Source: Oceanidesulfovibrio indonesiensis (GTDB lineage: Bacteria; Desulfobacterota; Desulfovibrionia; Desulfovibrionales; Desulfovibrionaceae). From it: a stretch of DNA of 64,000 nt. Positions 1 to 64,000 of this stretch are shown one piece after another (position 1 is the stretch's first letter; the number at the start of each line of letters is the position of its first letter). Location: assembly GCF_007625075.1 (NCBI RefSeq), contig NZ_QMIE01000012.1, positions 1-64,000 of the forward strand. Direction: 5' to 3'. The notes beneath the pieces were generated by a model. It searched no databases, was not told the origin of the DNA, and worked only from the letters and a program-made list of their open reading frames with translations. The position numbers and the translations under genes are program-made.

Positions 1-1
1 A

Positions 2-181
2 AGTCGGCTGAATCCGACTTTGCCAGGCATTCTGGCGCACTGCCGCTTTGGTCTGCACACCAGCCTGCTTGAGGGAATCAACAACAAGATCAAGGTGATA
101 AAACGTATGGCTTACGGCTTTCGGGACGACGAATACTTTTTCCTCAAGATCAGGGCTGCGTTTCCCGGAATTCCGCGATGA
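2..181 (+). mobile_element. 3' end of an ISL3-family transposase (truncated by window edge)
   Basis: An open frame with no start inside the window ends at a TGA at 179-181 and encodes 59 residues. It contains LLEGINNKIKVIKRMAYGF followed by RDDEYFFLKIRAAF, the characteristic C-terminal block of ISL3/IS204/IS1001-type DDE transposases. This end of the element carries the last helical part of the catalytic domain; the aspartates lie upstream of the window. The downstream AT-rich stretch (about 182-215) probably holds the right end of the element, but no terminal repeat can be defined without the other end. Whether the element is intact cannot be judged here. Confidence 0.85.
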
Positions 182-294
182 ACCTCTTTTTTTATGTCAG
201 AGAGACCGGGTCATCAGGACTGATCAGCCGCAGGTTCGGACAGGCGGCGGCCGGCAGTGCAGCGTCGATCAGAGCGCTGGGTCAGAACACATGA

Positions 295-558
295 TTATTG
301 CTTGCGAATGTCGCCGAGGGGGGAACCGGCACACATGGAAGGGCACCCTGAGCATTCTTCAGGATCGGCTGGCGAGCCGGGGCACGCGCCGGCGCTGGTG
401 GAGCAGGAGCGTGGGGCTTTGCGTTCATTGGGCGTCGGACAGCATCCGCCGCACGAGCCGCACCCTTCTTCGCGACTGGCCTGGCGGTATAGCTTGCGAC
501 CGGCGTAGAGCGCCGCGAGCAGGACGATGACGCCGACAATGATGGTATCAAAAGTCAT
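295..558 (-). CDS. FeoB-associated-type Cys-rich membrane protein
   Basis: This 87-residue protein has an N-terminal membrane helix (about residues 5-19, IIVGVIVLLAALYAG) followed by a basic stretch and a Cys-rich cytosolic tail that starts GCGSCGGCC and has nine cysteines in all. This is the layout of the small FeoB-associated Cys-rich membrane proteins that accompany ferrous iron transporters, although it is longer than most. A GGAG Shine-Dalgarno lies just before the ATG. No feoB is in the window; the gene would have to lie elsewhere. A candidate Fur-regulated promoter precedes it, which supports an iron role. The metal-binding function is inferred from the Cys pattern. Confidence 0.7.
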   Translation of the reverse strand: MTFDTIIVGVIVLLAALYAGRKLYRQASREEGCGSCGGCCPTPNERKAPRSCSTSAGACPGSPADPEECSGCPSMCAGSPLGDIRKQ

Positions 559-591
559 GCGGTGTCTCCGGTGGACGGTTTACGGATTTGG

Positions 592-608
592 TTGAGAGAC
601 ATTTTCAA
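592..608 (-). promoter_or_regulatory. Candidate Fur box
   Basis: The 17-mer TTGAGAGACATTTTCAA matches the Desulfovibrio Fur consensus (WTGAAAATNATTTTCAW, recalled from comparative-genomic work) at about 14 of 17 positions. It sits inside a perfect 8-bp inverted repeat (588-595 and 605-612) immediately downstream of a candidate -10 element, about 35 bases before the Cys-rich protein's start. This is a repressor-type location. Confidence 0.55.
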
Positions 609-613
609 CCAAT

Positions 614-642
614 ATCATCATACCGGAGGGCTATGTTGTCAA
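614..642 (-). promoter_or_regulatory. Candidate sigma-70 promoter of the Cys-rich protein gene
   Basis: On the minus strand, TTGACA (637-642) is followed by exactly 17 bases and then GATGAT (614-619), a 4/6 match to the -10 consensus. It points towards the gene ending at 295 and overlaps the upstream edge of the candidate Fur box. Confidence 0.5.
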
Positions 643-676
643 TCGGAGCGCGAACAATGCAAGAAAAGACACAGGT

Positions 677-1159
677 TCAGACGCGCAGACTGGCGATGAG
701 CCGTTTGGGCTTGAGCAACAGATCGAGGGCGTTTTCAATGCAGGTGGAGGCGATGTCCGCAGCGACGAGGGCCGAGGTGGCTGCGCACTCCGCCTGGATG
801 AGAACAATGCCCAGAGCGGCGGCGCGCATTGCCGGAGCGTCGTTGCGGCCGTTGCCGATAAAGACCACGTCCGCTTTGAACGAGCGGACGAGCCGGGCCT
901 TGGCCTCGTCTTCGTCCACGGAGGCCGAAACCCGCTCAGCCAGGTTGCCGATAGTCATGGGCAGGCCGTCCAACTCCCGTCCGACCGTGCCGTAGGTGTC
1001 TGCCGTGACCACCACAACGTCCAGGTTTCTGGACAGTTCGCAGAGGCGTTCCGACACGCCGGGCAGCAGCTTGCCATCGCAGGCCATGGTGCCGTTGAAG
1101 TCCAGCACCAGGGTCTGGACGCGCAGGGTCCGCAGCCCTGGGATTTGTATTTCGATCAT
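677..1159 (-). CDS. HAD-family hydrolase, soluble P-type-ATPase-like
   Basis: A 160-residue single-domain HAD protein. Motif I is DFNGT (residues 20-24, with Asp20 as the expected nucleophile), motif II is TADT (about 52-55), and motif IV is GNGRND near residue 102. The lack of a cap domain and the DFNGT signature match the soluble P-type-ATPase-like group (COG4087 type). It has no membrane segments, so it is a cytosolic phosphatase or phosphotransferase of unknown substrate rather than a pump. The ATG is preceded by AGGAGG. It lies upstream of, and in the same direction as, the Cys-rich protein gene, but that gene appears to have its own promoter. Confidence 0.75.
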   Translation of the reverse strand: MIEIQIPGLRTLRVQTLVLDFNGTMACDGKLLPGVSERLCELSRNLDVVVVTADTYGTVGRELDGLPMTIGNLAERVSASVDEDEAKARLVRSFKADVVFIGNGRNDAPAMRAAALGIVLIQAECAATSALVAADIASTCIENALDLLLKPKRLIASLRV

Positions 1160-1177
1160 GTGCGCCTCCTGGTGCGA

Positions 1178-1289
1178 GAGGCTCTGCCCCTCGCGCTCCC
1201 CGCCAGGGAGCTTAGCTCACTGGACCCAATGCTCGGGTCCATGGGAACAAGTTCCCCTGGCAGGGTGTCTGAGGGACGGCGTCCCTCAG
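1178..1289. repeat. Multi-hairpin intergenic repeat, copy A
   Basis: The stretch is a chain of short inverted repeats: TGGACCC/GGGTCCA (from 1220), GGGAAC/GTTCCC (from 1243) and a perfect 9-bp CTGAGGGAC/GTCCCTCAG (1269-1289). The part from 1178 to about 1260 aligns with the stretch at 48354-48455: both have the order GAGG-CTCTGCC-CTCGCGCTCCC, then AGG(G)AGCT, then CTGGACCCA. It lies just after the paaK stop codon on the minus strand, where its hairpins may serve as a transcript end. Confidence 0.65.
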
Positions 1290-1309
1290 TCAGCTTTCAG
1301 CAGCAGTTC

Positions 1310-2611
1310 TTAAAACATCCGCTTGTCGATGACGCGTTTCATCTTGTCTTCGCCGCGGGGCAGGGTGCGCCGGCCCACCAGAGAGACTTCGAAGCCCACG
1401 CCCAGTTCGGAGGCCAGTTTTTTCTTGAGAGTGGCGAGGAACTCCTGGCTCTTGCGCATCTGATCGAAGAGGATGGATTCCGAGACTTCGAGCTGGATGG
1501 TGGCGCGGTCCAGATGGCTTTCGTCGCGTTCCACCACGATCTGGAAACGGGGCGCAGCCCCCTCCACCTCGGCCAGGATATGCTCCACCTGGGAAGGGAA
1601 GACGTTGACGCCCTTGATGGTGATCATATCGTCCACCCGGCCCAGGATGCGGCTGATGCGGTGGTGCGTGCGGCCGCAGGGGCAGGGCTGCACGATGCGG
1701 CGCGTGAGGTCGCCGGTGCGGAAGCGGACCATGGGGAAGGCTTCCTTGATGAGAGTGGTTATGACGAGTTCGCCCACCTCGCCGTCCGGCACGGGCTCGC
1801 CGGTGTCCGGGTTCACTATTTCGAAGAGGAATGCGTCTTCGTTCACGTGCAGGCCGCCTTGCTCCAGGCACTCGCCGGCAACGCCGGGCCCCATGATTTC
1901 AGACAGCCCGTAGTTGTCCGTGGCGGTGATCTTGAGCCGGGATTCAATTTCCTGGCGCATGTTCTCGGACCACGGTTCGGCGCCGAACAACCCCCAGCGC
2001 AGGGACAGGGCGTTGGGGTTGATGCCTTCCTCCTCCATGACGTCAGCCAGGTGCAGGGCGTAGCTCGGCGTGCAGACCAGCGCCGTAGTACGGTAGTCCT
2101 GCATGATGGCGAGTTGCTTGCGGGTGTTGCCGCTGGAGCTGGGAATGACGGATGCGCCGAGACGCTCCGCACCATAGTGGTGGCCGAAACCGCCGGTGAA
2201 CAGGCCATAGCTGAAGGCGATCTGCAGGACGTCGTCCTGATCGAGCCCGCCCATGCACAGGATGCGCGCCACGAGGTCGGCCCAGCGTTTCACATCATTT
2301 TTGGTGTAGCCCACCACCACAGGACGGCCAGAAGTGCCGGACGAGGAGTGCAGCCGGACCACCTCACGCAGGGGCACGGCGAAGAGACCGTAGGGGTAGT
2401 TCTCGCGCAGGTCGGCCTTGGAAGTGAAGGGGATACGGCGGATGTCCTCGACGGAGAGGAACGAGTCCGGATCGATGTCGTGCTCCTCGAACCGCGCGCG
2501 GTACAGGGGCACATTCCTGGAGACGCGGAAGAGGGTGGCCTGGAGGCGTTCGAGCTGGAGCTGGGTCAGCTCCTCGCGGTCCATGCATTCGATGTCTTGT
2601 TGCCAGTACAT
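1310..2611 (-). CDS. paaK: Phenylacetate-CoA ligase
   Basis: The 433-residue adenylate-forming ligase activates phenylacetate or a related aryl/acyl acid to its CoA thioester with ATP. It shows the P-loop SSSGTSGRP at residues 89-97, YGLSEIMGPG near 235, FRTGDLT near 300 and a C-terminal GEDKMKRVIDK that carries the expected catalytic lysine. Length is normal for the family. The ATG at 2611 was chosen because the protein then starts MYWQQDIE and an AGAGGG lies upstream; the frame stays open further upstream but that part is antisense to livF. It follows livF by 13 bases, so it is the last gene of the liv operon, which suggests that the imported compound or its deamination product is an aromatic acid. 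Substrate specificity is inferred. Confidence 0.88.
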   Translation of the reverse strand: MYWQQDIECMDREELTQLQLERLQATLFRVSRNVPLYRARFEEHDIDPDSFLSVEDIRRIPFTSKADLRENYPYGLFAVPLREVVRLHSSSGTSGRPVVVGYTKNDVKRWADLVARILCMGGLDQDDVLQIAFSYGLFTGGFGHHYGAERLGASVIPSSSGNTRKQLAIMQDYRTTALVCTPSYALHLADVMEEEGINPNALSLRWGLFGAEPWSENMRQEIESRLKITATDNYGLSEIMGPGVAGECLEQGGLHVNEDAFLFEIVNPDTGEPVPDGEVGELVITTLIKEAFPMVRFRTGDLTRRIVQPCPCGRTHHRISRILGRVDDMITIKGVNVFPSQVEHILAEVEGAAPRFQIVVERDESHLDRATIQLEVSESILFDQMRKSQEFLATLKKKLASELGVGFEVSLVGRRTLPRGEDKMKRVIDKRMF

Positions 2612-2624
2612 GTATTGAGCCCTC

Positions 2625-3365
2625 TTACGTTTCCCGGGCGACCTCGCGGCCCAGGTAGGCGCGTTGGACGTCGCGGTTGGCCAGCAGATCTTCGGCCGGT
2701 CCCTGCAGCACCACGCGGCCGGTTTCCAGCACGTAGCCTCGGTCCGCGATGCGCAAGGCGTTCTTGGCGTTTTGTTCCACGAGGAGTACGGTAAGGCCGA
2801 AGCGCTCCTTGAGCTCCACAACATGGTGGAAAATCTCCCGGGCGATGCGCGGCGCCAGACCCATGGACGGTTCGTCCAGCAGCAGCAGGCGTGGCTTGGC
2901 CATGAGTGCGCGGCCGATGGCGAGCATCTGCTGCTCACCGCCAGACAGCGTGCCCGCCATCTGGTGCCGGCGCTCGGCAAGCACGGGGAACATGGAATAT
3001 ATCTGCTCCAGGTCGCGGCGCGCTTCGTCCTTGTCGGCGCGCACATAGCCGCCCAAAGCCAGGTTGTCGGCCACGCTCATGGGGCCGAACACCAGGCGAC
3101 CTTCCGGAACGTGGGTTACGCCCATGCGCACGATACGGTCGGCCCGTGTCTTGTGTATTTCCCGACCTTCGTAGCTTACGCTGCCGGACGCGGGACGGAC
3201 GAGGCCGGAAATGGTGGTGAGCAGACTGGTCTTTCCTGCGCCGTTGCCGCCGATGAGTGCGACGATTTCGCCGGCGTTCACGTGCATGGAGACGCGCTTC
3301 ACCGCATGGATGCGGCCGTAGAAGATGTCCACGTTGCGTAGCGTGAGAAGCGATGATCTGGTCAT
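2625..3365 (-). CDS. livF: ABC transporter ATP-binding protein LivF
   Basis: 246 residues. It has Walker A GGNGAGKTS (near 39-47), the signature LSGGEQQ (about 140) and Walker B LLLLDEPSMGLAP. The short form without a C-terminal extension, and the SMGLAP end of Walker B, are typical of LivF. It would pair with LivG on the cytoplasmic face of the LivHM channel to power import. Its ATG overlaps the livG stop by 4 bases, indicating translational coupling, and it is followed directly by paaK. Confidence 0.93.
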   Translation of the reverse strand: MTRSSLLTLRNVDIFYGRIHAVKRVSMHVNAGEIVALIGGNGAGKTSLLTTISGLVRPASGSVSYEGREIHKTRADRIVRMGVTHVPEGRLVFGPMSVADNLALGGYVRADKDEARRDLEQIYSMFPVLAERRHQMAGTLSGGEQQMLAIGRALMAKPRLLLLDEPSMGLAPRIAREIFHHVVELKERFGLTVLLVEQNAKNALRIADRGYVLETGRVVLQGPAEDLLANRDVQRAYLGREVARET

Positions 3366-4165
3366 GCGTCGGCCTCCTCGCGCTCCTGGTCGGAGAGGTC
3401 GTCTTCGCCCAGATAGGCGGCGATTACGCGCTCATCCTGCTGAATTTCCGCTGGAGTGCCCTCTGCGAGCACCTTGCCGAAAGAAAGCACCATGATCCGA
3501 TCGCTTACGGACATCACAAGGTCCATGTCATGCTCCACCAGGGCGATTGTCAGGTGCAGTTCGTCGCGCATGCGGGCGATGAGTTTTCCGAGATTCTTGG
3601 TCTCGCGCATGTTCAGGCCGGCGGCGGGTTCGTCCAGAAGGATGAGCCTGGGACGGGCGGCTATGGCGCGGGCTAGCTCGAGCGCGCGCTGGCCGCCGAA
3701 GGGCAGGTCGCCGGCGGGCCGGTCCAGCGGACCGTCGTAGCCCACGAACTCCAGAATCCGGCGGGCGTGTTCCTCGTGCTCACGCTCCTGCTTCATGTAA
3801 CGCGGCGTCTTCAGCAGCGCGTCCAGAAAATTGTACCCGATGGTCCGGTGGCAGCCGGCAAGCACGTTGTCCAGCACGCTCATGTTGGTGAAGATTTCGA
3901 GGTTCTGGAAGGTTCGCACCATGCCGGCGTTGGCGCGTTTGTACGGCGGCAGAACGTCGATGGCCGAGCCGTTGAAGTGGACAGCACCGCCGGAAGGAGG
4001 AACCAGGCCGGTAAATGCGTTGAAGAGCGTGGTTTTGCCTGCGCCGTTGGGGCCTATGACTGCGGTGATGGACCCTTCGGCCACATCGAAATCCACGTTG
4101 TCCAGGGCGACCACGCCGCCGAACCGCACGCCCAGGCCGCGGCAGGAGAGCATCGACTCAGCCAT
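3362..4165 (-). CDS. livG: ABC transporter ATP-binding protein LivG
   Basis: 267 residues. Walker A is GPNGAGKTT (about 37-45); Walker B is LILLDEPAAGLN, with the LivG-type PAAGLN; the signature region reads LPFGGQRALELARA. The C-terminal SFGKVLAEGTP block is also LivG-like. It is the second ATPase of the branched-chain amino-acid type importer. It overlaps livM by 8 bases and livF by 4, so the five transporter genes form one tightly packed operon. Confidence 0.93.
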   Translation of the reverse strand: MAESMLSCRGLGVRFGGVVALDNVDFDVAEGSITAVIGPNGAGKTTLFNAFTGLVPPSGGAVHFNGSAIDVLPPYKRANAGMVRTFQNLEIFTNMSVLDNVLAGCHRTIGYNFLDALLKTPRYMKQEREHEEHARRILEFVGYDGPLDRPAGDLPFGGQRALELARAIAARPRLILLDEPAAGLNMRETKNLGKLIARMRDELHLTIALVEHDMDLVMSVSDRIMVLSFGKVLAEGTPAEIQQDERVIAAYLGEDDLSDQEREEADA

Positions 4166-5126
4166 CGTTCTCCTCCTTGCGGGACCGGAACCTGCCGGCG
4201 AGTCTGGCGGCGCCGCCTACGATGCCCTGCGGCAGGAACATCATACAGATTACGAGTATTGCGCCGAACAGCAGTATCTCGATGTTCTCGAATACACGCA
4301 GGAACTCGGGCAGAGCGGTGAGAAAGAACGCGCCGACCACCGCTCCCCACAGCGTGGCCATGCCGCCGAGCACCACCATGGTAATGAGCTCCACGGAGTA
4401 GAGGAAGCCGAAGCTGGAGGGTGCGATGAAGGTGAGATAGTGCGCGTACAGGAATCCGGCCAGGCCCGCGAATGCGGCCGAGAGCACGAAGACCATGAGT
4501 TTGTAGCGTGTAATGTCCACGCCGGCTATCTGCGCGGCCTTCTCGCTGGTGTGCAGCGCCCGGAGCGCGCGGCCGAACCGCGAATCGATGAGGTTGCGCG
4601 AGATGAGGATGACCAGCGCCAGCACCGTAGCCACGAGATAGTAGTAGGAAAGATCGGACTCCACCGTGAAGCCGAGCAGGGAGAGCCGAGGAATGCCGAC
4701 GAAGCCGGACGGACCGCCCGTGAGTGAGATTGTTTCGTTGAAAAAGATGAAGACTACGAGCCCGAAGCCCAGGGTGGCCATGGCCAGGTAGTGGCCCGTG
4801 AGCTTGAGCGTGGGGATGCCGATGAGAACCGCCACCAGCGAGGGCACGCCCACGGCGGCGACCAGACCGAACTCCATTGGCAGCCCGTAGGTGGCGGTGG
4901 CCAGGGCCGTGGCGTACGCGCCCAAGCCGTAGAACGCGGCGTGGCCCAGGGATATCTGGCCGGCGTAGCCGAGCAGCAGGTTCAGGCCGGCGGCGATGAT
5001 CGCGTTGATGCAGGCGAGGATGAGCACGCTCACATAATACTCGTTGGCCAGAAAAAACGGCAGCACAAGCAGCAGGGCAAGGAACAGGCCCGGGACCACG
5101 AGGCTTTTGGCGATTGCGCGCAACAT
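4158..5126 (-). CDS. livM: ABC transporter permease LivM
   Basis: 322 residues, strongly hydrophobic, with about eight to nine predicted membrane segments. It carries the LivM-type stretches NLLLGYAGQISLGHAAFYG (about 50-68) and, near 205, the cytoplasmic EKAAQIAGVDITRYKL coupling region. It forms the membrane channel with LivH. Only three bases separate it from livH. Length and motif order are normal for LivM. Confidence 0.93.
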   Translation of the reverse strand: MLRAIAKSLVVPGLFLALLLVLPFFLANEYYVSVLILACINAIIAAGLNLLLGYAGQISLGHAAFYGLGAYATALATATYGLPMEFGLVAAVGVPSLVAVLIGIPTLKLTGHYLAMATLGFGLVVFIFFNETISLTGGPSGFVGIPRLSLLGFTVESDLSYYYLVATVLALVILISRNLIDSRFGRALRALHTSEKAAQIAGVDITRYKLMVFVLSAAFAGLAGFLYAHYLTFIAPSSFGFLYSVELITMVVLGGMATLWGAVVGAFFLTALPEFLRVFENIEILLFGAILVICMMFLPQGIVGGAARLAGRFRSRKEENDG

Positions 5127-5129
5127 GGC

Positions 5130-6005
5130 CTAGACCCGTTTGACCTGCGCCCGGCCGAACAGCCCGGACGGTTTGATGAAAAGCAGGAGCAGAAGAACGA
5201 TGAACGCGAAGGCGTCCTTGTAACCTGAGGATATGAGCCCGGCGCCGAAGGACTCCAGCACCCCGATGATCAACCCGCCGGCTGCTGCGCCGAAGGGATT
5301 GCCCAGTCCGCCCAGAATGCACGCCGCGAAGCCTTTGAGCCCGAGCATGATGCCCCGGTCGTAGGAAGTGAGTGTGAGCGGCGCGAGGATGGTGCCGCCC
5401 ACAGCGCCCACAAAGGCCGAGAGCATGAATGAAAAAAGCACCATGCGCTCCACGCTGACGCCCACCAGGTAGGCGGCCTTGCGGTCGTACGAGCAGGCGA
5501 GCATGGCTTTGCCGAACAGAGTGCGGGTGAAAAAGAAACGCAACGCCGCGAGGATGACCCCGGTGATAGCGAGAATCCAGATCGATTGCGGCATGAGGGT
5601 CGCACCACCCAGGGAGATGGGAGTCTCGCCGGAAAAATGCGGCAGGGCGAAGGTGTCCTTGCCCAGGGTGATCATGACGATGCCGCGGATGACGATGGAG
5701 ATGCCGATGGTGATGATGATCAGCTGGATGACTGAAGCGTTCTTGACCGGCCGGATGGTGAGGCGCTCCATGAGCGCGCCCACGATGACCGTGCCGATGA
5801 CGGCGCCGAGCAGGGCCAGGGGCAGCGGCGCGCCCGCGCTGGCCAGAAAGACGGCGAGCATGCCGCCCAGCATGACGAACTCGCCCTGGGCGAAGTTGAT
5901 GATGCCGGTCGTATTGTAAATGATGGTGAAACCGAGCCCGGTGAGCCCATACGTGGCCCCTACTGTAAGTCCGGAGATGAGGTATTGGAGATAGCTCGAC
6001 AACAT
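5130..6005 (-). CDS. livH: ABC transporter permease LivH
   Basis: 291 residues and eight or so membrane segments. The N-terminal block GLTVGATYGLTGLGFTIIYN, then INFAQGEFVMLGG (about 35-47), is diagnostic of LivH permeases, as is the later GLKGFAACILGGLGNPFGA block. It pairs with LivM. A hairpin-containing gap of about 140 bases separates it from the upstream binding-protein gene livJ. Confidence 0.93.
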   Translation of the reverse strand: MLSSYLQYLISGLTVGATYGLTGLGFTIIYNTTGIINFAQGEFVMLGGMLAVFLASAGAPLPLALLGAVIGTVIVGALMERLTIRPVKNASVIQLIIITIGISIVIRGIVMITLGKDTFALPHFSGETPISLGGATLMPQSIWILAITGVILAALRFFFTRTLFGKAMLACSYDRKAAYLVGVSVERMVLFSFMLSAFVGAVGGTILAPLTLTSYDRGIMLGLKGFAACILGGLGNPFGAAAGGLIIGVLESFGAGLISSGYKDAFAFIVLLLLLFIKPSGLFGRAQVKRV

Positions 6006-6031
6006 GAATGATTCCTGGATGCGTTCGCGAG

Positions 6032-6051
6032 GCCGCCATATTTGTGGCGGC
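6032..6051 (-). promoter_or_regulatory. Hairpin between livJ and livH
   Basis: A 7-bp GC-rich stem (GCCGCCA/TGGCGGC) with a 6-base loop lies between the livJ stop (6147) and the livH start (6005). No T-run follows on the minus strand, so it is better read as an mRNA-processing or stabilising element than as a terminator. This is a common arrangement for making more binding protein than permease. Confidence 0.45.
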
Positions 6052-6146
6052 AGGGGGGCCTTGTCAAGAAGAAGGGCGCGGTCCGCAGTCGGCGGCCGGA
6101 GCCGGCGACCGGGATCACGCCCTCCAGGAACAGAGGACGAGTGGAG

Positions 6147-7283
6147 TTATTCCACGATCTTCCAGTCGCCGTTCTCGATAATGACCATCTCGAAGGCCGA
6201 TGCATCCAGACCGTTGTGGTCCTCGGCGGAGAAGTTGAAGATGCCGCCGGTGCCCACGAACCCTTCAATTTTTTCGAGATTGTCGCGGATGTCCTGCGGG
6301 TCGGCGGAGTTGCCCATCTCGATGGCCTTCACCGTGAGCATCAGAGCGTCCCAGGCGTAGCCGCCAAAGGAGGAGATGGGCTGGTCGAATCTGGATTCAT
6401 AGTCTTCGATGTAGTTGGTGACCACGGGCTTCTGCGGATGGTCGTCCGGAATCTGGTCCGCCACGATGAGTCGGCCCGCGGGAAGCAGGAGGCCTTCAGC
6501 GGCGTTGCCGGCAAGCTCGATGAACTTTTTGGAAGCGACGCCGTGGCTCATGTACAGCGGCGTTTTGATGCCGAGTTGCACCCGGTTCTTGGCGATGACG
6601 GCCGGCCCCGGGTTGGTGCCCCAGCAGATGATGGCGTCGGGCTGCGCGCCCTTGATGGAAGTAAGCTGCGCGGTCATGTCCGTGTCCTTGGGACCGTAGA
6701 CCTCGTCGGCCATCAGGGTGAAGCCCATCTCGGGCACGAGCTCCTGGAGCACGGTGCGGCCCGCCTGGCCGTAGCCGTCGGACACGGTGATGATGGCGAT
6801 GTTCTTGTAGCCCTCGTTCTGCGCGTGTTCGAGGATGCGCGTCACGGCATGGCGATCCGACTGGGGCGTCTTGAAAACCCAGGGGTTCAACGGGTTGACG
6901 ATCTTTTCGGCCGCAGCGCAGGAGAGCATCGGGACTTTGGCTGCCGGGAACTTGTTCATCACGGCCAGGGTGTTGCCGGAAACCGAGGGGCCGAGCACCG
7001 TGACAACGCGATCCTTCTTCAGCAGCTTGTCCACTGCCAGGACGCATTTGTTCACGTCGGTCTCGTCGTCGTACACCACGACCTCAAGCTTCCGCCCCAG
7101 CACCCCGCCGGCCTCGTTGATCTGGTCGGCGAGCATGATCACAGTGTTCTTTTCCGGTTCGCCCAGGAAGGACGCCGGTCCGGTTGCGGAAAACACGGCG
7201 CCGATCTTGATGGGTTCCTCCGCCTGAGCGGATACAGGGATGAGGAGCAAGGCAAGGGCGATAAGAAAACAACGGATGGTCAT
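6147..7283 (-). CDS. livJ: Periplasmic branched-chain amino-acid type binding protein 1
   Basis: 378 residues with a signal peptide (MTIRCFLIALALLLIPVSAQA, cleaved near residue 21) and a Peripla_BP_6 (LivJ-type) fold. The ATG at 7283 has an AGGAG at the right distance and gives a clean signal peptide; the longer upstream frame does not. It captures the substrate for LivHMGF. It is a close paralogue of the protein encoded at 7524-8681, with the same WGTNPGPAVIAKNRVQLG block. Aromatic or branched-chain ligands are both possible; the neighbouring paaK favours an aromatic one. Confidence 0.88.
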   Translation of the reverse strand: MTIRCFLIALALLLIPVSAQAEEPIKIGAVFSATGPASFLGEPEKNTVIMLADQINEAGGVLGRKLEVVVYDDETDVNKCVLAVDKLLKKDRVVTVLGPSVSGNTLAVMNKFPAAKVPMLSCAAAEKIVNPLNPWVFKTPQSDRHAVTRILEHAQNEGYKNIAIITVSDGYGQAGRTVLQELVPEMGFTLMADEVYGPKDTDMTAQLTSIKGAQPDAIICWGTNPGPAVIAKNRVQLGIKTPLYMSHGVASKKFIELAGNAAEGLLLPAGRLIVADQIPDDHPQKPVVTNYIEDYESRFDQPISSFGGYAWDALMLTVKAIEMGNSADPQDIRDNLEKIEGFVGTGGIFNFSAEDHNGLDASAFEMVIIENGDWKIVE

Positions 7284-7466
7284 GGAATGGCTCCTTGTCG
7301 TGATGGACATCAGGCGTAGCAGGCGCAGGTGCACAAGATCACCTGGAACACCTAGCGTTGCTTGAGAAGTATATAAGGCGGCTCGGCTATTTTTACGAAT
7401 CTGTCAAGTCTGGAATTCGCATTCACAAAGAACGCAGCGGCTCGACTCCGGCAGCATGAGCGTACG

Positions 7467-7503
7467 AAAAAGCCCTGTCCGAACGGGCCGGTCAGGGCTT
7501 TTT
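7467..7503. terminator. Bidirectional intrinsic terminator between the two livJ genes
   Basis: AAAAAGCCCTG and CAGGGCTTTTT form an 11-bp arm pair around a 15-base loop, with T-runs on both strands. On the minus strand it follows the stop of the second livJ-like gene by 20 bases and would end its transcript, so livJ at 6147-7283 needs its own promoter in 7284-7466 or depends on read-through. Confidence 0.85.
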
Positions 7504-7523
7504 GCTCCAATCGATCATCGTGA

Positions 7524-8681
7524 TCAATCCATGATTTTCCAGTCGCCGTTTTTGATGGTGATCATCTCGAACGCCGTGGCGTCGAGGCCGTTGTGGTCCT
7601 CGGGGCTCAGCGTGAAGATGCCGGCGGTGCCGACGAAGCCCTTGACCTTTTCGAGCCCGTTGCGCAGGGCCTCGGCCGAGCTGTCGTTGCCGGAATGATC
7701 CATGGCTGCCGCCAGAAGGCCGATGGCGTCGTACGCATGGCCGCCGAAGGTGGACACAGGGCTCTGGAAGGTCTTCTCGTAGCTTTCTTTGTAGTCCATG
7801 AGCACCTGCTTTTGCGGGTGGTCGTCCGGGATCTGTTCGGCCACGATGAGGCGGCCAGCCGGAAGCATGAGACCTTCGGCAGCGTCGCCCGCGAGTTCGA
7901 TGAACTTCTTGGAAGCAACGCCGTGGCTCATGTACAGAGGCGTCTCGATACCGAGCTGGACGCGGTTTTTGGCAATGACGGCCGGACCCGGGTTGGTGCC
8001 CCAGCAGATGATGGCGTCCGGGTTTACATTCTTGATGGACGTGAGTTGGGCGGTCATGTCGGTGTCATTGGGACCGTATAACTCGTCAGCCACGAGTTCC
8101 ATGCCTGCTTCGGGTATGAGCTTCTGCAGGAAATCGCGCCCGGATTGGCCGAAACCATCGGACACGGTAATGATGGCAAGCCGCTTGTAGCCGTTCTTTT
8201 CGGCGTGCTGCAGGATGCGCGTCACGGCGTGGCTGTCCGAGGGGGTGACCTTGAAAACCCAGGGATCGACGGGATCCACGATCTTTTCGGCGGAGGCCAT
8301 GGAAAGCAGCGGAATGCCAGCCTGGGAGGCGATGCGCATGACGGCCAGGGTGTTGCCGGAGGTGGTGGGCCCGATGATCGCATCTACCTTGTCCTTGCGA
8401 ACGAGCTTCTGCACGGCCAGCACGCACTTGTTCACGTCGGTTTCGTCGTCGTAGAAAATGAGTTCGATGGGCATGCCGTTCACGCCGCCCTCGGCGTTGA
8501 TCTTCTCGGTGATCATTTCGGCGGTCAGCTTCTCGGGCTGCCCGAGAAAGGAAGCCGGTCCGGTGGCGGAGGCCACGGCGCCGATCTTCAGGGTGTCTCG
8601 CTCCGCGGCTCCTGCAAGAGACGGCATGGCAAAAACAACAAACAGCAGGAAGACGACGAGCTTATGGAAGATGGATGACAT
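7524..8681 (-). CDS. Periplasmic branched-chain amino-acid type binding protein 2
   Basis: 385 residues with a signal peptide (MSSIFHKLVVFLLFVVFAMP, ending SLAGA) and the same LivJ fold. The start at 8681 is set by GGAG upstream and the signal peptide; an in-frame ATG at 8840 would add a signal-less, basic, low-complexity prefix. By eye it shares roughly two thirds of its residues with the 6147-7283 protein, including long identical stretches in the second lobe. The strong terminator after it makes it a separate transcription unit, so it may serve the same permease with a different ligand or be expressed under different conditions. Confidence 0.86.
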   Translation of the reverse strand: MSSIFHKLVVFLLFVVFAMPSLAGAAERDTLKIGAVASATGPASFLGQPEKLTAEMITEKINAEGGVNGMPIELIFYDDETDVNKCVLAVQKLVRKDKVDAIIGPTTSGNTLAVMRIASQAGIPLLSMASAEKIVDPVDPWVFKVTPSDSHAVTRILQHAEKNGYKRLAIITVSDGFGQSGRDFLQKLIPEAGMELVADELYGPNDTDMTAQLTSIKNVNPDAIICWGTNPGPAVIAKNRVQLGIETPLYMSHGVASKKFIELAGDAAEGLMLPAGRLIVAEQIPDDHPQKQVLMDYKESYEKTFQSPVSTFGGHAYDAIGLLAAAMDHSGNDSSAEALRNGLEKVKGFVGTAGIFTLSPEDHNGLDATAFEMITIKNGDWKIMD

Positions 8682-8932
8682 GGTCTGCTCCTGGCTCGGG
8701 TTCTGTTCTGTGCGGGGTATTCGTGTTCGTGATGTGGCGTGTTTCCGCGGCGGAGTCAAGGCGGCGTGCAAACGAACCGGGATCAGGCGCGCCGATGAAA
8801 AATTCGTTTTCGCAGGCAGTTCAGTAGTGTTCGAGTGCAAGGAGCAACAAGATCCACGCCGAAGCGTGCAGCCAGCATGCGCGGGTTGGTCCAGGTGAGC
8901 AGCGCAGCAATCGGATGCTTTGCAGTTGCCGG

Positions 8933-9403
8933 CTACGGGTAGCCGGGGTCCGGGGTGAGGCCGCCGAGACCGGCCTGGGCGTTGGCCAGAGCGTCGCAGC
9001 GTTCGTTTTCCGGATGACCGCTATGGCCGCGCACCCAGTGGAACTTCACGTCATGCTTCTCCAGAAGCTTGGAAAGTTGCGTCCAAAGGTCCTGGTTCTT
9101 CACGGGTTTCTTGGCAGCGGTCTTCCAGCCCTTTTTCTTCCAGCCTTCCAGCCAGCCTTTTTCGATGGCGTTGCGCACGTACTGCGAGTCCGTGTAGATG
9201 TTCACGGTGCAGGGCCGCGTGAGCGCCTCCAGGGCGCGGATGACCGCGAGAAGTTCCATGCGGTTGTTCGTGGTGTGCGAATGGCCGCCCACCAGGGTCT
9301 TTTCCTGGCCGTCCCAGTCCAGAATGGCGCACCAGCCGCCAGGGCCCGGGTTGCCGAGGCACGATCCGTCCGTGTGTATGGTCACTTTTTTTTCTGAAGT
9401 CAT
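8933..9403 (-). CDS. rnhA: Ribonuclease HI
   Basis: 156 residues, the normal size. It degrades the RNA strand of RNA-DNA hybrids. The catalytic residues are visible: [14 protein letters not shown] with the first Asp near residue 10, [14 protein letters not shown] with the Glu near 48, TDSQYV with the second Asp near 70, and [16 protein letters not shown] with the last Asp near 134. The basic handle GWKKKGWKT is also present. The start at 9403 matches the family; the frame upstream is open but unrelated. A second, type 2 enzyme (rnhB) is encoded at 18412. Confidence 0.95.
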
Positions 9404-9467
9404 GAAATTCCGATGCGTCCGAGATTCTCGGGCATGAGGGTTGATCGAAAAGGACAGCTGGGAAATC

Positions 9468-10073
9468 CTACTCGGGTTCGCTGTCGGTGGCATTGGGCAC
9501 GACGTCCGGCAGCAGAGCTTTGTCTTCCAGCTCTTCAGGAACGGCTGGCGTTTCCTGCTGCGGCTTGTCAGGCTCCATGAGCGCGTCCCAGATTTCAGCC
9601 AGGGCCAGAACCAGCCCCTGTGGCCAGTCTCCGCTCTTGAAGTAGGGCGGGAAATGTTCGTTCTCCAGACGCCTGCGGAAGCTGTCGCCCAACGCTTTTT
9701 CCACAAGGGGCGGAAAAACGATGACGGCCTTGTCTTCGGCCAGGTCGAGCCCGATGAACAGCGTCTTGGTGTCCAGGTCCGGCATGTCCAGCGCCTGGTC
9801 GGCGATCTGCATTTTGACCGTGATGCCGAGTTCTTCTTCGAACATCTTGCTGAAACGGGAAAGCGCCTTGGTCTGCCCTTTGTTCAGCGTGTCGGTGCGG
9901 TCCCAGACGTCGCTTCTCGCCTTGAGTTTTTCCATGGTGGCCTGGGAGTTTATCCAGAAAAGCCAGCCGCACCCCGCAAACACGGCGATGAGCAGCATGA
10001 AGCGCAGAAACTGCTCGCCGAAGGTGCTGCCCCGGACGAGGGGGGTGCGGTTTCTTCCGAAGAAAAGGCCCAT
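9468..10073 (-). CDS. TPM-domain-like single-pass membrane protein
   Basis: 201 residues. A short basic N-terminus is followed by one membrane helix (about 25-41, [17 protein letters not shown]) and then a soluble domain. The domain ends in [21 protein letters not shown], which resembles the closing PYFKxGDY-xxG block of TPM (YgcG/thylakoid-type) domains, and [15 protein letters not shown] fits the start of that fold. The last 30 residues are acidic and Pro/Glu-rich. No catalytic function can be assigned. It lies 15 bases after the permease gene and upstream of rnhA. No clear Shine-Dalgarno is seen, so the start is tentative. Confidence 0.55.
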
Positions 10074-10088
10074 GGGTAAGAGCTGATA

Positions 10089-11330
10089 TCATCCGCCGCG
10101 CAGGGCTTCAATGGGATTCATCCCGGCTGCGCGTTTGGCCGGTCGCAATCCGAACAAGATGCCTATGGCCAGGGCTGCGAGCAATGACAACGTAAGGACG
10201 CGGCTGGAAAGCTCGATTTCCAATACCCCGAGCCGGGTGAGCGCCTGGCCGAGCCCTACGCCGAGCGCCACGCCCAGCAGTGCGCCCGCAAGAGTGAGCA
10301 GCACGGATTCCGCAAGGAACTGAACCATGATGTCTCTGTTCTTGGCGCCGAACGCCTTCTTCAGCCCGATTTCCTGGGTGCGCTCGGAAACGCTCAAATA
10401 GAAAAGGTTCGCGAGCACGAAGCCGCCAACCAGCATGGCCACCGTTGCGGTGACGCCGAGAAATGCGACGAGGCTGCCGGTGAGCATGGACAGGAACTTG
10501 AGAATGGTGTCCGGCGTGAGGATCGTGAAATCGTCTGGCTGGCCGGGTTCGAGGCCGTGGAGGTGGCGCAGCAGGGAACGCAGGTTGGCGGCGTGTGCGT
10601 CCATGTACTCCGGCTCGTGGAATTTCACCCGCAAGGCGCGGAAGTACTTGCGGTCCATGTTGAATCGCTGGGTGAGCGTGGTGAGCGGGATGATGAGCCT
10701 GTCGTCCGGATCCCCTCCGCCCCCTGTGGTGCCGCCGCGGTAGGAAAGCACCCCCACGATCTGAATGGGCAGGTTGTCGATGAACACGGTCTTGCCAAGC
10801 GGCGATTCGTCCTCGAACAGTTTTTGCGCAGGCGTTGCGCCTATGAGGCCGACCTTGGCGCCGAGCTCCACGTCCCGGTCGGTGAAGTCGCGACCTTCGG
10901 CAAGGGGCCAGTTCCAGGCGCTCGCATAGTTCTGGGTGGCGCCGACAACCGTGGGCAGATCGACACTCCGGCCGCGGTACTTCAGGATTACGTTCCATTT
11001 GGCGCGCATGGGCACCACCATGTAGGCGCCGGGCAGCGACTGTCGCAAGGCCTCGGCATCGCGCCAGGACAAGGTGAGCACCCGTTGCCCCACGGCGCGG
11101 CTCTGGATGTCGCCGCCCAGAATGAATGCGGCGTCCGGTCCGAAGGTGTCCACCACTTCGCGAGCCCGTTTCTGCGCGCCGTCCACGGCCGCCACGATGA
11201 GCGTGAGCGAGGCGATGCCCAATCCCACCGCGGCGATGACGAAAAGCGCCCGCAGCCGGAAAGCCAGGGTGGCGCGCACCGCCATGTCCACCACGCGCAG
11301 GGTGACGCGAACAGGAGTGATCAGCGACAT
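10089..11330 (-). CDS. ABC transporter permease, MacB/FtsX type
   Basis: 413 residues. One N-terminal membrane helix (about 26-48) is followed by a large periplasmic MacB_PCD domain (about 50-285), then three C-terminal helices with the FtsX-type signature SERTQEIGLKKAFGAKNRDI near 325 and the closing PAKRAAGMNPIEALRGG. It works with the ATPase at 11443 and the adaptor at 12150 to move substrates across the envelope. A gap of 112 bases separates it from the ATPase gene. The substrate is not evident. Confidence 0.88.
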   Translation of the reverse strand: MSLITPVRVTLRVVDMAVRATLAFRLRALFVIAAVGLGIASLTLIVAAVDGAQKRAREVVDTFGPDAAFILGGDIQSRAVGQRVLTLSWRDAEALRQSLPGAYMVVPMRAKWNVILKYRGRSVDLPTVVGATQNYASAWNWPLAEGRDFTDRDVELGAKVGLIGATPAQKLFEDESPLGKTVFIDNLPIQIVGVLSYRGGTTGGGGDPDDRLIIPLTTLTQRFNMDRKYFRALRVKFHEPEYMDAHAANLRSLLRHLHGLEPGQPDDFTILTPDTILKFLSMLTGSLVAFLGVTATVAMLVGGFVLANLFYLSVSERTQEIGLKKAFGAKNRDIMVQFLAESVLLTLAGALLGVALGVGLGQALTRLGVLEIELSSRVLTLSLLAALAIGILFGLRPAKRAAGMNPIEALRGG

Positions 11331-11442
11331 GGAAGCGACTATACCTGTGTGAGAATTCGTGGAACAAGCTCTTTTTCGCAAGCTGTACAAGCCTTCCGGT
11401 TGGTGCAGGATGCACCGTGGCGCCGTGCAGACGCGGCCGGGG

Positions 11443-12153
11443 TCACTCGGCGCCGTCGCCAACGATGCTGCCGTCTTCCATGCGCAGCCGCCGTTCGGCG
11501 TAAGACGCGGTGTCCTCGTCATGGGTCACCAGGATGACGGTGGCGCCCTGTTCGTGGACTTTGGCCAGCAAGCTCATGATCTCGCCGCTGGTTCTGGAGT
11601 CGAGCTGGCCGGTGGGCTCGTCGGCCAGTACGAGGGAGGGCTCGTTGACCAGCGCCCGCGCCAGGGCGACGCGTTGCTGCTGGCCTCCGGAGAGCTGGGA
11701 CGGCTTGTGCCCCATGCGGTCGGACAGGCCCACCATCTCCATAAGCTCCCTGGCGCGCCTGGTGAGTGCGGAATGCGAAACCCCGCCGTAGAGTCCGGGC
11801 ATCATCACATTGTCCAGCGCGGTGATGTACGGCACCAGATAGAAAGACTGAAACACGAAACCGATCTTGCGGTTGCGCAACTCGGAGCGTGCGTCGTCCG
11901 GCAGGCCGGAGACGTCGCGTCCTTCCAGTGAGTAGCGGCCGGCGGTAGGGCGGTCCAGCAGGCCGATAATGTGCAGCAGTGTGGATTTGCCCGATCCGGA
12001 GGTGCCCTGGAGCGCGAGGAACTCGCCGGTGTTCACGGTAATGTCGATGTCGTGGAGCACGGTTGTCCGGCCGGAGTTCCCTTCGCTTTCCAGACGCGGG
12101 TAGCTCTTTTCGATCCCTTCCAGCGTGATGAGAGGCCGGGCCGTATCGGTCAT
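11443..12153 (-). CDS. ABC transporter ATP-binding protein, MacB/LolD type
   Basis: 236 residues. Walker A is GTSGSGKST (about 45-53), the Q-loop reads FVFQSFYLVPY, the signature is LSGGQQQRVALARAL and Walker B is LVLADEPTGQLDSRT. The GQLD after Walker B, where GNLD is usual, is a small variation. It belongs to the lipoprotein/macrolide exporter ATPase family. Its start overlaps the adaptor gene's stop by 4 bases (ATGA), so the two are translationally coupled. Confidence 0.9.
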   Translation of the reverse strand: MTDTARPLITLEGIEKSYPRLESEGNSGRTTVLHDIDITVNTGEFLALQGTSGSGKSTLLHIIGLLDRPTAGRYSLEGRDVSGLPDDARSELRNRKIGFVFQSFYLVPYITALDNVMMPGLYGGVSHSALTRRARELMEMVGLSDRMGHKPSQLSGGQQQRVALARALVNEPSLVLADEPTGQLDSRTSGEIMSLLAKVHEQGATVILVTHDEDTASYAERRLRMEDGSIVGDGAE

Positions 12154-13262
12154 CGACCGCCTCCGCCGCGAGGAGCCGTATCCTGTTCCGGCAAGACGAG
12201 CTGCGTGGCCACGCGGTCGCCCGGTTGCAGGCCGGCTACCACTTCGCTGTGCGTCAGGCCCTTGAGTCCCAGCTGCAATCCGGTTTCTTGCGTGATGCGC
12301 TCCACCGTGGCGTTCGCGCCGCCGCGCGAGCGGAATACAGCCTGTTCGCCGCCCACCCACTTGAGCGCAGTGTTCGGCAGGGCGAGCACGTTCTCTCTGA
12401 TGGTCACGATGACCCGGCACTGTGTGGTCATCTCCGGCCGCAGGAGTTCGGCCTGCTCCTTGGTGATGGGACAGAGCACCTGGTAGTAGACGATGTTGTC
12501 GCGGATTTCAGGCTCGGGGTAAATCTGCTCGACCCGGCTTTCGAAAACGCGGTCCGGAAAGGCGTCCACGGTGAATTCCACGCGCTGGCCGGGCTGCACG
12601 CGGCCCACGTCGGTCTCATCCATATATATCCACATCTCCAGGCGGGTGGGGTCGAGCACGGTGATAAGGTTTGCCACCTGAAGGCCGGTGACAACGGTTT
12701 CGCCTTCCTGCGCCGTCACCTGACTGACCACGCCGTCGATGGGGCTGAAAATCCTGGTGTAGGAGATGCGCACGCGGATCGCCTCCACCTCGGCTTCGCG
12801 GCGTTCCGTTTCGGCCTGACGGATGCGGGCGTTTTCCTCCGCCTCCTCCAGGGTATCCCGGTCAACGAGCTTCTGGTTGTATAGCTCTGTCTGCCTGGCG
12901 AGATCGTACTCGGCGTATTCGGCGCGGGCCTCGGCTATGGCCAGATCGGCCAATGCCTGATCGAGCTGGGTCCGGAGCTCGCGATCGTCGATGGCGGCGA
13001 TGAGCTGTCCCTTCTTCACGCGATCGCCCACCCGGTAGGGCAGGTCCACAATTTCGCCAGTGGCGCGCACGCCAATTTTCACCACGGCGCCCACCTGGGA
13101 CTTGATGATGCCCGTGGCTTCCAGCACTTCGCGGACGTCGCCGGTTTCGAGAACTTCGGTTTCGAGCACGCGTATCTGGCCGGCGTCGTGCCGGCTCTGG
13201 TACCACCACCAGCCGCCGCCGGCCACGGCGGCCAGAAGAACGAGAACGAGCAGGGTGCGCAT
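12150..13262 (-). CDS. Periplasmic adaptor (membrane fusion) protein, MacA/HlyD type
   Basis: 370 residues. It has an N-terminal membrane anchor (MRTLLVLVLLAAVAGGGWWW) followed by a barrel-sandwich half (GVRATGEIVDLPYRVGDRVKKGQLIAAIDD), a helical hairpin rich in Arg/Glu/Ala (about 90-160), the second sandwich half (FSPIDGVVSQVTAQEGETV) and beta-barrel domains. It would bridge the inner-membrane ABC permease to an outer-membrane channel; no TolC-type gene is in the window. Start choice is uncertain: ATG 13262 gives a clean anchor, and the GGAGG inside the ATG-13283 alternative lies about 14 bases before it. Confidence 0.88.
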   Translation of the reverse strand: MRTLLVLVLLAAVAGGGWWWYQSRHDAGQIRVLETEVLETGDVREVLEATGIIKSQVGAVVKIGVRATGEIVDLPYRVGDRVKKGQLIAAIDDRELRTQLDQALADLAIAEARAEYAEYDLARQTELYNQKLVDRDTLEEAEENARIRQAETERREAEVEAIRVRISYTRIFSPIDGVVSQVTAQEGETVVTGLQVANLITVLDPTRLEMWIYMDETDVGRVQPGQRVEFTVDAFPDRVFESRVEQIYPEPEIRDNIVYYQVLCPITKEQAELLRPEMTTQCRVIVTIRENVLALPNTALKWVGGEQAVFRSRGGANATVERITQETGLQLGLKGLTHSEVVAGLQPGDRVATQLVLPEQDTAPRGGGGR

Positions 13263-13571
13263 GATGCCTGATTGAACCTCCATGAGAGGGTGTTGGGAAA
13301 CGGAAGAGAACTGTATAAGATGGTAAGGAAAACGTCCACGAGGACGTAGTGTTTTTGTGAAGGGCGCAATAGGCTGTTCAGATCTTGACTTGGTGGTTCG
13401 GCTCGGGTAACTAGCTCCCTCTTTATCGCTTGGAGCATAAAGGTAGGGCTTCGTGCTCCTGCGGCGACCGCCGCATGGCCCCACCTGGGGCGTGGCCGTC
13501 CTTATAACTGAGAGTGAAAATGCAAGAGCTTTCCGCTCTCGGTAATATGTATTGACCCTGGGGAGAATTGA
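13263..13571. other. Divergent intergenic region between the adaptor gene and ffh
   Basis: About 309 bases without a gene, carrying promoters for two diverging units. It contains a 6-bp palindrome ACGTCC-acga-GGACGT at 13332-13347 near the adaptor gene and, closer to ffh, several short GC-rich stems (TGCGGC/GCCGCA and AGAGC/GCTCT), so the ffh leader is probably structured. TTGACT near 13385 is a possible -35 for ffh, but no good -10 is paired with it. No SRP RNA signature is seen. Confidence 0.5.
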
Positions 13572-15092
<1,521 letters not shown>

Positions 15093-15178
15093 CCGATGTT
15101 TCCCCACTACCGCGGGAAACGTTGATTACCGATCCGGATCGATCGAACACGACCACACCAACAAGGAGTACTCCGGCT

Positions 15179-15424
15179 ATGTCTCTCAAGATTCGCCTGA
15201 CCCGCATGGGTTCCAAGAAGCGTCCCTTCTACCGCATCGTTGCGCTGAACAGCGCCACCCGCCGCGACGGCCGTCCGCTCGACTACCTGGGTTATTACAA
15301 TCCCATGGTTGACCCGGCCGAAATTAAGGTGGATAACGATAAACTGAAGCTGTGGATTGAACGGGGCGCCACGCCTTCGGACACGGTGAAGTCGCTGCTC
15401 AAGAAAGCCGCTGCCGCCGAGTAA
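15179..15424 (+). CDS. rpsP: 30S ribosomal protein S16
   Basis: 81 residues, the normal length. It begins [19 protein letters not shown], with the conserved [14 protein letters not shown] block. It is a small-subunit assembly protein. AAGGAG lies 10 bases before the ATG. The ffh-rpsP-khpA-rimM-trmD-rplS order is the conserved bacterial arrangement. Confidence 0.97.
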
Positions 15425-15518
15425 AGTCCGAGGCGAGTTGCCCTCCGGGGATGGGTCCACGGCCTCTGCTGCATCGATACTCGTCGCGCATGCACCAGCG
15501 GAAGCGGAGGTTACCATC

Positions 15519-15749
15519 ATGAAAGAACTCATCGAGTACATCGCGAAATCGCTCGTGGACGACCCTGACAGCGTGCAAGTGACCGAGGTTGAAGGCGAAC
15601 AGACGTCCGTTCTGGAGCTCAAGGTTGCCAAGGAAGACCTTGGCAAGGTGATCGGGAAGCAGGGCCGCACGGCCCGGGCCATGCGCACCATTCTGGGGGC
15701 GGCCTCCACAAAGGCCCGGAAACGAGCTGTTCTCGAGATTCTCGAATAG
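15519..15749 (+). CDS. khpA: KH-domain RNA-binding protein (KhpA/YlqC family)
   Basis: 76 residues consisting of a single KH domain. The GxxG loop is visible as [16 protein letters not shown] (about 50-65). Start [16 protein letters not shown] is typical of the family and GGAGG precedes it. The family binds small and messenger RNAs; its position between rpsP and rimM is the conserved one. Confidence 0.94.
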
Positions 15750-15960
15750 CAGTCCTCGCGTCGTCTGCGTTGCGTCCGGTCCCGAACGCCCTGTGACGGG
15801 CAGACGGGCCGATGCGCACTCGGAACGGGCGGGGATTTTTCGGCTGGTTCAACGTAGGCGGGCACCCGCAGGACGCGGATAATCCACTTGACCGAGCCGA
15901 GGGGTGACGACTGCTTCGACTTTCACATTCCCCGGGCTGCATCTTCACAACGTAAACCCT

Positions 15961-16584
15961 ATGCCACAGACCATGGCCCGACAGGCTTCCACGCTCTTCG
16001 TCCTTGTGGGCCGCATGACCAAGGCGCACGGCATCCGCGGTGAGGTCGTCGCGGAACTCTATGCCGAGTCGCCCGGGATATTGAGCGAGGTGCGCGAACT
16101 ATATCTGCGCAATGAGCCTCCGGGGACCTGGCCGGACGAGGACACCACCACGGCGGAGCCGCCGCGGCGGGAGCGCGTGCATGCCTGGCGTATGCATCAG
16201 GACAGGGTGCTGCTCTCCCTGAAAGGGCTGCGCGACCGCAATGCGGCCGAAGCCCTGCGCGGAGCCACCATCTGGGTCCGCGCGGACGAGTTGCCCGAAC
16301 CCGATGAGGACGACGTCTTCCTCTACGAGATCGAGGGGCTGGAGGTTTTCGGCACGGATGGCGACCGTATCGGCGTGGTGGAGGATCTGCTGGATACGGG
16401 CCATGACGGCCAGGAGGTCTGGATCATCCGCGGCGGGCGCGATGAGGAGATCCTCTTCCCGGCCGAGCCCGAGTTCGTTGCGGAACTCGACACGGATGCC
16501 GGCCGTGTGGTCATCGACCCTCCTCCCGGGCTGCTCGAACTGTACATCCGCTCCGAAGACGAGAACGATCCGGACAAGGCCTGA
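15961..16584 (+). CDS. rimM: Ribosome maturation factor RimM
   Basis: About 207 residues from the chosen ATG. The N-terminal RimM barrel starts LVGRMTKAHGIRGEVV and the C-terminal PRC-barrel includes LLDTGHDGQEVWII and the closing FVAELDTDAGRVVIDPPPGLLEL. It assists 16S rRNA processing around protein S19. An acidic, Arg-containing insert (about 50-65) makes it longer than the E. coli protein. No convincing Shine-Dalgarno marks any of the candidate starts (GTG 15904, ATG 15961, ATG 15973), so the N-terminus is uncertain. Confidence 0.9.
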   Translation: MPQTMARQASTLFVLVGRMTKAHGIRGEVVAELYAESPGILSEVRELYLRNEPPGTWPDEDTTTAEPPRRERVHAWRMHQDRVLLSLKGLRDRNAAEALRGATIWVRADELPEPDEDDVFLYEIEGLEVFGTDGDRIGVVEDLLDTGHDGQEVWIIRGGRDEEILFPAEPEFVAELDTDAGRVVIDPPPGLLELYIRSEDENDPDKA

Positions 16585-16628
16585 CGGCCCGGCCTCGGAC
16601 CGCTTTCGTTTTTCAGAACACTACCGCC

Positions 16629-17987
16629 ATGCACTTCGCCATCTGCACGCTCTTCCCCGAGTATTTCGACAGCCCGCTTGCCACCGGGTTGCTCGGCCGC
16701 GCTGTGGGCGACGGCGTGCTCACGGTGGAGCGGGTGAATCCCCGGGACTTCACCGAGGACAACCACCGCACCGTGGACGACCGTCCTTACGGCGGCGGGC
16801 CCGGCATGGTCATGCTGCTCGATCCGGTGCTCAAGGCGTTGGATAAGGTGGAGCGGAATGGCGGGCGCGGACGGACCATCCTGCTCACTCCGCGGGGCAA
16901 ACCGCTGAGCCAGGATTTGACCCGCGAACTGGCCGGCGAGGAGCGGGTTACCGTGATTTGCGGCCGGTACGAGGGCATGGATGCACGGCTCGGCGATCTG
17001 GTGGATATCGAGGAAGTCTCTGTAGGCGACTTTGTGCTCAGTGGCGGCGAGGCCGCGGCGTGCTGTCTGCTGGAAGCTGTAGGACGCCTGCTGCCGGGAT
17101 TTATGGGGCACGAGGGGTCGGGCGACGAGGAAAGCTTCGCCCATGGCCTGCTGGAATACCCGCACTACACACGGCCCGAAGTGGTGACGGACGAGCGGGG
17201 CAGCGAGCTGCGCGTACCCGAGGTGCTGCTCTCCGGGGACCACAGGCGCATCGCCGAATACCGTCGGGAAAAGGCGCTGGCCACCACGTGGGATCGCCGG
17301 CCTGAAATGTTGTCCTCGGCGCCGCTTACGCAACAGGATGTGGAGAGCATAAGAAAGCACCGGGCAGAATCGCCGAAACCCGCGCGTGGGCGCAATCTGC
17401 ACCTGGTTCTCGCCCATTATCCGGTGCTCAACAAAGAAGGGCAGGAGGTCGCGGTCTCGTTGACGAACCTCGACATCCATGATATTGGCCGCGTTTCCCG
17501 TAGTTACGGGCTGGGAGGATTCTATCTTTCGACCCCTCTGGAAGATCAACGCCGTCTGGCGGCGACTCTTCTGAACCACTGGACCGGCGGCGCCGGCGCC
17601 GTGGCGAACCCGGACCGCTCCGAAGCGTTGTCCGGCGTGGGGGTGGTCGAGTCGATAGAAGACGCTCTGCATCGTGTGCGGGAGCGCACCGGACGCGACC
17701 CACTGGTCTACGTGACCAGTGCGCGGATCGCTCCGGAAAAGCGCCGCGGCGGCAAAAGGAAGAGGACGGAGGAGCCCGAGACCGTCACCATTCCTCAGGT
17801 CGCCCAAGCGCTGGACGCAAGACCCGTGGTGCTTCTGCTGGGCACCGGTTCGGGGCTGGCGCCCGGCGTCGTGCGTGCTGCCGACGCGGTCGTGCGACCC
17901 GTCAGGCCTTTTACGGACTATAATCACCTCTCGGTCCGCTCCGCGACATCCATACTCGTGGATCGGATTCTGGGGGACACCGACTAG
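16629..17987 (+). CDS. trmD: TrmD (tRNA m1G37 methyltransferase) fused to a second SPOUT-type RNA methyltransferase domain
   Basis: 452 residues, nearly twice the usual TrmD. Residues 1 to about 245 are Trm[23 protein letters not shown] and the knot segment [14 protein letters not shown] are all present. After a linker, residues from about 257 form a second domain ([72 protein letters not shown]) of the SAM-dependent RNA methyltransferase type that elsewhere is a separate gene next to trmD. The TrmD part modifies G37 of tRNA; the target of the second domain is not known from the sequence. Confidence 0.93.
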
Positions 17988-18042
17988 ACAGCGGAGCGAC
18001 GCCGGCAAAAAGCCGGGTCGGCCGCGACGAGGAGAAACGGTC

Positions 18043-18402
18043 ATGGAAGCCATTAAGAGACTCGAGCGCGAACACCTTCGTCTGGACATCCCGGAGTTCA
18101 ACCCCGGCGACACCATCAAGGTGCATCTGCGCATCATCGAGGGTGAAAAAGAGCGTATCCAGGTCTTCCAGGGCACGGTCATGCGCATTCGCCGCGGCAC
18201 CACCAACGCAACCTTCACTGTGCGCAAGATTTCCGACGGCATCGGCGTCGAGCGCGTGTTCCCCTTCCACACGCCCTTCATCGAGCGCGTCGAGGTGGTG
18301 TCCGAAGGCAAGGTCCGCCGCGCCAAGCTGTACTACCTGCGCGGACTCAAAGGTAAGGCCGCCCGGATCAAGACCAAGAACATCTGGGAAAAGAAGGGCT
18401 AA
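18043..18402 (+). CDS. rplS: 50S ribosomal protein L19
   Basis: 119 residues with the L19 signatures [26 protein letters not shown] and the [17 protein letters not shown] end. GAGGAG lies upstream of the ATG. A short GCCGG/CCGGC-type stem precedes the gene at about 18002-18020. It is a normal member of the trmD-rplS pair. Confidence 0.97.
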
Positions 18403-18411
18403 GAACGCCCT

Positions 18412-19161
18412 ATGGCCAGCGGCGATTCGAGCCAGGTCCAGTGTCGTCTTCTGGATCTGCCGACACGCGGCTACTTCTGGGAGCGCTTTCCGCAGCCTCA
18501 TGCCGGCGTGGACGAGGTGGGGCGGGGCTGTCTTTCAGGCCCCGTCGTAGCCGCAGCCGTCATCCTGCCGCCCGAGCTCAAGGCTTACAAGCCTCGGCAG
18601 GGCAGCGCCTCGGCTGCGGCGCGGAAGCGGGCCCGGCGCGAGTTCGGCTTGCCCGGCCTGAATGGCCTGGCCGATTCCAAGCTCCTGGACGCGGAAAAGC
18701 GCGCGGATCTTGCGGTTCGCATCAAAAGATGCTGCCTCTCCTGGGCTGTGGGGGTCTGCTGGCCGCGCGAGATCGAGCGCATCAACATCCATCAGGCAAG
18801 CCTTGTCGCCATGGCGCGGGCTCTGGGGAAACTGCGCACAACTCCAGCCTTCGTCGCCGTGGACGGCGTGCATCCAGTGCCCGTGAGCACGCCCCAGCAG
18901 GCCTTCGTGGATGGCGATGCCCTCATTCCCTCCATTGCCGCAGCGTCCATCCTGGCCAAGACGGCGCGCGACCGCATGATGGTCGCCCTGGACAAACGCT
19001 TTCCCGGCTATGGTTTCGCCAACCACAAGGGCTACGCCACGGATGAGCACCGCGAGGCCATCCGCCGGCTTGGCGCGTGCGTCATGCACCGCCGCAGCTT
19101 CAAAGGGGTGGACGACGCCTACCGAACGGAGCGCGAATCCCTGTGGCTGCCAGACATCTGA
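18412..19161 (+). CDS. rnhB: Ribonuclease HII
   Basis: 249 residues. It removes ribonucleotides misincorporated in DNA. The active-site motif VDEVGRGCLSGPVV (Asp/Glu near 33-34), the VDGVHPVP segment and SIAAASILAKTARDRMM (about 175-190) are visible. An insert at about 55-75 (QGSASAAARKRARREFG) is longer than in E. coli RNase HII. It lies 9 bases after rplS and overlaps the yraN start. Confidence 0.94.
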   Translation: MASGDSSQVQCRLLDLPTRGYFWERFPQPHAGVDEVGRGCLSGPVVAAAVILPPELKAYKPRQGSASAAARKRARREFGLPGLNGLADSKLLDAEKRADLAVRIKRCCLSWAVGVCWPREIERINIHQASLVAMARALGKLRTTPAFVAVDGVHPVPVSTPQQAFVDGDALIPSIAAASILAKTARDRMMVALDKRFPGYGFANHKGYATDEHREAIRRLGACVMHRRSFKGVDDAYRTERESLWLPDI

Positions 19162-19547
19162 AGCGCGGCGCCCGCGGCGAAGATGCAGCCGCAAAACACC
19201 TCGCCGGCAAGGGGTATGCCGTCAAGGCGCGCAACTGGCGACACGCCCAGCTCGAACTGGACATCGTCTGCGAAGACCGCGGCACGCTCGTCTTCGTGGA
19301 GGTGAAAACCCGCGACGCCGCAGGCATGGCCGCTCCGGCCGATGGTTTGACCCCGGCCAAACAGGAACGCCTCTGTCGCGCCGCGGCGGCGTATCTTTCC
19401 GAACACGGTTTGTGGGAGATGCCCTGCCGGTTCGACCTCGTGGCGGTAACGGCCGCGGAAGACGGTTTTGAAGTGGAGCACGTAAACGATGCATTCCAAT
19501 GGTCCCCGTCTCTTCGTGGTGGCAACGCCGCTTGGCAACCTTGGTGA
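19143..19547 (+). CDS. yraN: UPF0102/YraN family nuclease-fold protein
   Basis: 134 residues with the restriction-endonuclease-like core of YraN: RGARGEDAAAKHLAGKGY, then ELDIVCEDRGTLVFVEVKTR with the D-ExK type site. The family's activity is not well established. The start used is GTG 19143, which overlaps the last 19 bases of rnhB and gives a family-like N-terminus; an ATG at 19077 would extend it with an unlike sequence. It overlaps rsmI by 59 bases. Confidence 0.85.
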   Translation: MAARHLKRGARGEDAAAKHLAGKGYAVKARNWRHAQLELDIVCEDRGTLVFVEVKTRDAAGMAAPADGLTPAKQERLCRAAAAYLSEHGLWEMPCRFDLVAVTAAEDGFEVEHVNDAFQWSPSLRGGNAAWQPW

Positions 19548-20316
19548 CATCTCGCCGCGCGCCCGGGAAACACTCGCGGCGGCCGATCTCGTCCTCGCGG
19601 AGGACACCCGCCGCGCCGGACTGCTCTTCAAACACCTGGGGCTCGACGCCCCGTCCTTCCTGAGTCTCCACGAGCACAACGAAACTGCACGCATTCCCGA
19701 GGTGCTCGCGCGCCTGGAGGAAGGGCAGACCATCGCTCTGGTCTCGGACGCCGGCACGCCGCTCATCGCCGACCCCGGATACAGACTGGTGCGCGCCTGC
19801 CGTGAGGCAGGGCATCAAGTCAGCCCCGTTCCCGGCCCTTCGGCGGTTGCCGCGGCGCTCAGCGCTTCGGGACTGCCGCCGTATCCGTTCGTGTTTCTGG
19901 GTTTTCTGCCGCGCTCCAGCGGAGAGCGCCGCCGCACCCTGGAGCCGTATGCCGGGCTCAAGGCGACTCTTGTATTCTTCGAGCGCCTCTCCAGGCTGCC
20001 GGCTGCTCTGGAGGACGCGCACGCCGTGCTGGGAAAGCGCGAGGGGTGCGTGGCTCGGGAATTGACCAAGCTCCATGAGGAGTTTATTGTTTTCGATCTT
20101 GGAGATAGGAGCGTTTTCGAGGGGCCGCTGAAAGGCGAGGCAACAGTGCTCATAGGTCCCCCGGATGTCCGTGACGCCTCCGCCGAAGAGGTGGACGCAA
20201 TCATAGATGAGGAGCGTGCAATGGGCGGCGGCACCAAGGAATTGGCGCGCCGGGTTCACGCTCGCGTCGAGGGTTGGACGGTCAAGGAGATATATGAGCG
20301 CATCGGCCGGCGGTGA
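19489..20316 (+). CDS. rsmI: 16S rRNA 2'-O-methyltransferase RsmI (C1402)
   Basis: 275 residues. The tetrapyrrole-methylase fold is recognisable from VATPLGNLGDISPRA, LAEDTRRAG, LVSDAGTPLIADPGYRLV and VPGPSAVAAALSASG. The small C-terminal domain holds KELARRVHARVEGWTVKEIYE. It methylates the ribose of C1402 in the decoding centre. It starts inside yraN and is followed by a PTS gene whose start overlaps its own end. Confidence 0.95.
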   Translation: MHSNGPRLFVVATPLGNLGDISPRARETLAAADLVLAEDTRRAGLLFKHLGLDAPSFLSLHEHNETARIPEVLARLEEGQTIALVSDAGTPLIADPGYRLVRACREAGHQVSPVPGPSAVAAALSASGLPPYPFVFLGFLPRSSGERRRTLEPYAGLKATLVFFERLSRLPAALEDAHAVLGKREGCVARELTKLHEEFIVFDLGDRSVFEGPLKGEATVLIGPPDVRDASAEEVDAIIDEERAMGGGTKELARRVHARVEGWTVKEIYERIGRR

Positions 20317-21079
20317 GAAGCAACTGATCGGACATGCCCGGCCGCTGATGGCCAGTTTCCTGCGGACGTATCTCGTGGGAGCGGCCTTCAACACCCGCGG
20401 CATGCAGAACGTGGGACTCGTCTTCGCCATGGAGCCTGGGCTGGAGGCGATCTATCCCGATCCGGAGAAGCGCGAAGCCGCCAGGCGCCGGTACCTGAGC
20501 CACTACAACACGCATTTGTTCTGGACGCCGCTTCTGGTGGGCGTCTTTCTGTCGCTGGAGGACAAGATATCCCGGGGGTTGTTTCCTCCGAGCGTTCTCG
20601 AGTCCGTGAAGGACACCACGGTCTACACGCTTTCCGCCATCGGCGATTCGGTGCTTTCCGGCAGCCTGCTTGTCTTCTGGTCGCTCTCCACGGCAGTGCT
20701 CGTGGCAGCCGGGGCAGGCTGGGCCGCCCTGGCGTGGGGTGCGTTGTGGTTCACGGCATTGCAGCTGTTTAAGCTGACCACCTTCCTGATGGGGTATAAG
20801 GAAGGGTTGCGGCTCATCTCCAGACTGCGCCAGTGGAATCTCATCAACTGGGGCCGCCGGCTCAAGGTGATCAATGCGTTCGTGCTCACTCTGCTTCTGT
20901 ACCAGCTCTGGCCTGCGGACAAGAATCCGGCCCAATGGCTTGCCGGGGCTCTGGCGCTGGTGCTGTTCTCCTGGCTGGTGAGCCGGCGGCACGTCTCCCG
21001 CGAGCTTCTGATTCTGCTGCTGCTCGTGGTCTGGTGGTGCACGCCGTGGCTGCAGAAGACGCTCGGGTCGATGTTTTGA
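20294..21079 (+). CDS. PTS mannose/fructose/sorbose-family IID component
   Basis: 261 residues. The N-terminal block ASFLRTYLVGAAFNTRGMQNVGLVFAM and HYNTHLFWTPLLVGVFLSLED identify the mannose-family IID membrane subunit; membrane segments follow at about 140-185 and 215-255. IID normally works with IIC in the membrane and with IIA/IIB in the cytosol, none of which is in this window. The ATG overlaps the rsmI end by 23 bases and has AAGGAG before it. Either the remaining subunits are encoded elsewhere or the system is mainly regulatory. Confidence 0.88.
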   Translation: MSASAGGEKQLIGHARPLMASFLRTYLVGAAFNTRGMQNVGLVFAMEPGLEAIYPDPEKREAARRRYLSHYNTHLFWTPLLVGVFLSLEDKISRGLFPPSVLESVKDTTVYTLSAIGDSVLSGSLLVFWSLSTAVLVAAGAGWAALAWGALWFTALQLFKLTTFLMGYKEGLRLISRLRQWNLINWGRRLKVINAFVLTLLLYQLWPADKNPAQWLAGALALVLFSWLVSRRHVSRELLILLLLVVWWCTPWLQKTLGSMF

Positions 21080-21130
21080 GGAGACGCGCACCGCGCGTCA
21101 TGCGATATGAATGGACAAGGTGACGGCCTG

Positions 21131-21454
21131 ATGGCCGAGAGGGAAGACCACATGGGAAACGCCGAAAGCGGCGCAATGACCACGACAGCCCGCGCGGAGG
21201 TTCGCGTTCTGAACGAGCAGGGCCTGCACGCACGGCCTGCCGCCAAGCTCGCCCAGGAAGCGCAGAAGTACGGCTGCGAGGTGTTCCTCGTTGCCGGCGA
21301 GGAGCGGGTGGACGCGAAAAGCGTGGTCGATATACTCACCCTGGCAGCGAGCAAGGGGACGGAACTTGTGCTGGAGGTTTCGGGCGAAGGCGCCGACAAG
21401 GCGGCCCATCGTCTGGCAGAGTTCTTCCGCAACCGTTTCGAGGACAAAGCCTAG
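21131..21454 (+). CDS. ptsH: Phosphocarrier protein HPr
   Basis: About 107 residues. The HPr core starts RVLNEQGLHARPAAKLA with the phosphorylatable His in GLHARPA, followed by DAKSVVDILTLAASKG, with a Ser at the regulatory position. It passes phosphate from enzyme I to IIA proteins. Three in-frame ATGs (21131, 21152, 21176) are possible; 21131 has AAGGTG and 21152 has GAGAGGG upstream. All leave an N-terminal extension relative to the usual 85-90 residues. Confidence 0.92.
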   Translation: MAEREDHMGNAESGAMTTTARAEVRVLNEQGLHARPAAKLAQEAQKYGCEVFLVAGEERVDAKSVVDILTLAASKGTELVLEVSGEGADKAAHRLAEFFRNRFEDKA

Positions 21455-21485
21455 CCGCCAAGGCGAAGCGTCGGGAGTCAATTCG

Positions 21486-23276
21486 TTGAGCCGAGTCACT
21501 TTGCAAGGCATTCCTGTCTCCGCGGGCATCTCCGTCGGCAAGGCGTTCTTCATGAATCGCCGAAGCTTCGAGAACGTGCCGCGGCACACCGTACCCGAGT
21601 CTCTCGTGAGCGCGGAGCAGGCCCGGCTCGATCTCGCGTTTCGCAACGTGCACGATGAGCTCACCCAGGCGCGGGACAAAATCCCCACGGAACTTGCCGA
21701 CCACGGCACCATCATCGATTCCCACATCATGATCAGCCGTGATCCCAAGCTCCTTGCCCGGTCCAAGGAGATAGTGCGGGACACGAACATCACCGCGGAA
21801 TGGGCCCTTGAAAAGGCCGTGCGCGAGGTGGAACGGAAGTTCGAGGCCATTGACGACCTTTACCTGCGCGAGCGCATATCGGACATCCGGCTCGTGGCGC
21901 AGCGGATCATCAAGAAACTGCTCGGCCAGCACCACGAAGAAGAAGTGGTGGGCGTCTCAAACCGTGTGGTGCTCATGGCCCACGATCTCACCCCGGCGGA
22001 CACCATCGGCCTGGACATCTCAAAGATCATGTCCCTGGCCACGGTGGAGGGCGGCAAGACTTCGCACACGGGAATTCTTGCGCGTTCCTTGCAGATTCCC
22101 GCCATGGTCGGCGTCACGGACCTTGAAAAGTACGTCAACGACGGCGACCTGGTGATCATAGACGGGCTCAAGGGCAAGTTGATCGTCAACCCCGAAGAGC
22201 ACGAACTCGAGCTCTACTCGGACCTCAAGTACCAGTTCGAGAACTATCACAAGTCAATCATACGGGAGTGTCAGCTCCCGGGCGAAACCATCGACGGCTA
22301 CCGCATCAACGTCTTCGCCAATGTCGAGTTGTTCGAGGAGCTTCCCGCCGTGCTTGAGAACGGCGCCGAGGGCGTGGGGCTATACCGCACGGAATACTCG
22401 TTCCTTTCGCGCGCCGACCTTCCTGGCGAGGATGAGTTGACGGACGAGTACGTCCAGATGGCGGAGATGCTTGCCCCGCGCAAGGTGGTGTTCCGCAGTC
22501 TGGACCTCGGGGCGGACAAGCTGGCCAAGGTCTTCGGCGATCTGCGCGAACCCAACCCGGCTCTGGGGCTGCGCGCCATCCGCTTTTCCATGCGCCACCG
22601 CGACCTGTTCCGCCAACAACTCAAGGCGGTGCTGCGGGCCAGCGTGACCGGCAACGTGGCGCTCATGTTCCCCATGATCTCCGGCATCAACGAAATACAC
22701 GAGGCCAAGGGCGTGCTCAGGGAGGCCCAGGCCGAGCTGGAAAAGGAAGGCCACGCCTACGATGCGGACATGCCCGTGGGCATCATGGTGGAACTGCCGT
22801 CCACCGTGTTCATCGCAGACGTGCTCGCCCATGAGGTGGATTTCTTCTCTGTGGGCACCAACGACCTCATCCAGTACTCTCTGGGCATAGACAGGTTGAA
22901 CCGCCACGTCTCCTATCTGTACCAGCCGCTGCACCCGGCGGTCATTCGTTCCATCAAGTACGTGGTGGATGCCGGGCACCAGGCCGGCATCGAAGTCTCG
23001 GTCTGCGGCGAGCTCGCGTCCGATCCGTATTGCGTGCCTATTCTTCTGGGCATGGGGGTGGACTCCATCTCCATCACGCCCCAGGCCATACCGGGCATCA
23101 AGCGGATCATCCGCCAGACCACCATGGAAGACTGCAAGAACCTGCTCCGGGAAGTGCAGGAGCTGTTCCAGGTCTCGGCCATCAACCACACGGTGCGAGA
23201 CACCATTTTCCGCCGCTTCCCCGAGGAGCTGACCTTCTACGCCTCTATCCTCGACAACGAGGAACTCCCGGCGTAA
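21486..23276 (+). CDS. ptsI: PTS enzyme I (phosphoenolpyruvate-protein phosphotransferase)
   Basis: 596 residues. It takes phosphate from PEP and passes it to HPr. The phosphohistidine site GGKTSHTGILARSLQIPAMVG is near 190, the PEP-binding barrel has GVGLYRTEYSFL, LDLGADKLAK and FFSVGTNDLIQYSLGIDR, and the catalytic Cys lies in SVCGELASDP. The start chosen is TTG 21486, with GGGAG eight bases upstream and the RVTLQGIPVSAGISVGKA beginning; the first ATG (21552) would cut into the fold. Confidence 0.93.
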   Translation: MSRVTLQGIPVSAGISVGKAFFMNRRSFENVPRHTVPESLVSAEQARLDLAFRNVHDELTQARDKIPTELADHGTIIDSHIMISRDPKLLARSKEIVRDTNITAEWALEKAVREVERKFEAIDDLYLRERISDIRLVAQRIIKKLLGQHHEEEVVGVSNRVVLMAHDLTPADTIGLDISKIMSLATVEGGKTSHTGILARSLQIPAMVGVTDLEKYVNDGDLVIIDGLKGKLIVNPEEHELELYSDLKYQFENYHKSIIRECQLPGETIDGYRINVFANVELFEELPAVLENGAEGVGLYRTEYSFLSRADLPGEDELTDEYVQMAEMLAPRKVVFRSLDLGADKLAKVFGDLREPNPALGLRAIRFSMRHRDLFRQQLKAVLRASVTGNVALMFPMISGINEIHEAKGVLREAQAELEKEGHAYDADMPVGIMVELPSTVFIADVLAHEVDFFSVGTNDLIQYSLGIDRLNRHVSYLYQPLHPAVIRSIKYVVDAGHQAGIEVSVCGELASDPYCVPILLGMGVDSISITPQAIPGIKRIIRQTTMEDCKNLLREVQELFQVSAINHTVRDTIFRRFPEELTFYASILDNEELPA

Positions 23277-23315
23277 CATCCGTATTCTCAGCCGGTTCGC
23301 GCCGGCGATATCATT

Positions 23316-23786
23316 ATGGCCAAAAAAAAGAAAACAAGTCCGAACCAGATAGCCTACAACAGGCAGGCGAGGCACAACTACGAGATCCTGGAGACTTACG
23401 AGGCGGGCGTCTCGCTCCTGGGCTCGGAGGTCAAGAGCCTGCGCGGCGGGCACGTGAGCTTCAAGGACGGGTATGTGGATGTGCGCAACGGCCAGGCCTG
23501 GCTCAGGGGCGTGCACGTAGCGCCGTACGAGAACGCCGGCCCGGCGGGGTTCGGCGGCCACGATCCGGAGCGGCCCCGCAGGCTGCTGCTGCATGACTAC
23601 GAGATTGAACAGCTCGAAGCCAAGGTCTCGCAGAAGGGCCTCACCGTCATTCCGCTCAAGCTGTACTTTTCGCGCGGCAAGATCAAGCTGGAGATCGGCG
23701 TGGGCCGAGGCCTCAAACGCCACGATCAACGCCAGCAACTCAAGGATCGGGCCATCAAGCGCGAGATGGAGCGGGAACTCAGCTGA
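23316..23786 (+). CDS. smpB: SsrA-binding protein SmpB
   Basis: 156 residues. It binds tmRNA in trans-translation. NRQARHNYEILETYEAGVSLLGSEVKSLR and the C-terminal KLYFSRGKIKLEIGVGRGLKRHDQR are canonical. The basic tail that enters the decoding channel is present. tmRNA itself is not found in the window. Confidence 0.96.
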   Translation: MAKKKKTSPNQIAYNRQARHNYEILETYEAGVSLLGSEVKSLRGGHVSFKDGYVDVRNGQAWLRGVHVAPYENAGPAGFGGHDPERPRRLLLHDYEIEQLEAKVSQKGLTVIPLKLYFSRGKIKLEIGVGRGLKRHDQRQQLKDRAIKREMERELS

Positions 23787-23833
23787 TTCTCGCATGCCGG
23801 CCCCGCGAACAGCGGGCGCGCCGGTGCTCCGAC

Positions 23834-25231
23834 ATGCCGAATTCCAACGATACACGCACGCTTGCCAAGGATGAACGCCGCTTCCTCCGCGACACCTTCG
23901 GGGAGGGGGATGCGCTTTTCGACGCAGAATCCACATGCGTCTTCGGGGCCGACGCCTACCGGAACTTCGCCCCGCCCCTGGCCGTGGTCCGGCCCGCGGG
24001 CCAGGAGCAGGTGCGCGAACTCATGGCCTGGGCGCAGAAGGTGCGCATGCCCATATATGTGCGGGCGCGGGGGACCAATGTGGTGGGCTCCTGCGTGCCG
24101 CGTCCCGCCGGCGTGGTCGTGTCCACCCTGAAGATGAACCGCATCATCGACGTGGATGCCGAGGATTTCGTCGCCGTGGTGGAGCCCGGCGTGATCACCG
24201 GCGATTTGCAGAAACATATCGAGAAGCAGGGGTTGTTTTATCCGCCGGACCCGGCTTCCGTAAAAATCTCCACCATCGGCGGCAACGTGGCCACCTGCGC
24301 CGGCGGCATGCGCGCACTCAAGTACGGGGTGACCCGCGAATATGTGCTGGGCCTCACGGCCGTGCTGCCGGGCGGCGAGGCCATCCATCCCGGCGGACGC
24401 ACTCACAAGAACGTGGTGGGACTCGACCTTGTGCGGCTCCTCGTAGGCTCGGAAGGCTCCCTCGCGTTCATCTCGGACATCACCCTCAAGCTGCTGCCCA
24501 AGCCCGAGTCCACAGCCTCGCTGCTTGTGGGGTATGTACAGCTGGAACAAGCCCTCAGCGCGGCGAGAGCCATTTTCGCGGCAGGCATTCTGCCTGCGGC
24601 CATGGAGTTTATGACCCGAGAGACCCTGGCCGCCGTGGGCAAGGTGATGACAGCGCCATGGCCCGATACCACTGAGGCCGCGCTGCTCATCCGGCTGGAC
24701 GGCTCCCGCGACGCCCTGGCTGCGGACCTGAAGCGGCTGAAGAATGTGCTGGAGAAGACCGGGCCTGCGTCTCTGGACACCGGACTCGGCCCGGAGGAGG
24801 AAGAGCCGCTCTGGGAGATTCGCCGGATGATCAACCCGGCCTCATACCAGATTGCCCCGGACAAGATCTCCGACGACATTACCCTGCCGCGAGCTAAGAT
24901 CTTGGAATGCTTGGTTAAGATTCGCGAAGTCGGCCGCGGGGCCGGGCTGACGATCCTCACTTTCGGCCATCTGGGCGACGGCAACATTCACGTGAACATC
25001 ATGCACGATGCGAGCGATCCGCAGGAACGCGGCCGGGCCGTGGACGCCAAGGAGCGGGTTCTGGCGCTCACCCTGTCGCTGGGCGGCAGCCTCTCCGGCG
25101 AGCACGGCGTGGGTCTTGCCAAGGCGGCGCACGTGCACAAGCAGCTCGGCCCGGTTGAGCGCAGGCTCATGGCCGGTGTGAAGCACGCCTTCGACCCGCT
25201 CGGCATCATGAACCCCGGAAAGGGCTGGTAA
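23834..25231 (+). CDS. FAD-binding oxidase, GlcD / D-lactate dehydrogenase type
   Basis: 465 residues. The N-terminal FAD_binding_4 domain shows VRARGTNVVGSCVPRPAGVVVS, GGNVATCAGGMRALKYG and GLDLVRLLVGSEGSLAFI. The C-terminal FAD-oxidase domain ends FGHLGDGNIHVNIM and GSLSGEHGVGLAK, the GlcD/Dld-type flavin and metal site. It would oxidise a 2-hydroxy acid such as D-lactate or glycolate and pass electrons to the Fe-S protein encoded next. Lactate is a major substrate of these organisms, so D-lactate is the better guess, but the substrate is inferred. Confidence 0.85.
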   Translation: MPNSNDTRTLAKDERRFLRDTFGEGDALFDAESTCVFGADAYRNFAPPLAVVRPAGQEQVRELMAWAQKVRMPIYVRARGTNVVGSCVPRPAGVVVSTLKMNRIIDVDAEDFVAVVEPGVITGDLQKHIEKQGLFYPPDPASVKISTIGGNVATCAGGMRALKYGVTREYVLGLTAVLPGGEAIHPGGRTHKNVVGLDLVRLLVGSEGSLAFISDITLKLLPKPESTASLLVGYVQLEQALSAARAIFAAGILPAAMEFMTRETLAAVGKVMTAPWPDTTEAALLIRLDGSRDALAADLKRLKNVLEKTGPASLDTGLGPEEEEPLWEIRRMINPASYQIAPDKISDDITLPRAKILECLVKIREVGRGAGLTILTFGHLGDGNIHVNIMHDASDPQERGRAVDAKERVLALTLSLGGSLSGEHGVGLAKAAHVHKQLGPVERRLMAGVKHAFDPLGIMNPGKGW

Positions 25232-25293
25232 GTGGCCGAAGAAATTCCGTGTCGGCGTCTTTTCAAGCAGCCAAGAGTGATTAGTGACAGACG

Positions 25294-26493
25294 ATGCGCC
25301 CATTGCATGCCAGGAACGGAAGCGGGACCGGAACGGCGGTCAAGAGCTGCATCTTGTGCGGCAGATGTCTGGAAGTCTGTCCGCTCGTCTCTGCTACCGG
25401 ACGCGAGGAGCTTTCTCCCAAGGCAAAGCACACTCTGGCGCGGATGCTCAGGGAAGGGCAGGCGCAGCTTGAGGGCAGACGCGTGGCCGACCTCGCCGGG
25501 CTCTGCCTGGCTTGCGGCAGGTGCGAGAAGGCATGCCCGCAGGGGCTCTGCGCGCCGGATGCCGTGGCCGAACTCCGGGAGGCGCATCCCGATCTCAGTC
25601 AGTGGCTCTGGAAGCAGTGGATCGAGAAGGGCGGCGCGTTGTGGCCGGCCCTCGCCTGGTTATCCCGGCGTTTGCCGGACAGTGGCGAGCAGCCATCCCC
25701 CCGCTATGACGCCTTCAAGACCATGGGCTCTGGCCCGTCCGTGGCGCCGTTTCTCAAAGTGTCCAGGTTTGTGGACGCAGGCATTGGCCGCGAGGCCGTG
25801 ATCTTTCCGGGTTGCACGGCGCGTCGGTTGTATCCTGCATGGACGCGGCGGGCAAAGGAACTGCTCGCGGGGCTCGGGCTCCGGGTTGGCAACAGGATGC
25901 CGTCCTGGGCGTGCTGCGGCTGCACCCTGGGCCATGCCGGCTGCACCGAGGCCCAACGCGAAGCCCAGCTGGCCAACGTGAAGGCGTGGCGCAAGGCCGG
26001 ACGCCCGCTTGTCGTGACATTCTGCGCCACCTGCCGCTGCGGTCTGCGCTCGTATCCGGATGCCGACCTCGGCTGGGAAGAGGGCGAGGGCGAACAGTGG
26101 CGTGAAGCCGTGATCTCCCTGGCCGGTCCCATGGCGGCTGTGGAGATCGAGCATGTTTCTGAACCGCCGCCGGCCGTGTATTACCACAAACCTTGCCACG
26201 GCAGCGGACAGGCAGGTTCCGGAGCGGACGAAGCGCTGCTGCGCAGGGCGTTGGGCGAGCGCTACGCCGGCGCCACCGGCGACGTGTGCTGCGGCATGGG
26301 CGGCATCATGCAGCTCGGCGCGCCGGAGCTGTCGCGGCAGGTGGCGGATACGCTGTGGACCCGGCTTGACCCGCCGGCCGGGAGCCTGGTGCTCACAGGC
26401 TGCTCGGGCTGCGTTCTGCAACTCAAGGCCACGGCGCCCGTGGGCGTTGCCGTTGGCCACTGGCTGGAAACGTTCGCCGCGTCCGCCGGTTGA
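25294..26493 (+). CDS. Fe-S oxidoreductase, GlcF / LldE type (two 4Fe-4S sites and CCG domains)
   Basis: 399 residues. The ferredoxin-like N-terminus has CILCGRCLEVCPL and CLACGRCEKACPQ. Two CCG-type domains follow, with CCGCTLGHAGC, then CHGSG and VCCGMGGIMQLG. This is the partner protein of GlcD-type dehydrogenases that passes electrons on, probably towards the quinone pool. The ATG at 25294 has no obvious Shine-Dalgarno, and the first 15 residues (RPLHARNGSGTG...) do not look like family sequence, so the start is uncertain. Confidence 0.82.
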   Translation: MRPLHARNGSGTGTAVKSCILCGRCLEVCPLVSATGREELSPKAKHTLARMLREGQAQLEGRRVADLAGLCLACGRCEKACPQGLCAPDAVAELREAHPDLSQWLWKQWIEKGGALWPALAWLSRRLPDSGEQPSPRYDAFKTMGSGPSVAPFLKVSRFVDAGIGREAVIFPGCTARRLYPAWTRRAKELLAGLGLRVGNRMPSWACCGCTLGHAGCTEAQREAQLANVKAWRKAGRPLVVTFCATCRCGLRSYPDADLGWEEGEGEQWREAVISLAGPMAAVEIEHVSEPPPAVYYHKPCHGSGQAGSGADEALLRRALGERYAGATGDVCCGMGGIMQLGAPELSRQVADTLWTRLDPPAGSLVLTGCSGCVLQLKATAPVGVAVGHWLETFAASAG

Positions 26494-26603
26494 CATTGCA
26501 ACACATCTCGCTTTGAAATAACGAGTTACCCGAACATATCGGAATCATCGCCGTCCCGCTTCGCCACCCCGGCAGCGGCCGGCGCTCCCAAGGAGCTTCT
26601 TCC

Positions 26604-29123
26604 ATGATCTCTTCCCTCGTCAGCAAAGTTGTCGGCTCGAAAAACGAGCGATACCTCAAGTCCCTCCAGCCCCGCGTCCAGGCTATAAACGCGCTCGAAC
26701 CCGAGATGCAGAAGCTCACGGACGAGGATTTTCCCAAGCGCATCGCCGAGCTGAAGGAGAAGGTCGACGACGGGACGAAGCTGGATGACATTCTGCCCGA
26801 GGTTTTCGCCTTGGTGCGCGAAGCCTCCGTGCGCACGCTGGGGCTGCGGCACTTCGATGTTCAGCTCATCGGCGGCATGGTGCTGCACGAAGGCAAGATC
26901 GCTGAGATGAAGACCGGTGAGGGAAAGACGCTCGTGGCCACCTTGCCTGTGGTGCTCAACGCTCTGGAAGGCAAGGGGGTGCACGTCATCACGGTGAACG
27001 ACTACCTGGCGCGCCGCGACGCCGAATGGATGGGCGCCATCTACGAATTTCTTGGCCTGACCGTGGGAACCGTTGTCCACGGTATCGATGAGAAGGAGCG
27101 CCAGGCGTCTTATCGCGCGGACATCACCTACGGCACGAATAACGAGTTCGGGTTCGACTATCTGCGCGACAACATGAAGTTCTACAAGGAGCAGCTCGTC
27201 CAGCGCGACCTGCATTACTGCATTGTGGACGAGGTGGACTCCATCCTTATCGACGAAGCCAGGACGCCGCTCATCATTTCCGGTCCGTCCAGCGATTCCA
27301 CGGCGCTCTACGCGCGCATCAACGCCTACATCCCCAGCCTTAAGAAAGAAGAACATTACACGGTGGACGAGAAGGCGCGCAGCGTCTCCCTCAACGATGA
27401 AGGCGTGGCCAAGGTGGAGCAGATGCTCGGCATCGAGAATCTCTATGATCCTGCGAACATCACCCTCCAGCATCACGTGCTTCAGGCGCTCAAGGCGCAC
27501 AGCCTGTTCGAGCGCGACGTGGACTACATAGTCAAGGACGGGCAGGTGGTCATCGTAGACGAGTTCACGGGACGGCTCATGCCCGGCCGCCGCTTCTCCG
27601 ATGGCCTGCACCAGGCCCTGGAAGCCAAGGAAGGCGTGAAGGTGGAGGCCGAGAACCAGACTCTGGCTTCCATCACCTTCCAGAACTTTTTCCGCATGTA
27701 CGAAAAGCTGGCCGGCATGACCGGTACGGCGGATACAGAAGCCGTGGAGTTCAAGGAAATATACAACCTCGACGTCACGGTGATTCCCACCAACGTGCCC
27801 ATGATCCGAAGGGACTACCCGGACGCCATTTACCGCACGCAGGAGGAGAAATTCAACGCCATCGTGGAGGATATCCACGAACTGCACAAGAACGGCCAGC
27901 CCGTGCTCGTGGGCACGATCTCCATCGAGAAATCCGAGTTGCTTTCCAGGATGCTCAAAAAGCGGGGCGTGCCGCACGACGTGCTCAACGCCAAGCAGCA
28001 CGAGCGCGAGGCCGAAATCGTGACCAATGCCGGCGAGCAGGGCAAGGTGACCATCGCCACGAACATGGCTGGCCGTGGTACGGACATCAAGCTCGGCGAA
28101 GGCGTGCGCGAGCGTGGCGGCCTGCACATCCTGGGTACGGAGCGACACGAGAGCCGGCGCATCGACAATCAGCTGCGCGGCCGCGCCGGCCGTCAGGGCG
28201 ACCCCGGCTCTTCGCGGTTCTATCTCGCCCTGGACGACGATCTTCTGCGCCTCTTCGGTTCGGACCGCATCTCCGGCCTCATGGAGCGGCTGGGCATGGA
28301 AGAGGGCCAGGCCATCGAAAACAAAATGGTCTCCAGAGCCATCGAGAATGCTCAGCGCCGTGTGGAGGCCCACAACTTCGACATCCGCAAGCAGCTCCTG
28401 GACTTCGACAACGTCATGAACCAGCAGCGCGAGGTCATCTACTCCCTGCGGCGCGAGCTGATGGTGAACGAGGACCTCGAAGACCTCGCGCACGAGTATG
28501 TGGACGACCTGCTCGAAGAGATATACGAGCCGTACGAATCCACAAAAGGCGCGCCGGACGAGGAAACCGTCGAAACATTGAAGGCCCGGCTCGAAGAGCT
28601 TTTCGCCCTGTCGCGGGTGCTGCCCATCATGGAGACAGTGCCCAGCCGCGACGAAGCGGCCGAGGCGATCCGCGGAATCCTTGCGCGGCTCAAGGAGGAC
28701 GCCGGCGAACAGTACCAGGAGGTACTGCGCTTCTTCATGCTGGAGTCCCTGGACCGGCACTGGAAGGAGCATCTGGCGAACATGGACCATCTGCGCGACG
28801 GCATCGGCCTGCGCGGCTACGGCCAGAAGGACCCCAAGCAGGAGTACAAACGCGAGGGGTTCGCCATATTCCAGGAGATGCTCTACCTCATTCGCGAAAC
28901 CGCGCTTAAGGCCCTGTGCCGCGTGCGTTTCCAGCGCGTGGCCGAGCAGGAACTGGTGCACAAGGAGCAACCTGAAAAGCTGAATTACGCCGGGGCGTCG
29001 AGCGACGCGGAATCGAAAAAGAAGCAGCCGTCGCGCCGGACTCAGCCCAAGGTGGGGCGCAACGAACCCTGCCCCTGTGGATCGGGCAAAAAGTACAAAA
29101 AATGCTGCGGAAGCGCGGCGTAG
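26604..29123 (+). CDS. secA: Preprotein translocase ATPase SecA
   Basis: 839 residues. DEAD-type motor: [14 protein letters not shown] is the Walker A region (about 104-117), [12 protein letters not shown] the DExD region, and [14 protein letters not shown], with [13 protein letters not shown], the second motor domain. The C-terminal SEC-C zinc motif is intact ([17 protein letters not shown]). AAGGAG precedes the ATG. It drives protein export through SecYEG. An intrinsic terminator follows. Confidence 0.97.
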
Positions 29124-29142
29124 GCAGGTTGTCCATTACTAT

Positions 29143-29165
29143 AGACCGGGTTGGTCTCATTTTTT
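29143..29165 (+). terminator. Intrinsic terminator after secA
   Basis: A 5-bp AGACC/GGTCT stem with a GGGTT loop is followed by CA and six Ts. It lies 20 bases after the secA stop and just before the argJ Shine-Dalgarno, so argJ probably depends on read-through or a promoter overlapping this stretch. Confidence 0.65.
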
Positions 29166-29199
29166 AGACAATGCAGTTGTCAGGCAAGGAGCGGGTGCC

Positions 29200-30390
29200 A
29201 TGATTCCCATCCCCAAGGGCTTTTCCTTCGGCGCCATGAGCGCCGGTTTCAAGAACAGCTTGAAGTACGACCTCGGCGTGGTGCTCTGCGAGACCGAGGC
29301 CCCGGCGGCCGGCGTGTTCACGCAGAACGCCTTCCCGGCGGCGCCGGTGCAGGTGGCGCGGGATATGCTGGCTGGGAGAAAGACGGCGCGCGCCGTGTGC
29401 ATAAATTCCGGACAGGCCAACGCCGCGACAGGCGACCGCGGCATGGTGGACTGCCGCCTGTCGCTCGAAATGCTAGGCGACGCCCTCGGTATTCCCGAGG
29501 AGTCCATCCTGCCTGCGTCCACAGGCGTCATCGGCGTGCCCATGGACATGGCCAAATGGCGCGACGCAGCGCCAGAGCTGGCCGGCCGCATGGGCAAATC
29601 CTCGCCCATGGATTTTGCCCGCGCCATCATGACCACGGATGCCTTTCCCAAGGTCGCCTGGGCCAACATTTCCGGCCTGCCCGGCAGCGAAGGCCCAGTG
29701 CGCGTGCTCGGCTTCGCCAAGGGCGCCGGCATGATCTGCCCCAACATGGCCACCATGCTGTCGGTGGTGCTGACCGACGCCGAAGTGGAACCGGCATTGC
29801 TGCGCGAGGTGCTCGCCGAGTCGGTGAGCCTCTCGTTCAACCGCATCATCGTTGACGGCGACACCTCCACCAACGACACGGTCTACGCCATGGCCAGCGG
29901 CGCTTCCGGCGCGAAGGCCGGGCGCGAGCACAAGGACGCCTTGTCTGAGGCCTTTGCCGACGTGTGCCAGGCCCTGGCATACATGATCGTGGAAGACGGC
30001 GAGGGAGCCACCAAGGTGGTGCGCATAGCCGTGACCGGCGCCAGGGACAACGGTGATGCGGAGAAGGTCGCCCGCGCCGTGGGCAAGTCTCCCCTGGTCA
30101 AGACCGCGCTTTTCGGCAAGGACCCCAACTGGGGCCGCATCCTGGGCGCTGTGGGGTACAGCGGCGCCGCGTTCGATCCGGATCACGTGACCATATCCAT
30201 GGGCAAGATTCCTCTGTTTCGGAACGGACATCCGGTGGAGGGCGAGTCCAAGCAACTGCTTGCCCCGCATATGCGCCGGCAGGATATTGAAATCAACATC
30301 GACCTCGGCGCCGGCGGCGGCCATTACGAAGTCCTCGCCTCGGATCTCGGACACGGCTACGTGCGAATCAACGCCGAGTACACCAGCTAG
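29200..30390 (+). CDS. argJ: Bifunctional ornithine acetyltransferase / N-acetylglutamate synthase ArgJ
   Basis: 396 residues. It transfers acetyl groups between N-acetylornithine and glutamate in arginine synthesis. The self-cleavage site KGAGMICPNMATML, with the nucleophilic Thr after Ala, is at about 180-193. NSGQANAATG and the CINS region are also typical. AAGGAG before the ATG sets the start. Whether the protein is bifunctional or only transfers acetyl groups cannot be read from the sequence. Confidence 0.94.
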   Translation: MIPIPKGFSFGAMSAGFKNSLKYDLGVVLCETEAPAAGVFTQNAFPAAPVQVARDMLAGRKTARAVCINSGQANAATGDRGMVDCRLSLEMLGDALGIPEESILPASTGVIGVPMDMAKWRDAAPELAGRMGKSSPMDFARAIMTTDAFPKVAWANISGLPGSEGPVRVLGFAKGAGMICPNMATMLSVVLTDAEVEPALLREVLAESVSLSFNRIIVDGDTSTNDTVYAMASGASGAKAGREHKDALSEAFADVCQALAYMIVEDGEGATKVVRIAVTGARDNGDAEKVARAVGKSPLVKTALFGKDPNWGRILGAVGYSGAAFDPDHVTISMGKIPLFRNGHPVEGESKQLLAPHMRRQDIEINIDLGAGGGHYEVLASDLGHGYVRINAEYTS

Positions 30391-30405
30391 GATGCGTTCC
30401 CCCAT

Positions 30406-31047
30406 ATGACCAAGGACTCCAAGACATCGGATTTCCGGAAGAACCTCCAGGGCCGGGAGCGCATGACGCGCATCGCCGACTTCCTCCATGAAGTGGGCAT
30501 GCTGCGCAAGACGCCGCGCACAGGCTACCAGTTTCTCGGAACAGGCTCGGAAAATGTGGCTGAGCATTCGTTCCGCACGGCCGTCATCGGCTACGCTCTG
30601 GCCGAGCTGGCCGGCGCCGACCCGGCGCGCACAGCCATGCTCTGCCTGTTCCACGATCTGCACGAGGCCCGCACCGGCGACTTTAACTACGTGGCCCGAC
30701 GCTACAATTCCTCCAAACGGACCGAGGCACTGGAAGACGCCCTGGCCGGCACGGGGCTCACGAAGTCCATCCTGCCGTTCTGGGAAGAGCTGGAGAAGGT
30801 GGAGAGTCTGGAAGCCCGGCTTGCGCAGGACGCCGACCAGATCGACCTGATTCTAAACCTCAAGGAACAGCTCGACTTGGGCAATGCGTACGCCGGCAAA
30901 TGGATCGAGGCTGCGCTGCCGCGTCTGCGGACCGAAGAGGGCAAGCAGCTGGCCCAGGCCGCCGCCGCCACGGACCACACGGACTGGTGGTTCAAAGGGC
31001 CGGACAAGTCCTGGTGGGAGAAGAAAAACGGCAAGAGCGAAGGTTGA
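30406..31047 (+). CDS. HD-domain hydrolase, YfbR/HDDC2-like
   Basis: 213 residues. HD-type metal ligands are seen at AEHSFRTAVIGY (His near 50), CLFHDLHEARTGD (His-Asp near 85) and AQDADQIDLIL (Asp near 148). This arrangement fits the HD hydrolases that include 5'-nucleotidase YfbR and HDDC2; a nucleotide phosphatase is likely, but the substrate is unknown. The C-terminus is Trp/Lys-rich (WWFKGPDKSWWEKK). It starts 15 bases after argJ. Confidence 0.8.
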   Translation: MTKDSKTSDFRKNLQGRERMTRIADFLHEVGMLRKTPRTGYQFLGTGSENVAEHSFRTAVIGYALAELAGADPARTAMLCLFHDLHEARTGDFNYVARRYNSSKRTEALEDALAGTGLTKSILPFWEELEKVESLEARLAQDADQIDLILNLKEQLDLGNAYAGKWIEAALPRLRTEEGKQLAQAAAATDHTDWWFKGPDKSWWEKKNGKSEG

Positions 31048-31130
31048 ACTGGATCGGCCAGGGGCAGGGCTCGATCCCGTCCCGGCATTCGGACCATTCA
31101 TCGAACCACACAGAGCGGAACGAGGATGCC

Positions 31131-31625
31131 ATGCTGCTCGCGGTCCTTTCAGACACCCATCTCGACCATCCTGACGCGCGCTTCAGCGCCATTTACGACA
31201 GATATCTCGCTCCGGCGGACATCCTCCTGCACTGCGGGGACATCGTTTCGCCTTCGATGCTGCATCATCTGATGATGCATCCGGACCTGAAAGCGGTGGG
31301 CGGCAACATGGACTACTGGGGCGTGCGGGAGATGCTCACGGATACGGTGTCCTTCGAGGCCGAAGGTTTTGTTGTGGGCGCGGTTCACGGCTGGGGCTCC
31401 GGACACGGACTGGCCGAAAAGGTCGCCGCTGCCTTTGGCCAGGAGTATGACCTTGTCTGCTTCGGCCACACCCATGTATACCAGCACAGCGAGATCGACG
31501 GCATCCATGTGGTAAATCCCGGTTCCGTCACACAGCCGCGCAAGGGACCTCCATCCATAGCCTATGTGTATCTGGAGAAAGACGAGCCCATCCGCGTGGA
31601 GGTGATCCCGCTGGACTCCATGTAG
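31131..31625 (+). CDS. Metallophosphoesterase, YfcE/MJ0936 family
   Basis: 164 residues. Metal-binding motifs are in order: SDTHLDH, HCGDIV, GGNMDYWG, AVHGWGSG and CFGHTHVYQH. This is the small YfcE-type phosphodiesterase layout, with one domain and no signal. The start at 31131 follows a weak Shine-Dalgarno (CGAGGA). The physiological substrate is not known. Confidence 0.87.
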   Translation: MLLAVLSDTHLDHPDARFSAIYDRYLAPADILLHCGDIVSPSMLHHLMMHPDLKAVGGNMDYWGVREMLTDTVSFEAEGFVVGAVHGWGSGHGLAEKVAAAFGQEYDLVCFGHTHVYQHSEIDGIHVVNPGSVTQPRKGPPSIAYVYLEKDEPIRVEVIPLDSM

Positions 31626-31664
31626 AACCGGCAGTCCTGGAACAGGCTCTGCTCCAGCGTTACC

Positions 31665-31698
31665 AAAAAAGCGCCGGCTCTCTACGGAGGGCCGGCGC
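31665..31698. terminator. Strong intrinsic terminator between yfcE-like and ppiD-like genes
   Basis: GCGCCGGCTCTC pairs with GAGGGCCGGCGC through a 12-bp stem (one G-U pair) around TACG. On the minus strand it is followed by six Ts, right after the PpiD-like gene's stop, so it ends that transcript. It may also serve the plus-strand gene, although the plus side has only a weak T tract. Confidence 0.88.
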
Positions 31699-31728
31699 TT
31701 CGTACTTTCTGGGATGTCGCTGCCTGAG

Positions 31729-33624
31729 CTACTGAATCAGTTCCTGCTGGTACACGAGCACCTCAGCCTTCTGCTGCAGGTCGTTGAGGAAGGAGCGGAA
31801 CAACTCTTCCTTCTTGGATTCGCTGATGAAGTCCACCCACATGGCTTTTTCCGTGGCCCATTGCTCCTGCGTAGGCGGAGTGATCTCGTGCAGGGAGGCC
31901 ACGATGTAGCCGTCATTCACTGCCCAGGCGCCGGTGAGCCATGCGCCCTTTTCGGCGGCGAAGGCCTGCTGCGTCAGCTCCTGGTTCATGCCGAGCCCCT
32001 CGATGAGGCCCTGGCGGTCGAACGGCCTGCTGGTTTCGAGCGCGTCGGCCAACTCGGCGGGTACGCCGGATTCCTGCACCCGCTCGGCCAACTGCTCGGC
32101 TTCGGCCTTGGCCATCTCCTCGGCCTTGTCCTGCCTGATGCGCTCGGCGATGGTCTCGCGGACGTCCTCCAGCGGCTCATAGTCCGGAGGCAGACGCTTT
32201 TCGACGGTAGCAAGGACATAGCCGTCCACCGTTTCCAGGGGCGTATCGGTCACGTAGCCTTCCTCCATGGAGAAGAGGCGGTCCAAGGCTTTGTCCGTCA
32301 GGGCCAGAATCATCTGCGCCCCGTCCCTGGTCAGAGGCTCGTCCGTGGAGCGTACTGCGAGACCCAGATCATTGGCCACGGCTTCCAGAGAGTCGCCGGC
32401 GTATATCTGTTCCAGGGCCACATCGAGCAGGTTGGAGACGAGATCGGCGGCGCGGTCCTCTGCGATGGCCAGCTTGAGGCTTTCCTTGGCGTCCTCGAAA
32501 GGCGTCACATGCTCGTCCTCACGATCCTCCACAAGGATGATGTGGAAGCCGAAAGGCGTGCGCACGGGCTCGCTCACAGCGCCGGGTTCCAGGGAGAATG
32601 CTGCTTCCTCGAATGCCTCGACCATCTGGCCGCGGGTGAACCAGCCCAGGTCGCCGCCGTTTACGGCAGACGGTCCGTCGGAAACTTCCATGGCGACCGT
32701 GGCGAAGTCTTCGTCGAGCTCAACGACACGCATGCGCACAGTCTCGATCTCGCGCTTTGCCTGCTCCACGATCGCTTCGTTGGCGCCTTCAGCAACCTCG
32801 ATGAGGATATGTCGCGCTTTCACCTGCTCGGGTTGCATGTACTCGTCGATACGTGCTTCGTACTCCTCACGCAGGTACTCCTCTGGCACGTCCACCTTGG
32901 AGGCCAGGGCGCTGGGCGTGAAAGGCAGATAGGAGAAGGAAAGCCGCATTGGCACGCTGAAGGCTTCCTTGTTCTCCTCATAATACGCTGCGACTTCCTC
33001 GTCCGTGGCGTTCACCTGGTCCAGGTAGTCGTCATTCTCCACGAGAAGATATTGGAGGGTGCGCTTCTCGCGGGAATATCCAAAGAGTTCATGCGCTTCT
33101 TCTTCGGACGCCTTGGCCGGATGTGTCACATAGCGTTCGATTTTTTCGGATAATATGGAACGTCGCATGTCATCTTCAAACTCGGCGATGCCGATACGCT
33201 GGCTGTTCAGGATGCGGCGGTAGAGATCGGGGTCGAACTGTCCGGATTCGTCCTGGAAGTAGGGTAGCTGATAGATTTTCTGGCGCAGCTCCACGTCGGA
33301 AACGGTGACGCCGAGTTGGGCGGCCTTTTCCGCCAGCAGTTCTTCGGCCACCAGGCTTTCCAGAACCTGTCGGCCCAGGCCCATGGCCCTGAGTTCTTCG
33401 TGGGTCACCTCGGGATTGCGCTGGCGCATGTTCTCCACAGCACGCTGCTGAGCCTGTCGGAACGTCTGCGCCAGGATGGGCCGTTCGTTGACCGTGGCGA
33501 CCACCTGGGTCTTAGAGCCGTCCCCGATGGAGCCCACGCCCCAGAACACGAAGACGAGGATGATGATGCCGAATAGTACTTTGACGCCCCATGAGGTGGC
33601 GCTTTGACGGATCGCGTCGAGCAT
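31729..33624 (-). CDS. ppiD: PpiD-like membrane-anchored peptidyl-prolyl isomerase/chaperone
   Basis: 631 residues. A short cytosolic N-terminus and one membrane helix (about 16-33, [18 protein letters not shown]) precede a periplasmic SurA-N-type helical domain (about 40-190), a parvulin (PPIC) domain from about 266 ([12 protein letters not shown], then [24 protein letters not shown] and [13 protein letters not shown]), and a helical C-terminal part. It assists folding of exported proteins at the SecYEG exit. The length is normal for PpiD. AAGGAG precedes the ATG. Confidence 0.9.
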
Positions 33625-33646
33625 TGTCTCTCCTTGGCGGAATCGA

Positions 33647-35596
33647 TCAGGCGGTGTGTTCCCGCTTGGCGCGCACGTAATTGAGAAGTCCGCCTGCCTG
33701 GATAATGGCCAGTTCCGTGGCCGTCAAATCGTTGATGACCTCGACGGGACCAACGCCGTGGGCGTCGATGGTCACGGAGCCGCCCGGCTGGATGGAAGCA
33801 GCCGGGATGGTCAGCTGCGAGCCCTGCTCCAGACGGTCGTAGTCCGCGGGATTCTTGAGAATGAGCGGCAAGATGCCGAAGTTGACCAGGTTCGCGCGGT
33901 GAATGCGCGCGAGCGACTTGGTGATGACGGCGCAGACGCCCAGGTGCCGAGGGCCCAGCGCCGCGTGTTCGCGGCTGGATCCCTGGCCGTAGTTGTCGCC
34001 GCCCAGAATGACGCCCCGGCAAGGGCCGTCGTCGGCGTTCTTTATACGGTTCACGAAGTCCGCGTCCACACGGCTGAAAATATACTCGCTGATGGCCGGG
34101 ATGTTGGAACGCAACGCAGTGATCTGCGCGCCGGCAGGCAGGATGTGGTCCGTGGTGATATCGTCGCCCGTTTTGAGCTGGATGCGAGTTTCGATGGTCC
34201 CGGGCAGGTTCTGGAAATTTTCCAGCGGCACGATGTTCGGTCCGCGGATCACTTCCACGTCAGAGCCGTCCTCCGGCGGGAAAACGAAAAGATGGCGGAT
34301 GGAGGGCGCGGCGCCGGGCAGTTCCGGGAACTGCGGGGGGGCGCCCCAGCCTGCCGGGTCGCTGAACTGTCCGTCCAGCGCTACCTGTGCGGCCACGAGC
34401 GGGCTGGTGAGGTAGACCTGTGCGTCCTGAGTGCCGCTGCGTCCCTCGAAGTTGCGGTTGAAGGTGCGCACGCTCACGCCCTTGGATATGGGCGAACCGC
34501 CCATGCCGATGCATGGTCCGCACGAAGCTTCGAGGATGCGCGCGCCGGCGTCCAGAAGCGGTTCCATGAGGTTTTCGCGGGCGAGCATCTTCATGACCTG
34601 CTTGGAGCCGGGGGAGACGAGCAGATCCGTGGTTTCGGAAAGCTGCTTGCCGGCCAGCATGAGCGCCACGGACTTGAGGTCGGCATACGAGGAATTGGTG
34701 CATGAGCCAATGGCGGACTGGCTGACCTTGAGTCCGGCGAGCTCGCGCACGGGCACCACGCGGTCCGGCATGTGGGGCTGCGCGGCCAGCGGCTCCAGCG
34801 TCGAAAGATCGATCTCGATGGTTTCGTCGTAGGTTGCGCCTTCGTCGGCCACCCATTCCACGTAGTCCTCCGCGCGGCCCATGGACATAAGAAACGCTTC
34901 GGCCTGACGATCCGCCGGGAACAGGGAGGTGGTCGCGCCGAGCTCCGCGCCCATGTTGGTGATGGTCGCGCGCTCCGGTACGGTAAGCGTCTCCACGCCG
35001 GGGCCGGTGTATTCGAATATTCTGCCCACGCCGCCCTTGACGGTGAGCATGCCCAGAAGATGCAGAATGATGTCCTTGGCCGTGGCCCAGCCCTGAAGCC
35101 TGCCGGTCAGTTGAACCTGCACCACCTTTGGCATGGCGATGCGATACGACTCTCCGGCCATGGCCAGCGCCACGGAGAGGCCGCCCGCGCCCATGGCGAT
35201 CATGCCCAGCCCCCCCGCCGTTGGCGTGTGGCTGTCCGAGCCGATGAGCGTCTTGCCGGGCTTGGCGAAGTTCTCCAGGTGGAGTTGGTGGCAGATGCCC
35301 GTGCCGGGCGGCGAGTATACGATGCCGTAGCGTTTGGCCACAGTGCGCAGGAATTGGTGGTCGTCCGGATTGCGGAACCCCATCTGCAAGGTGTTGTGAT
35401 CCACGTAGCTCACGGAGAGTTCGGTCTGAACGCGGTCCAGCCCCAGGGCCTCGAACTGGAGGTAGGCCATGGTGCCGGTGGCGTCCTGGGTCAGGGTCTG
35501 GTCGATGCGCAAGGCGATCTCGGAGCCGGGGGTCCCGAGTGAGGAGCCGTCCACGAGGTGGGCGGCGAGAATTTTATGCGTGAGATTCTGGGCCAT
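33647..35596 (-). CDS. Aconitate hydratase, short form
   Basis: 649 residues, the short aconitase type, distinct from the roughly 890-residue AcnA. The Fe-S cysteines appear in GSCTNSS and [11 protein letters not shown]. The substrate-binding [17 protein letters not shown] and the swivel domain motif [22 protein letters not shown] are present. It interconverts citrate and isocitrate. The start at 35596 has AAGGA upstream. It is followed by ppiD 22 bases downstream. Confidence 0.92.
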
Positions 35597-35612
35597 GAAA
35601 TGTCGTCCTTCT

Positions 35613-35900
35613 CTACTGGAGTGCGGATATGGGCGGCGGGACCATGTCATCCTCGATGCCGAGCTTGATTCGGTTGATCTTCTTGCGGCGCAGTTCGACT
35701 TCCACCTCGAGGCGGAGCTTTTCCTGCTGGAACGCGAAGATCTCCTGGGCGAAGACGATGCCGCGCGAGACGTCCTCGGTCTCGCGGAGTTCCTTCACCT
35801 TGTCCTCGGCGTTCTTCTTCTCCCCGAGCAGTGTTTCGATTTCACTCTCGAGGGCCGCTACCTGCGATTCGTATGCGTCGTCCTTTTGGTTCGGGCTCAT
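35613..35900 (-). CDS. Small coiled-coil protein of unknown function
   Basis: 95 residues, nearly all helical and charged (MSPNQKDDAYESQVAALESEI to about residue 80), with a heptad-like pattern, then a short DDMVPPPISAL tail. It has no signal peptide or membrane segment. Its start overlaps the last 59 bases of the upstream EPSP-synthase-like gene in another frame. It ends 16 bases before the aconitase start. The frame is maintained with low-complexity helix coding, but no family can be named. Confidence 0.6.
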   Translation of the reverse strand: MSPNQKDDAYESQVAALESEIETLLGEKKNAEDKVKELRETEDVSRGIVFAQEIFAFQQEKLRLEVEVELRRKKINRIKLGIEDDMVPPPISALQ

Positions 35901-37542
35901 GGGTCTCTTGTTCGGCTTCGCGCCGCGGAAGGAAGAAAACGTCCTTCTCGGGCGCAGGCAGCGTGTTGAAGAAGTTCCAGAAACGGGGGAGCAGGTCCGT
36001 TGCCGTGGATGGATCTGCAAGCACCAGCCCTGGCCGGCGGATGGCGATGCAGGCATACGCCATGGCCCACCACGCATTGAGCGCGACCCATGGCTCTGTA
36101 CGAGAATAGTCCTGACTCCCGGGATTGCTCACGCGCAATACGCCTTCTGCCTCCTCGATACGAAGGCCGATGATGTCGGCCACCTCGCGGCATGTGTATT
36201 TGTCCTCCTGCGAGGCGGGCAGGTCGAGCGTCGACTCGGGCAGCGCCGCAGCAAGGGCGAAGGAAAGCGGGAAGAGTCCGGCGTTGCCGCCGCACGAAAG
36301 ATGCGGGACGCCCTCCGGCGGAGGGCCGGTAGTGGCGCGCACATGGCTGCCCACAAGTTCGATCTGTACGCCGGCAGCCTCCAGCAGTGTGTGGGCGTTG
36401 CGGTACGGCCCGGTCTGGCCCGGCCAGGATCCGGCCAGGGAAATACTGCTCTCGCGCGAGGGTTCCAGCCGGGGCAGGGCGAGCAGGAGCGCGGTGAGAT
36501 AGGGGTCCATGGGCAGGGTGTCCGGAATAACCGGCGTCCCGGGCTTCACAGCGATGGAGCACGCGGTGCCGCTCGTGTCGAGAGCCACCTCGATGCCGCA
36601 GGCCCGCAGTATGAGCTCGGCGAACTGGAGGGTGCCCAGCAGTTCGGAGGAGGCCGATTCGCTGCGCAGGGTCAACCCTTCCGGATAGAACGGCGCGGCC
36701 ATGAGAATGCCGAGCACGGCTTCCTGCGGCAGCGTGTCCGGAATGAGCGCGTCGTGAGGTAGCTGGCCTGCGGACTCGATACGCACAGGCAGGCCCTTGG
36801 AGCCGGGAATGATGTTCACGAGCCGGCCGCCCAGCCGCGGCAGCAGCCTGGCGAGCTCGGTGAGATCGGCCGTCTTGAGCTGATGCCCTCCCGTGAACTT
36901 GACAGAGCCGGGCTCTGCGAGCGCCCGAGCCAGACAGAGGTGGAAGGAGAGCGTGTCGTCGCCCACGTAGACGGACTTGTCCTGGAACGCCAGTTCAGAC
37001 GCTCCGCGGCCAGCCATTTGGTCGGTCTCCCAGTAGAGCCCGCCACCGGCCTGGTTGAAGGCCTTGACGGTCTGCACGAGCCGCTCGTTCACCACTGCCG
37101 GGGTGATGGAGAACTCGGCGCTGGCGCCGAGAGCGGCGAGGCATTGCATGCCGTCCAGGGATGCCGGGGCGTTCAGGGTGAACGCATATGGCCCCTTCCG
37201 CGGTGCGAGAAGGAAGCCGTCCTTGGCGCGGTCGATGGATTCATCTTCGGGCACGAGGTCCTGGAGCAGAAAAAAAAGCTTGCGCCAAATACCTGCTCCG
37301 CCGCGAGTTTTCGGCAGCGCTTTTTGCCAGATGGACCAGATTGATTTCTCATCGACGGAGTCCAATCCACCTTTGGCGCGGATCTTTGCAAGGTGCGCAC
37401 TGCGTTCCTTAATTAAACCGACAATTTTGGAGTCGAGCGCGGCGAGCTCGTCGAACATGGGTTTTCTGCCGGCGACGGAACGCTCGGAGCGTCTGGTGCG
37501 TTCGCGGCGGAACCCCTTTGGGGGCGCAGGTCGTTGCGACAT
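35842..37542 (-). CDS. Divergent EPSP-synthase-like protein with chorismate-mutase-like N-terminus
   Basis: 566 residues. Residues about 30-75 (FDELAALDSKIVGLIKERSAHLAKI) resemble the first helix of an AroQ-type chorismate mutase. The rest fits the two-lobed EPSP synthase fold (GGHQLKTADLTELARLL, LPQEAVLGILMAAPFY, LDLPASQEDKYTCREVADIIG), but the canonical DKSxSHR and GNAGTAMRP motifs are missing or altered; GNAGLFPLS is the nearest remnant. This suggests either the divergent shikimate enzyme known in Desulfovibrio or a fusion with altered activity. Start 37542 follows a distant GAGG. Confidence 0.65.
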   Translation of the reverse strand: MSQRPAPPKGFRRERTRRSERSVAGRKPMFDELAALDSKIVGLIKERSAHLAKIRAKGGLDSVDEKSIWSIWQKALPKTRGGAGIWRKLFFLLQDLVPEDESIDRAKDGFLLAPRKGPYAFTLNAPASLDGMQCLAALGASAEFSITPAVVNERLVQTVKAFNQAGGGLYWETDQMAGRGASELAFQDKSVYVGDDTLSFHLCLARALAEPGSVKFTGGHQLKTADLTELARLLPRLGGRLVNIIPGSKGLPVRIESAGQLPHDALIPDTLPQEAVLGILMAAPFYPEGLTLRSESASSELLGTLQFAELILRACGIEVALDTSGTACSIAVKPGTPVIPDTLPMDPYLTALLLALPRLEPSRESSISLAGSWPGQTGPYRNAHTLLEAAGVQIELVGSHVRATTGPPPEGVPHLSCGGNAGLFPLSFALAAALPESTLDLPASQEDKYTCREVADIIGLRIEEAEGVLRVSNPGSQDYSRTEPWVALNAWWAMAYACIAIRRPGLVLADPSTATDLLPRFWNFFNTLPAPEKDVFFLPRREAEQETHEPEPKGRRIRIAGSGPRE

Positions 37543-37641
37543 GGGAAACTGGGACCTCGGGTTCGTCTGGAAATTACAGGATGCTTTGGAATCCGAGTAC
37601 GTAGCTCGAATCCAGCCAACCCGCAAGAGGTGCAGGGGATC

Positions 37642-37677
37642 AAAAAAAGGGGAGGCGCGCAGGGCGCCTCCCCTTTG
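37642..37677 (-). terminator. Strong intrinsic terminator after sat
   Basis: A 13-bp stem (AAAGGGGAGGCGC with GCGCCTCCCCTTT) and a 5-base loop end in seven Ts on the minus strand, 26 bases after the sat stop. It separates sat from the EPSP-synthase-like gene downstream. Confidence 0.92.
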
Positions 37678-37703
37678 TCGGGTACGATCGGTGCAGTCGG
37701 CGT

Positions 37704-38990
37704 TTACTTCATGGCATCGCCGGAAGCGGCGCCCTGCATCTTGATCTCGACCTTCTCGGTGAGGCCTTCGTAGTAGTCGCGCAGGATGGCGAGTACTTCG
37801 TCACGGCCGAAGTGATCCGGAACCTCGGCGCCTTCGGAAAGAGCCTTGCGGAGCTTGGTGCCGGAGAGGATCACGCGGTCTTCCTTGGTGTGGGGGCAGG
37901 TCTTCATGGAAGCCATGCCGTCGCACTTGAAGCAGTAGAAGGTCCAGTCGATCTTCATGGGCCGGGTTTCGAGAGCCTTGCCCGGGACCTTGCATGCCTC
38001 TTCAGGGGCGGCGTAGGGGATCTTGTCGAAGATTTCCTGAGCCTCGAAGAGGGTGTAGAAGTCGCCCACGCCAGCGTGGTCGCGGCCGATGAGCATCTCG
38101 GACACGCCGTAGTTCTGGCGGAAGGTAGCGTGGAGCAGAGCCTCGCGAGGACCGGCGTAGCGCATGTCGAGCGGGTAGCCGGCGTTGATCACGAAGTCTT
38201 TCACGAAGTAGTTGTCGATGAGGGTCTGAATGCACTTGATGCGGACATCAGCGGGGATGTCGCCGGGCTTCAGGTTGCCGATGAGGGAGTGGATGACCAC
38301 GCCGTCACAGGTCTCTACGCCGAGCTTGGCAAGGTACTCGTGGGAGCGGTGCATGGGGTTGCGCAGCTGCAGAGCGGCGACCTTGCCCCAATTGCGCTTG
38401 TCCATTTCCTCGCGGATCTGGGCGGGGGTCATGTAGACGCCGGGGAAACGCTCGGCGTAGTCGCCCTCGGAGAGGACCTTGACCGGGCCGGCCAGGTTGT
38501 ACTTGCCCTGAGCCATGACCATCTGCACGCCGGGGTGGTCTTCGAGGGCCACATCCCAGAACTTCTCGGAATCTTCGCCGTTGCCCTTGAAGACCATCTC
38601 GCATTCCCACTTCTTGCGGTCTTCGGTGAGCTCGTACTTTTCTTCAACCTTCATGGTGGCGTAGATCACGCCATCCTTGCCCACGAGAGCGACCTCGTCG
38701 CCTTCCTTCACATCTTCGTCATTGGTGTCGCAGACAACGGGAACAGGCCAGAAAGTGCCGTCGGAGAGGAGCATCTTCTCGCAAACGCTCTCCCAGTCGG
38801 CTTTCTTCATGAAGCCGCTCAGCGGGCTGAATCCGCCGATACCCATCATGATGGTGTCGCCCTTGACGCGGTCGGAAATTTCAATCTTCTTGAGGCCTTC
38901 GGCCTTCTTTTGCTCGGCTTCGAGCTCGGCGCCCTCGAGCTTGCAGATCACGAGCCCTTTGCCGCCATGAGGGGGAACGAGTTTGGACAT
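37704..38990 (-). CDS. sat: Sulfate adenylyltransferase (ATP sulfurylase)
   Basis: 428 residues. It makes adenosine 5'-phosphosulfate from sulfate and ATP, the first step of dissimilatory sulfate reduction. The ATP-binding motif [11 protein letters not shown] (about 209-219), [11 protein letters not shown] and the zinc-type CFKC...KTCPH segment are present. The start at 38990 has AAGGAG at the right distance. The upstream region carries a Rex-type operator overlapping a TTGACA element. Confidence 0.97.
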
Positions 38991-39130
38991 GCCTTGACTC
39001 CTTTTCAAATTGATCTTTACCCAGATAAACGGTTCGGATCCCCAGCCTGTATTAAGACGCGTGCTGCACGCGCACGGATGAGGCCGGGGAAAGAGACCTC
39101 ACCAGCGTGGCTGCGTCGGAGTTCGATGGA

Positions 39131-39156
39131 TAATGAAATTTTTCACAAAATGTCAA
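39131..39156 (-). promoter_or_regulatory. Candidate sat promoter with Rex-type operator
   Basis: On the minus strand TTGACA (39151-39156) is followed at once by an 18-bp near-palindrome (39148-39131) that matches the Rex operator TTGTGAAATATTTCACAA at 15 of 18 positions. No strong -10 is evident (TATCCA at 18-bp spacing is the closest), but the box would occlude RNA polymerase. Rex control of sat has been reported in Desulfovibrio vulgaris, which supports the reading. The sat start lies about 140 bases downstream. Confidence 0.65.
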
Positions 39157-39533
39157 GCGCGATCTGGATAACCGTTTCAAGAAAAATAATGGGCAAAACG
39201 TCCAGCAAGTCTCAACCAGTCAGTTCAAAGGAGAATCTCCAAGCACTGGCGCCTGGGGTGGAGAAAAATCCCACCAAATATTATAGGGGCATTGCAACTG
39301 ACAGCAAGACAACGTAGTAAAGCTTTACCAGGGGCGACCTTCGATCGGGAAGCAATGGGGGCACGATTCGAAAGCGCCTGCTGATTCACATGTTCTCAAG
39401 TATTCTCACGCATCATTAATTATATGTAACGGGCTGTTTCAGCCAGAAATGGAATGTCGGATTTTGATCCGACCCGGAAACTTGGACCGTAGTCTGTGCC
39501 TCGGGTTCTCGGCCGTTGCCAGGTGCCGGCGCC

Positions 39534-39620
39534 GAAAGCTCCGCTGAATACGGGGCGGGCGACCTGAGCGCGATCCGCCTCGACCCGTGGCTGGAAAGCT
39601 CCGCTGAATACGGGGCGGGC
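39534..39620. repeat. 27-bp direct repeat, two exact copies with 60-bp period
   Basis: The 27 bases at 39534-39560 recur identically at 39594-39620, starting GAAAGCTCCGC and ending ACGGGGCGGGC. The 33 bases between them are not repeated. The pair lies between the sat promoter and the aprBA-side promoter. No third copy or cas gene is seen, so it is not called a CRISPR array; paired regulator sites or a local duplication are possible. Confidence 0.75.
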
Positions 39621-39639
39621 TCTGTCGTCCGTTTTTCTC

Positions 39640-39677
39640 TTGACAGTTTGCACGGGGGCTTGTTAATTATCTCACAA
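39640..39677 (+). promoter_or_regulatory. Candidate aprBA-side promoter with Rex-type operator
   Basis: TTGACA (39640-39645), a 17-base spacer and TTAATT (39663-39668) make a plausible promoter. The box TTGTTAATTATCTCACAA (39660-39677) covers the -10 and matches the Rex operator at 15 of 18 positions. It lies about 340 bases before the aprB start, implying a long leader or a separate small transcript. Confidence 0.55.
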
Positions 39678-39744
39678 ACGAATGCAGGGAACATAACAAC
39701 GCATCGTAATGATTGATTTTATTTGCACAGAAAATGGTTTTTGG

Positions 39745-39812
39745 AACCTCGTTGCGCCCATGCCCGCAGGCTGTGCTTCGCAGTTGCGGGGAATGCGCGG
39801 CGAGGTTTTTTT
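39745..39812 (+). terminator. Intrinsic-terminator-like hairpin in the aprBA leader (first)
   Basis: AACCTCG (39745-39751) pairs with CGAGGTT (39801-39807). GCGC/GCGC and CCCGCA/TGCGGG add inner pairing, and a run of seven Ts follows (39806-39812). It has the form of an intrinsic terminator about 135 bases downstream of the candidate promoter, so the RNA from about 39675 to 39812 could be an independent small RNA or an attenuated aprBA leader. Confidence 0.6.
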
Positions 39813-39822
39813 GTCAGGACCG

Positions 39823-39863
39823 ACAGCCGCCAGGCGTTTCCTGGTCAGGTGTGTTTCGGCTGT
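39823..39863 (+). other. Structured RNA element in the aprBA leader
   Basis: ACAGCCG (39823-39829) pairs with CGGCTGT (39857-39863), enclosing a CCAGG/CCTGG hairpin. It lies between the two terminator-like hairpins. It matches no riboswitch class that I can recognise. A role in switching the second hairpin is only a suggestion. Confidence 0.35.
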
Positions 39864-39897
39864 AGCGGTTTAGGATTGTTCTGCTTCTGGCAAGAGG

Positions 39898-39928
39898 GCA
39901 GGCGGGGTTCAGGCGCCGTCTGCTTTTT
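39898..39928 (+). terminator. Intrinsic-terminator-like hairpin in the aprBA leader (second)
   Basis: GCAGGCGG (39898-39905) pairs with CCGTCTGC (39916-39923) over 8 bp with one G-U pair and is followed by five Ts. It is about 90 bases before the aprB start. A short CCCC/GGGG stem follows at about 39932-39950. No good promoter lies between this hairpin and aprB. Confidence 0.5.
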
Positions 39929-40019
39929 GCTCCCCTGGTGCGCCGGGGGGATATAGGCATCGAGACTAATCGGCTGTGGTTTTCAACCTTAACAACATCA
40001 CTGATGTGGAGGATTGAGT

Positions 40020-40526
40020 ATGCCTACCTATGTTGATCCGGAAAAGTGTGATGGCTGCAAAGGCGGCGAAAAGACCGCTTGCATGTACATCTGCCCCAAC
40101 GATCTGATGATCCTCGACCCCGAGGAAATGAAGGCGTTCAACCAGGAGCCCGAGGCTTGCTGGGAATGCTACTCCTGCATCAAGATCTGCCCCCAGGGCG
40201 CCATCACCGCTCGCCCCTATGCGGACTTCGCTCCCATGGGCGGCACCTCGATTCCGCTGCGCGGTTCCGAGGACATCATGTGGACCATCAAGTTCCGCAA
40301 CGGCTCCGTAAAGCGCTTCAAGTTCCCGATCCGCACCACCGCTGAAGGCTCCATCAAGCCCTTCGACGGCAAGCCCGAAGCCGGCGATCTGGAAGACGAG
40401 CTGCTCTTCACCGAGACCGAGCTGGCCAAGCCCCAGGAAGCTCTCGGCAAGAAGTTCGATATCGAGGCTGCTGACGTCACCCAGTGCTGGCAGGATATGC
40501 CCTGCGAGGCCGGCGGTAATCGGTAG
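40020..40526 (+). CDS. aprB: Adenylylsulfate reductase beta subunit (AprB)
   Basis: 168 residues. It is the ferredoxin-like electron-transfer subunit of APS reductase. Two 4Fe-4S sites are seen: CDGCKGGEKTACMYICP, with the spacing typical of AprB, and CWECYSCIKICPQGA. The C-terminal tail wraps the alpha subunit. GGAGG before the ATG sets the start. Codon use is strongly biased, as expected for a highly expressed gene. Confidence 0.97.
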   Translation: MPTYVDPEKCDGCKGGEKTACMYICPNDLMILDPEEMKAFNQEPEACWECYSCIKICPQGAITARPYADFAPMGGTSIPLRGSEDIMWTIKFRNGSVKRFKFPIRTTAEGSIKPFDGKPEAGDLEDELLFTETELAKPQEALGKKFDIEAADVTQCWQDMPCEAGGNR

Positions 40527-40596
40527 TTCCGATTCTTGCGCTAGAATCGTGCGTAGTTCCTGAGAATTCAACGAATTCCAATCGAGGAGATACACA

Positions 40597-42591
40597 ATGC
40601 CTAGGATTCCCGTAAAGGAAGCACCTCGTGGTTTGGCTCTGGCCGAACCCGAAGTCAAAGAGCATGATGTTGACATTCTGATGGTCGGCGGCGGTATGGG
40701 TAACTGCGGTACCGCGTTCGAAGCTGTGCGCTGGGCCGACAAGTATGCCCCGGACGCCAAGATCATGCTGCTGGACAAGGCCGCCCTCGAGCGCTCCGGC
40801 GCCGTTGCGCAGGGTCTGTCCGCCATCAACACCTACCTCGGCGAAAACAATGCTGACGACTACGTCCGCATGGTCCGCACCGACCTCATGGGCCTGGTCC
40901 GCGAAGACCTGATCTTCGACCTCGGCCGCCACGTCGACGACTCCGTCCATCTCTTCGAAGAGTGGGGCCTGCCCTGCTGGATCAAGGACGAGAACGGCAA
41001 GAACCTCGACGGCGCCGCCGCCAAGGCTGCCGGCAAGAGCCTGCGCAACGGCGACAGCCCCGTCCGTTCCGGCCGCTGGCAGATGATGATCAACGGTGAG
41101 TCCTACAAGGTCATCGTTGCCGAAGCTGCCAAGAACGCCCTGGGCGAAGAGCGCATCATGGAGCGCATGTTCATCGTGAAGCTGCTCCTGGACGCCAACG
41201 AGCCCAACCGCATCGCCGGCGCCGTGGGCTTCAACCTGCGCGCCAACGAAGTGCACATCTTCCGCACCAACGCCATGGTCGTCGCCTGCGGCGGCGCCGT
41301 GAACGTGTATCGCCCCCGCTCCACCGGTGAGGGCATGGGCCGCGCCTGGTACCCCGTCTGGAACGCCGGTTCGACCTACACCATGTGTGCCCAGGTCGGC
41401 GCCGAGATGACCATGATGGAAAACCGCTTCGTCCCCGCCCGCTTCAAGGACGGTTACGGCCCGGTCGGCGCCTGGTTCCTGCTCTTCAAGGCCAAGGCCA
41501 CCAACTACAAGGGCGAAGACTACTGCGTGACCAACCGCGCCATGCTGAAGCCCTACGAGGAGCGCGGCTACGCTCGCGGTCACATCATCCCCACCTGCCT
41601 GCGCAACCACATGATGCTCCGTGAGATGCGTGAAGGTCGCGGTCCCATCTACATGGACACCAAGACCGCCCTGCAGGAGTCCTTCAAGACCATGACCCCG
41701 GCCGAGCAGAAGCACCTCGAGGCCGAGGCCTGGGAAGACTTCCTCGACATGTGCGTTGGTCAGGCCAACCTCTGGGCCGCCACCAACTGCGCCCCCGAGG
41801 AGCGCGGCTCCGAGATCATGCCCACCGAGCCCTACCTGCTCGGCTCCCACTCCGGTTGCTGCGGCATCTGGGTTTCCGGTCCGGACGAGGACTGGGTCCC
41901 CGAGGACTACAAGATCAAGGCTGACAACGGCAAGATCTACAACCGCATGACCACCGTGAACGGCCTGTGGACCTGCGCTGACGGTGTTGGCGCTTCCGGC
42001 CACAAGTTCTCCTCCGGCTCCCACGCCGAGGGCCGTATCTGCGGCAAGCAGATGGTGCGTTGGATCGTGGACCACAAGGACTTCAAGCCCACCCTCAAAG
42101 AGAGCGCGGACGAGCTCAAGAAGCTCATCTACCGTCCGTTCTACAACTACGAGGCTGGAAAGGGCGCTTCGACCGACCCGGTCGTCAACCCCGAGTACAT
42201 CTCGCCCAAGAACTTCATGATGCGTCTGGTCAAGCACACCGACGAGTACGGCGGCGGCGTTGCCACCTACTACACCACGTCGGCTGCTGCTCTGGACACC
42301 GGCTTCTGGCTGCTCGACATGCTCGAGGAAGACTCCCTGAAGCTGGCTGCCCGCGACCTGCACGAACTGCTGCGCTGCTGGGAGAACTACCACCGTCTGT
42401 GGACCGTTCGCCTCCACATGCAGCACATCCGCTTCCGTGAAGAAACCCGTTACCCGGGCTTCTACTACCGTGCGGACTTCATGGCTCTGGATGACACCAA
42501 GTGGAAGTGCTTCGTGAACTCCAAGTACGATCCCGAGAAGGGTGAGACGACGATGTTCAAGAAGCCCTACTACCAGATCATCCCTGACTAG
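40597..42591 (+). CDS. aprA: Adenylylsulfate reductase alpha subunit (AprA)
   Basis: 664 residues, the normal length. It is the FAD subunit that reduces APS to sulfite and AMP. The FAD-binding VDILMVGGGMGNCGTAFEA is near 22-40, with SGAVAQGLSAIN, the AprA-type NRFVPARFKDGYGPVGAW block and PTCLRNHMMLREMREGRG. GAGGAG precedes the ATG 70 bases after aprB. Codon use is as biased as in aprB. Two hairpins follow the stop codon. Confidence 0.98.
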   Translation: MPRIPVKEAPRGLALAEPEVKEHDVDILMVGGGMGNCGTAFEAVRWADKYAPDAKIMLLDKAALERSGAVAQGLSAINTYLGENNADDYVRMVRTDLMGLVREDLIFDLGRHVDDSVHLFEEWGLPCWIKDENGKNLDGAAAKAAGKSLRNGDSPVRSGRWQMMINGESYKVIVAEAAKNALGEERIMERMFIVKLLLDANEPNRIAGAVGFNLRANEVHIFRTNAMVVACGGAVNVYRPRSTGEGMGRAWYPVWNAGSTYTMCAQVGAEMTMMENRFVPARFKDGYGPVGAWFLLFKAKATNYKGEDYCVTNRAMLKPYEERGYARGHIIPTCLRNHMMLREMREGRGPIYMDTKTALQESFKTMTPAEQKHLEAEAWEDFLDMCVGQANLWAATNCAPEERGSEIMPTEPYLLGSHSGCCGIWVSGPDEDWVPEDYKIKADNGKIYNRMTTVNGLWTCADGVGASGHKFSSGSHAEGRICGKQMVRWIVDHKDFKPTLKESADELKKLIYRPFYNYEAGKGASTDPVVNPEYISPKNFMMRLVKHTDEYGGGVATYYTTSAAALDTGFWLLDMLEEDSLKLAARDLHELLRCWENYHRLWTVRLHMQHIRFREETRYPGFYYRADFMALDDTKWKCFVNSKYDPEKGETTMFKKPYYQIIPD

Positions 42592-42605
42592 GACGAACTG
42601 TAACG

Positions 42606-42647
42606 GCGGCTGCGGGTCTTCATGGCCCGCGGCCGCTCTTTTCCTTT
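42606..42647 (+). terminator. Intrinsic terminator after aprA
   Basis: An 11-bp GC-rich stem (GCGGCTGCGGG with CCCGCGGCCGC, one G-U pair) and a 9-base loop are followed by CTCTTTTCCTTT-type T-rich sequence. It lies 14 bases after the aprA stop. Confidence 0.75.
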
Positions 42648-42652
42648 CGCCC

Positions 42653-42713
42653 AAAATGGTCTAAGCCCAAGCCCTGACGGATATGCGTCCAAGGTCTGGG
42701 CTTAGGCCATTTT
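42653..42713. terminator. 17-bp inverted repeat between aprA and qmoA
   Basis: The arms 42653-42669 and 42697-42713 are complementary over 17 bp with one G-U pair, starting AAAATGG and ending CCATTTT, with a 27-base loop. The A-run/T-run ends give it bidirectional-terminator form. Only about 30 bases separate it from qmoA, too few for a separate promoter downstream, so qmo transcription must pass it or start within it. Confidence 0.6.
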
Positions 42714-42747
42714 CAAGACAGGCCGCGAAAAACCACGGAGGAATATG

Positions 42748-43983
42748 ATGTCCAAACCGATACTCGTGATAGGTGGCGGATTCAGCGGCATGACCGCCGC
42801 CCTTGAAGCCGCCGAAGTAGGCTATGAGGTCTACATCGTCGAGAAGACGCCCTACCTTGGAGGTCGTGTCGCGCAGCTGAATAAATACTTTCCGAAGCTT
42901 TGCCCTCCGTCCTGCGGCCTGGAGATCCAGTTCCAAAGGATTAAGAAGAACCCCAGGGTCAAGTTCTTCACTATGGCCGAGGTGACCAAGGTCACCGGCC
43001 AGGCTGGCGCTTACAACGTCTCTGTCCGCATCAAGCCGCGCCATACCCTGCGCGCCGAGGCCGATCTTTCCTTGCTCGCCGACTCGCTCGAGGGCGAAAC
43101 AACCAATGATTTCAACTTTGGTCTGGACTCCCGCAAGGGACTCTACAAAGACATGCCGTTCGCCTTCCCAGCCCGCTACGTCGTGGACAAAGACGCCTGT
43201 ACGAAAGATGATCTGAACAAGATCGCCGCCAGCCAGTTTGTCGACCTCAATGAGGAAGCAAAGAACATCGAGCTCGAGGTGGGCAGCATCGTCATCGCCA
43301 CTGGATGGAAGCCCTACGATGTGACCAAACTCACGAATCTGGGCGCGGGCCAGGTCCCCAACTGTATTTCCAACATGCAGATGGAGCGCATCGCCGCTCC
43401 CAATGGCCCCACCAAGGGCGTCATCCAGCGCCCGTCCGACGGCAAGGCTCCCAAGAAAATCTGTTTCGTGCAATGCGCCGGCTCCCGCGATCAGAACCAT
43501 CTGAACTTCTGCTCCTACATCTGCTGCATGGCCTCGCTCAAGCAGGCCCTGTATGTACGCGAGCAGTACCCGGACGCCGAGTGCACCGTATACTATATCG
43601 ACATGCGCACTCCCGAACGCTACGACAAGTTCCGCCGCCGCGCCCTTGAGGATGAGAAGATCAACCTTGTCAAGGGCAAGGTCGCCGGTGTCGAAGCCGA
43701 TCCTGCCGGCGACGTCATCGTGGAGGTCGAGGACGCCGTACGCGGCATCAAGAAGAAAGTCCGCTACGATATGGTAGTGCTCGCAACCGGCATGCAGCCG
43801 AGCCTCGCCGGCGCCAAGCTGCCCTTCGACGTCCCCGTGGACGAGGAAGGATTCATCACGGGAGGCGAGGAAAAGGGAATATTCACAGCCGGCTGCGCCA
43901 AAAAGCCCCTGGACGTGATGAAATCCGCCCAGTCCGGCACCGGCGCGGCGCTCAAGGCGATCCAAACGGTGAGAGGGAGGTAA
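42748..43983 (+). CDS. qmoA: Quinone-interacting membrane-bound oxidoreductase subunit A (QmoA)
   Basis: 411 residues. It is an HdrA-like FAD protein of the Qmo complex, which passes electrons from menaquinone towards AprBA. The FAD site VIGGGFSGMTAALEAAEVG is at the N-terminus, and the HdrA-type CAGSRDQNHLNFCSYICC is near 245. Two adjacent ATGs (42745 and 42748) are possible; the GGAGG fits the second better. It lacks the ferredoxin domains of full-length HdrA, as is usual for QmoA. Confidence 0.96.
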   Translation: MSKPILVIGGGFSGMTAALEAAEVGYEVYIVEKTPYLGGRVAQLNKYFPKLCPPSCGLEIQFQRIKKNPRVKFFTMAEVTKVTGQAGAYNVSVRIKPRHTLRAEADLSLLADSLEGETTNDFNFGLDSRKGLYKDMPFAFPARYVVDKDACTKDDLNKIAASQFVDLNEEAKNIELEVGSIVIATGWKPYDVTKLTNLGAGQVPNCISNMQMERIAAPNGPTKGVIQRPSDGKAPKKICFVQCAGSRDQNHLNFCSYICCMASLKQALYVREQYPDAECTVYYIDMRTPERYDKFRRRALEDEKINLVKGKVAGVEADPAGDVIVEVEDAVRGIKKKVRYDMVVLATGMQPSLAGAKLPFDVPVDEEGFITGGEEKGIFTAGCAKKPLDVMKSAQSGTGAALKAIQTVRGR

Positions 43984-43989
43984 CGACCC

Positions 43990-46290
43990 ATGGCCGAGAA
44001 GATAGGAGTCTATTTCGACAAGTCCTGCTTGAGCCCGGTCCTCGATACCGAGACGCTCGAGGAGCACGTGCAGACCAAATGGGGCGACCTGTGCTCCGTG
44101 GTCAAGAGCGCCACCGTGCTCGCCAGCGACGAAGGCCGCAAGATGATCCAGGCCGACATCGACGCCGGCGAAATCGACGCCGTGCTCGTGTGCGGCAGTT
44201 CGCCCCGGTACGACTGGGAGTTCTTCACTTTTGACGGCGTCCTGACGGAGCGCGTCAACCTGCGCGAGCAGTGCATCCTCTGCTACCAGGACGCTGACGG
44301 CACCCCCGTTGACCTGGACGAAGAGGCACCGGAAGAGCTCGTGGGCATCGCCAAGGACTACATCAACATGGGCATGGCCAAGCTCAAAACCGGCAAGGTT
44401 CCTCACCTGGACGTCGAGGAGCTCAACCGCACCATTCTTGTGCTGGGCGGCGGCTGGACTGGCCTGAACGCTGCGCTCAATACCGCCAAAGCCGGCTACG
44501 ACACCATTCTGGTGGAGCGTGAGGCCGAGCTCGGCGGCGCTGCCAAGAACTTCTACAAGACCGTACCGCTTGCGCATCCGTATACGGAAGCCCACGACAC
44601 GGGCCTGGACAAGCTTATTGCCGAGGTCGAAGGCAACGAGCGCATCAAGGTGATGAAGTCCAGCGAACTCACCAAGCTCAAGGGGCAACCCGGCCAGTAT
44701 ACGGCCACCATCAAAACCGGCTCCGGCGAGGAAGCCGTCTCCGTCGGTTCCGTGGTCATGGCCACTGGCTGGAAGCCGCAGAACACCAAGTACCTCAAGC
44801 CGCTGGGCTACGGCGCGATCAAGAACGTGGTCACCAGCCGCGAGTTCGAGATCATGGCCAAAGAAGGCAACATTGCCAAGCCTTCTGACGGAAGCCCGGC
44901 CAAGAAGGTCGCCTTCATCCTCGATCTGTCCGCCCTCGATCCTGGCGGCCGCATCTATAAGGACCTCGCTGAGTGCGAGCTTTCCGCCGAGGTGGAAGGC
45001 GAGGGCGATCCCCACTCCGAAGTCGAGGTCGAGGTCATCGAGCAGAAAGACTGGGAAGGCTACCAGCACCTGCCCATGACCAACTCGGTCTCTTCCGTGG
45101 TTGCGCTGAAGCAGGCCAACTACGTGTTGGAAAAGTCCGACGATTCCATCGCCTATGTCTTCTACGACTCCATGGTCGTCCAGGGCGTGTACGAGAAGTA
45201 CTACAAGTCCGCGCAGGACAAGCCCGGCATGATGCTCTCCAAGGGCCGCGTCACTGCGGTGGAGGAAGCCGACGGCGGCCTGGTCGTGAAGGTCTCCGAC
45301 TCGCTCTTCGGCGGCGATATCGAAGTCGCAGTGGACATGGTGGTCCTGCCAACCGGCATCGTGCCCACGTCCGCCAAGGAAGCCGTTGTGCACTTCGACT
45401 ATCGACAGGGTCCGGCCTTCCCGGATCTGGCGCTGTTCGAGGGCTTTACGGATTCGAACTACATCTGCTTCCCCTATGAGACCCGCCGGACCGGCGTGTA
45501 CGCCGCAGGCGCCGTGCGCCAGCCCATGCTCATGGATTACGCCACCGAGGACGCCGCCGGCGCGGCGCTCAAGGCAATCCAGTGTCTGGAGTCTGTCAAT
45601 CGCGGTGTTTCCGTCCACCCGCGTTCGGGCGACCCCTCCTACCCGGTGTTCAACTTCGTGCGCTGCACCCAGTGCAAGCGCTGCACCGAAGAATGTCCTT
45701 TCGGCGCCCTGGACGATGACGAGAAGGGCACGCCGCTGCCCAACTTTAACCGCTGCCGCCGCTGCGGCACCTGCATGGGCGCGTGCCCTGAGCGCGTGAT
45801 CTCCTTCGACAACTACGGCATCGGCATGATGAGCGATGTTGTCCGCCAGTACAACGTGCCGGACGACATCAACGAAGGCGGACCGCGCATCCTGATCATG
45901 GCCTGTGAGAACGACGCCTACCCGGCGCTCGACATGGCAGCCATTCGCGGCAAGCACTGGAGCCCCTTCGTGCGGATCATGCCCGTGCGCTGCCTGGGTT
46001 CGGTCAACGCCATCTGGATCAAGGACGCCATGAGCCGCGGCACGGACGGCGTCATGCTGCTGGGCTGCAAGTACGGCGACGACTACCAGTGCCACTTCGT
46101 GAAGGGGTCTGAGATCTGCAACCGCCGCAAGGAGAACATCGCCGAGACGCTGAACCAGCTCGGTATCGAACCCGAGCGCGTGGAGCAGTACGAAGTCGCC
46201 ATCGACGAGTACGACAAGGTGCCTGAGCTGATCGACCAGTTCATCAAGGACGTCCTCAGGATGGGCCCCAACCCGTTCAAGGGATACTAG
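43990..46290 (+). CDS. qmoB: Quinone-interacting membrane-bound oxidoreductase subunit B (QmoB)
   Basis: 766 residues. It is HdrA-like with an extra domain. The N-terminal region precedes an FAD site VLGGGWTGLNAALNTAKAG (about 155-175). Two 4Fe-4S motifs follow, CTQCKRCTEECP and CRRCGTCMGACP, near 560-600. The C-terminal part (about 635-766, ILIMACENDAYPALDM to the end) is an MvhD/FlpD-type domain with CLGSVNAIWI and LLGCKYGDDYQCHF. It starts 6 bases after qmoA and is followed by qmoC 12 bases later. Confidence 0.96.
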   Translation: MAEKIGVYFDKSCLSPVLDTETLEEHVQTKWGDLCSVVKSATVLASDEGRKMIQADIDAGEIDAVLVCGSSPRYDWEFFTFDGVLTERVNLREQCILCYQDADGTPVDLDEEAPEELVGIAKDYINMGMAKLKTGKVPHLDVEELNRTILVLGGGWTGLNAALNTAKAGYDTILVEREAELGGAAKNFYKTVPLAHPYTEAHDTGLDKLIAEVEGNERIKVMKSSELTKLKGQPGQYTATIKTGSGEEAVSVGSVVMATGWKPQNTKYLKPLGYGAIKNVVTSREFEIMAKEGNIAKPSDGSPAKKVAFILDLSALDPGGRIYKDLAECELSAEVEGEGDPHSEVEVEVIEQKDWEGYQHLPMTNSVSSVVALKQANYVLEKSDDSIAYVFYDSMVVQGVYEKYYKSAQDKPGMMLSKGRVTAVEEADGGLVVKVSDSLFGGDIEVAVDMVVLPTGIVPTSAKEAVVHFDYRQGPAFPDLALFEGFTDSNYICFPYETRRTGVYAAGAVRQPMLMDYATEDAAGAALKAIQCLESVNRGVSVHPRSGDPSYPVFNFVRCTQCKRCTEECPFGALDDDEKGTPLPNFNRCRRCGTCMGACPERVISFDNYGIGMMSDVVRQYNVPDDINEGGPRILIMACENDAYPALDMAAIRGKHWSPFVRIMPVRCLGSVNAIWIKDAMSRGTDGVMLLGCKYGDDYQCHFVKGSEICNRRKENIAETLNQLGIEPERVEQYEVAIDEYDKVPELIDQFIKDVLRMGPNPFKGY

Positions 46291-46302
46291 GAGGTCATTC
46301 GA

Positions 46303-47481
46303 ATGCAGCGACTCAATCCCGACCCGCAATTTGTACGGGAGCTGCAGGGCGTGGGCGGCGATGCCCTCACCAAGTGCTATCAGTGCGCGACCTGCAGCGT
46401 GGCGTGTCCCATATCGCCCTCCAGTCAGCCGTATCCCCGCAAGGAGATGATCTGGGCGCAATGGGGACTCAAGGACAAACTCATGACGGACATCGACGTC
46501 TGGCTGTGCCACAACTGCGGCACGTGCTCGGACCTATGTCCCCGCGGGGCCAAGCCCGGCGATCTGCTGGCGGCCATCCGCAACATGACATACCGCTCCA
46601 TTGCCGGCCCCGCCGTGATGGGCAAGTGGATGAGCTCCGTCAAACATCTGCCCGTGCTGGCCGGCATTCCGGCAGTCATCTATCTGGTGATCTGGATCAT
46701 CATGGCGGCGATCCGCGGCACCGCGTTCCCTCTCACCGAAGACGGCCATGTGGTGTACGGTCTGCTCTTCCCGGGCGACTACACCATCGATCCCATCTTC
46801 GGTCTGGCCGCACTCTACGTGATCTACACCTTCTACGTCGGCGTGAAGAATCTGCTCAAGCGTTTCGAACCGGAAGGCGAGGTGATCTTTGTGGGCGGCA
46901 AGAAGCCGAGCATGCTGCGCGCCCTGTGGGACACCATTATCGGCGAGATCGTTACGCACAAGAAGTTCGCCGACTGCGGCGAGGACAAGGCGCCCCGCAA
47001 GATTGGGCATCTGGCCATCTTCTACGCCTTCATCGCCTTGTTCATCGTGACCAGCATCGTGGCCGTGGGCCACTGGGGGCCGGTGTTCCTGGGCTGGGTC
47101 GGTGTGGATGTCCACCAGCTTCACACGCCGATTCCGCTGACATCGCCCATCAAACTGCTGGCGAACCTGGGCGCCGTCCTGGGCATCGTCGGACTGGTCC
47201 TCCTGACCGCGAAGCGCGTGGCCAAAGATCCCAAGAAGTCCGAGAACAGCTACTACGACTGGTATCTGCTCGGCGTCATCTGGGCTATCTTCCTCACCGG
47301 CATCGGCAGCCAGCTTCTGCGGTTGGCGAATGTCAAATACCTGGCCTACCCCACCTACTATCTCCACCTGGTGGCGGTATTCATGCTACTCGCCTACCTG
47401 CCTTGGACCAAGCTCGGCCACTTCGTCTACCGGACAGCCGCGCTGGCGTATGCACGTCGCATAGGCCGCAAGGTCATGTAG
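46303..47481 (+). CDS. qmoC: Quinone-interacting membrane-bound oxidoreductase subunit C (QmoC)
   Basis: 392 residues. It combines an HdrC-like N-terminal part with two 4Fe-4S motifs (CYQCATCSVACP and CHNCGTCSDLCP) and a membrane part with about six segments, resembling NarI/DsrM-type cytochrome b. It anchors the complex and exchanges electrons with the quinone pool. AGGAGG precedes the ATG. Confidence 0.96.
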   Translation: MQRLNPDPQFVRELQGVGGDALTKCYQCATCSVACPISPSSQPYPRKEMIWAQWGLKDKLMTDIDVWLCHNCGTCSDLCPRGAKPGDLLAAIRNMTYRSIAGPAVMGKWMSSVKHLPVLAGIPAVIYLVIWIIMAAIRGTAFPLTEDGHVVYGLLFPGDYTIDPIFGLAALYVIYTFYVGVKNLLKRFEPEGEVIFVGGKKPSMLRALWDTIIGEIVTHKKFADCGEDKAPRKIGHLAIFYAFIALFIVTSIVAVGHWGPVFLGWVGVDVHQLHTPIPLTSPIKLLANLGAVLGIVGLVLLTAKRVAKDPKKSENSYYDWYLLGVIWAIFLTGIGSQLLRLANVKYLAYPTYYLHLVAVFMLLAYLPWTKLGHFVYRTAALAYARRIGRKVM

Positions 47482-47531
47482 GGCTTCAGGAATTAACAGG
47501 GAACAATCTTTGACGATAAATGGAGGCCGTT

Positions 47532-48266
47532 ATGTCTGACGAAGGACGCAGGGTGATCAAGATGGAGTCCATCCTGGCCCTCATGGCCGGCAAGAGCGGC
47601 GGCGAAGTGTCCGACCTGCTCGCCTTCCTGACCCAGCGTGACCTGAACGCCGAGGAAGAAAGCGTGGTCCAGCCGCTGGCCAAAGCGTGGCTCATGAGCA
47701 AAATCCCCGGATTGATGAACGTGGAATACCAGGAAAGCGATGTCTTCGAGAGCTGGGCCGCCAGCCAGTCGAAGAAACTGGGCGGCGAGAACGTCTCCAT
47801 CGCTCCTATCCCCGAGAGCGAGATGGCGCCCATCAATGTGGTGCTGGATACGCTCCGCAGCAACGACGCAACCATCAGCGAGCAGGCCGAGAAAATCGCC
47901 GAGCTCGAAGCCAAGGTCGAAGAGCTCGAGCCTTATGTCGGCAAGTCCGAAAAGCTCGAGAAGGAAGTGGAGCAGCTCAAGTCCAAGGTCGAGTCTCTGG
48001 AGGCCGAGAAAGCCGAGCAGGCCGAGAAGATTGCCGAGTTCGAAGGGAAGCTTCCGGTGGCCGAGGATGAGCTCAACGCCACCATCAAGGACATCGTCAC
48101 CAAGGCGCTCAAGGATGCCGTGGCGACCGTGCCCGTTGGCGCTGCCGCAGCAGCCGGTGCAGAAGCCGGCGAGGCTGCCGCCGCCGAGCCCGAGGAAGAA
48201 GCCGGCGTGCCGGACAGCTTCGGCTTCGGTGCTTCCGGGTCCGACGGCGACGGCTTCGGATTCTAG
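47532..48266 (+). CDS. Qmo-linked acidic coiled-coil protein of unknown function
   Basis: 244 residues, no signal peptide. Residues about 1-90 form a conserved-looking globular or helical part (LMAGKSGGEVSDLLAFLTQ, ESWAASQSKKLGG). About 105-170 is a Glu/Lys-rich coiled coil, followed by an Ala/Glu-rich stretch and a C-terminal SFGFGASGSDGDGFGF. GGAGG five bases before ATG 47532 sets the start. It sits immediately after qmoC and before a strong terminator, the place of the promoter-distal gene studied with qmoABC in D. vulgaris, whose loss matters for sulfate growth. It may organise or assist Qmo-AprBA contact; this is inference. Confidence 0.8.
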   Translation: MSDEGRRVIKMESILALMAGKSGGEVSDLLAFLTQRDLNAEEESVVQPLAKAWLMSKIPGLMNVEYQESDVFESWAASQSKKLGGENVSIAPIPESEMAPINVVLDTLRSNDATISEQAEKIAELEAKVEELEPYVGKSEKLEKEVEQLKSKVESLEAEKAEQAEKIAEFEGKLPVAEDELNATIKDIVTKALKDAVATVPVGAAAAAGAEAGEAAAAEPEEEAGVPDSFGFGASGSDGDGFGF

Positions 48267-48288
48267 AGCCTGACCGTATAATAGCACA

Positions 48289-48336
48289 AATAAAACGCCC
48301 CGATGCCGGTTAGCCGGCATCGGGGCGTTTTATTTG
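48289..48336 (+). terminator. Strong intrinsic terminator of the aprBA-qmo unit
   Basis: A 22-bp perfect stem starts AAATAAAACGCCCC and mirrors to GGGGCGTTTTATTT around a TTAG loop, with T-rich ends on both strands. It lies 23 bases after the coiled-coil gene stop and is the clearest terminator in the window. Confidence 0.95.
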
Positions 48337-48353
48337 TACTGGCAATAATGGCG

Positions 48354-48455
48354 AGGGCTTTGCCCTCGCGCTCCCATCAGGAAGCTATGCTCCCTGGACC
48401 CAGGATTGGGGGGCCGGGAACCATTGGGTATGGGGCAAGTCCCCAAAAGGGGGCT
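48354..48455. repeat. Multi-hairpin intergenic repeat, copy B
   Basis: It aligns with copy A at 1178-1289 over the GAGGGCT-TGCCCTCGCGCTCCC, GGAAGCT and CTGGACCCA parts, then diverges into GGGG/CCCC-rich stems. It fills the space between the qmo terminator and the stop codon of the convergent ahbA gene. Confidence 0.65.
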
Positions 48456-48912
48456 AGTCCTCGTCGTCCTCCATCTTGAATTCGACCTTTATTTTGTAGA
48501 GCTTCTCAGCCGGCATGTTGAGGACTTCGATGCCGGTTTTTTCGGATATCTCGGCCAGGGTATCGCACACGGCGTCCCAGGAAGGGCCGATGAAGGTGAA
48601 CCAGATGTTGTAGTAATGGTCGCGCAGGTAGTTGTGCGTGACGCCGAGATAGCTGTTCACGGTCTCCACAAAGGAGTCGATCTGATCTTCAGGAACGTGA
48701 GCGGCGCAGAGGGTGGAACGGAAGCCGAGCTTCCGGGACTGGAAGTTCGCTCCGATACGGCGAATGATGCCGCGGCCCTTGAGGGCGCGAACGCGGGCAA
48801 GCACTTCGGACTCGGTCAGGCCGATCTCGTCGCCAAGGACCTGATATGGGCGCGATGCCAGGGGAAAGCCGGACTGGATGCGGTCGAGTATCTTCTTGTC
48901 GTATGTGTCCAT
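48454..48912 (-). CDS. ahbA: Siroheme decarboxylase subunit, AhbA-like (Lrp/AsnC fold)
   Basis: 152 residues. The N-terminal winged-helix part (TYDKKILDRIQSGF, LTESEVLARVRALK) resembles AsnC/Lrp regulators, followed by RRIGANFQSRKLGFRSTLCAAHVPED and the VTHNYLRDHYYNIWFTF block of Ahb decarboxylases. The IRRIGA/STLCAA pattern fits AhbA better than AhbB. With AhbB it converts siroheme to 12,18-didecarboxysiroheme. It is the last gene of the ahbC-hemB-ahbD-ahbA cluster. AhbB was not found in the window. Confidence 0.85.
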   Translation of the reverse strand: MDTYDKKILDRIQSGFPLASRPYQVLGDEIGLTESEVLARVRALKGRGIIRRIGANFQSRKLGFRSTLCAAHVPEDQIDSFVETVNSYLGVTHNYLRDHYYNIWFTFIGPSWDAVCDTLAEISEKTGIEVLNMPAEKLYKIKVEFKMEDDED

Positions 48913-48979
48913 GCGAAATGGCTCGTGTGTTGGGATGTGGAACACTGATGCCCGGGTGCGCCGCGTGTGCTGTTCCGGG

Positions 48980-50203
48980 TCACTCGGCCTTGGCGCGCAA
49001 CTTCCTGGGCGTGTAAGAGCACAGAGGCTCCTCGGCCATGTAGTTTCCGCGCATGGTCTGGGCCCGGGCACGACAGCCGCCGCACACGCGGTGAAACTCG
49101 CACGGGCCGCATTTGCCTTCATAATCCGCAGGGTTGCGGAATTGCTTGAACGGTTTGGAGTTCTTCCAGATTTCCGGGAAGGGCGTCTGTTTCACCTGGC
49201 CACAGTCGAGGTCCAGGTAGCCGCAGGGCTGCACCTGGCCGGTGTGGGAGATGAAGCAGAACCCGGTGCCGCCAAGACAGCCGCGGGTCATTGCGTCCAT
49301 GCCGAAATTCTCGCGCGAGACAGGCACCCCTTCCTCGGCCGCGCGCTGTCGCATGATGCGGTAATAGTGCGGGGCGCAGGTCGCCTTCAGATGCATGTTC
49401 GTGGTCTTGCGGAAGTCGTAGAACCAGTTGAGCACCTGCTCGTACTCCTCGGCGCCGATCACTTCTTCGCGGATGGAGGCGGCGCGGCCCGTGGGCACCA
49501 GGAGGAAGATATGCCACGCCGCGGCGCCGAGATCCTCGGCCAGGTGGAATATCTCCTTGAAGTTGTGCATGTTGTTGCGCGTCACCGTGGTGTTGATCTG
49601 GAACTCCAGGCCCGCATCCTTGAGGTGCTGGATGCCGCGCAAGGCGGCGTCGAACGCGCCTTCCCCGCCGCGGAACGGATCATGGCTGGCGGCGTTGGGG
49701 CCGTCGATGGAGATGGAGCAGCGCTGGATGCCGGCTTCCTTGATCTGTCTGGCGTTCTCGGCGGTGATCAAGGTGCCGTTGGGGGCCATGACGCAGCGCA
49801 GCCCCTTGTCGTTGGCGTAGGATACGAGCTCGAAAATGTCGTGGCGCAGCAGCGGCTCGCCGCCGGTGAAGATGATGATGGGATCGCCTACCTGGGGAAA
49901 CGTGTCGATGAGCGCCTTGCATTCCTCAGTGGAAAGCTCGCCGGGGTAGGGCTCCATGTGCGCCTCGGCCCGGCAATGGCGGCAGGCCAGGTTGCACGAG
50001 CGGGTGACCTCCCAGGCGATGAGCCGGCAGGCCGGCGTCCCTTCGTCGTCTATGGCCGTGGGCGGGCCGCCCTTGCCATGGGGATGCTTGTTCAGGTCGG
50101 AGCCAGGATGTCCGCCCGGATGCTCGTTGGGATGTCCGGCAGCCTTCTCGGAATGCGGGTGTTGGTGGTCCGGGGGCGTCGGATGAGTCGAATGGTGCGT
50201 CAT
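48980..50203 (-). CDS. ahbD: Heme b synthase AhbD (radical SAM), with His-rich N-terminus
   Basis: 407 residues. It oxidatively decarboxylates the propionates of Fe-coproporphyrin III to give heme b. The radical SAM Cys set is CNLACRHC (70-77), followed by FTGGEPLLR and the SPASM-type C-terminal Cys (RGCLGGTGFCFIS, QPCGYLDLDC, CGPCEFHRVCGGC). The first 43 residues contain 11 His in an HPG-rich extension, a possible metal or heme-handling tail. It starts 2 bases after hemB. Confidence 0.9.
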   Translation of the reverse strand: MTHHSTHPTPPDHQHPHSEKAAGHPNEHPGGHPGSDLNKHPHGKGGPPTAIDDEGTPACRLIAWEVTRSCNLACRHCRAEAHMEPYPGELSTEECKALIDTFPQVGDPIIIFTGGEPLLRHDIFELVSYANDKGLRCVMAPNGTLITAENARQIKEAGIQRCSISIDGPNAASHDPFRGGEGAFDAALRGIQHLKDAGLEFQINTTVTRNNMHNFKEIFHLAEDLGAAAWHIFLLVPTGRAASIREEVIGAEEYEQVLNWFYDFRKTTNMHLKATCAPHYYRIMRQRAAEEGVPVSRENFGMDAMTRGCLGGTGFCFISHTGQVQPCGYLDLDCGQVKQTPFPEIWKNSKPFKQFRNPADYEGKCGPCEFHRVCGGCRARAQTMRGNYMAEEPLCSYTPRKLRAKAE

Positions 50204-50205
50204 GC

Positions 50206-51195
50206 TTATGATCTCGGTATGAGCTCCTTCTCCAGGAGCTCGGTGGTGAAGTAGCTGAGAATGAGGTCCGCCCCGGCGCGTTTGATGGCTGTGAGGGACT
50301 CGATGGCTGTGGCCGTGGGATCCAGCCAGCCTTCTTTTCCCGCGGCCTTGATCATGGAATACTCGCCGCTCACCTGATAGGCCGACAACGGGCAGTCGAA
50401 CCGCTCGCGAAGGTCGCGGAGCACGTCGAGATATGGGAGCGCCGGCTTGACCATGAGGGCGTCTGCGCCTTCCTCCAGGTCCGCGGCCGCTTCGCGCAGG
50501 CCCTCGCGTGCATTGGCGATATCCATCTGGTAGCTGCGGCGGTCGCCGAACGCGGGGGTGGATTCGGCCGCCTCCCGGAAAGGACCATAGAACGCCGAGG
50601 CGTACTTGACCGCGTAGGAAATGATGGGAATGTGGGAGTAGCCGTCCTTGTCAAGGATCTGCCGGATGGCCGCCACGCGGCCGTCCATCATGTCGGACGG
50701 CGCCACGATGTCCGCACCGGCGCGGGCGTGGGACAGCGCGGCGCGGGCCAGCAACTCAAGCGTTGGATCGTTCTGCACCTCGCCGCCGCGGATGAGCCCG
50801 CAGTGACCGTGGGAGGTGTACTCGCACAGACACACGTCGGTGATGACCACGAGATCCGGAAAGTTCTCCTTGAGCTCGCGCACGGCCTGCTGGACGATGC
50901 CTTCCTCGGCATAGGCCTGTGAGCCGCGTTCGTCCTTCTCTTTCGGGATGCCGAAAAGGATGACGGACTTGAGCCCAGCAGTTTTGCCGCGGCCCACGGT
51001 CTCCAGCAGGGCGGAAAGGCCGAGCTGGCTCTGTCCGGGCATGGCGCCGATGGGCTTCACCACATCCGGGTTTTCGTGCTCCACGACGAAGTACGGCTGC
51101 ACGAGGTCGTTGCCTGTCAGGCGCGTTTCCCGGAACAGCGAACGCAGGGCCTCGGTGCGTCTGAGCCGTCTGCCGCGATGGAATCGGCTCTCCAT
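50206..51195 (-). CDS. hemB: Delta-aminolevulinic acid dehydratase (porphobilinogen synthase)
   Basis: 329 residues. It condenses two 5-aminolevulinate molecules to porphobilinogen. The zinc-type Cys cluster [14 protein letters not shown] is near 115-130, the catalytic lysines lie in [18 protein letters not shown] and VKPALPYLD, and GEYSMIKAA is present. GAGGAG precedes the ATG. It sits between the two radical-SAM heme genes. Confidence 0.96.
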
Positions 51196-51197
51196 GG

Positions 51198-52385
51198 CTA
51201 TTCTCCTCGGCTGATTTCCTCGTCGGTCAGGTAGCAGGCGGGATCTTCGGCCCAGACGTCGCCGTACACCGCTTCAGCGCGGGCGCGGAAGTTGCCGCCG
51301 CAGATATCCAGGAACCGGCAGGTGCTGCACCGTCCCTTCACGTGGGAGCGCTTGTCCTTGAGCTGGGGCAGCAGTTCAAGAGTTTCGTCCATCCAGATCT
51401 CGGAGAAGGGCCGCTCGAGCACGTTGCCGAAAGTGTGGTTGCGCCAGAACTGGTCCGCGTGGACCTGGCCGTCCCAGGAGATGCAGCCGATGCCGCGGCC
51501 GGAGTTGTTGCCCTCGTTGAAGGACAAAAGCTCCATGACTTCCTCGGCGCGTTCGGGATCTTCGCGCAGCAGGCGGAAGTACACGTATGGGCCGTCGGCG
51601 TGGTTGTCTACGGTAAGCACTTCCTTGGGCATGCCGGCGTCGTGCAGCTCGCGGGTGCGATCCATGATGAGGTCGACCACGTCGCGCGTTTCCTGGTGGT
51701 CCAGATCTTCCTTCACGAGTTCGGAGCCGCGGCCGGAGTAGACCAGGTGGTAGAAGCAGATGCGGGGGATGTCGCGTTCCTTGATGAGATCAAAGAGGAG
51801 CGGGACTTCCTGGACGTTGCGCTTGTTGATGGTGAAGCGCAGGCCCACCTTGAGGCCCTCGGCCTGGCAGTTCTCGATGCCTTGCATGGCTTTGTCGAAA
51901 GAGCCGGGCACGCCGCGGAACTTGTCGTGGATTTCGGGCCCGCCGTCCAGGGAAATGCCTACGTAGGAGAGACCGACGTCCTTGAGCTCGCGGGCTTTTT
52001 CCTTGGTGATCAGGGTGCCGTTGGTGGAGATAACGGCGCGCATGCCTTTCTCGACAGCAAAGTTGGCGAGTTCCGTGAGGTCCTTGCGCACCAGGGGCTC
52101 GCCGCCGGAGAAGAGCATGACCGGAGCGCCGAACTGCGCCAGGTCGCTGATGATCTCCTTGCCCTGCTCGGTGGAGATGGCGTCGCGGCCGTCTTCCTCC
52201 AGAGCTTTGGCGTAACAGTGCACGCACTTCAGGTTGCAGCGGCGGGTCATGTTCCAGACCACCACGGGCTTCTTGTCCTTGGAGAACTGAAGCAGATGGG
52301 AGGGCAGGGTGCCGGAGTCGCGGCCGTAGCGGAGCGCGTCCGAGGGTTCTATCTGGCCGCAGTAGAGCTTGGAAATACCTATCAT
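51198..52385 (-). CDS. ahbC: 12,18-didecarboxysiroheme deacetylase AhbC (Fe-coproporphyrin III synthase)
   Basis: 395 residues. It is the radical SAM enzyme that removes the two acetate groups of 12,18-didecarboxysiroheme. It starts [22 protein letters not shown], a family-specific N-terminus, followed by the radical SAM motif CNLKCVHC (50-57) and [12 protein letters not shown]. The SPASM-like Cys set is in [20 protein letters not shown]. It is the first gene of the heme cluster. AAGG precedes the ATG. Confidence 0.9.
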
Positions 52386-52726
52386 GAATACTACCTTCGT
52401 TTTGGGTGGCTTCGCCGGGCGTCAGCATTACGTCGACGAGGTCAGTCCTGTACCAAAATACACGCCTTAAGGACAGGAAAAAGGCACGCCCCGGATTACG
52501 GCATGAATACTGGATTCCGGCGGCTGCCGCGCCCGGGGAATATTGCTGCCTGGAGCACGAAGTAGATCACTTTGCGCTTTCGCGGCGCCCGGAATGCAAT
52601 TCGCTTCCGTATGACCGAATAACCGGCGAGCGAGCGTACAAGAGTTTTCTGCTCATGGGAATATAAGGACTGGCGAAGCCATGGCAAGGCCGGCGCCAGT
52701 CCTCGGCTTGCGGGGAAAATCAGAAA
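52386..52726. other. Intergenic region upstream of ahbC
   Basis: 341 bases without a gene. Near the lipoprotein gene there is a 9-bp stem (GGACTGGCG at 52667-52675 with CGCCAGTCC at 52694-52702), probably the end of the minus-strand lipoprotein transcript, though with no strong T-run. Nearer ahbC, no clear -10/-35 pair or operator could be recognised. Confidence 0.45.
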
Positions 52727-53506
52727 TCAGAGCAGGCTGTCGGTCACAGGGATGCGGCCGGTGTCTGCGCTCGGGATGTCCCTGCTCTGGACGTTCCGGG
52801 CATCCTGCGGCGCGGGATCGCCCAGGGCGCTGCCTTCGCGTTGTTCCCGGGCCAGTTGCTGCTCCACGCCCTTCTGTATCCACTGTTTGACGGGTTTGCT
52901 CATGGAAAGGCCCAGCGAAGCGCTGATGGCGTACAGTGGGTCGGCAGGCATGGACGTGCGCTTGTAGAAGAGAATGTAGTCCTTGGTGTACTCGGGCCGC
53001 ATGGCGCCGGAGTGAGCGATGGACCAGAGCAACTGGCCGTTGTAGGCGTCGTAGATTTCAAGCTTCAGGGAGAGGTCGGACTTGCCTGAAGCGCCGCCGG
53101 CCATGAGTTGCTGTACGGAACCGGTGACGGCGAGGTCCGCTCCCTTTGCCCTGGCGAGAGCCACGGCTCTGGCCTGGCCCGTATACCGTTCGTGCTCCAG
53201 GAACTCGAAGACAGGGAAGACACGCTCGCGAGCCCAGATTTCGAAGACGTAGCGGGAGACCTCTTTGGCGTAGTATGGACCGTCGGCCATGGCCTGCTGC
53301 ATGCGGAAGGGGATGAACACGGCGGTGAGCGGGCGGGAGGGCAGTTCGTTCGGCTGCACATAGATGGACGGCTCGTACGGCCGCTGCACCCATTTCTCGG
53401 TTGTCAGAACAGGTGTGCTGCCGAGATCGTAGTCGGCGGAGACGCCGCAGCCTGCGACGAATAACGCGGCAAGCAGGGCGAGTATGGTGACGCGCGTCGG
53501 AAACAT
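52727..53506 (-). CDS. Outer-membrane-type lipoprotein with CsgG/LpoB-like domain
   Basis: 259 residues. Signal peptide with lipobox LFVAGC (Cys near 20), so the mature protein is lipid-anchored. The body has an alternating strand/helix pattern with ARAKGADLAVTGSVQQL and YDAYNGQLLWSIAHSG, reminiscent of CsgG/LpoB-type folds. The C-terminus is polar. AAGGAGG precedes the ATG. The function is not established; it lies ahead of ahbC and behind a small helical-protein gene. Confidence 0.65.
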   Translation of the reverse strand: MFPTRVTILALLAALFVAGCGVSADYDLGSTPVLTTEKWVQRPYEPSIYVQPNELPSRPLTAVFIPFRMQQAMADGPYYAKEVSRYVFEIWARERVFPVFEFLEHERYTGQARAVALARAKGADLAVTGSVQQLMAGGASGKSDLSLKLEIYDAYNGQLLWSIAHSGAMRPEYTKDYILFYKRTSMPADPLYAISASLGLSMSKPVKQWIQKGVEQQLAREQREGSALGDPAPQDARNVQSRDIPSADTGRIPVTDSLL

Positions 53507-53653
53507 GACGGGTGCCTCCTTGGGGGTCGGCTTGCAATAGCCGGCTGTGCCGGCACTTCCTGTCCGGACCGGGATGGTCCGCACTGTATTGCCGAAACAG
53601 AAAGCAATTTCCGCGCCAGCGTATAGTGCGAATGAGTCAGTTCGCTTTCGCGG

Positions 53654-53989
53654 CTATTGCAGCATGGACGTGGGTGAAGGCGCCGTCTGCACCGTTTCTA
53701 TGAGCTGGTCTCGTGACTGGATCAGGCTCTGGCGCAGCTGCATGCGTTTTTCTGGTGAGAGGCGACGGAACTCGGGTTTGGAGGCGAGCTTGTCCAACTG
53801 TTCCATTTCTGCCTGGATGCGCTTGATCTTGGCGTAGAACTTGTGCTGACGCGGCCACAGGCGCTGGGCGATCACGGCCAGATCGCGCAGTTCGCGCGCG
53901 AGGACGCGGAATGATTCCGGCTCGAGTTCACGGGCGATGCGCCGCCGTTCGCGGTGCTCATGGAACTTGGTCTTGAACCAGTCGAGCAT
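53654..53989 (-). CDS. Small basic helical protein of unknown function
   Basis: 111 residues with no membrane segment or signal. It is Arg/Lys/Glu-rich and mostly helical (MLDWFKTKFHEHRERRRIA to about residue 95), with a polar tail. A clear GGGAGG precedes the ATG. It lies 15 bases after the Yip1-type gene and probably shares its transcript. No family is recognised. Confidence 0.6.
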   Translation of the reverse strand: MLDWFKTKFHEHRERRRIARELEPESFRVLARELRDLAVIAQRLWPRQHKFYAKIKRIQAEMEQLDKLASKPEFRRLSPEKRMQLRQSLIQSRDQLIETVQTAPSPTSMLQ

Positions 53990-54004
53990 GTGTACCTCCC
54001 TCTA

Positions 54005-55174
54005 TCAATTCGGCGGCACGAACCCACCAACGACATAGGTGAAAGCAAACACGAGGAGGAACAGAGCAAAGACGAACATGCAGCCCATGGCGGCGATGAC
54101 TCGCGGATACGTCGTTTTGTGTATGTTTTTGTAGGCGATGACGGTGACGGTCAGGCTCCAGAGCATGGAAACCATGGGACCGACGACAGGGATGACGGCC
54201 AGCACGAGAGGGGCCGAGCCGTATGTTGCTCCGCGGAATGTCCCCTCGAACCCGGAGGAACTGGCGCGGAACAGGTTCAGGAATACATGGGTGAGTCCGG
54301 CCGACAAAAGGATCATGACGGCGAATATCACCGGATAAACCAGGAGCATGAGCGCGGGGGCAATGCCCAGGCTGTCCAGACCTCCCATGGGATCTGTCCC
54401 CATCTGCCCGAACGGCTGATCCATCGATCCGTCGCCCATCATCTGGCCGGTGTAGAGGCCGAGCATGTCCCACATATATTGAATGACGGCGTAGAACTCC
54501 GAAAGCAGCAGGTAGAACACCATGGGCCGGAGGATGCCGCCGCCAACCTTCATTTGCCTGAAGAAACTGGGAGCATGGAACATTGCCAGCCGGATGGTCT
54601 GGGCCAGGCCGCCGAAGAATCCGTATCTGTGCAGGTCCTCCCATGGTACAGTCCTTCCTGCATCGCCGGAGCCTCCGGCCCCGGCAAACCGACCGGAGGA
54701 ATCGCTGCCCGGCGAATCGCCCATGGACTCGAGCCGGTTCCAGATATCCCCTTCGGTCATGGGAGGTCCCTGGATCGCGTCGGGGTCGCGGGAGGGCTCG
54801 TAGTCGTCCTCCACGTCCGGAGTCGGCACTTCGCGCGCCTCCATGGCGTCCTGCCCGGAATCCGCTTCCGGGTAATAGATGTCGTCCTCTTCTTCCTCGG
54901 ATTCATATCCCGAGGCATCGATTTTCTGGCTCTCGTACGTCGAGGCTTCATGCTGGGGAGGCGGCGATGATTCGTGCGGTGGCAAAGGGGCGCTCGGAGA
55001 ATCGGCGGGCGTTTCTTCCGGTTCGTCGCCGAAGTGTATGGGCCGCTCCTGGGGCAGCTCCCGGAACTTGAATTTATGACGGCATTTCGGGCAGGTCGCC
55101 ACCTGCGCCGTAGGTGGAATCTTGTCTTCCGGGAGTTCCCGGGCGAATCCGCATTCCGGACAAATTATTTGCAT
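54005..55174 (-). CDS. Zinc-ribbon and Yip1-type membrane protein
   Basis: 389 residues. The first 40 residues form an MJ0042-type zinc ribbon (CPECG at 5-9, CPKC at 28-31). An acidic, Ser/Pro/Glu-rich linker (about 45-170) follows, then a membrane domain (from about 185) with five or so segments and TFRGATYGSAPLVLAVIPVVGP, as in Yip1 proteins. Similar zinc-ribbon/Yip1 proteins are common in delta-type proteobacteria, with unknown function. Confidence 0.75.
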   Translation of the reverse strand: MQIICPECGFARELPEDKIPPTAQVATCPKCRHKFKFRELPQERPIHFGDEPEETPADSPSAPLPPHESSPPPQHEASTYESQKIDASGYESEEEEDDIYYPEADSGQDAMEAREVPTPDVEDDYEPSRDPDAIQGPPMTEGDIWNRLESMGDSPGSDSSGRFAGAGGSGDAGRTVPWEDLHRYGFFGGLAQTIRLAMFHAPSFFRQMKVGGGILRPMVFYLLLSEFYAVIQYMWDMLGLYTGQMMGDGSMDQPFGQMGTDPMGGLDSLGIAPALMLLVYPVIFAVMILLSAGLTHVFLNLFRASSSGFEGTFRGATYGSAPLVLAVIPVVGPMVSMLWSLTVTVIAYKNIHKTTYPRVIAAMGCMFVFALFLLVFAFTYVVGGFVPPN

Positions 55175-55275
55175 GTGATGAATATCCTAAAACATGAAGA
55201 TGTAGCCGGAGGAGCGCAGAGCTGCCCACGGCGCTTGGCTGTATTTTTTCATAATACGTCTTCGCATTCCCATGA

Positions 55276-56085
55276 TCAAGAAACTCTGGAGGGATTGTCC
55301 AGGGGATAGAACGGCGAAGAGCGTGTGTTGAAGAGTCGCCGGGACCGCTCGAGCATGGCGCGGTCGAATGCTGCTGCCCGGTTTTCATCCTCGTCGTGGC
55401 AGCCGAAGAGCAGCTCGCCCCACGGCGAGATGAGGCAGGAGTGGCCGGCCAGCTCGCCCAGAGGCGTCCAGCCGCAGCCGTTGCACGAGAGCACGAAACA
55501 CTGGTTTTCTATGGCCCGGGCGCGCAGCAGCGGGGTTATGTGCATGAGGCGCTTGAGCGGCCACTGTGACGAGACTACGAAACAGTCCACGCCCAGGGAG
55601 TTCTGGTGGCGGAACAGCTCGGGAAAGCGGATTTCGAAACAGATGGCGAATCCGAACCTGATGCCCTCGATCTCGTACGGAGTGGGCGGCGTTTCACCAG
55701 GGAGGAAATGGTCCTCCTCCTTGGTTTGGGGAAAGAGGTGTTGCTTGCGGTGGACGCAGACCGGCGCGTCCGCTTTTGGATCCAGCATGTACATGGCGTT
55801 GTAAAGGCCGGAGCCGCCGTCTTCCCAGAGACTGCCGGCCAGAGCCACGCGATGCTCCTGCGCGAAGCCGTGCAGATCGGCGAGCAGGGAGGGCGTCTTG
55901 TCCGCCCACTGCCTGGAGTGGGCATAGTCGAACCCGCCGTAAAATATCTCGGGCAGTGCGAGCAGACCGCGAACGGCGCCCTCGGCATTATCCGGAAGAG
56001 TCTGCACCGCCTTGGCGAGCTGCGCCATGAGCTGGCCGCGTTTCTGGACGACTGGGGTCTGGCATACGCCGAGTTGAAAAGCCAC
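55276..56085 (-). CDS. Nitrilase-family carbon-nitrogen hydrolase
   Basis: 269 residues. The Glu-Lys-Cys triad is visible: ALPEIFYGGF (Glu near 51), HRKQHLFPQT (Lys near 123) and GFAICFEIRFPELF (Cys near 160). It is an omega-amidase/YafV-type enzyme that hydrolyses an amide of a small acid. The start chosen is GTG 56085, with AAGGAG nine bases upstream; an in-frame ATG at 56133 has no Shine-Dalgarno and would overlap the next gene. Confidence 0.85.
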   Translation of the reverse strand: MAFQLGVCQTPVVQKRGQLMAQLAKAVQTLPDNAEGAVRGLLALPEIFYGGFDYAHSRQWADKTPSLLADLHGFAQEHRVALAGSLWEDGGSGLYNAMYMLDPKADAPVCVHRKQHLFPQTKEEDHFLPGETPPTPYEIEGIRFGFAICFEIRFPELFRHQNSLGVDCFVVSSQWPLKRLMHITPLLRARAIENQCFVLSCNGCGWTPLGELAGHSCLISPWGELLFGCHDEDENRAAAFDRAMLERSRRLFNTRSSPFYPLDNPSRVS

Positions 56086-56125
56086 GGCTTCCGTCTCCTT
56101 GCTGATCGTTGTTCGCCATCTTTTT

Positions 56126-57367
56126 CTAGGCATGATCGGCGGAAAGGACAAGGGATGCACTATGCCAGGAAGCCTCGGCCGCGTCGAGAACGGCGCATTC
56201 GCATGTGGGGTAGTCGCCGGCAAGGCGGTGGCTCACGGCGCCCTGGGTTGCATTGTCAAACGTTTGTAATTTCCGCGCGAGCCTGTCCGGGGTTTTGAGC
56301 AGTCTTGAATGATGGAGGATGGACGTTGCGGGGGCGATGCCGATGAACCCCTCGATGCCGGCCACGCGCTCGTGCACTGGCCGCTCGAACCGGACGCCGG
56401 GGCCGGTGCGGAAGAGCCGCAGCTGGAGGTCCGGCCACAAGCCGTAGCCTATCTTGCAATGGCGGGCATCCGGGTAGAGCGTTCGGCGGGGCAGGCGCCA
56501 GCCGGCTACGTCCATGGCGGCAAGCCGTGGAATGAGCGCCCAGGATTCGGGGGCGAGCCGTTCGTCCCCATCCAGAAAGAGAACATGCCCAGCAGGCACC
56601 GCGGAGAGGCAGGCATTGCGCTGCGCGGAGAAGTCTCCTGCGAGCTCGCGGGCCAGGTGCGTCACCGGCACGGGGCAGTGCTCGCGGGCCATGCGCCGCG
56701 CCATGTCCGGCACGTCCGGCGCGTCCCACACGACTATCCACTGGCGTGCCCAGTCCGGAGTCTGGGCAAAGAACGCATCGAGGCCGGGCTCGTCCGGGTG
56801 GAGGATGGAAGCGATGACCGGCGGTGAGCTCGCGGGTTCGCTTGGAATGTCGTGACGTGATGATGATGCGAGCAGCCGTCGGACATCCTGCAAGCCAGGA
56901 GAGGGCGGAGCGGACTGGTTCTGCATGATAACCGCCGTATCCGGGCCATAGCCGTGAAGCGCCAGCAGCAGGAAGAGGGCCTGGGGCGAGGCATCAACGA
57001 GAAGCTGTTTGTTGCCGAAGGGGTGGGCCCACTCCGGTACTATCCGCGAAGGGTTTCCGGAGCTTTCCGAAACCACTATGGCGCGCACATGCTCCGGATC
57101 GGCGTCGCACACCGTGAATTCCACATCCGGTGGCAGCACGTCCGGGGCGGCGAGCCTGCGCGCAAGCCGGCCATCTCCCAGGCCCAGGAGCAGCAGCCGC
57201 GAGCGGCCGGTCTGCTTCAGCATGCGCACGGCACGAGCCGCAGCAACGTCCATATCTGCAGGAGCCGTTTCAGCGCCAGCGGCGGGGTGGCCTCGTCCCA
57301 GACGGAACTGGAGAACCGTGCTGGAGTATTCGTAAAAGAGATGGGTGGATTGTGGGGCGGACGCCAT
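56126..57367 (-). CDS. Glycosyltransferase-like protein with Rossmann-like N-terminal part
   Basis: 413 residues. The C-terminal half resembles family 2 glycosyltransferases of the WaaE type: ILHPDEPGLDAFF, QWIVVWDAPD, FSAQRNACLSAVPAGHVLFL and the metal-site motif DGDERL (about 265). The N-terminal half has a LLLLGLGDGRLARRL stretch that looks like a SAM-methyltransferase glycine loop. It sits next to fliS, so flagellin or surface-glycan modification is possible. No Shine-Dalgarno marks either ATG (57367 or 57415). Confidence 0.6.
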   Translation of the reverse strand: MASAPQSTHLFYEYSSTVLQFRLGRGHPAAGAETAPADMDVAAARAVRMLKQTGRSRLLLLGLGDGRLARRLAAPDVLPPDVEFTVCDADPEHVRAIVVSESSGNPSRIVPEWAHPFGNKQLLVDASPQALFLLLALHGYGPDTAVIMQNQSAPPSPGLQDVRRLLASSSRHDIPSEPASSPPVIASILHPDEPGLDAFFAQTPDWARQWIVVWDAPDVPDMARRMAREHCPVPVTHLARELAGDFSAQRNACLSAVPAGHVLFLDGDERLAPESWALIPRLAAMDVAGWRLPRRTLYPDARHCKIGYGLWPDLQLRLFRTGPGVRFERPVHERVAGIEGFIGIAPATSILHHSRLLKTPDRLARKLQTFDNATQGAVSHRLAGDYPTCECAVLDAAEASWHSASLVLSADHA

Positions 57368-57424
57368 GTGGGCGATGGTGCACCGTAGGCAGTTTCTGTG
57401 CAAGCCCCCACGCATGGAGCGGGA

Positions 57425-57449
57425 AAGAAAAAGCCCGCCGAGGCGGGCT
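57425..57449 (-). terminator. Intrinsic terminator after fliS
   Basis: AGCCCGC (57432-57438) and GCGGGCT (57443-57449) form a 7-bp stem around a tetraloop, and on the minus strand five Ts follow. It lies 8 bases after the fliS stop. Confidence 0.85.
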
Positions 57450-57457
57450 GGAAGCGG

Positions 57458-58261
57458 TCAGGATTGGTTGGCCATCTTTTTGTAGATTGAGGCTCCGGCC
57501 AGCAGCCGGCCCCTGTTGGGAGCAGGCTTCACCGAGTCGGGCGGCGTCTTGGTTTCAGTCCCGCCGGCTGTCGCCTTGGCGTCGGATTGGGGGGAGGCGT
57601 CGGCTGTCGGCTTCTGGTTTGCGTCCGGTTGTCTGGACGAGGCTTGATTCGCTTCGCCTTGTGACGGTGTCGGCTTGGCCTCGGGCCTGGCAGGATTACG
57701 CGCGATCTGCGTGGCCAGGGATTCGAGCGGCGAAGCTTCACGAACGTTCTGTCCCGGCGCATCAGAGCTGGGGGATTGATCGGCCTGATCCGGCTGGATA
57801 TTGGCATCCTTGTTGAACAGGAGCGGCGGCCGGGGACCTGCCTGCTTGCCTGCCGGAGCGGCGGATTGCTGCGACGTGGAAGGCTGCACGCCGGTCTGTT
57901 TTTCGATGATCTCCGCATATGCCGAGCGCAACCCAGAAAGGATTTTGATGACTTCGTCGATGAGGGCGTTGTCCATGTTCATGTTCGCCAGCAACAGACG
58001 AGTATTGCAGTAGAAATAGAGGTTGTGCAGGTTCTGGGCGATCTCGCCGCCTTTCTGGACGTTGAGGCTGCCGTCGAGTTCTGCAATGACGTCGAGAGCT
58101 TTGGAGATGAGGATGCCCTTCTGGGCGTAGTCCTTCTCGTTGATCTTATCCTGTGCCTGGCGCAGGAACTTGACCGCTCCGTCGTAGAGCATGAGCAGGA
58201 GCTCGCCCTGCGAGGTGGTCGAAACCTGCGTCTGGAAGTAGGCTTGCGCTGCCTTCTGCAT
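57458..58261 (-). CDS. fliS: Flagellar export chaperone FliS with long disordered tail
   Basis: 267 residues, about twice the usual FliS. Residues 1 to about 120 are the FliS helical bundle (AYFQTQVSTTSQGELLLMLYDGAVKFL, NLYFYCNTRLLLANMN). The remaining 145 residues are Gln/Pro/Ala/Ser-rich and probably disordered, ending RLLAGASIYKKMANQ. It holds flagellin before export. It lies 27 bases after fliD in the same operon, with GGAG before the ATG. Confidence 0.9.
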   Translation of the reverse strand: MQKAAQAYFQTQVSTTSQGELLLMLYDGAVKFLRQAQDKINEKDYAQKGILISKALDVIAELDGSLNVQKGGEIAQNLHNLYFYCNTRLLLANMNMDNALIDEVIKILSGLRSAYAEIIEKQTGVQPSTSQQSAAPAGKQAGPRPPLLFNKDANIQPDQADQSPSSDAPGQNVREASPLESLATQIARNPARPEAKPTPSQGEANQASSRQPDANQKPTADASPQSDAKATAGGTETKTPPDSVKPAPNRGRLLAGASIYKKMANQS

Positions 58262-58288
58262 TGATGAGAACTCCGTGCGCGTAGTTTA

Positions 58289-60007
58289 TCACTTGTCGCT
58301 GAGCTGGTTTATCTGGCTGGACAGGGAACTGCTCAGCTGGTCGTACTGCCCGAGTGTGGCTTCCAGGCGGGCGAACTTGTTGCGCAGGTCGCGCGCCATT
58401 CGTTCCAGCCGCACTTCCTCGAAGTCGATCTTCTTTTCGATGTTCTGAATGATGTCGTCGTAGTTGTCTTCGAGGATGTTCATGGGGCCGGATTCCGTGC
58501 TGGTCATCTCCTTGAGCAGGTCGGCCATTTCACCGATCTTGCCCTGCTTGAGCTGGACCTGGCCCGATCCGGATGTATCGTTGGGGAAATCGTTGATCTT
58601 GACCACGAGACCTTTTGCCGGCCCTTCCATGGCCGTGATCGTGCCCTCGTTGTTGTCCACCTTGGCCGCATACCCGCCGATCCTGGCGGATGTGATGGCG
58701 CCGCCTGAGACGGTATATTTCACATCGTAGCTGCCGGGCTTGGTGACGGAGCCGACATGGGAGTGGTAGCTGAAGTTTCCTGCGTCAACTTTCTGGTCGC
58801 CCAAACCGTTTGCGGAGAAAAGCGCCGCCACGCCATCCATGTCGTTGCGCAGAGCCGCATCGAGTTTGGCTTCGTCGATGACGAGCAACCCTTCCGTGGC
58901 CGAACCTTTCTCGGCATCGGTCAGAATGCCCACCTGGGACAGTGATGAGTAATAGTCGCCGGACGGCGGCGGTCCCTGGTCGTAGTACAGGAAACCCTTG
59001 GCCAGACCAGCCGTCGCCTGTTTGAGCTGGCTGTTCACCAACTGGAATGCGTAGTTGCCCGTCATGATGGAGCCGGTCTGCTGGATTTCCTTGAACTGCG
59101 TGAGCTCCTTCATCATTGTGCGGAGCTCGTTGACCTTGTCGATGAAGGTGCGAATGTTCTCCTTGACCCCTTCCACGTCCGTGTCCACGGATATCTGGAC
59201 CTCGGTGGGCGGCGAATCGCCGATGCTTTTGAGGTTCAGCGTGATGCCCTGGATGACGTCCGAGATGGTGTTCGAGGCTGAATGTATCCAGGAATTGGAG
59301 CCCGTGGGCCAGCCATCCGCCTTGAACAGGGCGTCCTGGTTGAGCTGCGTGGTCTCGAAGTCCGAGGCGTCGTCGAATCCGGGGTCGGTCATGGTGGAGG
59401 CGGCCGCGTTGAAAGAAAGCGACGCGTTGGAGCCGAGATCCAGGCCGCGCAGCTGGAAATAGTACTCATCGCCGTTCTTGACCAGGCTGGCGCGAACGCC
59501 TGGGTTGTCCGGATCGCTGTTGATGAGGTTGACCAGCCCTTCCAGGGTGGTGCCGGCAGCGGCCGTCACGGTGTAGTCCGTGCCGGCGTATGTGTAGGTG
59601 AAGTCCTCGCCGGATGAGCCGACGACGGAGCTTTTCTTGTCGGCGTATCCGGTGGTGCCCACAATAATGGCGTTTTTGGCGAGCTGCTTGACTTCGATGG
59701 TGTGGGTTCCCACATCGGCGTTGGCATCGGCTGTGGCAGTGAGCACGCCTTCGTTGGTGCTCGCTACGTTTTTGGTCAGGAAAGAGTTCATGGAGCTCAT
59801 GCTGGAAAGCGTCGTCCGCAGGTCCAGCATGGATTTGTTGACTTCCTGAATGGCTTCAGTCTTGAGCTCCCACTCCTCCTTCCAGTACTCCAGCCTGCGC
59901 TTGTGGGTGCCTTCGATCTCGATGAGCTTGTCGATCATGGTCTGGAAGTCGGTTCCAGACCCGAGACCCGTGAAGCTTATTTGTCCTGAAAGGAGATTAT
60001 CAGCCAT
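58289..60007 (-). CDS. fliD: Flagellar hook-associated protein 2 (filament cap) FliD
   Basis: 572 residues. The N-terminal domain begins LSGQISFTGLGSGTDFQTMIDKLIEIE, the FliD_N pattern, and the C-terminal domain (from about 250) includes VDKVNELRTMMKEL and the end LEATLGQYDQLSSSLSSQINQL. It caps the filament and promotes flagellin assembly. It is followed by fliS. Confidence 0.95.
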   Translation of the reverse strand: MADNLLSGQISFTGLGSGTDFQTMIDKLIEIEGTHKRRLEYWKEEWELKTEAIQEVNKSMLDLRTTLSSMSSMNSFLTKNVASTNEGVLTATADANADVGTHTIEVKQLAKNAIIVGTTGYADKKSSVVGSSGEDFTYTYAGTDYTVTAAAGTTLEGLVNLINSDPDNPGVRASLVKNGDEYYFQLRGLDLGSNASLSFNAAASTMTDPGFDDASDFETTQLNQDALFKADGWPTGSNSWIHSASNTISDVIQGITLNLKSIGDSPPTEVQISVDTDVEGVKENIRTFIDKVNELRTMMKELTQFKEIQQTGSIMTGNYAFQLVNSQLKQATAGLAKGFLYYDQGPPPSGDYYSSLSQVGILTDAEKGSATEGLLVIDEAKLDAALRNDMDGVAALFSANGLGDQKVDAGNFSYHSHVGSVTKPGSYDVKYTVSGGAITSARIGGYAAKVDNNEGTITAMEGPAKGLVVKINDFPNDTSGSGQVQLKQGKIGEMADLLKEMTSTESGPMNILEDNYDDIIQNIEKKIDFEEVRLERMARDLRNKFARLEATLGQYDQLSSSLSSQINQLSDK

Positions 60008-60091
60008 GGCGCGCAGCTCCTGCTAGGTAGAATATTCCCCCGAGGGGTTTCCTGCCGTATTTTTGCAAAGTCGGTGCCATGGAACGAATGC

Positions 60092-60121
60092 AGCCGGACC
60101 GTCGGTAAGGACGGCCCGGCT
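60092..60121 (-). terminator. Hairpin between flagellin and fliD genes
   Basis: AGCCGGGCCGTC and GACGGTCCGGCT pair over 12 bp with one G-U on the minus strand, about 40 bases after the flagellin stop. No T-run follows, so it may be a weak terminator or an mRNA-stabilising element that keeps flagellin above fliD levels. Confidence 0.5.
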
Positions 60122-60159
60122 GAGTGGTCAATGCGTTATTGTCCGGTCGCGTCTCACGA

Positions 60160-61050
60160 CTAGCCGCCCAGGAGCTGCATGGCCATCCGCGGCAGGGAGT
60201 TCGCCTGGGAGAGCATGGCGACCGCGGACTGGGTGAGGATCTGGTTGCGCACGAACTCGGTCATCTCCAGGGAGACGTCCACGTCGGAGATGCGGGACTC
60301 GGCTGCCTGCAGGTTTTCGGCCTGGATCTCCAGGTTGGTGATGGTGTTCTGCAGGCGGTTCTGCAGAGCGCCCAGGTTCGCGCGGATCTTGTCCTTGGAG
60401 ATGATGGCGTTTTCAAGAGCCTCGAGGGCCTGCTGCGCGCCCTGCTGCGTGGAGATGGAGTAGCCGGCGCCTTCGGTGGACTGGTTGCCCACGCCCAGAG
60501 ACGATGCGGTGGAGCTCTCAATCTGGATGTAATAGTAGTCCTCAGCCGAATCGTTGGCCGTGCCGAAGTGGATCTTCATCTTGCCGGTGGACTGCAGGCC
60601 GGCGCCGCTGTGGCTGCTCGAAGACAGGTTGCCGTTGAGCAGGTACACGCCGTTGAAGTCCGTGGCGTTGGCGATACGGGTGATTTCCGAAGCCATGGCC
60701 TGATACTCGGAATCGATGATCAGACGCTGGTCGGAGTTGTAGGTGCCGGTGGCCGCCTGTTCCGCCAGCTCCTTCATGCGGATCAGCTTTTCGTCGATGA
60801 CGCCGAGGGCGCCGTCCGCGGTCTGGATCAGGCTGATCGCATCGTTGGCGTTGCGCACGCCCTGATTCAGCGCGGCGATGTCCGAACGCATGAGCTCGCG
60901 GATTGCAAGGCCGGCTGCGTCGTCGGCAGCAGTGCCGACCCGAAGGCCGGAGGAGAGACGACGGACCGAGGTCCCGAGATCGCCGAACGAAGAGCGCAGG
61001 TTGCGGGCTGCGTTCTGGGCCATCAAGTTGTGATTGATAACCAGAGACAT
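60160..61050 (-). CDS. fliC: Flagellin
   Basis: 296 residues. It has conserved flagellin ends: SLVINHNLMAQNAARNL and RRLSSGLRVGTAADDAAGLAI at the N-terminus and ESRISDVDVSLEMTEFVRNQIL, ending SLPRMAMQLLGG, at the C-terminus. The middle domain is short (about residues 140-200). A strong AAGGAGG lies before the ATG, and a sigma-28 promoter is upstream. Confidence 0.96.
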   Translation of the reverse strand: MSLVINHNLMAQNAARNLRSSFGDLGTSVRRLSSGLRVGTAADDAAGLAIRELMRSDIAALNQGVRNANDAISLIQTADGALGVIDEKLIRMKELAEQAATGTYNSDQRLIIDSEYQAMASEITRIANATDFNGVYLLNGNLSSSSHSGAGLQSTGKMKIHFGTANDSAEDYYYIQIESSTASSLGVGNQSTEGAGYSISTQQGAQQALEALENAIISKDKIRANLGALQNRLQNTITNLEIQAENLQAAESRISDVDVSLEMTEFVRNQILTQSAVAMLSQANSLPRMAMQLLGG

Positions 61051-61078
61051 GATTGCTTCCTCCTTGAAGAGTGGTTCT

Positions 61079-61096
61079 CCCGGCGTCCATGCCGGG
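61079..61096 (-). other. Hairpin in the flagellin leader
   Basis: CCCGGC and GCCGGG pair around a 6-base loop in the untranslated leader, about 30 bases before the start codon. It may stabilise the abundant mRNA. Confidence 0.4.
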
Positions 61097-61158
61097 TGGC
61101 GGGAATGGTGTTGCAGGCCGCTTCAGGTGCGCCTGCTTTCTCGCCGTGTTGCTCTTAA

Positions 61159-61185
61159 GGATCGACTGTCCCGAAAAACTCTTTA
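61159..61185 (-). promoter_or_regulatory. Sigma-28 (FliA) promoter of the flagellin gene
   Basis: On the minus strand TAAA (61185-61182), a 15-base spacer and GTCGATCC (61166-61159) fit the FliA consensus TAAA-N15-GCCGATAA at the -35 and at five of eight -10 positions. It lies about 110 bases before the flagellin start. Confidence 0.75.
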
Positions 61186-61247
61186 GGGTGCAGGCGAAAA
61201 CTTTTTGAATGGCCACAGAACTCGCATGAGCGAGCGGGTGTACAGAA

Positions 61248-62084
61248 CTACGCGGAGTTGGAGCGGGCGCGGCGGATCTTACTTTCCGCTTCGTCCACCG
61301 AGAGGCCGCGCAGGGCGGCAATGGAGGGGAGGTTTTCTTCAGCGTCGGAGCCGCGCAGGTAGAGTGGCTCGATGGGGCGGCGGGAAAAGGACAGGCTTGG
61401 GGCGGCGGCCAGGAAGGTTGCCGCCGCAGGCCGGCATTGTTCCGGCGTCAGAGCGGAAATGGTCAACCCGGCATCGGCGAGCAGTGCGCCGAGGGGAGCC
61501 TTGTTGCGCTCCAGCCCGGTTCCCGCGAGATAATGCGGGCCGGGGTGTGCGGCGATGAAGGCGGGGACTTCTTCGAGAGCGAGCACGTCCGGCCTGGTGA
61601 GAGGTTCGCCGCCCGGTATGGAAAAACCCTGGCAGTATATCTGTCGACGACGGGCGTGGGAGGCGATGAAGAGCGAGCCCGATTGGACATCATCATCCAT
61701 GCGGGACAGCGCCGCGCTCGCAGCCAGGGGCAGGTAATCCATGCCGGCCAGGGGCAGGTCCAGGGCTTCGGCCAGGCCGAGGCAGGCCGAGAGCGTAAGC
61801 CGCAACCCGGTGAAACTGCCCGGTCCCCGTACGCAGGCCACACCGAGCGCCCCCAACTCCAGGGGAATGGCGCACTGCTGCAGCACGCGTTGCATGGCCG
61901 GCACGAGAACCGGATTGGCGCGTCCGGCTATGGCGTGCTCTTCGAAATGAAGCAGATGATACGCCTCCCCCCCGCGAGCCGGATCGGCTGCGGCGAGGAG
62001 GCATAGCTGGATGTGTTCCTCTGCTCCGTTGACGCAGAGCAGTGCGCGAAAATCAGGAGCCGTTGAAGATTCTGAGGATGTCAT
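61248..62084 (-). CDS. tsaB: tRNA threonylcarbamoyladenosine biosynthesis protein TsaB
   Basis: 278 residues. The VRGPGSFTGLRLTLSACLGLAEAL block near 90-110 is the TsaB signature, and PLAGMDYLPLAASAAL follows. It is the scaffold subunit for TsaD in t6A synthesis. The N-terminal strand (ALLCVNGAEE) departs from the usual LAIDTS. It overlaps the rseP end by 32 bases. Confidence 0.85.
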   Translation of the reverse strand: MTSSESSTAPDFRALLCVNGAEEHIQLCLLAAADPARGGEAYHLLHFEEHAIAGRANPVLVPAMQRVLQQCAIPLELGALGVACVRGPGSFTGLRLTLSACLGLAEALDLPLAGMDYLPLAASAALSRMDDDVQSGSLFIASHARRRQIYCQGFSIPGGEPLTRPDVLALEEVPAFIAAHPGPHYLAGTGLERNKAPLGALLADAGLTISALTPEQCRPAAATFLAAAPSLSFSRRPIEPLYLRGSDAEENLPSIAALRGLSVDEAESKIRRARSNSA

Positions 62085-63123
62085 TGTACGTTGCCAGGAC
62101 CATGAGCGTGATGAGCAGGGCGAAGCCGATCTTGAAGGTCAACTCCTGCACCCGCGGGCTGACAGGCTTGCGGCGGATCATCTCCACGACGAGGAAGAGG
62201 ATGTGGCCGCCGTCCAGCACCGGAATGGGCAGCAGGTTGATGATGGCCAGGTTCACGCTGATGAGGGCAGTGAGCGCGATGAGGTTGCCGAAGCCCTGCT
62301 CCGCCTGCTGGCTGACGAGCTGGGCGATCATGATGGGGCCGCCCACCGTGTCCAGCGGGATGACGCGTTCGATGAGCTTGATGAAGCCCTGCACCGTGAG
62401 CGCGACGATCTCCCATGTGCGGCGTATGGATTCCACGGCAGCAGCGCCGCCGCCGAGGGGTTCCACGCGGTAGTCGCCCGAGCCGACAATGCCGATGAGG
62501 TAGGATTCCTCGTCCTCGCCGAACAGGTTGGGCCGGGTCATGAGCTCCGGTTTGATCGTTTTGTTGAGGGTCTGGCCGTCCCGCTCCAGAGTAATGGAAA
62601 TCTCGTCGCCACCGCTGGCGGCGATTACATCGGAAAGATCGCTCCACGTTTCGATTGAGCGGCCGTTGATGGAGAGAAAGCGGTCGCCAGCCACGATTCC
62701 GGCTTCGGCTGCCGGAGACTCCGCGCGCACATCGCCGATGACCGGGAGGGGCTCATAGATGCCCTGGGCCCAGAACAGTCCCCAGAAAAGCAGCCAGGCC
62801 AGCACCACGTTGAAGACCGGGCCGGCCAGGACCACAAGTGTGCGCTGCCATGCCGGCCGTCTGTTGAAGTGCTCATTGGCCGTGAATCCTTCCTCGAGTT
62901 GTTCGTCCTCGCGCTCGCCCACCAGGGAGACGTAGCCGCCCAGGGGAATCCAGGAAAGGCGGTACTCCGTACGGCCATAGCGTTTGCCGAAGATTTTTGG
63001 GCCGAAGCCGAGGGAGTATGTCTTAACGCCCATGCCCATGACCTTGGCCACGAGGAAGTGGCCGAGCTCATGGAAGGCAATGAGCACGCCGAGAACAATG
63101 ATGAATGCCGCTACGCTTTGCAT
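62053..63123 (-). CDS. rseP: Site-2 intramembrane zinc metalloprotease RseP
   Basis: 356 residues. The active-site HELGHFLVAK is near 18-27 and the LDGGHILF segment near 310 holds the third ligand. One PDZ domain (about 120-195, SPAAEAGIVAGDRFLSING) lies between membrane segments. E. coli RseP has two PDZ domains and is longer, so this is the single-PDZ form. It cleaves membrane-bound regulators such as anti-sigma factors. It is 52 bases downstream of dxr. Confidence 0.92.
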   Translation of the reverse strand: MQSVAAFIIVLGVLIAFHELGHFLVAKVMGMGVKTYSLGFGPKIFGKRYGRTEYRLSWIPLGGYVSLVGEREDEQLEEGFTANEHFNRRPAWQRTLVVLAGPVFNVVLAWLLFWGLFWAQGIYEPLPVIGDVRAESPAAEAGIVAGDRFLSINGRSIETWSDLSDVIAASGGDEISITLERDGQTLNKTIKPELMTRPNLFGEDEESYLIGIVGSGDYRVEPLGGGAAAVESIRRTWEIVALTVQGFIKLIERVIPLDTVGGPIMIAQLVSQQAEQGFGNLIALTALISVNLAIINLLPIPVLDGGHILFLVVEMIRRKPVSPRVQELTFKIGFALLITLMVLATYNDILRIFNGS

Positions 63124-63175
63124 GGCGGTGGGTGGAACCTCCTGAAAAAAACGGAAAGGAAATTGTGCGGGCCGG

Positions 63176-64000
63176 TCAGAGTGTGTCGGCCCATTCCCTC
63201 ACCTTATGGCGGGTCTCGGCGTCGATGTCCAGTATGGCGGGAAGATCGAGCGTTGAACCCGTGGTCGCCGCGATGGAGTCCATGGCCTTTTCGCACAGCC
63301 TGGGAATTGCGCCGAAAGGAATGGCCTCGTCCAGGAACAGGGCCACGGCCTCCTCGTTGGCGGCGTTCAGTGCGATCCGCGCGGCCTGGGAGCCGGTCTC
63401 CGGATTCAGAGCTTCGAACGCGAGCCGCAGGCAAGGAAAGGTAGTAAGGTCGGGTTGCTCGAAGGTCAAGGTTCCGGCCTTGGCCAGGTCCAGCGGCTCA
63501 AGCTGAAGCGGCAGCCGTTCAGGCCAGCCAAGGCAATAGGCGATGGGAATGCGCATGTCCGGCGGTCCTAGATGGGCGAGCATGGAGCCGTCCTCGTACT
63601 CCACCAGGGAATGGACGATGGACTGCGGGTGCACAACCACCTCGATGCGGCCCGGTTCCAGTCCGTAAAGCTGATACGCCTCGATGACCTCGAGTCCTTT
63701 GTTCATCAGTGTGGCGGAGTCGATGGAGATTTTTGCGCCCATGGACCATGTGGGGTGGGCCAGGGCCTGCTGCGGGGTGACTCGCTCGAGAAATGCGGCA
63801 TCCTTGCCGCGGAAGGGACCGCCCGAGGCCGTGAGGATTATCCGCCGCAGTCCGTGGTTCGCGTGGCCGGCCAGGGCCTGGAACAGGGCGTTGTGCTCGG
63901 AATCTACTGGCAGGATGACGCCGCCGGACTGCCGGCATGCCTCGCGGATGAGCTCGCCGGCCAGCACCAGCGCTTCCTTGTTTGCCAGCGCAACGATCTT
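63176..64000 (-). CDS. dxr: 1-deoxy-D-xylulose 5-phosphate reductoisomerase, 3' part
   Basis: The coding sequence runs off the window's right edge, so the N-terminal NADPH-binding part is missing. The visible part starts with the DXR motif [17 protein letters not shown] and has [46 protein letters not shown] and [12 protein letters not shown]. It makes methylerythritol phosphate in isoprenoid synthesis. It is the first visible gene of the dxr-rseP-tsaB run. Confidence 0.95.

Follow-up and report, generated by a model that had tools for sequence, protein, structure and literature searches.

APS reductase is a central and abundant enzyme of dissimilatory sulfate reduction, and the aprBA operon that encodes it is expected to be highly expressed. 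In the window (the whole 64-kb stretch of DNA analysed here), aprBA is nevertheless preceded by a long leader with two hairpins of terminator form. We asked whether this is an attenuated leader or the source of a new small RNA, and how far the hairpins are shared by relatives.

The aprBA locus

We take the + strand open reading frame (ORF) at 40020-40526 to be aprB, the gene for the APS reductase beta subunit and the first of the operon. The 664-aa ORF at 40597-42591 (+), which stands behind aprB, we take to be aprA, the gene for the alpha subunit. Downstream of aprBA on the same strand are three ORFs (42745-43983, 43990-46290 and 46303-47481, together spanning 42745-47481) that are presumably qmoA, qmoB and qmoC. 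Across the family, aprB was matched at E ≤ 1e-60 in 217 of 288 genomes. In a set of 79 relatives, some match at E ≤ 0.001 was present in 77, a count that includes weak, ferredoxin-like matches.

Two very stable hairpins lie between aprA and the putative qmoA. One, at 42605-42637 (z -4.9), is followed by TCTTTTCC; the other, at 42653-42713 (z -5.8), is set between AAAATGG and CCATTTT. It may be that aprBA and qmoABC are not covered by a single uniform transcript.

The sat gene is on the minus strand, divergent from aprBA, an arrangement on which an earlier, sequence-only reading of this DNA was silent. The sat promoter has a palindrome, TTGTGAAAAATTTCATTA (39131-39148, minus strand), with TTGACA beside it at 39156-39151 on the same strand. 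This palindrome has two mismatches and is weaker than that of aprBA (below); at two mismatches, 3.2 matches are expected by chance in the window. Directly behind the 3′ end of sat is a hairpin that is terminator-like on both strands (37643-37678; CAAAGG..CCTTTTTT) and that gives a weak match, of 13.5 bits, to the P1 profile described later.

The aprBA promoter is closely preceded by a pair of identical 26-base direct repeats, GAAAGCTCCGCTGAATACGGGGCGGG, at 39534-39559 and 39594-39619, 60 bases apart. A search with the first 23 bases (≤2 mismatches) found no further copy in the genome, and the repeat is absent from L002, the other genome of the genus, and from the other aprB upstream regions (≤5 mismatches). 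The repeats are possibly regulator sites or a recent duplication.

A promoter with a predicted Rex/HcpR-type operator

The sequence-only reading placed a promoter, TTGACA-17-TTAATT, ahead of aprB. The sequence is as it claimed, and recurrence in relatives backs the assignment. The promoter (39640-39668, +; -35 TTGACA at 39640-39645) scores 10/12 against the consensus. Its -10 can be read as GTTAAT at 39662-39667 (spacer 16) or as TTAATT at 39663-39668 (spacer 17). It is ~355-380 bases ahead of the aprB ATG (40020), and the transcript would start at ~39670-39680, probably near 39675. A simple promoter scan does not list it, since the scan accepts only second hexamers whose second base is A.

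A palindrome that had gone unnoticed, TTGTTAATTATCTCACAA (TTGTTA-N6-TCACAA; 39660-39677), covers the -10 and is a candidate operator of the Rex or HcpR (CRP-like) type. It is the sole exact TTGTKA-N6-TCACAA in the 64-kb window. We gathered 206 aprB loci, for one part of which the best 80 of 571 relatives were taken, and 182 upstream regions were left once identical 150-base ends had been removed. In these 182 the palindrome was exact in 34 and had at most one mismatch in 81; by a loose criterion of at most three mismatches, it was present in 154. TTGAC was found at the -35 place of all 34 exact palindromes and of 74 of the 81 with at most one mismatch, and in those 74 upstream regions the palindrome starts 79-360 bases ahead of the ATG.

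Many relatives have a further conserved box, TTGTTCAAAAATTCACTT, directly ahead of the TTGACA of the aprB promoter (L024, L037, L038, L048, L061, L143, L149, L151, L153, L154, L155, L164, L177, L188, L191, L196 and L203-L205), and a similar box, TTGTTAAAAAATTCACTT, occurs in L074, L084, L141, L193 and L202. The window has no box at that place. These boxes may represent a tandem or displaced regulator site.

PF06971, which we take to be the marker domain of Rex, was above the cut-off once in the window's genome and was found in 28 of the 29 genomes searched, the window's included; it also matches in 7/14 control genomes. Either Rex or HcpR would fit as the binder of 39660-39677. Comparable apsAB sites have been published, namely TTGTtAAtTccaTCACAA at -168 in D. 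vulgaris and TTGTtAAATATcTCACAA at -186 in D. desulfuricans G20; the passages on apsAB describe them as overlapping the -10 and assign them to the CRP-like HcpR (PMC545781, Rodionov et al. 2004). The aprBA promoter is therefore of an already known kind. As to Rex, one report states that its binding sites are the same as those of HcpR1 (PMC5701242), and a passage in another links it to sat in D. vulgaris (PMC11451228, citing Christensen et al.).

Hairpins in the leader

The leader is present as a single copy in the genome. Taken as a whole (39675-40019), it folds better than any of 100 shuffles (z -3.4), and the region 39000-41000 contains 6 terminator-like matches, on both strands and some of them overlapping, against 2.3 ± 1.3 in shuffles. 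Behind the start of the untranslated leader (39678-39742, +) comes a long hairpin of terminator form, H1 (39743-39812, +; outer stem 39744-39757/39795-39808). Its fold has an energy of -43.0 kcal/mol and a z of -5.9, with 0/200 shuffles as stable, and its tail is a run of seven T at 39806-39812; the first hairpin with seven Ts that had been proposed is real. So is the last, with five Ts, which we call P1 (39892-39929, +; stem 39893-39905/39916-39928, tail CTGCTTTTTG; -22.3 kcal/mol, z -4.35, 0/200 shuffles as stable) and predict to be a conserved leader terminator. Both H1 and P1 have a stable GC-rich hairpin followed directly by a T tract, as intrinsic terminators do.

The paired ACAGCCG/CGGCTGT element put between them did not survive. 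At 39820-39866 the fold is at chance level (z -1.37; equalled by 22/200 shuffles), the surrounding 39813-39891 is 39% identical between the two genomes of the genus, and we rejected the element as a conserved structure. Right behind P1, the earlier reading had overlooked a short hairpin, P2 (39930-39953, +; stem 39931-39938/39943-39950; -14.2 kcal/mol). Over 39931-39950 it has a z of -2.2, with 5/200 shuffles as stable, and between the two genus members one of its pairs changes from C-G to U-A, one from U-G to U-A and one from U-G to C-G. At the P2 place in other genera, a hairpin above nearly all shuffles is found in some, not all. The 3′ part of the leader (39954-40019, +), with the Shine-Dalgarno sequence TGGAGGA, has no unusual fold (z -0.36).

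Identity between the two genus members varies along the leader. It is 92% in the promoter, 60% in 39678-39742, 61% in H1 and 39% in 39813-39891, then 74% in P1, 71% in P2 and 94% over the final 66 bases. With regard to a leader-peptide attenuator, a frame of 77 aa with a TTG start lies inside the leader at 39723-39956 (frames of at least 60 aa, judged by eye). The window gave no Rfam 15 match at the gathering score, and 39000-40050 none to E 5; the statement that no known riboswitch class is present holds as far as Rfam goes.

H1 with its T run, together with compatible stem changes, was found in 2/2 genomes of the genus (the window and L002), the only two members among the 288 family genomes. 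When other long leaders were aligned (L003, L112, L009 and L011), no T-tailed hairpin was found at the H1 place; in L003 a weaker such hairpin lies closer to aprB, at -192 to -161. H1 thus looks like a genus-level property with a strong terminator shape. The suggestion that the first hairpin ends a separate RNA of ~135 bases gains from these comparisons within the genus only (2/2 genomes).

P1 is shared within one clade of the family

When 28 leaders of 175 bases each were aligned with MAFFT, RNAalifold found no common structure (energy 0.0), and P1 was therefore aligned alone. P1 was detected by short sequence anchors at both arms, a procedure that biases the outer pairs and leaves the inner-stem test unaffected. 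It was present in 31/182 aprB upstream regions (30 by the anchors, plus L022 by hand), as 26 distinct sequences from 14 genus codes, at positions -152 to -50 from the ATG. It was not found in the other 151/182, which include Pseudodesulfovibrio, Solidesulfovibrio and most gut Desulfovibrio of the set, and for this reason we regard P1 as dispensable.

Over the 26 distinct copies, the inner stem sums to -222 kcal/mol against -129 ± 11 in shuffles (0/200), although in the single copies L010, L016, L052 and L160 it is no better than shuffles. In an alignment of 25/26 distinct copies (L052 left out), stem cells were paired in 94.6% of cases, against 88.9% with shuffled partners (0/500) and at most 70.4% when the arms were slid. 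The covariation score was 0.329 against 0.243 shuffled (0/500), and four pairs were changed on both sides, a number equalled in 122/500 shuffles. The comparison with relatives that the sequence-only reading had called for therefore does find covariation in the P1 stem.

Of the 26 copies, 21 have five or more T among the seven bases of the sense T tract, and 9 have five or more A among the seven of the 5′ A tract; the sense direction is therefore the one kept in P1. The flanking tracts of P1 in the window have 3 A and 5 T. Five Halodesulfovibrio-type copies retain the stem but have a T tract reduced to TTTAT, which makes a poor terminator.

We placed the P1 carriers on a quick tree of AprB+AprA, built from the 117 loci with enough sequence, 24/31 P1 carriers among them. 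All 24 P1 rows fell in one 58-row clade with an SH-aLRT of 97, and the P1 state changes 5 times on the tree against 22 when shuffled (0/500). The tree includes one very long, unsure row (L050), and such change counts do not separate gain from loss. P1 is thus kept in the leader by descent within one supported clade. As the early branches drawn within the 58-row clade have P1, the simplest story is that P1 was gained once and subsequently lost in places, chiefly among gut Desulfovibrio.

Pairing between P1 and the upstream leader

To look for an RNA switch, we compared the pairing of the upstream leader with the P1 5′ arm, as it would be before the 3′ arm is made, in 21/31 P1 leaders. In total it came to -106 kcal/mol, weaker than the -126 ± 11 obtained when the upstream parts were shuffled in two-base steps. 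Two leaders, L026 and L022, showed above-chance upstream pairing, unlike the total over the 21. In the window, the core of the P1 5′ arm pairs upstream with a probability of 0.90 before the 3′ arm is made, and at that stage 39879-39888 could pair locally with 39893-39902; by eye, L002 is without this pairing. When the 3′ arm is complete, the equilibrium favours P1, with a mean pairing probability of 0.93 in the window and 0.96 in L002.

We see no sign of a shared antiterminator, and P1 looks insulated, like a plain terminator. Of the leader proposed by the sequence-only reading, the part with terminator-form hairpins between promoter and aprB is strengthened by the comparison, whilst antitermination by leader structure is weakened; having pairing weaker than shuffles over 21 leaders, it was dropped as an explanation.

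By eye, an outer stem of ten pairs, TTCGGTGGAG/CTCCATCGAA, encloses P1 in L160 and L172, and is more degenerate in L058, L066, L179, L016 and L035. Its 3′ strand can pair downstream instead, forming P2, and in these leaders, of Halodesulfovibrio type or from Nitratidesulfovibrio, the outer stem and P2 may be mutually exclusive.

We also looked for a second promoter, downstream of P1 and ahead of aprB, in 26 P1 leaders. The best scores there averaged 7.58/12 against 7.57 in shuffled sequence, and this candidate was rejected as being at chance level; the upstream promoter in the same leaders has a mean score of 9.2.

P1-like hairpins elsewhere and other long leaders

In the window's own genome the P1 profile gave three matches, with the aprB-leader site best at 34.1 bits. 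The second-best (L208, 23.4 bits) is inside a ferredoxin-like ORF, was judged by eye to be coding and was set aside. In the family, the profile matched at E ≤ 0.01 in 116/288 genomes, also far from aprB, and the matches away from aprB are often on both strands at one place. We inspected 24 of the ~30 best non-apr places, leaving out those of G176, G166, G240, G236 and G003:C7. Nineteen of the 24 lay no more than 60 bases from the 3′ end of an ORF of at least 100 codons, whichever the strand, against 5.6% (269/4800) of random positions in the same loci; the gene ends are those of mechanical ORFs, and coding sequence dominates the random control (81% of it within ORFs). One of the 19 and three of the other five were ORF-internal. 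In sequence and shape, P1 resembles the gene-end intrinsic terminators of the family.

Terminator-like hairpins are also concentrated in long aprB leaders generally. In 138 leaders (the 139 with a recognised promoter minus one of >400 bases), a hairpin of -14 kcal/mol or better was found in 16/32 leaders of at least 200 bases, where 1.9 were expected, compared with 1/25 of those of 130-199 bases (0.6 expected) and 3/81 of the shorter ones (1.7 expected). By eye, T-tailed hairpins are also present in the long leaders L162, L190, L194 and L201. Their sequences (GGCCGGGC..TCTTTTT and similar) are unrelated, and they may be leader terminators that arose independently.

How the leader may act

The reading that we favour, at a little better than even confidence, is that a Rex/HcpR-type promoter is followed by insulated partial terminators, the products being leader RNAs and a read-through aprBA mRNA. 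aprBA would be transcribed from the one promoter, ~345 bases upstream, with initiation under a Rex/HcpR-type repressor site over the -10. The polymerase would then meet the P1 terminator and, in this genus, the earlier H1, both of which would form independently, with no shared antiterminator in competition. Because they are self-folding in this way, P1 and H1 are most likely fixed partial stops; leader RNAs of ~135 and ~255 bases would be released, and a fraction of the polymerases would reach aprBA. Termination in the cell and the size of the read-through fraction are here predictions from sequence. The weightiest objection is the high expression expected of the operon, an odd match for two strong terminators one behind the other.

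The stops could instead be regulated, which we consider possible, if on the doubtful side. A protein, ribosome occupancy or a ligand would then alter read-through at P1 (and H1), and aprBA output would track the sulfate, redox or energy state of the cell as a second layer over the promoter repressor. The retention of P1 by descent argues for this, given that an unregulated P1 could only lower expression, as do the presence of P2 behind P1 in several genera and the conservation of the last 66 leader bases (94% in the genus). However, there is no shared alternative pairing and no Rfam class, and much of the leader is unconserved even in the genus, down to the 39% of 39813-39891. Were the stops regulated, this would have to be through a factor that works on the polymerase and not through a shared RNA switch.

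The main alternative to the fixed partial stops is a stabilising or processing role, in which P1 and H1 would stabilise an abundant mRNA at its 5′ end, or serve its processing there, and would not be used as terminators; we judge this unlikely. The high expression expected of aprBA would be accommodated, and the Halodesulfovibrio-type copies, in which the stem was kept as the T tract decayed, favour it. Yet a stabiliser would need neither the T tract of most P1 copies (≥5/7 in 21/26) nor the likeness of P1 to gene-end terminators.

Less likely still is a separate small RNA transcribed from the Rex/HcpR-type promoter to H1 (~135 bases) or to P1 (~255), with the aprBA mRNA as a read-through product or from another start. 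H1 and P1 have the full form of terminators and the unit from the promoter to H1 is the size of a small RNA, but the body of the leader is poorly conserved (60% in 39678-39742), H1 with its T run occurs in one genus only, the genome has a single copy, and no promoter signal is found behind P1. It is very improbable that P1 is a two-way terminator shielding the promoter from antisense transcription, with its effect in the sense direction a by-product: many P1-profile matches elsewhere score on both strands at one place and the A tract is strong in some copies (9/26 with at least 5 A of 7), but in most, the window's included (3 A against 5 T), it is weaker than the T tract.

Elements of these readings can be joined, and we offer the result tentatively, as something that is probably not the case in full: a clade-inherited leader terminator would meter aprBA via a trans-acting antitermination factor, and in the window's genus H1 would also release an abundant, redox-controlled small RNA. 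If this were true, sulfate reduction in one large clade of Desulfovibrionaceae would be controlled after initiation and without an RNA switch.

Comparison with known systems

The conserved leader terminator suggests that the pathway may also be controlled after transcription has begun, and its inheritance in the aprBA leader means that a second layer of control can be tested directly. P1 is also present in Nitratidesulfovibrio (L035, N. oxamicus), to which D. vulgaris Hildenborough is close, and the second layer can be tested there too. In the published passages on these genes, control of aprBA is described at the promoter only, by HcpR/Rex-type sites. Leader terminators as such are already known; we found no description of one for aprBA, and no clade-inherited instance there, in the open-licence literature searched. 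The main text of a 2024 survey of non-coding RNA in O. alaskensis G20 has no words beginning with apr or APS. P1 may already be visible in published transcript maps.

The closest comparison is with apsAB of D. vulgaris and G20, where the same gene has the same kind of palindrome over the -10; the leader here is about twice as long, and the passages on apsAB mention no terminator hairpin in its leader (PMC545781). The Rex regulon of Desulfovibrio shares the palindrome type, and PF06971 is encoded in the window's genome, although the relevant passage of the Rex regulon report concerns sat, not apr (PMC11451228). Terminators in series have a parallel in the tandem THI elements ahead of thiSGHFE in Desulfovibrio, which are described as riboswitch terminators and are likewise two in a leader (PMC545781). 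Unlike those riboswitches, the aprBA leader is without an Rfam match or a shared competing antiterminator.

In its make-up, P1 is the same as the intrinsic terminators of Desulfovibrionaceae (A-rich stretch, GCRGG stem, CCTGC, T tract), and it differs from ordinary ones in standing between a promoter and the promoter's own gene. In this respect it is like the leader attenuator of E. coli ampC, a fixed terminator that works without a leader peptide and passes part of the polymerases; the same combination, a fixed leader terminator with partial passage, is what we propose for P1.
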